This document shows positions 1-32,858 of a DNA stretch of 32,858 nucleotides, piece by piece (position 1 is the first letter of the stretch; each line of letters starts with the position of its first letter). The notes under the pieces are model-generated. The model was given only the letters and a program-made list of their open reading frames with translations. It made no database searches and was not told where the DNA came from. The stretch is from contig JAGVCC010000258.1 of the NCBI GenBank assembly GCA_020059395.1, positions 1-32,858 of the forward strand, given 5' to 3'. The translations under genes were made by a program, and so were the position numbers. This stretch comes from Chitinophagales bacterium. Its GTDB lineage: Bacteria > Bacteroidota > Bacteroidia > Chitinophagales > Chitinophagaceae.

Positions 1-456
1 TATATAATTACTTGCCGTATCAGCGGTTGCAGCAGTGTTTTGTACGGCATTAAAAACAGCTTCCGCATCGTCACTAAAAATTTCAACTGTATTATTCTTC
101 AATCTAAGTACAGTTTCCGGCACAAAAAAATGAGCATCAGCAAAACCAATTACATCTGTATTATTCGATTGCAGTTTTTCAATGCCATTTTTTAAATCGT
201 AGCCCAAATGCCCAAACAACCACTCCCCTTTTTGTATGGTGTAAAAAGTTTGCAGTTTTTCAAAAGCATTTTCGTGTGTTACCTCAAGGTTTACTTTGCT
301 GCCTGCTGCCAGCAAACATTCAAAGGCCGGCTGCTCAAAATTATACTGCTGGTTATCCAACAAACAAAAAATGCTGTACTGGTTTGCCCAGTGCAGCATT
401 TTATTTTTAAACTCTTTAATATTATTTACAGAAAAAAATTGTGGCGCTTTTGTCAC
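1..456 (-). CDS. pabB: Aminodeoxychorismate synthase component I, N-terminal part (cut by window start)
   Basis: The 152 visible codons read leftward off the window. They resemble the N-terminal domain of chorismate-utilising PabB/TrpE enzymes, here the short Bacteroidota PabB type, with segments such as GEWLFGHLGYDLKN and FFVPETVLRL. PabB converts chorismate plus ammonia to aminodeoxychorismate on the way to p-aminobenzoate and folate. The catalytic chorismate-binding domain lies outside the window. The only in-frame start near the family N-terminus is GTG at 456, with a stop just upstream. A better-placed ATG at 463, about 6 nt after a GGAG, is in another frame that meets a stop; removing one base from the A7 run at 432-438 would join that ATG to the PabB frame. 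A homopolymer error or real frameshift is therefore possible. It follows the acidic-protein gene by 33 bp and may be co-transcribed with it. TrpE is the alternative but fits the length and sequence less well. Confidence 0.72.
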   Translation of the reverse strand, partial: MTKAPQFFSVNNIKEFKNKMLHWANQYSIFCLLDNQQYNFEQPAFECLLAAGSKVNLEVTHENAFEKLQTFYTIQKGEWLFGHLGYDLKNGIEKLQSNNTDVIGFADAHFFVPETVLRLKNNTVEIFSDDAEAVFNAVQNTAATADTASNYI

Positions 457-489
457 ATTTCATTTTATTCTCCTTTCAAAAAAGAAGTA

Positions 490-927
490 TTAATAATCAT
501 CATCGTCATCAAAGCCTCCGCCACCACCGCCCATATCATCAAAGCCTAAGTCCTTAAAGTCATCATCTACTTTAAAGTCGTCTTCTTCGTCTTTCCCTTT
601 TTTACCAGGGCCAGCAGTTTTTTTACTTTTTGATTTTGGTACATCAAACTCATCAAAATCAGGATCCCACTCATCCTCTTCTTCTGGTTTTTCCCAGTCA
701 TCCTCAACTTCTACATCATCATCTTCTTCTTCATCGTCGTCTTTTGCCTTCTTTTTTGCAGCACCTTTACCCTTAGCAGGCTTTTCATCTTCCAATTCAT
801 CACCATCCTCCAAATCATCATCTTCATCTTCTTCAACTTTTTTCTTGGGTGCAGCTTTTTTAGCAGCTTTAACTTCTGTAACTGCAGTTTTTTTTGCAGC
901 GGTTATTTTTTCGGATTTTATTGCCAT
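490..927 (-). CDS. Low-complexity block-polyampholyte protein, unknown function
   Basis: A 145-residue protein made almost entirely of alternating charge blocks. Residues 1-31 are Lys/Ala-rich and histone H1-like (AAKKTAVTEVKAAKKAAPKKK). Then follow acidic, basic and long acidic blocks, a Lys/Gly segment, another acidic stretch, six glycines and the tail FDDDDDY. No enzymatic domain, signal peptide or membrane segment is visible, so it is probably cytoplasmic and disordered. The ATG start is unambiguous and the frame is open and strongly codon-biased. It lies 81 bp after purA and 33 bp before pabB on the same strand. The acidic Phe-containing tip loosely recalls the protein-binding tip of SSB, and the basic/acidic make-up recalls RNA polymerase delta subunits. 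Both comparisons are only analogies; I do not recognise a characterised family. Confidence 0.75.
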   Translation of the reverse strand: MAIKSEKITAAKKTAVTEVKAAKKAAPKKKVEEDEDDDLEDGDELEDEKPAKGKGAAKKKAKDDDEEEDDDVEVEDDWEKPEEEDEWDPDFDEFDVPKSKSKKTAGPGKKGKDEEDDFKVDDDFKDLGFDDMGGGGGGFDDDDDY

Positions 928-1008
928 AAATCAAACAAGTTGTTACTGTAAAATTTCAACGGTATTTTTAAATTGCCAAAAAAAAATAGAGATATTTTTT
1001 TATTTTTT

Positions 1009-2271
1009 TCAGGCCTTAACTATTTGGTGACTGCCGGGGCCATTACTAATGTAATTTACCGGCACCCCCAAAAACTCATTCAGGTAACTAATATAGGTTT
1101 TCATCTGTTGCGGCATTGCTGCAAAATCAGTAATGGCAGATATATCCTTTTTCCAACCCTCAAATGATTTATAACCCGGTTCTATTTTTACCCTGTTCAT
1201 TTGAAAAGGCACCATACTGTGCTCTTCTCCATCCACTTTGTAGGCATTACAAACTTTCAGTTCCTCTAAGTTATCTAAAATATCCGCCTTGGTCATAATA
1301 ATTTGTGTAACACCATTTATCATGCAGGCAAACTGCAGTGCCACTAGGTCAATCCAGCCACAACGCCTTGGTCGGCCGGTAGTGCTTCCAAATTCGTTAC
1401 CGGTTTTACGCAGTGTTTCACCAGTTTCATCCAGCAGCTCCGTAGGAAAAGGCCCGCTGCCCACTCTGGTGCAATACGCTTTACTTACTCCAAACACCTC
1501 TTTAATTTTTTGTGGCGCAATACCTAAACCGGTACAGACACCAGCCGATATCGTATTGCTGCTTGTTACGAAAGGAAATGTACCAAAATCCACATCCAGC
1601 ATACTGCCTTGTGCACCTTCAGCTAAAACTTTGCAACCCTTTTGTATTTTATCGTTTAAAAAATATTCGCCATTAACAATTTTAAACTGGCGTAAAAAAT
1701 CTAAAGCTTCAAAAAACTCCTCTTCCCACGCACTAATATCTTCATGAAAATTTAGACTGTCCAGTATCTTCTGGTGCTTTAAACGCAATTTTATGTATTC
1801 TGTTGTAAAACTTTTATCTAATAAATTACCCACACGTAACCCATTGCGACCGGTTTTATCCATATAGGCGGGGCCAATCCCTTTCAATGTACTACCAATT
1901 TTTTCATTGCCTTTTGCAAGTTCGCTGGCTTTGTCAATGGCACGGTGCGTTGGTAAAATAAGGTGGGTACGTTCGCTTATAAACATGTTTTTTCGGTAGT
2001 CTACCCCAAAAGCTGCCACGTTTTCACATTCACGTTTTAGTGTAACAGCATCCAGCACCACACCACCGCCTATCAGGTTGGTTTTATCCTCATGAAAAAT
2101 ACCGCTGGGTATTTGGTGCAGTACAATTTTTTTGCCACCTACATACAATGTATGTCCGGCATTTGGGCCACCCTGAAAGCGGGCAATTACATCATACCCA
2201 GGTGCAAAGTAATCAACAATTTTACCTTTCCCTTCGTCGCCCCACTGAAGGCCTAATATTACGTCAACCAT
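1009..2271 (-). CDS. purA: Adenylosuccinate synthetase
   Basis: Catalyses GTP-dependent condensation of IMP with aspartate to adenylosuccinate, the first committed step to AMP, in the cytoplasm. The protein is 420 residues, the usual family length. The N-terminal GDEGKGK phosphate-binding loop lies at residues 11-17, with the catalytic Asp at 12. The partner His is at 40 in the segment GGPNAGHTLY. The IMP/GTP-binding segment GSTLKGIGPAYMDK and the C-terminal signature around TTGRPRRCGW are also present. The ATG at 2271 gives the standard N-terminus (MVDVILGLQWGDEGKGK). A Bacteroidota-type -7 box lies about 138 bp upstream, which would make a long leader. The acidic-protein gene follows after 81 bp, so a purA-led transcript through pabB is possible. 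Confidence 0.98.
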   Translation of the reverse strand: MVDVILGLQWGDEGKGKIVDYFAPGYDVIARFQGGPNAGHTLYVGGKKIVLHQIPSGIFHEDKTNLIGGGVVLDAVTLKRECENVAAFGVDYRKNMFISERTHLILPTHRAIDKASELAKGNEKIGSTLKGIGPAYMDKTGRNGLRVGNLLDKSFTTEYIKLRLKHQKILDSLNFHEDISAWEEEFFEALDFLRQFKIVNGEYFLNDKIQKGCKVLAEGAQGSMLDVDFGTFPFVTSSNTISAGVCTGLGIAPQKIKEVFGVSKAYCTRVGSGPFPTELLDETGETLRKTGNEFGSTTGRPRRCGWIDLVALQFACMINGVTQIIMTKADILDNLEELKVCNAYKVDGEEHSMVPFQMNRVKIEPGYKSFEGWKKDISAITDFAAMPQQMKTYISYLNEFLGVPVNYISNGPGSHQIVKA

Positions 2272-2408
2272 TGCCGTTTTTTAATTTTTATATTTATGAT
2301 TTTAGATTTGGATACCAGCTTTAGTTTTTCATGGCATCATCGTTGCCACGCTCGGTTCAAAAACATACCATTGTTCAGCTTTTACCGCAGCGTAACAAAA
2401 CAACGGCG

Positions 2409-2416
2409 CAAAAGTA
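2409..2416 (-). promoter_or_regulatory. -7 box of purA (TACTTTTG)
   Basis: On the minus strand this is an exact match to the Bacteroidota -7 consensus TAnnTTTG. No TTG stands at ideal -33 spacing; the nearest upstream TTG is only 13 bp away. It is the best candidate in the purA upstream region and implies a leader of roughly 130 nt. Confidence 0.45.
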
Positions 2417-2435
2417 ATTTGAAATAAACCAATCT

Positions 2436-2468
2436 CCTAAAATGATGGGATAATGTTTGAAAGTTGGG
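2436..2468 (+). repeat. 33-bp direct repeat, copy 1
   Basis: Begins CCTAAAATGATGG and ends TGTTTGAAAGTTGGG. It matches copy 2 (3883-3915) at 28 of 33 positions, and the last 15 bases are identical. It lies 146 bp before the ATG at 2615. Confidence 0.75.
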
Positions 2469-2577
2469 GAGAAAACAATTTTTAAACACTTAACATTTGT
2501 TGACGTAACCAATTTATAACTCATTGAAAATACTACCAAAAGCCCCTGTATTAAATTTATTGATGGCTGTAAACATA

Positions 2578-2585
2578 TAAATTTG
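2578..2585 (+). promoter_or_regulatory. -7 box (TAAATTTG) of the gene at 2615
   Basis: Exact match to TAnnTTTG, 29 bp before the chosen ATG. The nearest upstream TTG (2560-2562) leaves only 15 bp of spacer, so the -33 element is uncertain. Confidence 0.5.
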
Positions 2586-2614
2586 CACTTTATTTATTGC
2601 AGGAAAACAAATTT

Positions 2615-3863
2615 ATGAAGCATTCTGGCCTGTTACTGTTATTTATACTTATTGCAGCACCGGCTTTTTGCCAATTGCATACCGACAGCAGTGAAAAAAA
2701 ACCAGCAGATTCTGCAGTGTTGCGTATAAAAAATTTAAACCCTTATTTTACTGTACATGTAGACTCTATGCTGCGTTACCCGCTGGAAATTAACAAAGAT
2801 GTTTCGCAATATTACTGGTTTATAAAAAACTCACCGGTAGGCGTTAAAATTAATAAAGACAATGGCCTGCTTACTACAAAAGTTGACAAATCGTTTTTTT
2901 TTGTCGGGCAAACTAAAATACGATTATGAATATAAAGTTGCCTTAAGTGTTCAAAATTTAAATAATCCGGCAGATAAGGTTGATACTTTTTTTACCCTTC
3001 TTTTTTACAGCACAGAAATAATTACTTCCCGTATTAAACCAACAGTGACCAATAAAGTATTTATTGATGAAGGTGATACTTTGAGCTTTAAACTGCAATG
3101 CGACAATGGCAGTTTCCCCATTGAAGAAATAAGGTACGTAAGTAACTATGCCATAAAATCTGCCACCGCTGTGGGCCGCTGTGGCGATGATTTTACATGG
3201 AGCGCTCCTTACGATTTTATTAAATCTACTGATAAAGAAAAACAAAAAACCATACAGCTGTATTTTATAGGTGCTACAAAGTTTCATGTTACCGACACTG
3301 CCCTTATTGAAATAACTGTTAAAGAAAATATTAATTACCCGCAGCAAACCTTAGAATTTGAAACCCTGTATAATGAAGTAACAAAATACATCACACAGCT
3401 AAAAAGCAGTTTTAGAATTGTAGATAAGAAAATAAAAAAAGTAAAAAGCACCCGTACAACATTCGATTTAGCTTCTGCATCCACAGCATTGGGCGGCACC
3501 ATTTTTTCATCGTTACCAGAAACCAAGCAGCAGGCAACTGGTAAAATACTTCCCAGCGTTGGCGTTGCTTTAGTACCCGTTAAAGAAGCTACGGCGCCTA
3601 ACAGCAGTTATGAGCAAAACACTGCCCCATTAATACGCAGCAGTATTAAGCGTTTGGAGTATTTGTTAACTCAAACACGCCTTGCAGGCGACAGGGACCC
3701 CGAAATACTTACCAAAACAAATAAAATAAGGGAAGAGCTGAAGCAAACACAAATTCAGCTTATTGATATTCCTTTGGCAGAAGAAGCGCCTGATGAAAAA
3801 GAGCTGGATAAATACTTTAATAACCCTAAGGTTAATAAGAAATACCAGATGAAGAAGAAGTAA
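2615..3863 (+). CDS. Exported protein of unknown function, frame broken at a T9 run
   Basis: Two overlapping reading frames form one gene. The 5' part starts at ATG 2615 with a clear signal peptide (MKHSGLLLLFILIAAPAFC) and runs to a stop at 2929. The 3' part continues in another frame to 3863. The join is the run of nine T at 2894-2902. With eight T the protein reads on through KSFFLSGKLKYDYEYKV to give about 415 residues. The N-terminal half looks beta-rich. The C-terminal third is helical and charged, with a small Ala/Gly/Ser-rich segment (FDLASASTALGGTIFSSL) before it. I do not recognise the family. As written, the gene makes only a short exported peptide, unless slippage on T9 restores the frame. 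Alternatives are a sequencing error, a decayed gene, or phase variation. A TTG start at 2597 is possible but adds only six unconvincing residues. Copies of the 33-bp repeat lie on both sides. Confidence 0.7.
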
Positions 3864-3882
3864 GTGCTAAAAAAAGTAATTG

Positions 3883-3915
3883 CCTAAAGTGACGGCGTAG
3901 TGTTTGAAAGTTGGG
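3883..3915 (+). repeat. 33-bp direct repeat, copy 2
   Basis: Begins CCTAAAGTGACGG and ends TGTTTGAAAGTTGGG. It differs from copy 1 at five positions. It lies 20 bp after the stop of the frameshifted gene and 137 bp before the ATG of the lipoprotein gene, a distance close to that of copy 1 from its own downstream gene (146 bp). Confidence 0.75.
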
Positions 3916-3963
3916 TAACAATGCAAAAATTGTTCTTTTCGTAAAAATTCCCCTTTTAGGGTA

Positions 3964-3996
3964 TTGCAAATGCCCCCCCCCCCCTCATTAACTTTG
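3964..3996 (+). promoter_or_regulatory. Promoter with C12 spacer tract, candidate phase-variable switch
   Basis: A perfect -7 box TAACTTTG (3989-3996) is preceded by TTG at 3964-3966 with a 22-bp spacer, inside the 17-23 bp range reported for Bacteroidota promoters. Twelve consecutive C (3973-3984) fill more than half of that spacer in an otherwise AT-rich region. The predicted transcript would start about 50 bp before the lipoprotein ATG at 4053. Loss or gain of C residues would change the -33 to -7 spacing and so promoter strength. Promoter call good; switching function inferred. Confidence 0.6.
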
Positions 3997-4052
3997 ACTA
4001 ATATATCTGAAAAGATAACAATTATTAGTTTCAAACAATTAAACTTCAAATT

Positions 4053-5297
4053 ATGAAAAAAATTATTTCAGGATTAATTTTATTGGCAATAATTGGCATC
4101 AGTTTTTATGCCTGCAAATCAAGCACTCCTAAATGTGAAGTGTGTGCCAGTACAAGCAATGTAAAAACCCAAGTTAAGTTTGAAAAAGAGTTCGGTATTG
4201 ACTCTGTATTAACTAATTTATGGTATGCTAATGATGTAAAGGAAAATTACGACTATGCAGATATAGCTGAACAAAAAGATTTTGATTTTGAAAAATTTAA
4301 ATTACACGTCGAAAAAAATCCGATGTTTAAAATTGAAGGAAATCCACAAATTATCGGATATGTATTGTACTTGAACAAGCAATTGCATTTAGACCCTATA
4401 GTAAAACCTTATAGTTTGCTTGCAATTGGAATTTATTCCTATCATGACAAAATCTTACAGCATAATTTCTTCAAAAAAAACGACTCTGCAAATACTTTTA
4501 TTGAGGTTTCCGAATTAAAAGCTTCAGTTAGCGGAATACAAATAAATGCTATTCATGCATTAATGAAAAAAGTTGTACACCCTAAAGATGGCTCTACTTC
4601 ATTTTTAATATCTAATGCTAAAGAAATTTCTGTATTAGGAAAAATAACTAAAACTTCTGATGATTTAATTCGTATAATAAATAATTATGAAAAAAGTATT
4701 TCAGAATTATCCCGAACGTCGAATCAAGAATTAAGAAATTTTGCTGATGAGGGGGAAGGGGGAGCCTTTTGCCTAACCCCCTGTGCTCCTACATCATCAT
4801 CTTGTTGGCAAAGCACTACCAGCCAATCATATGTTTGCCGTGGAAATATTATATGCCCTATGAGAGTAAGCTTCAATACTGTTGATGCAACTGACTTTTG
4901 GGCTAATACAGATTCTTTAGAAAAAACTGTTAAACCAACTACCGCCTATCAATTTCGAGACTCAATACTTTCTAAAAATGCTATGGGTCAAAAATATATT
5001 AGTGACTATTATTTTTTAGGCAGCACTTTTTCTAATTCCTACTCTTTTACGAATAGTCTAAAAATTTTAAGGATTATGCCTACTGTTTATTCAATAGTAG
5101 ACAAAATAAATTCTACAAACCAAACTCAAAATACATATGATACAGAAACAAGAGATAAAATCGTTAGCCTGATTAATTATTTTAAAACTTTAACTGATGA
5201 CGCAATTGCAATTGCCAAAATGAATGATATAATTGCTGATGTAAATTATTATTGCAATAAGCAAGTATCAAATTTAAAGAGTGCATTAACTAATTAA
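4053..5297 (+). CDS. Predicted lipoprotein with a cysteine cluster, unknown function
   Basis: A 414-residue protein with a lipoprotein-type signal peptide (MKKIISGLILLAIIGISFYAC), lipidation expected at Cys21, so it is placed in the outer or inner membrane lipid layer. A CxxC pair sits at 28/31. Residues 225-237 are acidic and Gly-rich, followed by five cysteines at 240, 244, 251, 262 and 268, which could form disulphides outside the cytoplasm. The rest is mostly helical and polar, with many Asn, Lys and Ile residues. Its codons are more AT-rich than those of the flanking purA and clp genes, which suggests an accessory gene. I recognise no family. It is monocistronic: its own promoter with a C12 tract lies upstream and a strong bidirectional terminator follows. 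The ATG at 4053 is the natural start for the signal peptide. Confidence 0.75.
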   Translation: MKKIISGLILLAIIGISFYACKSSTPKCEVCASTSNVKTQVKFEKEFGIDSVLTNLWYANDVKENYDYADIAEQKDFDFEKFKLHVEKNPMFKIEGNPQIIGYVLYLNKQLHLDPIVKPYSLLAIGIYSYHDKILQHNFFKKNDSANTFIEVSELKASVSGIQINAIHALMKKVVHPKDGSTSFLISNAKEISVLGKITKTSDDLIRIINNYEKSISELSRTSNQELRNFADEGEGGAFCLTPCAPTSSSCWQSTTSQSYVCRGNIICPMRVSFNTVDATDFWANTDSLEKTVKPTTAYQFRDSILSKNAMGQKYISDYYFLGSTFSNSYSFTNSLKILRIMPTVYSIVDKINSTNQTQNTYDTETRDKIVSLINYFKTLTDDAIAIAKMNDIIADVNYYCNKQVSNLKSALTN

Positions 5298-5309
5298 GAT
5301 ATTACCTAA

Positions 5310-5345
5310 AAACTAAAGGCCGTAAAATTTTACGGCCTTTAGTTT
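5310..5345. terminator. Bidirectional terminator between lipoprotein gene and clpX
   Basis: A perfect 36-bp palindrome: AAACTAAAGGCCGTAAAA followed directly by its reverse complement. T-rich flanks lie on both sides. It sits between two convergent genes and can serve both. Confidence 0.85.
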
Positions 5346-5373
5346 AAATAAAAGATTATTATTTGAGTCCTTT

Positions 5374-6615
5374 TTACGCCACCTTCAACATACTCAATTT
5401 ACTGCTGCTGAATTTACGTTGTGCATATTCAAGTGTAACATCAAAGCTTTTAACTTTTTGGCTGGGCAGTTCATACATAGCATCGGTTAATATGCTTTCG
5501 CAAATGCTGCGCAGGCCACGGGCACCCAGTTTATATTCCATTGCTTTTTCCACCATAAAATCGTACACTTCCTGTTCAAACTTCAGTTCAATGCCTTCAA
5601 TTTCAAACAGGCGCACAAATTGTTTTACCAGTGCATTTTTAGGCTCTGTTAAAATACTGCGGAGTGTTATGGCATCCAGCGGCATTAAATAAGTAACCAC
5701 AGGTAAGCGGCCCAGCAATTCGGGTATTAAACCAAAGTGCTTTAAATCCACCGCATTTACAAAATGCAGCAGGTTATCATGCTGATAATCCTGCATCTCT
5801 TTATTTACATTAAAGCCAATAGCATTGGTATTAACACGGCGGGCAATTATTTTATCCATGCCATCAAAAGCACCACCGCAAATAAATAAAATGTTCTGTG
5901 TATTTACTTTTATCAGCTTTTGCTCCGGGTGTTTACGTCCGCCTTGCGGTGGCACCAGCACTTCCGTACCTTCTAAAAGTTTTAATAAGCCCTGCTGCAC
6001 ACCTTCGCCACTTACATCACGGGTTATACTGGGGTTATCGCTTTTGCGGGCAATTTTATCAATTTCATCAATAAAAACTATGCCTTTTTCTGCTGCAGCC
6101 ACGTCATAATTGCAAGCCTGCAATAAACGGCTCAGCATACTTTCCACATCTTCTCCCACATAACCGGCTTCTGTAAATACAGTAGCATCCACAATAGCAA
6201 AAGGCACATTCAACATACGGGCTATAGATTTTGCCAGCAATGTTTTACCGGTACCGGTTTCACCCACCATAATAATATTGCTCTTTTCAATCTCTACATC
6301 GTTCTCAATTTTTTGATTAAGCCGTTTGTAGTGGTTGTACACAGCAACAGACAGTATTTTTTTAGCATCGTCCTGCCCAATTACATACTCATCCAAAAAA
6401 TGCTTTATTTCAATTGGTTTTTTTACAGTTAGTTTATTAGCATGGGCATGCGGATGTTTAATTTCAGATTGGCTGCCCAGCTCCTGTTCAATTATTTCTT
6501 CTGCATGTTCTACGCAGTTTTCGCAAATGTGGCCATCTTGCCCGGCAATTAAAATTTTAACCTCATCTCTGCTGCGGCCGCAAAAAGAGCAATGTAATAT
6601 TTGTTGTTTTGCCAT
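5374..6615 (-). CDS. clpX: ATP-dependent protease ATP-binding subunit ClpX
   Basis: AAA+ unfoldase that recognises tagged or damaged proteins and threads them into ClpP in the cytoplasm. The protein is 413 residues. It has an N-terminal zinc-binding domain with Cys 9, 12, 31 and 34. Walker A GETGTGKT is at 118-125, the pore loop GYVG at 151-154, and Walker B FIDEID at 181-186. The ClpP-docking loop IGF is at 266-268 and the sensor-2 segment LGARGLRSI lies near the C-terminus. All key residues are present. The ATG at 6615 gives the standard N-terminus. Unlike the usual clpP-clpX order, a separate gene (6866-7954) lies between it and the two clpP genes. A TAnnTTTG box of its own lies about 33 bp upstream, so it can be transcribed independently. 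Confidence 0.98.
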
Positions 6616-6647
6616 TATAATGGTTTTGCCGGGTGTAATTATTAATG

Positions 6648-6655
6648 CAAAGATA
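6648..6655 (-). promoter_or_regulatory. -7 box of clpX (TATCTTTG)
   Basis: Exact TAnnTTTG match on the minus strand, 32 bp before the clpX ATG. A TTG lies upstream but with a short 13-bp spacer, so the -33 element is not settled. Confidence 0.55.
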
Positions 6656-6769
6656 AAAAAGCCCTGCTCAAAAACGATAATATAGAGACAATATTATAGC
6701 CGTGATTGTTGCATTTACACAGGATTATACTGCAGTGATGATTAAAACATGAAGAAAGATGGGTTATAT

Positions 6770-6795
6770 TGCCTGAAATTGACGGGGATTAATGG
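6770..6795 (+). repeat. Possible degenerate third copy of the 33-bp repeat
   Basis: The stretch starting TGCCTGAAATTGACGGGG resembles the start of copy 2 (TGCCTAAAGTGACGGCG) with a one-base insertion and a few substitutions. The second half is poorly conserved. It lies in the clpX upstream region and could be chance. Confidence 0.3.
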
Positions 6796-6865
6796 CTTAT
6801 GGCAGCAATATTCTACTACCTGCAATCAAGTAATATTTAATTTTTTGGGCTTTAAATTGCGCAGG

Positions 6866-7954
6866 CTATATTTTTTGTACCAGTTTTAAATGCTGCTGCA
6901 GCATTTGCTTAAGCTGCCGCTTTACAATAGCTCCCATGGTTTTACACCGGCTGAAATATGCGGTGTCAAAATGCAGATTCAATTCGTCCCGTAATATTTT
7001 TATTTTATAGCCCTCACTCAGCTCATCCTGCATCATTATATTGATCAATTCCATCAACTGCTTACGGCCTGCAAACACACGGTTTGCCATGGCTGTACGT
7101 TCTTCTTCCTGATATTGCTCAATTACGTCAGGGCTTAAATTTTTTAAAACTAAATCTACGTACTCAAAATTTTCTTTATAAAACTGTGGCAGGTAAAGAT
7201 TTTTGCGGCCTTCGTAGCATTGCTGGTCAAAATCTATTGCCCGCAGGCGGTATTGGTAATCTTCAATGTCTGGTGTAATATCCACCACAAAATTATAGCT
7301 CCGCATGTCGCCAAGCAGGCGTGCAAAACAGCGTTCGTTAAACTTTACAAACTCTTTTGCAATACGCACTTTATTAGTTTCTGGCTTTTGTAAATACTCC
7401 TGTAAAAAAATGTCGCCGGGTATACCGGGTATATGCTCTTCTACTAAGGTATTATTGTGGCAAAAAAAAATAATGCGGTTGGGAGACAGTAAATGCTCCA
7501 GCTCCAGCCCATAAATACGGGAAGCGTCTGCAACCTTAATATAAAAGTGATCGTAGTTATCGTTTACCTTGTTTTTTATGCGTATGCGAAAGGGTACACT
7601 ATTGCCAAATTCGCAAAAGTCAATCCGCTCCACATCAAGGTGTTTAATAAAACTCATATTGCCTTCTGTTTTAAGAATGGCATATGTTGTAACCAGGCCC
7701 TCACGCAGGTACTCCATTTCCTTTAAATCGTATACAGCAGTTTCCCAATGGGTAAATTTTCCATTTTTGTCTTTTAATGATGTGGCGTACCGGTAATTCA
7801 GCAGGTCTTTATACATTACGGGCAGTTTAATATCCCTGCCATAATTAGTAAGGTATTTACGCATGCCGTTGCTTAATGGAAAAATATCTTTTTTCATTAG
7901 CGGCCGGTCTATTTCTTTGCTTAACCTGGCATTTATTACTTCGTTAAACTGCAT
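6866..7954 (-). CDS. Kinase-fold-like protein (APH/protein-kinase-type motifs), uncharacterised
   Basis: A 362-residue cytoplasmic protein without signal peptide or membrane segments. I recognise no named family, but the middle carries the ordered hallmarks of a kinase or aminoglycoside-phosphotransferase fold. There is a beta-strand Lys (HFYIKV, Lys140), a helical Glu region (150-155), and a hinge-like VEEHIPGIPGDIF (171-183). A catalytic loop LGDMRSYNFVV follows (Asp216 and Asn221, the same D-x4-N spacing as HGDxxxxN in APH enzymes), then a metal-binding IDFD (Asp241) twenty residues on. All catalytic positions are occupied, so activity is plausible; the substrate is unknown. The first 130 residues form an extra N-terminal region, and the C-terminus is helical and basic. 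ATG 7954 is preferred to the TTG at 7993, which lies inside the clpP terminator stem. A near-consensus -7 box (TACCTTTA, 7959-7966) ends 4 bp before this ATG. Confidence 0.7.
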   Translation of the reverse strand: MQFNEVINARLSKEIDRPLMKKDIFPLSNGMRKYLTNYGRDIKLPVMYKDLLNYRYATSLKDKNGKFTHWETAVYDLKEMEYLREGLVTTYAILKTEGNMSFIKHLDVERIDFCEFGNSVPFRIRIKNKVNDNYDHFYIKVADASRIYGLELEHLLSPNRIIFFCHNNTLVEEHIPGIPGDIFLQEYLQKPETNKVRIAKEFVKFNERCFARLLGDMRSYNFVVDITPDIEDYQYRLRAIDFDQQCYEGRKNLYLPQFYKENFEYVDLVLKNLSPDVIEQYQEEERTAMANRVFAGRKQLMELINIMMQDELSEGYKIKILRDELNLHFDTAYFSRCKTMGAIVKRQLKQMLQQHLKLVQKI

Positions 7955-7982
7955 GTTGTAAAGGTACACTTGTAAATAAAAA

Positions 7983-8010
7983 AACTGCCTCAAAAAAAAT
8001 TGAGGCAGTT
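7983..8010 (-). terminator. Terminator after the second clpP gene
   Basis: Stem AACTGCCTCAA with its reverse complement TTGAGGCAGTT around an A/T loop. On the minus strand it is followed by a T-rich tract. It begins 19 bp after the clpP stop codon and separates the clpP genes from the kinase-like gene. Confidence 0.8.
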
Positions 8011-8028
8011 CATTATTATTTTAAGAAA

Positions 8029-8649
8029 TTACAATTTCTCAACTATACCGTCCACAATACCATACGCAACAGACTCTTTGGCACCCATCCAGTAATCTCT
8101 GTCAAAATCTTTCATAACTTTTTCAAATGTCTGGCCACAGTTATCTGCTAATATTCTGGCCCCCATTTCTTTTATTTTTTTTATCTGCTCTGCCATAATT
8201 TCAAGGTCGGCACTAGTGCCTTGGCCACCACCGCTTGGCTGATGTATCATTACTTCGCCATGCGGAAAAATAAAGCGCCTGCCTTTGGTACCACCGCTTA
8301 ATAATATACTGCCCATACTGGCTGCCATACCCATACAAACAGTGCTTACGGGGCTGCTTATCATTTGCATTGTATCATAAATAACCATTCCACTGGTTAC
8401 TACGCCGCCGGGGCTATTAATATAAAAGGTAATTTCTTTGCCGGGGTCTATTGCCTCTAAATATAAAAGACGGGCTGTAATGTCTTTAGCACTTTTGTCA
8501 TCTACAACACCCCATAAAAAAATTTTACGCTGTTCAATAAATTTTTTGTCAAACTGCCAGCCGCTCATCATTTTCTCCATGGGGTTCTCCGGCAGGTCTT
8601 TAGGGTTTTCTTCGTCTTCGTTTCTTATTATTCTGTTATATAAATTCAT
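8029..8649 (-). CDS. clpP: ATP-dependent Clp protease proteolytic subunit, second paralogue
   Basis: Serine peptidase that forms the barrel-shaped degradation chamber of ClpXP. The protein is 206 residues. The catalytic triad is complete: Ser111 in GMAASMGS, His136 in MIHQPSGG, and Asp185 in FDRDYWM. The oligomer-interface strand FYINSPGG is at 75-82. It differs clearly from the upstream paralogue: its N-terminus is acidic with [18 protein letters not shown], and it lacks the longer C-terminal tail. The ATG at 8649 gives a normal-length protein. It follows the other clpP by 86 bp with no obvious promoter or terminator between, so the two are probably co-transcribed, and a terminator hairpin follows. 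The two may assemble into mixed rings, as in other species with two ClpP proteins; that is an inference. Confidence 0.95.
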
Positions 8650-8735
8650 TTTTAAAAAATTTAGATGTGCAGCTGCTACGTTTTTTTAACAACGATTGGG
8701 GAAATCAAATTTCAATCATCAACAGGCAATTTTGA

Positions 8736-9431
8736 CTATTTGTCTTTTTTCTGTTTACGTGGGTTCATTACAAGTACTTCATCCACCATACCATACTCTT
8801 TGGCTTCGATGCTGGTCATCCAGTAATCTCTGTTGCTGTCTTCTGCCACTTTTTCAACTGACTGGCCAGTATGAAAAGCGGTTATTTCGTACAACTCTCT
8901 TTTTATTTTTTTAACCTCGTTTACGGTTATTTCAATATCAGTTGCCTGCCCGCCTGCGCCTGCACTTGGCTGGTGCATCATAATACGGCTGTGTTTTAAT
9001 GCAGTACGTTTTCCTTTAGCGCCTGCACATAGTAAAACCTGCCCCATGCTTGCTGCCATACCGGTACAAATGGTGGCAATATCCGGCGTAATAAACTGCA
9101 TAGTATCATACATTCCTAACCCAGCATACACACTGCCGCCCGGGCTGTTAATGTACATTTGAATATCCCGGGTGCGGTCGGTACTTTCTAAAAACAATAA
9201 CTGCGCTGTTACAATGTTTGCCACTTCGTCACTTATTGGATAGCCCAGAAAAATAATCCTGTCCATCATTAACCTGCTGTATACATCCATCACGGCAATG
9301 TTCATAGGCCTTTCTTCAATAATATTAGGGGTAAGATTTGTTACGTTGTGTTTTATATACCCATCAAGCATATTACTGCTGATGCCTTTATGCTTCACTG
9401 CATATTTTTCAAACTCTTTTCCAAAATTCAT
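8736..9431 (-). CDS. clpP: ATP-dependent Clp protease proteolytic subunit, first paralogue
   Basis: Serine peptidase core of the Clp protease. The protein is 231 residues. The triad is Ser128 in GMAASMGQ, His153 in MMHQPSAG, and Asp202 in SNRDYWM. The strand MYINSPGGSVYAGLGMYDTM matches canonical ClpP. It carries a roughly 40-residue N-terminal extension before the conserved RPMNIAVMDVYSRLM segment (such extensions are often a cleaved propeptide) and a basic C-terminal tail (PRKQKKDK). The ATG at 9431 is preceded by a perfect -7 box about 34 bp upstream. No trigger-factor gene precedes it, unlike the common tig-clpP-clpX order; the upstream neighbour is a YugP-type peptidase gene. As the more canonical copy, it probably provides the main ClpX-docking ring. 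Confidence 0.96.
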   Translation of the reverse strand: MNFGKEFEKYAVKHKGISSNMLDGYIKHNVTNLTPNIIEERPMNIAVMDVYSRLMMDRIIFLGYPISDEVANIVTAQLLFLESTDRTRDIQMYINSPGGSVYAGLGMYDTMQFITPDIATICTGMAASMGQVLLCAGAKGKRTALKHSRIMMHQPSAGAGGQATDIEITVNEVKKIKRELYEITAFHTGQSVEKVAEDSNRDYWMTSIEAKEYGMVDEVLVMNPRKQKKDK

Positions 9432-9464
9432 AATTATAGATTGCCTGATTAAAAATTGATTTTA

Positions 9465-9472
9465 CAAATATA
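9465..9472 (-). promoter_or_regulatory. -7 box of the clpP operon (TATATTTG)
   Basis: Exact TAnnTTTG match on the minus strand, 33 bp before the first clpP ATG and 28 bp after the YugP stop. No clear TTG at -33 distance was found. Confidence 0.55.
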
Positions 9473-9500
9473 ACTGATAGTTGTATCGGTACATTTAAAA

Positions 9501-10199
9501 TTAGTCTTCTCTTGTTCTTGACTGATAAATTAAAATGTACTGCACCAGCATAGCGATTGATGCCAAAGCTGCAACTACGTAAGTAAGTGCTGCCCATTTT
9601 AACGCATCTTTTGCTTTTGTATGTTCGTTGGTGGTTGTAATATTGGCAGTGTCCAGCCATTTCAATGCTCTTGCAGAGGCATCAAACTCTACTGGCAACG
9701 TTACTACAGAGAAAAGTGTGGTTACTGCAAATAATATTATACCCACTAATAAAATTGTTGGGTTGCCGCCACCAAAACCATACATGCCAATACCTGCAAT
9801 AATTACCCATTGCGATAAAGTGCTGCTTATTTTTACTGCCGGCACCAGCTTGCTTCGCATTATTAACATGGAGTATGATGTTGCATGTTGCACCGCATGG
9901 CCGCACTCATGCGCTGCAACTGCAGCTGCAGATACGGTTCTGCCATTATATACATCGGGGCTAAGGTTAACCGTTTTATTTACCGGATTATAATGGTCTG
10001 ATAAAAAGCCCTGTGAGGAAATAACCTGCACATCATAAATACCATTTTCTTTAAGCATTTTTTCGGCAATTTCTTTACCGCTTAATCCACTGGATGTCGG
10101 CACCTGTGCATACGCTGTAAACTTACTTTTAAGCCTATATTGTACCAACATGCCAAGCAGCATAAATACAACCGATATAGCTAAAATTCCCATTGTCAT
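9501..10199 (-). CDS. YugP-type membrane zinc metallopeptidase
   Basis: Integral-membrane neutral zinc metallopeptidase of the Zn_peptidase_2 (YugP) family, about 232 residues, usual family length. An N-terminal membrane helix (about 3-20) is followed by QYRLKSKFTAYAQVP. The zinc motif HECGH is at 97-101, in the family context AAHECGHAVQHA. Further membrane helices lie at about 130-142 and 148-168, followed by the third-ligand segment LPVEFDASARAL (Glu171). A final helix lies near 210-230. The physiological substrate of this family is not well established. ATG 10199 is chosen over the TTG at 10226 because it begins directly at the membrane helix as in relatives. It shares its strand with the clpP genes but is separated from them by their own promoter. 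Confidence 0.88.
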   Translation of the reverse strand: MTMGILAISVVFMLLGMLVQYRLKSKFTAYAQVPTSSGLSGKEIAEKMLKENGIYDVQVISSQGFLSDHYNPVNKTVNLSPDVYNGRTVSAAAVAAHECGHAVQHATSYSMLIMRSKLVPAVKISSTLSQWVIIAGIGMYGFGGGNPTILLVGIILFAVTTLFSVVTLPVEFDASARALKWLDTANITTTNEHTKAKDALKWAALTYVVAALASIAMLVQYILIYQSRTRED

Positions 10200-10271
10200 T
10201 TTTATAAATTTTAAAAAGATGTTCAAAAACTATTCCTTTTAAAATAACTGCCAAAATAGCAAAATTAAAAA

Positions 10272-10297
10272 AAGGCCTCCGGTACACCGGAGGCCTT
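10272..10297 (-). terminator. Terminator of the M36 peptidase gene
   Basis: A strong GC-rich stem: AAGGCCTCCGGT pairs with ACCGGAGGCCTT around a 2-base loop. On the minus strand it is followed by TTTTTTAATTTT. It lies 25 bp after the stop of the large peptidase gene. Confidence 0.88.
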
Positions 10298-10321
10298 AAA
10301 ATTGTTATTGCAATTGAAATA

Positions 10322-13300
10322 TTATCTCAACACCTCGGCTCTGCCCACTGCAAGGCGTTCGCCATTCACATCAACCACTTCAATCCAGTAAACACCAGTT
10401 CCATGATTACTCAAATCTATATCCATACGCTGGTAAGAAGCACCTATTGCGTAACTATTAGTAAGTACACGTTTACCTCTTGCATCATAAACATTTATAC
10501 CTCTCGGCATACCAATGTTATTAACTGTACTGTAGTAACGCACTTGGAACCTTCCGTTATTAGGATTAGGGTAAATAAACACTTTGCCATTAACAGAATC
10601 CTTGACAGAAACTGTATTAGAAGTATTTACACATCCATTTACATCTGTTACTCTTAATGTGTAATCTCCCAATCCATCAACATCCACCACCAATGAGCTT
10701 CCTGTGCCACCTGCTACTGTACCACCGTTTCTTAACCATGTATAAGTAGCGGCTGCCGGTGTAACTGTAGATGATAAAGATGTTTTAAGACCTGGGAACA
10801 GGCGTGTGTACGGTGCTGCACTAATAACAATGGTTGGCAATGGATTAACAGTTAATAACGCATTGTTTGATGGTACTGAGCCGCAAGGAGCAGCACCAGT
10901 TACCATACAGCGGTATAAATATGTATTCATTGAAACCGGAGGCGCTGTTATTGTAAGCGTAGTTGTAGTTGCACCTGCATACACACCACCATTAGTAATA
11001 TTAGTAAATGTGTTACCGTTATTGGTACTTACCTGCCATTGATAGGTTGGTGCTGTACCAGTTGCTGCAACAGTAAAGCTTGTAACACCATTTGTACAAA
11101 CTGCCCTGTTAACAGGCTGAGCCGTAACGTTTACTGGTTGGTTAACCGTTACAGTTACTGTACGTGCAGGCGATGTACATGCGGCAACGCTGCCACCTGT
11201 AAACAATAACCTTCCAATAAATGCACGTGGAGTAAATGTTGGAGCAGCTGGAGCAATATCACCGGCAAAGCTTACACCTGTACCAGAAATAACGTCGCAA
11301 CCGGCGCCAGAGTTAACATAAGTGCCAGCAGCCACAGTACTGTAACGCAGGTTTGCAGCGCCGCCAGTTAACTGAGACTCGAATGCAATACCATATGTAG
11401 CACCTGGTGGAACTACCACACTTGCATTACTTAACATTAACTGCGGAGTGGTAGTTGTAGTATTAGCTACTGCCGTGTAAGTACCGGTTCCCGCTAGTGT
11501 CCAGCCATTTGCAGCTGTTATTGCGCCTGGTGCAGCACTAATAGGAGTTGTTCTATAATACAACCTTGCGGTTGAAGCACCCGATGCTGCAGCAATACTT
11601 TCTACACCTGTAATTGTTACTGCATACGAGTTATTATTTCTAAAGTTTGATGTTACTAAACCAAACTGATTGTTGTTGGCAAATGTTGTTGCGATTGCAG
11701 TTGCCGGTAAAGGCATGCTTTGCACGGTTGCCTGATAAGTGTAAACACCAGATGGCGTTGGACGTACCCATACACTATCCACTGCAGTACCTGCAACATA
11801 AGGTGTTGATGCCGCTGCATCGCTGAATAAGCCAGCAGCAGGAGACCATACTGCAGGAGTTGCAGGAACACCCAGCACATAAGTAAAGCATATTTGCCAG
11901 TTGGTTAAAGTACCCACGTCAGCAGGGCCACCATCATACATAGCCAAAGTCCAGTTTCCATTAACACCAGTTACCGGTGTATAAAGGTCTGCCCATTGTT
12001 GAGTTGTTGGCGTAAAGCCTGTAGGTCCTGATGCAGGAGCAGCAGTAGGAGCAGCTCTGTCGGCACGGAAAATACCATTGTATGGATTTGTTCCGGAACT
12101 TAAAGCGGCTGTACCCGTTGAACTTATTCTGGTGTTAGTGAAGCCTGTAGTAGCACCTGCACCGCCAGTTCCAGAAAGGTAATAGTCAAGATTTAATATT
12201 TGACCATTTGGAGCTCTTAAAGCAAACACCATGTCACCATCCCAAGTATGTGTCATATTTAAGGCAACCGTTACATCGGCAATAGTTGCAGATGCTGGTA
12301 TACCTGATACGGCAATACTGTTATTAACACCCGCAGGGTTATTGTCTGGTATTGCTAAAGTTAAAGCTCCAGATGTGAAACATGCGGTGTTTGATGTTGA
12401 AGAAGAACTCTTCAACTTAACCGCTAAGTCACCTAAACACATTGTAACAGGATTTGGTGTTACGTTTGGTGCAGGTGGTGTATAGTTAATTAAAGCTGTT
12501 GCTGTGTTACTGCAACCTGTAGTTGCGCTTGTGCCCCTAACAGTGTAAGCTGTAAATGCAGTAGGAGCGGCGTACACCGTTGCTGCGTTTGTACCTGCTA
12601 CATAAGCTGTTGTTGCATTTGTATTAGAATACAAACCAGCAATTGGAGACCATGTATAGGTATCAGCACCAGCTGCTGTTAAAGCAAGGCCATTAGTGCC
12701 AGCCACGCCACCGCAACCAGATGCTGGTGTTACGGTAACAACCGGTAAAGCAACTACTGTTAATATTGCAGCATTTGAGTTTGCTGCTGGAGGGCAAATA
12801 CCATTAATCACACAACGATAGCGATTGTTATTCATTGCTGAAGTTGTTGGGCTAACGGTTAATGCCGCAGTGTTAACACCTGCATAAGGAGCACCGTTAT
12901 TTAAAGATACCCATGTAGTACCACCATTAATACTTTCCTGCCACTGATAAGTAATACCAGTGCCGGTAGCAGTTACGTTAAAGGTTGCCGGAGCACCAGC
13001 ACATACTGAAGTATTAGCAGGATGAGCGGTTACCCTTGGGCGTTGATTAATTGTAATGGTTATAGAAGCATTGCTTGAACATGCACCATTAGTGGCATTT
13101 ACAGTATAAGTAGTAGTAACTGCCGGAGATGCTGCCACTGGATTAATGTTAGTTGCATTTAAACCAGCCGCAGGACTCCATGTGTAAGTTAAGCCTGGTA
13201 TTACACCTGTAGAAGCGAATGTTATAGAGAACCCGCCACTAATACTTCCTAGATCACCCCCTACATCATCTACTGCATACAAACTCCAGTTACCGTTTAA

Positions 13301-16300
13301 GTCACCGGTAAACATTGATAATGCTGGGTTGGCTTGTGTAATAGAACCAGGACCAGGTGCTACAAAATTATCTGGTGTTACAAAGTTTGTTGGTCTGTAT
13401 GTGCCAGAAGCATTCAATGCACCGTCAGACATTAAAGCAGCTGCTGCATCATCAAATGTATAAGTAGCATTTACTGCATCTGTTCCGCCACCAACATCAG
13501 ACATCAATATTACGTTTACGCCTGTTGGAGAACGTAAAACAATATCAACATCATCAGGGAAAGTATGATTGAATCCGGTCAAAGTAACCGATTTAACAGT
13601 TACCCCTGTTGTAGCTAAACCACTCACTGCAATTGTAGAAGGGTATGGATTTGCAATACCGCTGGTTCCTGTACCAGGTATTGTGATAGCTGCAGCTGAA
13701 GTAAACACATTTGTAGTAAGACCAACCGCAGTTAACAATGTTGGATCTCCCTGACAGAGCGTAGTACCATTATCCGCAGTAATTGTTAATGCACCCACAC
13801 CTGCAGCAATATATGTAATGGTTGATGTTGCAGAGTAAGAAGCGGTACAACCTGTGCTTTGCACCAATGCCCTGTATATTCTTGTTTGAGTAATATTTGT
13901 TGCTGTTAAAGTAGCAGTTGTATTTGCAACATTAGTCCAAGTAGTACCACCATCTGTTGAAAACTCCCAACGGATGATGTTGCCTACATTACCTGCTAAT
14001 GTTAATGTAGTTGAATTAACCGGGCTACATGCATTAGCAGCAGCAGGCGCTATACTTCCACCATTTGAGAATGTGGTAATTGTAAGAATAGCACCAGTAC
14101 TTGTAATTACACCGCACGTGCTGGTTGCTTTACAGCGGTAACGGTTACCATTGTCAGCCGCAGCAGCTGTAAATGTATATGTAGCGGCTGTTGCACTGGC
14201 AATATTCGTCCAAGTAACACCACCATCAGTACTAATTTCCCACTGATAGGTAAATGTTGGACTACCAGTTGCCACTACTGTAAATGATACAGAAGTACCG
14301 GCACAAGCCGTAGTACTTTGTGGTTGTTGAGAGAAGGTAGCACTTGTACCAACAAAGCTTGGAACCTGATCGGTAACACTGGTTGATAAACCCTGAGATG
14401 CCCCGTCACCCATACCCCTTCTTCTGAATGCTTCTTTGATAGCACAGATATGAGCACCACCATACAGGTTAATATCTGCCTGTATAATTGCGTCACGGCC
14501 AGTAATAAAGCCAGGGCTGCAAGGCTGCAGTTTCATACCTTCTGTAACCAGCTTCATGGCAATATTGTTGCCACCGCCGCCGGCAAGGTCATAAATATTG
14601 GGGTTAATGGTACCAACCTGCTGAATAATATTCCAGGTCATATCCCATAATGCAGCACACCAAATTTCACCTCTGTCGTGCGGAGAGGCAGGAATTGTTG
14701 CAGCATATACTTTATTATTAACAGTAAAATCTGTGCAATAGCGCTGAGAGCGAATACCAACACCAGTAACCGGTTGACCTAAAGCATAGGTACCAATACC
14801 TCTTGGACTATTAAAGCCTGTATTTAGCGTAGCTGCTGCCCAATCTTGTGTTAACATCAGACCATAATAATCGCTCCAGCCTTCACCCATTTGCTCAGCA
14901 TTGCCTAAACAAGAGCTGTTTGCGGGGCCACCAGTTAAACGATTACTGATACCATGTCCAAATTCGTGGAAAATAATGCCATTATCTACGTCACCATCTC
15001 TTTGAGGAGCGGTTAAAGTCCATAAGTACATTTGCATCCTACCATTACCCCCATCGGCAGGTGTTAAAAAGTTTGCATTGTTGGTACCGCCGCCGTCCTG
15101 TGCTTCGGCATTTACATGGTCGTTACCCAAACCTCCACGACCCAGATTATTAAACTGGAAGTTACCAGCAACTTCATCAAACCCGTAAGTATACATAATA
15201 TCATGTATCATGTTATTAGCATAAAACAGGTTGGTAATGTTAAACTGCTGGTTTGGCGGAGTAGTATTGATTGGTGGCTGTGTAAGATCAGGCACAAAAT
15301 CAAACGTTAAATTAGGCAGTGCTGTTGTTGAAGTGGCAGAACGTGAAGGGTCTCCTGAATTTTGACTGTTCCTGTCATGGTAAGCCCATACGTTATTACC
15401 TCTTGTATAATTGTAATCAGTACCAGTTGCATCGGTACTATGCCACTTAAGTGTTGCTGCATTAGGTGCGGCAGCTGTCCATGGGTTTGTAACTAGCTGT
15501 GGCGCACCTCCGGGAAAGGTGGGCGCCTCTGCTGGAAGCTTAACTACCCTGTAGGAGGCATTGTCCGCCAGTGTTGGACTGGTTGGTTGCTCTACAGGTA
15601 GCTGCGTAAGTTTATCAATATTAAAAGTTGGCTGTTGTTTGTTTTCCAGCAAGTGCATGTGTTTGTGGTTAGGATCATCCCAATTGCAATAAACAGTTAA
15701 GTTATCTGCACCAAGTGATTTACCATTGGCAGCGTCTATACGTACCAGCCAGTAGTCTGATGACGAAACAGGCACAATACGAACTTGCCATGCAAGTGCT
15801 ACTTCATTAGGGTTTGTTAAAGAGGGTACCCACATTAAGTGAGCCACTATATTCTCTTTTGAAACGCCCAAATTGCCAAACTCAACCTCACGGCCATTTT
15901 GCTTGCGGCTTATGGCTGTTGCAGATTGTGATGCAGACAATTTTCTGTCAGAAATAGCCGCTATTACAGCAGCTTCGGCAGATAACGAAGGTGAACCACC
16001 TGCTACAGTAACTTTTTGCTCAATGCTGCTTATTCTGCCACCGGCATTAGACAAAACTGCATTGTTTCTAAAAGTTACAACCTGCATTTGGTTATAAACT
16101 GGTATACCCTTGTAGGTTTGTTGCAGATATGCATAACGGATACCGGTAGTTTTGTCTACATAAGAGACAGAAACCATCAGATTGTTAGCATCGTCTGCAC
16201 TTAAACCCAGTGCGCTCTGGTTTGCTTTAACCAGCTGAAGGGCTGCACTTTTTTCAGCATCGAATGATTGTGCAAAAGAAATTTGCACAAAACATAATGC

Positions 16301-16327
16301 CACAATAAAGAATAAAATTTTCTTCAT
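10322..16327 (-). CDS. Secreted M36 (fungalysin-type) metallopeptidase with Ig-like and P domains and T9SS tail
   Basis: A 2001-residue exported zinc endopeptidase. The signal peptide (MKKILFFIVALCFVQISFAQ) is followed by an FTP/PepSY-type propeptide to about residue 210. The M36 catalytic domain spans about 290-645, with HEFGH at 454-458, the third-ligand region EGWSDYYG at 482-489, and the family end motif AFRRRGMGDGASQG. An Ig-like module follows near 666-750. Two proprotein-convertase-like P domains lie at about 875-1040 and 1315-1480 (DDVDIVLRSPTG; WDGDMVFALRAPNG). Further Ig-like modules lie near 1100-1190 and 1740-1825 (TYQWQ...STNNG type). The C-terminus (about 1917-2001, starting VFIYPNPNNGRFQVRYY) is a type A T9SS sorting domain, so it is probably cleaved and attached to the surface or released. 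Likely a scavenging or predatory protease. It is monocistronic. The small antisense reading frames inside it are not genes. Confidence 0.95.
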   Translation of the reverse strand: MKKILFFIVALCFVQISFAQSFDAEKSAALQLVKANQSALGLSADDANNLMVSVSYVDKTTGIRYAYLQQTYKGIPVYNQMQVVTFRNNAVLSNAGGRISSIEQKVTVAGGSPSLSAEAAVIAAISDRKLSASQSATAISRKQNGREVEFGNLGVSKENIVAHLMWVPSLTNPNEVALAWQVRIVPVSSSDYWLVRIDAANGKSLGADNLTVYCNWDDPNHKHMHLLENKQQPTFNIDKLTQLPVEQPTSPTLADNASYRVVKLPAEAPTFPGGAPQLVTNPWTAAAPNAATLKWHSTDATGTDYNYTRGNNVWAYHDRNSQNSGDPSRSATSTTALPNLTFDFVPDLTQPPINTTPPNQQFNITNLFYANNMIHDIMYTYGFDEVAGNFQFNNLGRGGLGNDHVNAEAQDGGGTNNANFLTPADGGNGRMQMYLWTLTAPQRDGDVDNGIIFHEFGHGISNRLTGGPANSSCLGNAEQMGEGWSDYYGLMLTQDWAAATLNTGFNSPRGIGTYALGQPVTGVGIRSQRYCTDFTVNNKVYAATIPASPHDRGEIWCAALWDMTWNIIQQVGTINPNIYDLAGGGGNNIAMKLVTEGMKLQPCSPGFITGRDAIIQADINLYGGAHICAIKEAFRRRGMGDGASQGLSTSVTDQVPSFVGTSATFSQQPQSTTACAGTSVSFTVVATGSPTFTYQWEISTDGGVTWTNIASATAATYTFTAAAADNGNRYRCKATSTCGVITSTGAILTITTFSNGGSIAPAAANACSPVNSTTLTLAGNVGNIIRWEFSTDGGTTWTNVANTTATLTATNITQTRIYRALVQSTGCTASYSATSTITYIAAGVGALTITADNGTTLCQGDPTLLTAVGLTTNVFTSAAAITIPGTGTSGIANPYPSTIAVSGLATTGVTVKSVTLTGFNHTFPDDVDIVLRSPTGVNVILMSDVGGGTDAVNATYTFDDAAAALMSDGALNASGTYRPTNFVTPDNFVAPGPGSITQANPALSMFTGDLNGNWSLYAVDDVGGDLGSISGGFSITFASTGVIPGLTYTWSPAAGLNATNINPVAASPAVTTTYTVNATNGACSSNASITITINQRPRVTAHPANTSVCAGAPATFNVTATGTGITYQWQESINGGTTWVSLNNGAPYAGVNTAALTVSPTTSAMNNNRYRCVINGICPPAANSNAAILTVVALPVVTVTPASGCGGVAGTNGLALTAAGADTYTWSPIAGLYSNTNATTAYVAGTNAATVYAAPTAFTAYTVRGTSATTGCSNTATALINYTPPAPNVTPNPVTMCLGDLAVKLKSSSSTSNTACFTSGALTLAIPDNNPAGVNNSIAVSGIPASATIADVTVALNMTHTWDGDMVFALRAPNGQILNLDYYLSGTGGAGATTGFTNTRISSTGTAALSSGTNPYNGIFRADRAAPTAAPASGPTGFTPTTQQWADLYTPVTGVNGNWTLAMYDGGPADVGTLTNWQICFTYVLGVPATPAVWSPAAGLFSDAAASTPYVAGTAVDSVWVRPTPSGVYTYQATVQSMPLPATAIATTFANNNQFGLVTSNFRNNNSYAVTITGVESIAAASGASTARLYYRTTPISAAPGAITAANGWTLAGTGTYTAVANTTTTTPQLMLSNASVVVPPGATYGIAFESQLTGGAANLRYSTVAAGTYVNSGAGCDVISGTGVSFAGDIAPAAPTFTPRAFIGRLLFTGGSVAACTSPARTVTVTVNQPVNVTAQPVNRAVCTNGVTSFTVAATGTAPTYQWQVSTNNGNTFTNITNGGVYAGATTTTLTITAPPVSMNTYLYRCMVTGAAPCGSVPSNNALLTVNPLPTIVISAAPYTRLFPGLKTSLSSTVTPAAATYTWLRNGGTVAGGTGSSLVVDVDGLGDYTLRVTDVNGCVNTSNTVSVKDSVNGKVFIYPNPNNGRFQVRYYSTVNNIGMPRGINVYDARGKRVLTNSYAIGASYQRMDIDLSNHGTGVYWIEVVDVNGERLAVGRAEVLR

Positions 16328-16657
16328 ACGTGTGTTGGTTTATTTATTAATTTACCCTAGAGAACTTTTTTCTAAAACAAAAAACGGCTAAGGCTGCATG
16401 ATGCAATAACAGGCCCATGAGAGCTTTGAGAAGGGCAGCGAACGCAGATATAAATCCAGCTTTTAGTTTTAGTACTGGCAAACTTAATGAAAATAACCTA
16501 TTGCCCGGTAAAATTTTCACATCTTTTTATGTGCCGCTTTTTTTTTCTTTCAACCTGCCCCTGTATAGCTTCATTTTTTTTGACATTCCAAAACGCAACC
16601 CCTACCTTTGCAGCCGGAAAAAAAAGCCTTTTTTATAATTTTTTTAGATACATTATT
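16328..16657. other. Divergent intergenic region between M36 peptidase and atpA
   Basis: 330 bp without a gene. The right part holds the atpA promoter and leader. In the left 250 bp I see no TAnnTTTG box for the peptidase gene and no hairpin. An open frame upstream of the atpA ATG (from 16487) has no family similarity and is discarded. Confidence 0.5.
16579..16610 (+). promoter_or_regulatory. atpA promoter (-33 TTTG, -7 TACCTTTG)
   Basis: TTTG at 16579-16582, a 20-bp spacer, then TACCTTTG at 16603-16610: a textbook Bacteroidota vegetative promoter. The leader to the atpA ATG is about 40 nt. Confidence 0.8.
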
Positions 16658-18235
16658 ATGGTAGAAATTAAACCAGATGAGATTTCTGCGATTCTTCGCC
16701 AGCAACTCAATAACTTCAATGCATCTGCAAGCCTTGAAGAAGTAGGAACTGTTTTACAGGTAGGTGATGGTATTGCCCGTATTTATGGATTGAACAACGT
16801 ACGCAGCGGTGAGCTGGTTGAATTTGACAATGGGGTTAAAGCAATTGCCCTTAACCTTGAAGAAGATAATGTAGGTGTAGTGTTAATGGGCGACAGCAGT
16901 GAAATTAAAGAAGGCGATAAAGTAAAACGTACCGGCCAGATTGCCTCTATTAAAGTAGGTGAAGGAATGAGCGGCCGTGTTATTAATACACTGGGCGAAC
17001 CTATAGATGGTAAAGGCCCTATTGCTGGTGAACTGTATGAAATGCCGCTGGAGCGTAAAGCACCGGGTGTAATTTTCAGGGAGCCTGTAAAAGAACCACT
17101 GCAAACAGGTATTAAGGCAATTGATGCCATGATTCCTATTGGCCGTGGACAAAGAGAACTGGTAATTGGTGACCGTCAAACTGGTAAAACTGCTATTTGT
17201 GTTGATACCATTATCAATCAAAAAGAATTTTATGCAGCGGGAAAACCGGTTTACTGTATATATGTGGCTATTGGGCAAAAAGCCAGTACCATTGCGGGTA
17301 TTATGAAAACGCTGGAAGAGCATGGCGCTATGGCTTATACAACTATTGTTGCGGCCTCTGCATCTGACCCTGCTCCTTTGCAGTTTTACGCTCCTTTTGC
17401 CGGTGCTGCCATTGGCGAATTTTTCCGTGATACCGGTCGTCCTGCTTTAATTATTTATGATGATCTTTCTAAACAGGCGGTAGCATACCGTGAGGTATCA
17501 TTATTATTGCGCCGTCCGCCGGGCCGTGAGGCCTATCCTGGTGATGTATTCTATCTGCACAGTCGTTTGTTAGAGAGAGCTGCTAAAGTTATCAGCCGTG
17601 ATGATATTGCAAAACAAATGAACGATTTGCCAGAATCAATTAAGCATTTAGTAAAAGGTGGTGGTTCGTTAACAGCATTGCCTGTTATTGAAACACAAGC
17701 TGGTGACGTTTCTGCCTATATTCCTACAAACGTAATTTCTATTACCGACGGACAAATATTTTTGGAAGGTAACCTGTTTAATGCTGGTATACGCCCTGCT
17801 ATTAACGTGGGTATCAGCGTAAGTCGTGTGGGTGGTAATGCGCAGATTAAATCAATGAAAAAAGTTTCTGGTACACTTAAACTTGATCAGGCGCTTTACC
17901 GTGAACTGGAAGCCTTTAGTAAATTTGGTGGCGACCTTGATGCTGCTACCAAAAACGTAATTGATAAAGGCGCTCGTAACGTGGAAATTTTAAAACAGGC
18001 CCAATACTCACCATTTTCAGTAGAAAAACAAGTAGCTATTATTTATTTGGGTACACAGGGTTTATTAAAAAATGTGGCTGTTAAAAATGTAAAAGCATTT
18101 GAGGAGCACTTTTTATTAGAGCTAGAAAATAAACACCCTGAGATTTTAGCTGAGTTTAAAAAAGGTGGTTTGCCAGAAGAAGGGTTGAAGAAAGTAACAG
18201 AATTGGCTGCCGGGTTAGCGGCGCAATACAAGTAA
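16658..18235 (+). CDS. atpA: F1F0 ATP synthase subunit alpha
   Basis: Non-catalytic nucleotide-binding subunit of the F1 sector that builds ATP from the proton gradient. 525 residues, typical for Bacteroidota. Walker A GDRQTGKT lies at 171-178 after IGRGQREL. The [29 protein letters not shown] segment and the alpha signature around [17 protein letters not shown] are both present. The start is ATG 16658 ([13 protein letters not shown], the normal N-terminus); the open frame reaches back to 16487 but that extension is not alpha-like. Unusually, no other atp gene is beside it: upstream is a divergent peptidase gene and downstream a terminator and an unrelated gene. It has its own strong promoter and terminator, so alpha must be coordinated with the other subunits from a separate locus. 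Confidence 0.97.
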
Positions 18236-18246
18236 ATCGATAATTA

Positions 18247-18298
18247 ATTTTAATAAAAAAAGGGTTCAGAAATTTCTGAACCCTTTTTTTATTAAAAT
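18247..18298. terminator. atpA terminator (52-bp perfect palindrome)
   Basis: The core AAAAAAAGGGTTCAGAAA and its reverse complement join without a spacer and extend with A/T pairs to 52 bp. It starts 11 bp after the atpA stop and works in either direction. Confidence 0.88.
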
Positions 18299-18375
18299 AT
18301 TTTTACAAAAGTGAGGGATAATAATATTGTAGTAAATTTATGAGGTGACTTAAAAGCAGTTACATTATATGTCGC

Positions 18376-18924
18376 ATGGCAAAATTGAACTATAAAACAA
18401 CCGTGAGTTCTTTTTTATTTGCACTTTTCCTAACACCTTTAGGGTTATTTGGTCAGTTAGTGCCGGTAATTAAAAAGTCTTATGTATATTATAGCATTGC
18501 ACCAAAATATGTATCTCCAAAAGGTGGCGTTGCTGAAATTATTGAACTTGATTCGGGAAAAATAATTTCAATACCTGAAAAAGTAGCAGGAAAAGATACC
18601 AGCATTTTTATTTACATTGAAACCTCCACAAAAAAAATTAAGTGGATAGCTGCACAACAGGGTGATTTTCTTTTTTCAATTACCCCTGTTTTGATACAAA
18701 GCCCATTAGAACCAGGCTTTTTAAATGGCGGCGGCCCAATAATTATTTCTGCAAAAAAAGGATGTTATTTATTTGCTTTACAATTGGTAAAAAAAACACA
18801 ACAAGTAATTAAAGGAATATGGACGCTAACTAAACCTATTACTATAAAAGGGACTTACGCTAACAAAAACATTACATTAAAAACCGCCTCTCCAAAGCAG
18901 ATTTTTATTACCCCGCCTTCATAA
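18376..18924 (+). CDS. Small exported protein, unknown function
   Basis: A 182-residue protein with an N-terminal signal peptide (hydrophobic segment about 11-26, FLFALFLTPLGLFGQ). The mature part is beta-rich, Lys/Ile-rich and basic, with one Cys near residue 136 and a Gly cluster (NGGGPIIIS) near 123-131. No motif or family was recognised. It has no T9SS tail and no lipobox, so it is probably periplasmic. The chosen ATG gives a convincing signal peptide. It stands alone, after the atpA terminator and 124 bp before the BNR protein gene, with which it could be co-transcribed since no terminator was seen between them. Confidence 0.65.
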   Translation: MAKLNYKTTVSSFLFALFLTPLGLFGQLVPVIKKSYVYYSIAPKYVSPKGGVAEIIELDSGKIISIPEKVAGKDTSIFIYIETSTKKIKWIAAQQGDFLFSITPVLIQSPLEPGFLNGGGPIIISAKKGCYLFALQLVKKTQQVIKGIWTLTKPITIKGTYANKNITLKTASPKQIFITPPS

Positions 18925-19048
18925 TTCTAATATATATCTTCCAGCTATAAATAGGCTTTTACATTATCCTACCTATGTGCAGAATTTTTTTTAGCTATTC
19001 ACATTATATTTATTAATATTGATAAACCTTAAAATTAAAAACAAGTTT

Positions 19049-22000
19049 ATGTCCACCGCCGCCTTTTATCCGCCAAAATTTATCCAAGGAAATATTTTAC
19101 TACAAAGCAAATATTTTCTTTTAGCTACATTACTTGCGTCTATAACAATTAGTTTTGGTAATGCCCAGCAACTGCAAAAAAAAGTACAAGCGAAAAATCC
19201 TACTACTAAGCCTGCAAACAATTTTGCTTTTGCAACAAGGATACCAGAAAAAAAACCATCTATTTTAACCATTGATAAAGAAAAAAGGGTAAAAGAAAAA
19301 CAAGCGTCTGTAGGTGAAAGAGAATTATTTGAATTTGAAATGTTAAGAGACCCTGCTACTGGTAAAATCCCCCGCATGGCAAGGAAAAATGCATTTGATG
19401 CAGCTAAAATAACACCCACATACGAATCTGCCACCTTGGGCCCGCTTGGCGTACTTTCTGTAACACCAAAGGGACCCACCAATTTAGGCGGAAGAACACG
19501 GGCCCTTGGCATTGATGTTAGAAATGATAATGTTATGATTGCCGGCAGTGTAAGCTCCGGTGTATACCGTACAACCAATGGAGGTACATCATGGACAAGA
19601 GTAGTACCAGTTGGTCAGGTTCACAATATAGTGTCTATAGCGCAAGATCCCCGTCCGGGTTTTCAGGATATTTGGTATTTTGGCACAGGTGAATCAAGCG
19701 GAAATTCTACCAGCTTAGGCTCCACTTATTTTGGTTCTGGTATATGGAAATCTACAGATAATGGTGTTACATGGGCCCAATTAGCTAGCACAGCAAGTGC
19801 TATAGAATCATATACTGTTGCTTTTGATTTTGTGCATAAAATTGCAGTTGACCCCACTAACGGAAATGTTTATGCTGCCGCCAGTAATACCATCCAACGC
19901 TCTACAGATGGAGGAACATCATGGACTACTGTATTAGGAACTTTAGCTAACGCCGGATATACTGATGTAATAGTTACACCAGCCGGCAGGGTATACGCAG
20001 CTTTTACAGGTGGTGATGCAAGTAACGGCGTGTGGACTTCTGCAACAGGTGCTTCGGGTACATGGGGTACCCGTATTGCCGGCACAGGTGGTGTACCGAG
20101 CCATGCTAACTGGAATGCACAAAGTACATACGGAAGAGTAGTACTTGCTTATGCACCATCAAGCACCAATATTGTTTATGCACTTTATTGGAATAATTTA
20201 AGCTTCGGATGCCCAGGCGGACTGCCCGAAGCTGAACTTTATAGATGGGACCAGACCTTAAACACATGGACTGATTTATCTGCAAATTTACCAAATGAAG
20301 GAGTTTGCCATGTTGGTAACGACCCATTTGCTGCCCAAGGTGGTTATGATTTAGTGTTAACTGTGAAACCTGATAACGCAAATACAGTTTTTATAGGCGG
20401 TACAAATATTTACCGTTCTACCAACGGATTTACAAGTACTGCTGCCACTACACGAATTGGCGGATATAATGCAGCCGGCAGCTACGCACTTTACCCTAAT
20501 TCTCATCCTGATATTCATACTTTGGTTTTTGGTGCTGGCAGTAATAGTATTTTATATTCTGGTAACGATGGGGGTATACAAAAAGCAGATATAACAGCAG
20601 GTTCTGTAACATGGACACCACTAAATAATGACTATGTAACTTATCAATACTATCATGCAGATATTTTACCAGTAGGTGGCAGCGATATTTTTGTTGGTGG
20701 CGCTCAAGATAATGGCACTACTTTGAATACAGGTAGTACTACCGCAAGCTCAATACTCGGTGGCGATGGGGTAGCTACCGGCTTTATTTCTTACACAAAC
20801 CCTACTTCATTTAATATTATAGCGGGTACTCAAGATGGGAACCTTGTGAGGCTTACTGGACCAAGCTTAGGTTTTGGTGGTATCGTGCCGGCAGGCTCTT
20901 CAAGTATTTTTGTTACCTATTTTAACTTAGATCAGGATAACACAAACAATTTATTTTATGCAGGACTATCATCTCTTTACCGTACAAGAATTGCAAGTAC
21001 CATTTCCGCAGGTACTGTCACTGGTAATGCTGCCACAGGTTGGGAGTTAATGGCTAGTGCTGGCATATCAGGAAATATTAGAAGCCTGGCAACCTCAAGA
21101 AACAAAACATATGCAGATGCGCCGTACTCGGCATCCAATGTGAACAGGAAACTATACATAGGCACTTCTACCGGAAGAGTATACAGATTAAATGATCCTG
21201 CTTTTGTGTCATCAGCAACTGCTGCTGTTGATATTTCTCCCGTTGGATTTCCAGCTGCTATTGTTAGCTCAATTTCTATCAATCCATCTGACGACAACGA
21301 AATACTGATTACTTATTCTAACTATGGTGTAAATAGCGTTTACCACACTACTAATGCAAATGCAGCCACACCAACATGGACAGTTGTAGAAGGACCAGCA
21401 GGCTCTGCGGTACAACTTGCCTCTGCCCGTTCATCTGCCATTGTAAAAGTTTTGGGTGTTACAGAATATTTTGTTGGTACTTCTACCGGCCTATATACCA
21501 CTACTACTTTAAGTGGTGCTACCACCGCCTGGACCAAAGTTGGAACCTCGGAAATTAATTTTGCTGTGGTAAGCCAATTAAGATACCGTCCGGCAGATAA
21601 CAAAATACTGGCGGCTACACATGGTAATGGTTTCTTTTTAATAACACTCAGCGATCCTTTTGTGCTTGCCACTAAATTGCAGAGTTTTAATGCTGTTAAA
21701 CAAGGCGACAATGCTTTAATTAACTGGAGGGTAGGTTATTCCAGCACAGCTAAAACATTTGAAGTTTTAGAAAGTACAGACGGAAGAAATTTCGTCAAAC
21801 TAAAAACAATTGATGCGATAACTAATAATGCTGATTATAGTACAGTTGATACTGACTTATCACCTGGGGTTAATTATTATAAGCTTAAAATTACAGATGC
21901 AAATGGGTCTGTTAGCCATAGTAATACCGCTGTAGTGTTTAACAAGTACGGTGGTTTTGAAGTTATCAGCATGATTCCTACTTTAGTAAACAGCACTTCT

Positions 22001-22210
22001 GTAATAAGCATTGCAAGTCATAAAAAAGGAAAAGGCAGCCTAATTGTAATAGATGCTCAGGGTAAACAGATATACCATCAGGAAATTACCTTACTGGCAG
22101 GAAACAATAATTACAATTTGAATTTTGCAAATCTTTCTTCTGGTGCTTATTATATTTACGCCGAAAGCCAGGATGGCAAATCGAATATTACCCGTTTTGT
22201 AAAGGATTAA
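19049..22210 (+). CDS. Secreted BNR/sortilin-like repeat protein with T9SS C-terminal domain
   Basis: A 1053-residue exported protein. The N-terminal membrane-targeting segment (about 22-42, YFLLATLLASITISFGNAQ) has an unusually long preceding N-region. The body is a predicted beta-propeller built from Asp-box/BNR repeats of the sortilin-VPS10/sialidase type: VYRTTNGGTSWTRV (about 171), IWKSTDNGVTWAQL (about 231), IQRSTDGGTSWTTV (about 281) and more degenerate ones later. A fibronectin-like segment (FEVLESTDGRNFVKL) near 910 leads to a C-terminal T9SS sorting domain ending SSGAYYIYAESQ...FVKD. No sialidase catalytic residues are evident, so a binding or structural surface role is more likely than hydrolysis. 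Start ATG 19049 is preferred to the TTG at 19019. It is followed by its own terminator. Confidence 0.88.
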   Translation: MSTAAFYPPKFIQGNILLQSKYFLLATLLASITISFGNAQQLQKKVQAKNPTTKPANNFAFATRIPEKKPSILTIDKEKRVKEKQASVGERELFEFEMLRDPATGKIPRMARKNAFDAAKITPTYESATLGPLGVLSVTPKGPTNLGGRTRALGIDVRNDNVMIAGSVSSGVYRTTNGGTSWTRVVPVGQVHNIVSIAQDPRPGFQDIWYFGTGESSGNSTSLGSTYFGSGIWKSTDNGVTWAQLASTASAIESYTVAFDFVHKIAVDPTNGNVYAAASNTIQRSTDGGTSWTTVLGTLANAGYTDVIVTPAGRVYAAFTGGDASNGVWTSATGASGTWGTRIAGTGGVPSHANWNAQSTYGRVVLAYAPSSTNIVYALYWNNLSFGCPGGLPEAELYRWDQTLNTWTDLSANLPNEGVCHVGNDPFAAQGGYDLVLTVKPDNANTVFIGGTNIYRSTNGFTSTAATTRIGGYNAAGSYALYPNSHPDIHTLVFGAGSNSILYSGNDGGIQKADITAGSVTWTPLNNDYVTYQYYHADILPVGGSDIFVGGAQDNGTTLNTGSTTASSILGGDGVATGFISYTNPTSFNIIAGTQDGNLVRLTGPSLGFGGIVPAGSSSIFVTYFNLDQDNTNNLFYAGLSSLYRTRIASTISAGTVTGNAATGWELMASAGISGNIRSLATSRNKTYADAPYSASNVNRKLYIGTSTGRVYRLNDPAFVSSATAAVDISPVGFPAAIVSSISINPSDDNEILITYSNYGVNSVYHTTNANAATPTWTVVEGPAGSAVQLASARSSAIVKVLGVTEYFVGTSTGLYTTTTLSGATTAWTKVGTSEINFAVVSQLRYRPADNKILAATHGNGFFLITLSDPFVLATKLQSFNAVKQGDNALINWRVGYSSTAKTFEVLESTDGRNFVKLKTIDAITNNADYSTVDTDLSPGVNYYKLKITDANGSVSHSNTAVVFNKYGGFEVISMIPTLVNSTSVISIASHKKGKGSLIVIDAQGKQIYHQEITLLAGNNNYNLNFANLSSGAYYIYAESQDGKSNITRFVKD

Positions 22211-22224
22211 AAACTTTAGTTAAC

Positions 22225-22267
22225 TATAAAAGCAAACGCCTGCAAATTGCAGGCGTTTGCTTTTATA
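22225..22267 (+). terminator. Terminator of the BNR protein gene
   Basis: Stem TATAAAAGCAAACGCCTGCAA with its reverse complement, ending in TTTTATA, 14 bp after the stop codon. Confidence 0.85.
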
Positions 22268-22554
22268 AAGTGTTTAGAGTTAAAGTAGATTTTTGGCTTC
22301 TAGTTTAAATTTCGGCACTGTTAATTTCGCAACCCCTAATTCGTCGTTTTAAATCATTTATACTTATCGTGAATTACTTAGAACAGTATACATCCGAAGC
22401 CGTTGTATAGCCTGAAAAAAATTACTGTTGTAAACTAATCATCGATGAAAAAAAAGAGTTAAAAATGATTGTGTAGCATCAGCTATATAATAACCAGAAA
22501 GCTTAAAAACATAAGTAGAATAACACAATTATTTATGTAATATTAAATTTACAA
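22268..22554. other. Non-coding gap between two convergent genes
   Basis: About 290 bp between the terminators of two convergent genes. It is AT-rich, with no open frame of useful length, no promoter-like box with a plausible target, and no repeat matching other parts of the window. Nothing recognised. Confidence 0.5.
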
Positions 22555-22584
22555 AAAAGCCGCCAGTAAATACCGGCGGCTTTT
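22555..22584 (-). terminator. Terminator of the TonB receptor/lipoprotein operon
   Basis: Stem AAAAGCCGCC pairs with GGCGGCTTTT around a 10-base loop. On the minus strand it is followed by further T residues. It lies 23 bp after the lipoprotein stop. Confidence 0.85.
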
Positions 22585-22607
22585 CTTTATTCAATGATAA
22601 TATCCAA

Positions 22608-24071
22608 TCAATTAAACCTCGTCCATCCTTTCCACCAGCTTGCCAGTGCACCAGAGGGTGCAACAGCGCCTATAAAATTAGTTGGGGTAAAGAAAGGATC
22701 TGCAACTTTTGCATGAGCAAAACTTGCCCTTGGTGTTATAGTACCGGAAATAGTACCCACTATACTTGAAGCGTTACCAAAAGGAGTTGGGTCTGGTGCT
22801 TCATAATTAAAAGGCTGAATAAACAGATTGACTGGCAATGTTCCATTTAATATGGTGTTTGCCTGTGAGGCTCCTTTAAAATAAGTTACTAAATCTGCTG
22901 TTGTATACGCAGAACCTGATGGTGCAGAATATTTAATACTGTCAGTGTTACCGCCTAAAAATATATTGGCAAGTACCACACCTGTACCAACATTAGCGCC
23001 TGTAGGTGTACCAGTTGTACCATCCACATCAATACCTAGGGGCCAGCCAACAATTACAGAATTGAATAAAGACATTTCTGAGTTTCTTCTGATGTGTGCA
23101 CCAGCCCTGTACAATGAGCTGCCTACATTTGAAGCAGTAGCCCTTGGGCCAATAGCCGTCATGTTACTAAAAACTACCGAAGTTTTTGGTGTTACAGTGG
23201 TGCCGCCGGCATTGTTGTCGCTTTCAAAAGCTTCAGATCTTGAAGCATCTGCAATAACCGAATCTCTTATTGATAATCCAAACTGCACTTTACCGCTGTA
23301 GCCATTGTCCGTATCAAAATCATCATCCTGTGTTTTGTAAGCTACCAGATATTTACAGTTTACTGTACCACCAAACCATTCAAAAGCATCGTCTTTAGCA
23401 AGGTAAGTTTGTACATTTTCTATAACAGTTTTGTTGCCAACAGCAGCCATAGTTAAGCTGTTAATTTCTTTATCTGGCTGAAAGGCGTAACCTGCATATT
23501 CAATTCTTACATAGCGTAAAACACCTGAGCTGTCATTAGCAACAGCAGCAGGCACTGCAGCATCACCGCTGCCGGCAAGGCCATCGCCATTTGAATTATT
23601 TACACCACCTTCTACTTCAAATAAACCTGCAGTTCCGTTAAAGCTGGTGTTAATGGGTGCTTTACCACAAATAATTAAACCACCCCAGTCGCCACTTTGT
23701 GGGTTAGGGCTGGCAGATGTAAACACAATTGGATCAAGTGCTGTACCATTTGCTACAATTTTTGCACCACGGGTTATAATAAGTGCAGCAACATCGCTGC
23801 CACTAAAAGAACCTTTAATGGTGGTACCAGCCTCTATAGTTAATGTTTTATTATTAGCTATATAAACTAAGCCTTTTAATATGTAGGTGTTTGCTTTTTT
23901 AAATATAGTGTCTGATGTAATGCGTCCTTCTACAGTTATTGTTTGGCCTGTACTGCCGCCACCACCGGTGTTGATGGTAACTATCTGAATTTGCCCGTCT
24001 GTTTCAATCTTTCTGCAAGCAGTATTGCTTAAAGCAGCAATTGCAAACAGCATTAAAATGTACTTTTTCAT
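22608..24071 (-). CDS. Predicted beta-helix lipoprotein, partner of the TonB receptor
   Basis: A 487-residue protein with a lipoprotein-type signal (MKKYILMLFAIAALSNTAC, Cys19, loose lipobox). The mature protein starts with a Gly-rich linker (NTGGGGSTGQT). It continues with strand-turn units typical of a right-handed parallel beta-helix (TLTIEAGTTIKGSF, ALIITRGAKIVANGT, VIENVQTYLAKDDAFEWFGG). Acid-rich loops such as QDDDFDTDNGYSG might bind metal. It begins 30 bp after the TonB receptor stop, so the two form an operon. Comparable receptor-lipoprotein pairs in Bacteroidota serve as capture and transport units. The neighbouring porin and PiT genes suggest a phosphorus-containing ligand, which is inference. 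It does not resemble SusD. The exact function is unknown. Confidence 0.78.
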   Translation of the reverse strand: MKKYILMLFAIAALSNTACRKIETDGQIQIVTINTGGGGSTGQTITVEGRITSDTIFKKANTYILKGLVYIANNKTLTIEAGTTIKGSFSGSDVAALIITRGAKIVANGTALDPIVFTSASPNPQSGDWGGLIICGKAPINTSFNGTAGLFEVEGGVNNSNGDGLAGSGDAAVPAAVANDSSGVLRYVRIEYAGYAFQPDKEINSLTMAAVGNKTVIENVQTYLAKDDAFEWFGGTVNCKYLVAYKTQDDDFDTDNGYSGKVQFGLSIRDSVIADASRSEAFESDNNAGGTTVTPKTSVVFSNMTAIGPRATASNVGSSLYRAGAHIRRNSEMSLFNSVIVGWPLGIDVDGTTGTPTGANVGTGVVLANIFLGGNTDSIKYSAPSGSAYTTADLVTYFKGASQANTILNGTLPVNLFIQPFNYEAPDPTPFGNASSIVGTISGTITPRASFAHAKVADPFFTPTNFIGAVAPSGALASWWKGWTRFN

Positions 24072-24101
24072 GTTTGTTTTTATGTTTTAAATAGTTATAA
24101 A

Positions 24102-26876
24102 TTATAGTGAGTAGTTAAAGGTTATATTAACAGTGGTGCCAAACTGCCTTGTAAAACGGTAGGCATCAATATTTTTTTGAAACCCATCTGAGTTGTTGGC
24201 ATTTTGATAGAAATACTGCACCCTGTTAATGATGTCGGAAATATTCATTTTAATTTCACCTTTACCTTTTACAATTTTCTTAGCTAACTGAAAATCTAAT
24301 AATGGACGGGGTGCTTCATATACATCCGGAGAAGATGCGCCTGCTGCCTTATCACCTACTAAAAATATTCTTTCGCCAATTAAATTAAATAATATGGTGG
24401 CGTTTAAACCATGCTTAGGAGCATCATACAACAGCCCAAGGTTTATAAGATAATTTGACTGGCCCTGCAAGCTTCTGTCTAAATTAAACCTGGCATCTGT
24501 AACCCTGCTTTTTATGATAGCTACATTGGACTGAAACATAAAGTTTTCCATTTGGGGAGCAATAAAATCAAGCTTTTTTCTAAACTCAAGCTCTAAGCCG
24601 GCAGAGTATGCTTCTTCTGCATTTTGAAAATTGAAAGTGCTGGCACCGCCTATACCTTCGTTAAATAACTGTTCAATAGGGTCTTTAAAATATTTATAAA
24701 ATACACCTGCGCTTAACACCTCTCCTGGTTTTTTGTAAAGCTCATATCTAAGATCCAGGTTGGTAACCTTTGTACGTTTTAAAGCAGGGTTACCATTTAC
24801 TGAGGCATTTAATTCAAAGTCGTAAAGATTTAGTGAACTTAATTCTCTAAGCTCTGGCCTTATTACTGTTTGCGATGCTGAAAAACGAAGATTAGTTGTT
24901 GTATTAATTTTGTAAGTAGCATTTAAGCCGGGTAAAAAGTCGGTAACTTTTGAGTAAGTATGGCGGGGATCCCATTTTTTTACACTGCCTACTAACTGGT
25001 CAAAATGTTCTACACGTAAGCCCCAAACCAACCGCAGTTTTTCAAACAGTTCATTGTCAAACTGCAGGTAGCCTGCGTTTAAAATGGTGTTAGCCAAATA
25101 CCGGAAAGTACTTCCTTTAATGGCATCAAAAGCAACTTTATTATCGGTACCTGTGCCAAAATTTTCTGGTGCAAATATTTTATCGGCAGGCAATAGTTTT
25201 AAAGCATCATTATCAACAGGCAGATAGTTTGCAAAAAGTTTTGCATCAAACAAACGGTCTCTTACCTGAAACATGTAACCGCCTTTAATGGTTTGTTTGT
25301 TTTTAAAAGTGTAGGTTAAATCTCCGCCGGTTGTATAAATATAATCGTTTAAAATTTGGTAAATACGGCTGCCGCTTGCCTGAGAAAGTGTGTTTGAAAT
25401 AATTGCCCTGTAAGGATTTGAACTGCCTTTGTCCTTTGAATATTGCAGCCTTCTCTGGTCAGGTGAGTAGCCATCTAAAATAGTAAAAGCACCATTCCAG
25501 TTTAATTTTAAACTTTTAGTAAGGCTGTGCTGTCCGGTAAGTTGTGTGGTGAAAAAAGTGTTTTGTTTAAACGAGTATTCGTAAGCTCTTATATCTTCTG
25601 TACGGGTATCATCAATGCCATTTCTTAATATAGTGCTGTTAGCAGTATTGGTGTTTATAATACTCTTTAAAGATATTTTATTAAGGTTGTTTAACTGCAG
25701 CGATAAACTTGCCAGTGCACCCACCGATGTGTTTTGCAAATACCTTGTATCATTAAAATCTATATCGGTATTTTTAAAAGTTCTTCCGTTTTCAAAATTG
25801 TTATGTCTGTTTACAATATCCTGTATGCTGTTATTTTTTCGGTAAGTAATGCCAAAAATACCACCCAGTGTTTTACCAAACACTTTTCCTTTAAAACCAC
25901 CGTTAACTTCAAAAGCCGCATTTAAGGGTGCAGTAATTTGTGTGGGCGCCCATGCATTACGCATACTTTTACCCATGGCAGTTTTATTGGCAAAACTTGC
26001 TGTATCAAAACCACTCTTTGTAGTATAGGCAGCAGGCAAATTTCTTGTGCCGTCGTCAATACCCAACCAGTCTGTTTTACCGCCTTTATCTTCATAAAAA
26101 TTTTTTCCAATTGTTTGTGTATTAAAGCCAGAGCCAATCTGTACGTTAAAAAAGTTTTTTGCAGGTATATCTTTTGTATTTACCTGTATTAGACCACCAG
26201 CCCACTCGCCTGGATACTCTGGCACAAATGCTTTATTAACAACAATATTATCCACCATGGTGCTGGGTATAATATCAAATGAAAAAGTTTTTCTGTCTGG
26301 CTCGGTACTGGTAAGTAAAATACCATTCAGCATAGCCTGATTGTATCTGTCTGCCAAGCCACGTACCACCAAAAATTTACCTTCCTGTATGCTGGTGCCG
26401 GGTAAACGTTTTAACACCTCACCTGTATTACGGTCGGGGCTTCTTCTGATTGCTTCGGCAGAAATAACCGACGCCACCGTGTTTGTAGTTTTTTGAAAAG
26501 TAAGTAATGCGTTTGTACTTTCACGGCGGGCCGTAGTAGAGCGCACTACAACAGTTTCACTTGTTTTTGCTTTGGGTAATAATGCAATATCTAAATGAGC
26601 AATACCATCACTGCCCGTTTCTACTTCTGTAATTTCTTTACTATCGAAATTGGTTGAAGTAATTGTAACAGTGTATTTTTTACCTGTTTCAATTACCAAA
26701 CTAAAGCGGCCTTCTAAATCTGTAGCAACACCTTTACCCGTTTCTTTTATAATTACCGATACACCTGAAACTGGAGTGCCGGTTTTTGAATCAGTAATTT
26801 TTCCTTCTATTTTTCCCTTTTGGGCAAACAGACTAAAACTGCTTAAGCAAACCAATACGGATAACAATAATCTCAT
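24102..26876 (-). CDS. TonB-dependent outer-membrane receptor with CarboxypepD_reg-like domain
   Basis: A 924-residue outer-membrane active transporter. It has a signal peptide (MRLLLSVLVCLSSFSLFAQ) and then a CarboxypepD_reg-like beta-sandwich (about 20-105, GKITDSKTGTPVSGVSVIIK). The plug domain spans about 125-245, with LKRLPGTSI and LVVRGLADRYNQAMLNG, and the 22-stranded barrel ends in a terminal aromatic strand (TVNITFNYSL). It lacks the SusC signature context and has no SusD partner; its partner is the beta-helix lipoprotein downstream. ATG 26876 is chosen over the upstream ATG at 26918, because that one would read through the predicted control region and place the signal peptide internally. 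It is divergent from the porin/PiT genes, and phased repeats lie just upstream. A role in uptake of phosphate or organophosphate is inferred from context only. Confidence 0.9.
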   Translation of the reverse strand: MRLLLSVLVCLSSFSLFAQKGKIEGKITDSKTGTPVSGVSVIIKETGKGVATDLEGRFSLVIETGKKYTVTITSTNFDSKEITEVETGSDGIAHLDIALLPKAKTSETVVVRSTTARRESTNALLTFQKTTNTVASVISAEAIRRSPDRNTGEVLKRLPGTSIQEGKFLVVRGLADRYNQAMLNGILLTSTEPDRKTFSFDIIPSTMVDNIVVNKAFVPEYPGEWAGGLIQVNTKDIPAKNFFNVQIGSGFNTQTIGKNFYEDKGGKTDWLGIDDGTRNLPAAYTTKSGFDTASFANKTAMGKSMRNAWAPTQITAPLNAAFEVNGGFKGKVFGKTLGGIFGITYRKNNSIQDIVNRHNNFENGRTFKNTDIDFNDTRYLQNTSVGALASLSLQLNNLNKISLKSIINTNTANSTILRNGIDDTRTEDIRAYEYSFKQNTFFTTQLTGQHSLTKSLKLNWNGAFTILDGYSPDQRRLQYSKDKGSSNPYRAIISNTLSQASGSRIYQILNDYIYTTGGDLTYTFKNKQTIKGGYMFQVRDRLFDAKLFANYLPVDNDALKLLPADKIFAPENFGTGTDNKVAFDAIKGSTFRYLANTILNAGYLQFDNELFEKLRLVWGLRVEHFDQLVGSVKKWDPRHTYSKVTDFLPGLNATYKINTTTNLRFSASQTVIRPELRELSSLNLYDFELNASVNGNPALKRTKVTNLDLRYELYKKPGEVLSAGVFYKYFKDPIEQLFNEGIGGASTFNFQNAEEAYSAGLELEFRKKLDFIAPQMENFMFQSNVAIIKSRVTDARFNLDRSLQGQSNYLINLGLLYDAPKHGLNATILFNLIGERIFLVGDKAAGASSPDVYEAPRPLLDFQLAKKIVKGKGEIKMNISDIINRVQYFYQNANNSDGFQKNIDAYRFTRQFGTTVNITFNYSL

Positions 26877-26892
26877 GCCGTTAAATTTTATG

Positions 26893-26900
26893 CAAAGAGA
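26893..26900 (-). promoter_or_regulatory. -7-like box of the TonB receptor operon (TCTCTTTG)
   Basis: Seven of eight positions match TAnnTTTG on the minus strand, 16 bp before the receptor ATG. The phased half-site array ends 10 bp upstream, where an activator such as PhoB would replace the -33 contact. Confidence 0.45.
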
Positions 26901-26910
26901 TTGTTCCAAT

Positions 26911-26949
26911 GTTAACATGCCGTTACTGCAATGTTAACTTAATATGAAC
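26911..26949. promoter_or_regulatory. Phased half-site array A (Pho-box-like, 11-bp period)
   Basis: Four six-base half-sites start exactly 11 bp apart: GTTAAC (26911), GTTACT (26922), GTTAAC (26933) and ATGAAC (26944). An 11-bp direct-repeat period is the hallmark of PhoB/OmpR-family operators. The array stands immediately upstream of the -7-like box of the TonB receptor operon, the geometry of PhoB-activated promoters. Assignment to PhoB is inferred from spacing and from the phosphate genes around it. Confidence 0.5.
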
Positions 26950-26968
26950 AGTGTATATTGTTTGATTT

Positions 26969-27018
26969 GGTAACAATTACATCAAGCTATGGTAACATTA
27001 AGTTTACGTTTTGATAAC
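26969..27018. promoter_or_regulatory. Phased half-site array B (Pho-box-like, 11-bp period)
   Basis: Five consecutive 11-bp steps carry GGTAAC (26969), a weak CATCAA (26980), GGTAAC (26991), GTTTAC (27002) and GATAAC (27013). Four of five fit a G-x-T-A-A-C-like pattern. The array lies between the divergent TonB receptor and porin genes. A shorter pair downstream (CTTAAC 27122, GGTAAT 27133) has the same 11-bp step. An activator site for the phosphate genes is inferred. Confidence 0.5.
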
Positions 27019-27086
27019 ACAGTTGCCTCAATTTTACAAACTAAGTAATACGGACCTTTCCAGGCCTGTAATGTCTTTAAATTGCA

Positions 27087-27117
27087 AGCTCCGCCTTAAC
27101 TGGCGGGGCTATTTTTG
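27087..27117 (+). promoter_or_regulatory. Hairpin and -7 box (TATTTTTG) before the porin gene
   Basis: A 9-bp stem (AGCTCCGCC with GGCGGGGCT) is followed directly by TATTTTTG (27110-27117), an exact TAnnTTTG match. The TTG at 27082 would leave a 25-bp spacer, slightly long. The hairpin plus T run could instead act as a terminator or attenuator for transcripts started upstream. Which role applies cannot be told from sequence. Confidence 0.4.
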
Positions 27118-27201
27118 CATGCTTAACAATTTGGTAATATTGAATTGCAGTAAGTGTGTTTTTAAATGTTTTTTTTTGCAGCGCAATTTAAAAGACATTA
27201 T

Positions 27202-28404
27202 ATGAAACAAATAGCATTAACTGCGCTTGCAGTTACTACTGTTATTATTTTACATGCGCAGGCTCAGCCAGCCACAGCTGTAAAAGAAACTAAACGCTGG
27301 TATGAAACCTTTTCAATACGTGGTTACGTACAGGTACGCTACAACCGCCTGCTGGAAACAAATCCAAAACTTAAATGTGAGCAATGCGACCGCTCTGTTG
27401 GAGAAAACGGTGGTTTTATTATACGCCGGGGACGTATTATTCTTAGCGGCAACCTTACCAATAATATATACTTCTATATTCAGCCAGACTTTGGCAGCAG
27501 CACAGGCACCACACAAAATATTTTTCAGGTACGTGATGCATATATGGACATAAGCTTTGATAAAAAAAATGAGTTTCGCTTAAGAGTGGGGCAAAGCAAA
27601 GTGCCTTTTGGTTTTGAAAATATGCAAAGCAGCCAAAACCGTTTACCGCTCGACAGGAATGACGGACTGAATAGTGCTGTTTCTAATGAAAGAGATTTAG
27701 GGGCATTTTTTTACTGGGCGCCTAAAGACAGGCGTGAAATGTTTACTGCATTTGTAAGGGATAATTTTAAAGGCAGTGGCGATTATGGAGTTGCTGCATT
27801 TGGTTTATATAACGGACAAACAGCTAACCGGGCAGAACAAAACAAAAATCTGCACGCAGTTGCCCGTTTTAGTTATCCATTTAAAATTGGCAGCCAAATA
27901 ATAGAGCCTGGGGTACAGGCATATGCAGGCAAGTATGTATTACCGGCTGATTTAAGAAGTGCTGGTGTAAAAGCAGCCAATAATTTTGAGTTTGATGATA
28001 AACGGGTTGCAGCATCTTTCATTGTTTATCCTAAACCTTTGGGCATACAGGCTGAATACAACTGGGGTAAAGGCCCTCAATATAATCCTGTAAAAGATTC
28101 TATTGAGGTGCGTAATCTTGATGGAGGATATATAACAGTATCTTACAGAGCTGCTTTAAAAAACGGTATGTGTCTTTTTCCTTTTACCCGGGTGCAGCAA
28201 TACAATGGGGGTAAAAAACACGAACTGGATGCCCGTAAGTACAATGTAAAGGAAATGGAAACAGGTTTGGAGTGGCAGTTAAATAAAAATTTTGAATTTA
28301 CTGTATCTTACGTGCTGTCTCAGCGCCGATTTGAGGATAATAAAGCAAAAAATAACTTTCAAAAAGGCAATTATATGAGAATGCAGGCACAACTGAATTT
28401 TTAA
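27202..28404 (+). CDS. Phosphate-selective porin O/P family protein
   Basis: Outer-membrane beta-barrel porin of the OprO/OprP type, 400 residues. A signal peptide (MKQIALTALAVTTVIILHAQAQ) is followed by amphipathic strands. Characteristic segments are SIRGYVQVRYNR, GFIIRRGRIILSGNL, FYIQPDFGSS and FRLRVGQSKVPFGFENMQSSQNR, with a final strand ending MRMQAQLNF. A Cys pair (KCEQC) near 52-55 may form a disulphide in an early loop. The family conducts phosphate or pyrophosphate passively across the outer membrane. The ATG at 27202 is chosen over an upstream ATG at 27166, which would place residues before the signal peptide. It is followed by DUF47 and PiT genes on the same strand, making a complete phosphate import route. 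Confidence 0.9.
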   Translation: MKQIALTALAVTTVIILHAQAQPATAVKETKRWYETFSIRGYVQVRYNRLLETNPKLKCEQCDRSVGENGGFIIRRGRIILSGNLTNNIYFYIQPDFGSSTGTTQNIFQVRDAYMDISFDKKNEFRLRVGQSKVPFGFENMQSSQNRLPLDRNDGLNSAVSNERDLGAFFYWAPKDRREMFTAFVRDNFKGSGDYGVAAFGLYNGQTANRAEQNKNLHAVARFSYPFKIGSQIIEPGVQAYAGKYVLPADLRSAGVKAANNFEFDDKRVAASFIVYPKPLGIQAEYNWGKGPQYNPVKDSIEVRNLDGGYITVSYRAALKNGMCLFPFTRVQQYNGGKKHELDARKYNVKEMETGLEWQLNKNFEFTVSYVLSQRRFEDNKAKNNFQKGNYMRMQAQLNF

Positions 28405-28457
28405 TGTTAATAAATTATTACCAATAAATAATTACACAGGCTTCTTAAATCACTTTA

Positions 28458-28465
28458 TACATTTG
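28458..28465 (+). promoter_or_regulatory. -7 box before the DUF47 gene (TACATTTG)
   Basis: Exact TAnnTTTG match 14 bp before the DUF47 ATG. No TTG stands at -33 spacing. It suggests that DUF47-PiT can be transcribed separately from the porin gene. Confidence 0.5.
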
Positions 28466-28479
28466 CAAAAATTAATTTT

Positions 28480-29130
28480 ATGGCAGGATTAAACTCAATT
28501 TTAAAAATATTTTTACCTAAGGACAGGGTGTTTTTTCAACTGTTTGAAAACGTGGCAGATGAACTGGTGAAAATGGGTGAAAAATTAAAAGAGATAGTTA
28601 GTGAATCAGACTTTGATAAAAGGGCAGCACTGATAAAGGAAATTGAAGACATGGAGCATGTAAATGATGATTATACCCATCAGATATTTACAGAGCTTGG
28701 TAAAAACTTCATTACGCCTTTTGACAGAGAAGACATACACTACCTTGCCACGGCGCTGGATGATATAGCTGACTATATCTATGCATCAGCCAAAAAAATA
28801 AATTTTTACCACGTAAATCCTAACGATACTGGCATTCAAAAAATGGCCGATGTTATTGCACAGGGTTGTGTGGCTGTAAGTAAAGCCGTAAAAGAACTGC
28901 GTAACATGAAAAACATGCGGCAGATTACAGATGCGCTGGTACAAATAAACAGTATAGAAAACCAGGGTGATGATATTTTTGATATGAGCATTGAAAAACT
29001 GTTTGCAGAAGAAAACGATGCCAAAGAAGTAATTAAGAAAAGAGAAATTTATCAGGTAATGGAAATTGTTACTGATAAATGTGAAGATGCTGCGAATGTA
29101 ATTGAAAGCATAATTGTAAAGTACGCTTAG
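28480..29130 (+). CDS. DUF47 family protein, PiT accessory/regulator
   Basis: A 216-residue all-helical, PhoU-like cytoplasmic protein of the DUF47 (PhoU_div) family. Characteristic segments are RVFFQLFENVADELVKMGEKL, the conserved EDMEHVNDDYTHQIFTELGKNFITPFDREDIHYLATALDDIADYI region, and a C-terminal KKREIYQVMEIVTDKCEDAANVIESI. The Glu/Asp-rich helices correspond to metal-binding positions in PhoU-like folds. Family members are encoded directly before Pit phosphate transporters and are thought to modulate them. The gene lies 91 bp before the PiT gene, as expected. Start ATG is unambiguous. Confidence 0.93.
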   Translation: MAGLNSILKIFLPKDRVFFQLFENVADELVKMGEKLKEIVSESDFDKRAALIKEIEDMEHVNDDYTHQIFTELGKNFITPFDREDIHYLATALDDIADYIYASAKKINFYHVNPNDTGIQKMADVIAQGCVAVSKAVKELRNMKNMRQITDALVQINSIENQGDDIFDMSIEKLFAEENDAKEVIKKREIYQVMEIVTDKCEDAANVIESIIVKYA

Positions 29131-29221
29131 TTGTTCATGGTTCATTGGTAATGGTAATGGAGTACAGCGTATCGTGTACTTACTATGAACTATTTACTAT
29201 CAACTATCAACCAAAATATTT
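29131..29221. repeat. Word-repetitive spacer between DUF47 and PiT genes
   Basis: This gap is built from short related words: GGTTCATTGG, GGTAATGGTAATGG, ACTATGAACTAT, TTACTATCAACTATCAACC. The left and right parts are imperfect inverted repeats around GTACAGCGTATCGTGTAC. I believe such spacers recur between genes in this bacterial group, but no second copy exists here to prove it. Confidence 0.4.
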
Positions 29222-30931
29222 ATGACTCTTGTAATAGTAATTGTAGCCCTTGCGCTTATATTCGATTATATCAATGGCTTCCATGATGCAGCCAATTCTA
29301 TAGCTACAGTGGTATCCACTAAGGTACTTACTCCTTTTCAGGCGGTGGTTTGGGCAGCAATTTTTAATGTGGCTGCTTATTTTATTTTTAGCGATCATGC
29401 AGTTGCCAATACCATAAGCAAAACCGTTAATAAAGAATTTATTACCCTTCCCGTAATTCTTTCGGGCCTTATTGCAGCTATTTTCTGGAATCTGCTTACC
29501 TGGTGGTATGGCATTCCCTCTTCTTCTTCGCATACATTAATTGGCGGTTTTGCCGGTGCGGCAATTGCACACGCTATATCAATAAAAGGCGTAGGAATAA
29601 GCTGGGGTAAAATTGTAGAAGGCAGTATAATTTTAAAAACTGTGCTGTTCATCTTTTTAGCACCGCTTATTGGTATGGGTATATCCATCTTTATTACCAT
29701 TGTAACCATAATGCGTAACGTATGGGCCCGTATTGGCATTATAGCAGTGGCCACTTTTCTTACCGTTATACTCTTCGACAGGTTTGAAGAAAGCAAGATG
29801 GATGAAAACCTGCAAAAGTTTTTAAAGTACGATAAATATAAAACGGAAGTTACCACTGCAAACGCAAAACTAAAAGCTGACAAAAATAATGCAGCTGTTT
29901 TAATGGAGTACGAAACCGCCAAAGAAAAATTAGACAAAGCCACTCCCAACTATAAAAAATTAGCTGCCTTAGTAAATAATTTTGATAACCTGGGGGCTGC
30001 AAAAATAGCCGCTCAGGCTACAGAACAGGGGCTTTTAAAAGATATTGAAGCAAGCCGATTAAAGGATGATATACGCAATGCAAACGACTATTTAATTTTA
30101 GAGGCCGAAGCCACTGCAGATTCTTCAAAAAAAGCAGCATTTGCCGTTGCAAAAGTTGAAACAGAAAAATATAAAGAGCCGCTAAAAAAATATTTTAAAA
30201 AAGAAATTTTAATTGACAGTGCGCTTACCGCACTTAACAGCATTTACCCAATAAAAGAAGCCAACAGAAAAAAAATTAAGGATAAAATAGAAAAGTTTAA
30301 CATTGAAAAAGCGCTGGTAAAAGATATTGACAAAGCTGATAACAGCGGCATTGTATGGGGCATTATAGCATCTTCTTTATTATTCTGCCTGGTGTATTTG
30401 TATGTTGAAAAAATAAAAACACCAACCGCATATAAAGTTGCCACCATGTTTAAGCGCCTGCAGTTATTCAGTTCCGCAGCATTCAGCATTGGGCATGGCG
30501 GTAACGATGCACAAAAAGTAATGGGCATTATTGGTGCCGCACTTATAGCCAACGGCAATATTCAAAACTTTAGCGATTTACCGGCGTGGGTGCCCATAGC
30601 CTGTTATGTTGCTATTGGGCTGGGTACTATGAGTGGTGGCTGGAAAATTGTAAAAACAATGGGTACTAAAATTACCAAAGTAACCCCACTGGAAGGAGTT
30701 GCAGCTGAAACAGCCGGTGCCTTTACACTGTTTTTTACCGGGCAAATGGGAATCCCCGTATCCACTACACATACCATTACAGGCTCAATTATTGGGGTTG
30801 GGGCTACAAAACGTTTAAGTGCGGTACGCTGGGGTGTTACAGTAAATCTGCTGTGGGCATGGATACTAACTATACCAGTAAGTGGTTTGCTGGCAGCCCT
30901 TACTTACTATGTTGTTTCAATGTTCAGCTAA
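29222..30931 (+). CDS. PiT family inorganic phosphate transporter with large central insertion
   Basis: Inner-membrane inorganic phosphate symporter, 569 residues. Both halves of the inverted-repeat fold carry the PiT signature: GFHDAANSIATVVSTKVL at about 19-36 and GGNDAQKVMGIIGAAL at about 425. The conserved segments SSSHTLIGGFAGAAIAHA and GIPVSTTHTITGSIIGVGA follow the respective signatures. Between the halves, about residues 195-380 form a long charged, mostly helical soluble domain (EYETAKEKLDKATPNYKKL and similar). This makes the protein longer than the simple bacterial PitA, and coiled-coil pairing is likely. Start ATG 29222 gives MTLVIVIVALALIFDYINGFHD directly. It is the last gene of the porin-DUF47-PiT series and is closed by a strong terminator. 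Confidence 0.95.
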   Translation: MTLVIVIVALALIFDYINGFHDAANSIATVVSTKVLTPFQAVVWAAIFNVAAYFIFSDHAVANTISKTVNKEFITLPVILSGLIAAIFWNLLTWWYGIPSSSSHTLIGGFAGAAIAHAISIKGVGISWGKIVEGSIILKTVLFIFLAPLIGMGISIFITIVTIMRNVWARIGIIAVATFLTVILFDRFEESKMDENLQKFLKYDKYKTEVTTANAKLKADKNNAAVLMEYETAKEKLDKATPNYKKLAALVNNFDNLGAAKIAAQATEQGLLKDIEASRLKDDIRNANDYLILEAEATADSSKKAAFAVAKVETEKYKEPLKKYFKKEILIDSALTALNSIYPIKEANRKKIKDKIEKFNIEKALVKDIDKADNSGIVWGIIASSLLFCLVYLYVEKIKTPTAYKVATMFKRLQLFSSAAFSIGHGGNDAQKVMGIIGAALIANGNIQNFSDLPAWVPIACYVAIGLGTMSGGWKIVKTMGTKITKVTPLEGVAAETAGAFTLFFTGQMGIPVSTTHTITGSIIGVGATKRLSAVRWGVTVNLLWAWILTIPVSGLLAALTYYVVSMFS

Positions 30932-30966
30932 ATATACCTGCATTAATAAAAAATATTCATTCATAC

Positions 30967-30996
30967 AACGCTCAAAGTAATTTGAGCGTTTTTTTT
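30967..30996 (+). terminator. Terminator of the phosphate operon
   Basis: Stem AACGCTCAAA pairs with TTTGAGCGTT around GTAA, followed by six T. It ends only 14 bp before the galE ATG. Confidence 0.9.
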
Positions 30997-31010
30997 ACTT
31001 TCTTTGCAAC

Positions 31011-32042
31011 ATGAAAAAAATTTTAGTTACCGGCGGCTGCGGCTTTATTGGCAGCCATACAATTGTAGACTTAGTTGAAAACAACTACGAAGTAATTTGT
31101 ATAGATAACAACAGCAGAAGTAACGCTGCAATGTTAAACGGGGTAGAAAAAATACTTAACCGAAAAGTAAAAAACTACAAAGTTGATTTATGCAATTTTG
31201 ATGATACACATGCTGTATTTCAGGAAAATCCGGGTATTACCGGCATTATACATTTTGCAGCATATAAAGCCGTTGGCGAATCTGTTGAAAAGCCACTGCT
31301 CTATTTTGAAAACAACTTAACATCGCTGGTAAATATTTTAAAATGTGCCGAGGAATTTAAAGTGCCGCATTTTGTATTCTCTTCTTCATGTACCGTATAT
31401 GGCAACCCCGATGCTATGATTGTTACAGAAGAAACGCCACAAAAACCTGCCGAATCACCTTACGGTGCTACCAAGCAAATGGGCGAGCGCATTGTTGAAG
31501 ATGCCGTAAAAGCATCTGGCTTAAAAGCTATTTTGCTGCGCTATTTTAATCCTGTTGGCGCTCATCCGTCAATAAATATTGGAGAGTTGCCCATTGGCCG
31601 TCCGGCTAATTTAGTGCCTGCAATTACACAAACTGCTATTGGTAAATTACCCATGATGCAGGTTTTTGGTACAGATTATGATACCCGTGACGGAAGCTGC
31701 ATTCGTGACTTTATACATGTTTGCGACATAGCCCACGCCCACACACTTGCACTTGATTTTTTAGTTGCAGAAAAAAACACCAACGCCTGCGAAATTTTTA
31801 ATTTAGGTACAGGCGATGGTTATACAGTGCTTGAAGCCATAAAAGCTTTTGAAGAAGTTAGTGGCGTAAAATTAAACTATAAACTGGGGCCACGCCGGGC
31901 AGGCGATGTTATAGCCATTTATGCAAACAATAATAAGGCTAAAAAAAGTTTGCTATGGAATCCTAAATATGGCATTAGAGATATGCTGGATACCGCCTGG
32001 AAATGGGAACTAAAACTGCAAAACGAAGGCTTTGGTTCTTAA
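31011..32042 (+). CDS. galE: UDP-glucose 4-epimerase
   Basis: Interconverts UDP-glucose and UDP-galactose, supplying galactose for cell-surface glycans; cytoplasmic. 343 residues, short-chain dehydrogenase fold. NAD-binding GGCGFIG at 8-14, substrate Ser in SSSCTVYG (124-131), and catalytic Tyr151/Lys155 in SPYGATKQ. Further signatures are RYFNPVGAHPSINIGE and the C-terminal sugar-binding RRAGDVIAIYAN. All active-site residues are present. The start ATG lies 14 bp after the terminator of the phosphate operon. A near-consensus -7 box (TTTCTTTG, 30999-31006) ends 4 bp before the ATG, implying little or no leader. The transketolase gene follows after 78 bp. Confidence 0.96.
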   Translation: MKKILVTGGCGFIGSHTIVDLVENNYEVICIDNNSRSNAAMLNGVEKILNRKVKNYKVDLCNFDDTHAVFQENPGITGIIHFAAYKAVGESVEKPLLYFENNLTSLVNILKCAEEFKVPHFVFSSSCTVYGNPDAMIVTEETPQKPAESPYGATKQMGERIVEDAVKASGLKAILLRYFNPVGAHPSINIGELPIGRPANLVPAITQTAIGKLPMMQVFGTDYDTRDGSCIRDFIHVCDIAHAHTLALDFLVAEKNTNACEIFNLGTGDGYTVLEAIKAFEEVSGVKLNYKLGPRRAGDVIAIYANNNKAKKSLLWNPKYGIRDMLDTAWKWELKLQNEGFGS

Positions 32043-32120
32043 TCAATATGCTTTCTTGGTTTTGCACAATCTTTAATTTTATTACTTTTTTTCATTTTAC
32101 TTTGCACAAAAATTTTATAA

Positions 32121-32858
32121 ATGTTAGCAGATATTCAGGTTACTGGCAATAAAGACACCCGCAGTGGTTTTGGTGATGGCATTTTAGAAGCCGCACGTAA
32201 AAACCCAAATATAATTGCACTTACAGCCGATCTTTTAGGCTCAATGAAGTTGAACGGTTTTATAAAAGAATTTCCGGAGCGTTTTATACAATGTGGCATT
32301 GCTGAAGCAAATATGATAGGTATTGCAGCCGGTTTAACGATTGGCGGCAAAATACCCTACACCACTACATTTGCAAACTTTAGTACTGGCCGTGTGTACG
32401 ATCAAATACGCCAAAGCGTGGCGTACAGTGGTAAAAATGTAAAAATTTGTGCATCTCATGCAGGACTTACTTTAGGTGAAGATGGTGCCACCCACCAAAT
32501 TTTAGAAGATATAGGCCTTATGAAAATGCTGCCGGGTATGACAGTAATTGTACCTGCAGATTATAACCAAACAAAAGCCGCCACCATGGCTATTGCGGAT
32601 TATGAAGGGCCGGTTTACCTGCGCTTTGGCCGCCCTGTTTGGCCCATATTTACAAAGCCTGAAGATTTTGTAATTGGCAAAGCGCAAATTTTTAACGAAG
32701 GTGCCGATGTAAGCATTTTTGCATGCGGCCACCTTGTTTGGAAAGCTATTGAAGCCGGTAAAATTTTAGCAGAAAAAGGCATTAGTGCCGAAATTATAAA
32801 CATACATACCATTAAACCACTAGATGAAGCGGCAGTACTTGCAAGTATTAAAAAAACA
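32121..32858 (+). CDS. Transketolase C-terminal-type subunit, pyrimidine-binding half (cut by window end)
   Basis: 246 codons are open from ATG 32121 to the end of the window with no stop. The protein begins MLADIQVTGNKDTRSGFGDGI and then shows the thiamine-diphosphate pyrimidine-domain pattern. It includes ECGIAEA-like CGIAEANMIGIAAGL with the catalytic Glu, TTFANFSTGRVYDQIRQSVAYSG, and HAGLTLGEDGATHQILEDIGLM. The start of the C-terminal domain (DVSIFACGHLVWKAIEAG) follows. A start with no pyrophosphate-binding half means a split transketolase, in which the N-terminal subunit is a separate gene; such split forms are common in Bacteroidota. It functions in the non-oxidative pentose phosphate pathway. 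A 1-deoxyxylulose-5-phosphate synthase-like origin is the less likely reading. The -7-like TTACTTTG lies about 20 bp upstream. Confidence 0.9.
   Translation, partial: MLADIQVTGNKDTRSGFGDGILEAARKNPNIIALTADLLGSMKLNGFIKEFPERFIQCGIAEANMIGIAAGLTIGGKIPYTTTFANFSTGRVYDQIRQSVAYSGKNVKICASHAGLTLGEDGATHQILEDIGLMKMLPGMTVIVPADYNQTKAATMAIADYEGPVYLRFGRPVWPIFTKPEDFVIGKAQIFNEGADVSIFACGHLVWKAIEAGKILAEKGISAEIINIHTIKPLDEAAVLASIKKT

Follow-up and report, generated by a model that had tools for sequence, protein, structure and literature searches.

Between two divergent groups of phosphate-related genes, the window (by which we mean the whole analysed stretch of 32,858 nucleotides) carries two series of short half-sites recurring at steps of 11 bp, and the question is which regulator reads them and which genes they control. 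On the minus strand they are flanked by an operon (22608-26876) comprising a TonB-dependent receptor (24102-26876, recognized by Pfam) and a lipoprotein (22608-24071), and on the plus strand by a phosphate-selective porin O/P (27202-28404, PF07396), followed by a PhoU-like DUF47 protein and a PiT phosphate transporter (28480-30931, PF01865 and PF01384). The original prediction regarded both series as probable Pho boxes of the Bacteroidota.

Re-reading of the window sequence showed the coordinates given earlier and the exact 11-bp steps to be correct. Array A (26906-26949, minus strand) faces the TonB operon and consists of four Pho half-sites, with the hexamers TTCATA, TTAACA, GTAACG and TTAACA (26910-26948). 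Array B (26969-27023, plus strand) consists of five, three of them good, with the hexamers GTAACA, ATCAAG, GTAACA, TTTACG and ATAACA (26970-27019). Several of these hexamers are weak, as might be expected of a chance periodicity in AT-rich intergenic DNA: two of the nine are poor, the ATCAAG at 26981 being a weak one, and the site at 26944 fits solely as a minus-strand TTCATA. However, a weight matrix of 11 positions, built from the TonB promoters of 18 other genomes, returns A (score 23.3) and B (16.4) as the two best three-unit arrays of the window, with an expected number per window of 0 at the score of A (none in 150) and 0.03 at that of B, as estimated from 150 second-order Markov windows. 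Steps of 8, 9, 10, 12, 13 and 14 bp, tried with the same matrix, gave no scoring array, and 11 bp alone did. Besides, the arrays are conserved in Chitinophagaceae and beyond, and we count an origin by chance as refuted, its probability being practically nil.

This conservation was analyzed with the aid of DUF47 orthologues, which were found in 150 genomes of the family; 40 upstream regions were taken, and 37 relatives were counted for phasing. Pairs of TTAACA-like hexamers on the same strand occur 64 times at a distance of 11 bp versus about 4 times at other spacings; 22, 33 and 44 bp also stand out as peaks. The E. coli hexamer TGTCAT gives no 11-bp peak in the same regions of the relatives, which bears out the earlier remark that the half-site is unlike the enterobacterial CTGTCAT. 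Named members of the Flavobacteriia, Sphingobacteriia and Cytophagia likewise have the 11-bp peak in front of the porin. The array unit of Chitinophagaceae can be written as GKTAAYATTSC, and promoters of the TonB receptor usually hold four to six such units upstream of the -7 box. In all 19 of these promoters that have a recognizable TTTGC (18 from relatives and one from the window) the last hexamer lies exactly 13 nt from this -7 box, the TTTG of which is found in the window at 26893-26896 on the minus strand; the distance from array A to the -7-like box of the TonB operon, previously given as 10 bp, corresponds to this fixed spacing. The same 13-nt phase recurs among the relatives in promoters of a predicted small RNA described below. 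The phasing in the window and in its relatives thus supports the view that the geometry is that of a Pho box. The plain array pattern with one mismatch allowed gives matches only moderately above the reversed control in ten genomes, and it is therefore weak unless the matrix and the -7 anchor are used. Plus-strand arrays of the type '..TTCATA..' at three loci (L051, L057 and L062) turned out, upon inspection of the sequence, to be artefacts of MKKLL start codons.

It had been proposed to ask whether such arrays precede other phosphate genes, and among the highest-scoring sites of ten genomes they do. In G129, a genome of the same genus, arrays are located upstream of a TonB receptor and its lipoprotein partner, of genes for a PAP2 phosphatase and an alkaline-phosphatase-like enzyme, of an OmpR-type regulator gene accompanied by that of its kinase, and of a metallophosphatase of the PlcP-like, lipid-remodelling type that adjoins a glycosyltransferase. 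Arrays before genes for an OmpR/PhoB-type regulator, the metallophosphatase, the alkaline-phosphatase-like and PAP2 enzymes and TonB receptors were found in G129, G081, G089 and G067. The control of the TonB receptor/lipoprotein pair by array A, as originally predicted, is likewise supported by the presence of the array at the fixed 13-nt spacing in relatives. Elsewhere, phased arrays lie beside homologous small genes at about 5722 of L079 and at 12861 of L084 (MQWVKVQSNTPAETFELW.. and MKWVSVNNGTAQESFELW.., respectively), which are candidate new members of the Pho regulon, and high-scoring 11-bp arrays lie about 160 bp upstream of a gene for a DnaB-like helicase in two genera (L087, about 7091; L088, about 5822).

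All ten genomes tested encode a PhoB-type orthologue. One of them is the window's own, in which the gene (G000:C352:3-632) extends past the contig edge and encodes a protein 69% identical to the PhoB-type protein of G163. In G163 itself, phoB-phoR directly adjoins the series lipoprotein, TonB receptor, arrays A and B, porin, DUF47 and PiT. The regulator on the phosphate island of G129 (L085) was rejected as PhoB, the universal orthologue being of the type found in L238; located at 2682-3419, it is a second OmpR-type protein with its own kinase and an array upstream, separate from the PhoB orthologue encoded on the same contig. It is very likely, judging from phasing, spacing and gene context together, that the arrays are PhoB boxes. 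The alternative, that another OmpR-family protein reads them and the regulon answers to a signal other than phosphate, appears very improbable, even though the PhoB-type protein, for which TIGR02154 is the best family, scores below the curated cut-off (237 vs 296 bits) and a Riemerella PhoP with a TTTAACA motif has been linked with virulence and redox, not with phosphate (PMC9603813). In its favor one may also count that PhoU (PF01895) was detected in none of ten genomes of the family (G000, G129, G035, G103, G087, G105, G062, G081, G089 and G067), while control genomes were positive; in these ten, phosphate signalling must run without PhoU, perhaps via the PhoU-like DUF47. Against it speak the phoBR genes that adjoin the locus in relatives, the nature of the targets (phosphatases, the phosphate porin and transporter, and the metallophosphatase of the lipid-remodelling type), and the phosphate-dependent induction of a similar TonB receptor/lipoprotein pair in Flavobacterium johnsoniae (PMC8115612).

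If the arrays are PhoB boxes, the role of array B needs to be considered separately. It had been assigned to the control of porin, DUF47 and PiT, within what was taken to be the sole intergenic region able to serve both sets of genes; neither assignment held, since array B faces a short terminated stretch, and porin and DUF47 have -7 elements and boxes of their own, which had been missed. The strand and phase of array B lead to a degenerate -7-like box, TTTAC (27033-27037, plus strand), 13 nt from the last half-site, followed by about 75 nt without an ORF and a strong Rho-independent terminator (27088-27116, plus strand) with an 8-bp stem and a T run. We designate the stretch 27043-27116 (plus strand) as a predicted small RNA; its 5' end is predicted from the position of the -7 box, and its promoter from consensus and conservation. 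The degeneracy of the -7 box means that this promoter may be weak in the window; in relatives the corresponding box is mostly TTTGC or TTTGT, and TTCA(T/C) in three.

Downstream of the terminator, box C (27123-27139, plus strand), with the structure TTAACA-n5-GTAATA, lies 35 nt upstream of the porin -7 box (TTTG at 27175-27178, plus strand), and it is nearly invariant among 12 relatives, at 35-36 nt. Box D (28405-28422, minus strand), with the half-sites GTAATA and TTAACA, lies 39 nt upstream of the -7 box of DUF47 (TTTG at 28462-28465), and it is nearly invariant in about 30 relatives, where this distance is 37-40 nt. The presence of both boxes suggests that PhoB also touches the transcription of porin and DUF47-PiT, and owing to box C the porin might in the end be expressed in a pulse or be finely tuned and not shut off. 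Box D, TGTTAAGAAATTATTACC, exceeds the other Pho arrays in conservation and is directed away from the gene; it could act in repression or have a dual use.

The same order (array, 13 nt, -7 box, 75-125 nt, terminator, box C, -7 box, porin) is found in relatives from several genera. It may be argued that the arrays are Pho boxes, but that B is a distal operator of the porin operon, the porin being the next plus-strand gene downstream, and that the hairpin is an attenuator or a leftover terminator without a separate RNA; the distance between the antisense segment described below and the porin leader, nearly constant at 106-112 nt, would fit such an arrangement as well. However, beyond the terminator the porin has a conserved box C and a -7 box to itself, and in relatives array B is followed at 13 nt by a separate -7-like box. 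For these reasons, and in view of one genome in which segment and porin are far apart (G369, see below), we consider a distal operator unlikely.

Aligned 3' parts of 12 sequences of the predicted RNA share the segment ATTATCTTTTAATTGCA. All cells of their terminator stem (100%) are paired, and three of the pairs show changes on both sides. A covariance model (R1) made from these 12 sequences, one of which is the window, scores the window RNA at 61 bits (27063-27117) and finds 10 of 399 genomes of the family at 47 bits or more, with the next match at 39.6 bits; eight of the 10 had contributed training sequences, and G302 and G369 had not. The same 10 genomes, and no others among the 399, encode a porin that shares 68% identity or more with that of the window. 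Matches scoring less than about 40 bits have the appearance of generic terminators and were rejected as small RNAs. One such sequence is the terminator of the lipoprotein gene of the window (22551-22605, minus strand; 14.5 bits), which has no antisense segment; possibly it is a relic of an arrangement like that in G369, or merely a terminator. No Rfam family matches the predicted RNA at the gathering score, and no phosphate-related small RNA of Bacteroidota was found in the open-access literature; it is, as far as we could search, a previously undescribed candidate for a family of phosphate-starvation RNAs. A second array of the Pho type in the window's own genome (L079 on G000:C66, about 5153-5310) is followed by a TTTAC-type -7 box, about 95 nt without a clear ORF, a strong terminator and a small lipoprotein gene; the stretch before the terminator partly matches the start-codon region of this gene.

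What would such an RNA act upon? An unpaired segment of it, AATGTCTTTAAATTGCA (27070-27086, plus strand), is complementary to the leader of the porin mRNA, GCAATTTAAAAGACATTA (27183-27200, plus strand), which stands directly 5' of the ATG at 27202; across the aligned sequences the leader complementary to the shared segment, TGCAATTAAAAGATAAT, begins just past the -7 box and stops shortly before the start codon. In the window the predicted duplex of the segment with 27183-27200 has an energy of -20.8 kcal/mol and needs one bulged base in the mRNA; the mean for cognate pairs is -21.1 kcal/mol versus -6.8 kcal/mol for shuffled ones. The antisense element is carried by 14 species, across which 220 of 238 cells pair, in an alignment from which one bulged A was taken out by hand both in the window and in L147. 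Six two-sided compensatory changes, of which the window and G369 have three each, are spread over five positions. Permutation of the leaders among species gave P = 0.0024 for pairing and P = 0.0061 for two-sided changes, values that are optimistic because the aligned species share ancestry. Among the exact 13-nt matches listed and examined in eight genomes, the porin leader alone follows a TTTGC-type box; the others lack this context, and several resemble coding sequence. That array B drives an RNA which pairs with the porin leader thus seems quite likely to us, to judge from complementarity and covariation.

In G369, which has a reduced genome, the element is unlinked from the porin. The porin on contig C2 retains box C and has no RNA upstream, and the antisense segment with its terminator lies directly 3' of the lipoprotein stop codon, at the end of an array-TonB receptor-lipoprotein operon (array score 30.1) that is convergent with phoRB on contig C3. 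The segment (GGCTTTTAATTGCA) and the porin leader (TGCAATTAAAAGCC) have remained complementary, with three compensated pairs, and their changes match between the unlinked loci, which argues against a cis-acting leader, a DNA-level inverted repeat and a distal porin operator alike.

We consider the likely explanation of the arrays, their spacing and regulon context, the conserved terminator, the complementarity with its covariation, and the co-occurrence of RNA and porin to be a set of PhoB-operated arrays together with a PhoB-induced, trans-acting small RNA that silences the phosphate porin in starvation; from these features we infer PhoB binding, induction by phosphate limitation, the existence of the RNA and repression. 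Upon starvation, phosphorylated PhoB would fill the successive 11-bp units in head-to-tail orientation, up to 13 nt from TTTGC, and would switch on two divergent promoters together, that of the TonB receptor/lipoprotein operon by array A and that of the small RNA of about 75 nt by array B. The RNA would then pair with the porin mRNA along its 5' leader, which is very short, approximately from nucleotide 1 up to the start codon, and most likely block translation, while uptake would shift to the TonB system. PhoB would additionally act on porin and DUF47-PiT through the two-half-site boxes C and D, which are placed further upstream of their promoters.

Given that the RNA is real, repression of the porin is the reading we favor, with fair confidence. 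A real, leader-pairing RNA might instead activate the porin or stabilize its mRNA by protecting the 5' end, near which the pairing is predicted to start, and box C suggests that the porin may also be wanted under phosphate starvation. This seems rather unlikely, as most of the leader is taken up by the pairing, which in several species extends to the start codon, a leader of 20-25 nt is unlikely to contain an inhibitory structure that has to be opened, and OprP, encoded in the phoBR cluster of F. johnsoniae, is not induced by low phosphate (PMC8115612). With repression as the preferred outcome, PhoB would drive a TonB uptake operon in one direction and, in the other, an RNA dedicated to silencing the low-affinity phosphate porin, and in the reduced genome a porin antisense at the 3' end of the PhoB-driven TonB-lipoprotein mRNA would have replaced the RNA gene, an evolutionary change from a free-standing small RNA to one borne by a 3'-UTR. 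We hold this scenario to be reasonably probable.

A Pho-box definition for Bacteroidota that is anchored to the promoter (a unit of 11 bp, GKTAAYATTSC, the final hexamer lying 13 nt from TTTGC) could make Pho regulons readable from sequence in a phylum important for phosphorus turnover in soil and water. The RNA and the porin leader, on the other hand, are well supported as a candidate pair of small RNA and dedicated target under nutrient control. Few such pairs are known in Bacteroidota, and nature has provided compensatory changes in this one.

Among known systems, the phoBR cluster of F. johnsoniae resembles this locus in gene content: a TonB receptor and a lipoprotein, which increase about 2^8 to 2^10-fold upon phosphate depletion, are encoded beside phoBR, porin O/P, a metallophosphatase and a glycosyltransferase (PMC8115612). 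No operator consensus for Bacteroidota Pho boxes was found in the open-access literature; the study of the F. johnsoniae Pho regulon gives no operator sequence (PMC8115612), and none was found in the paper on the phosphate-responsive PhoB of Bacteroides fragilis (PMC3547664). From the same phylum, the two-component response regulator PhoP of Riemerella anatipestifer has a DAP-seq motif with the core TTTAACA and targets tied to virulence, and in the accessible part of the publication it is not presented as an 11-bp phased phosphate operator (PMC9603813). The E. coli PhoB binds tandem 11-bp direct-repeat units head-to-tail (PMC4415409), and the two systems share such repeats beside the promoter and a PhoB-type regulator with phoR. 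They differ in the half-site (KTAAYA here, CTGTCAT in E. coli), in the length of the arrays, which are longer here, in the promoter, here a Bacteroidota TAnnTTTG at a fixed 13 nt, and in PhoU, which was not found in the 10 genomes. As to the RNA, MicF and MicC of E. coli are regulator-controlled small RNAs with a terminator that pair with the 5' end of porin mRNAs; the predicted RNA differs in belonging to Bacteroidota, in its putative Pho control, in having no match in Rfam, in apparently having one dedicated target, and in the position of its gene beside that target. The PhoP box of Bacillus subtilis and the SphR box of cyanobacteria have 11-bp steps and TTAAC-type half-sites (TTAACA and CTTAACCT, respectively). 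They belong to other phyla and work with other sigma factors, while the promoters here have a -7 element of the TTTGC type; step and half-site are alike, and the predicted Pho boxes of the window resemble those of Bacillus and cyanobacteria more closely than that of E. coli.
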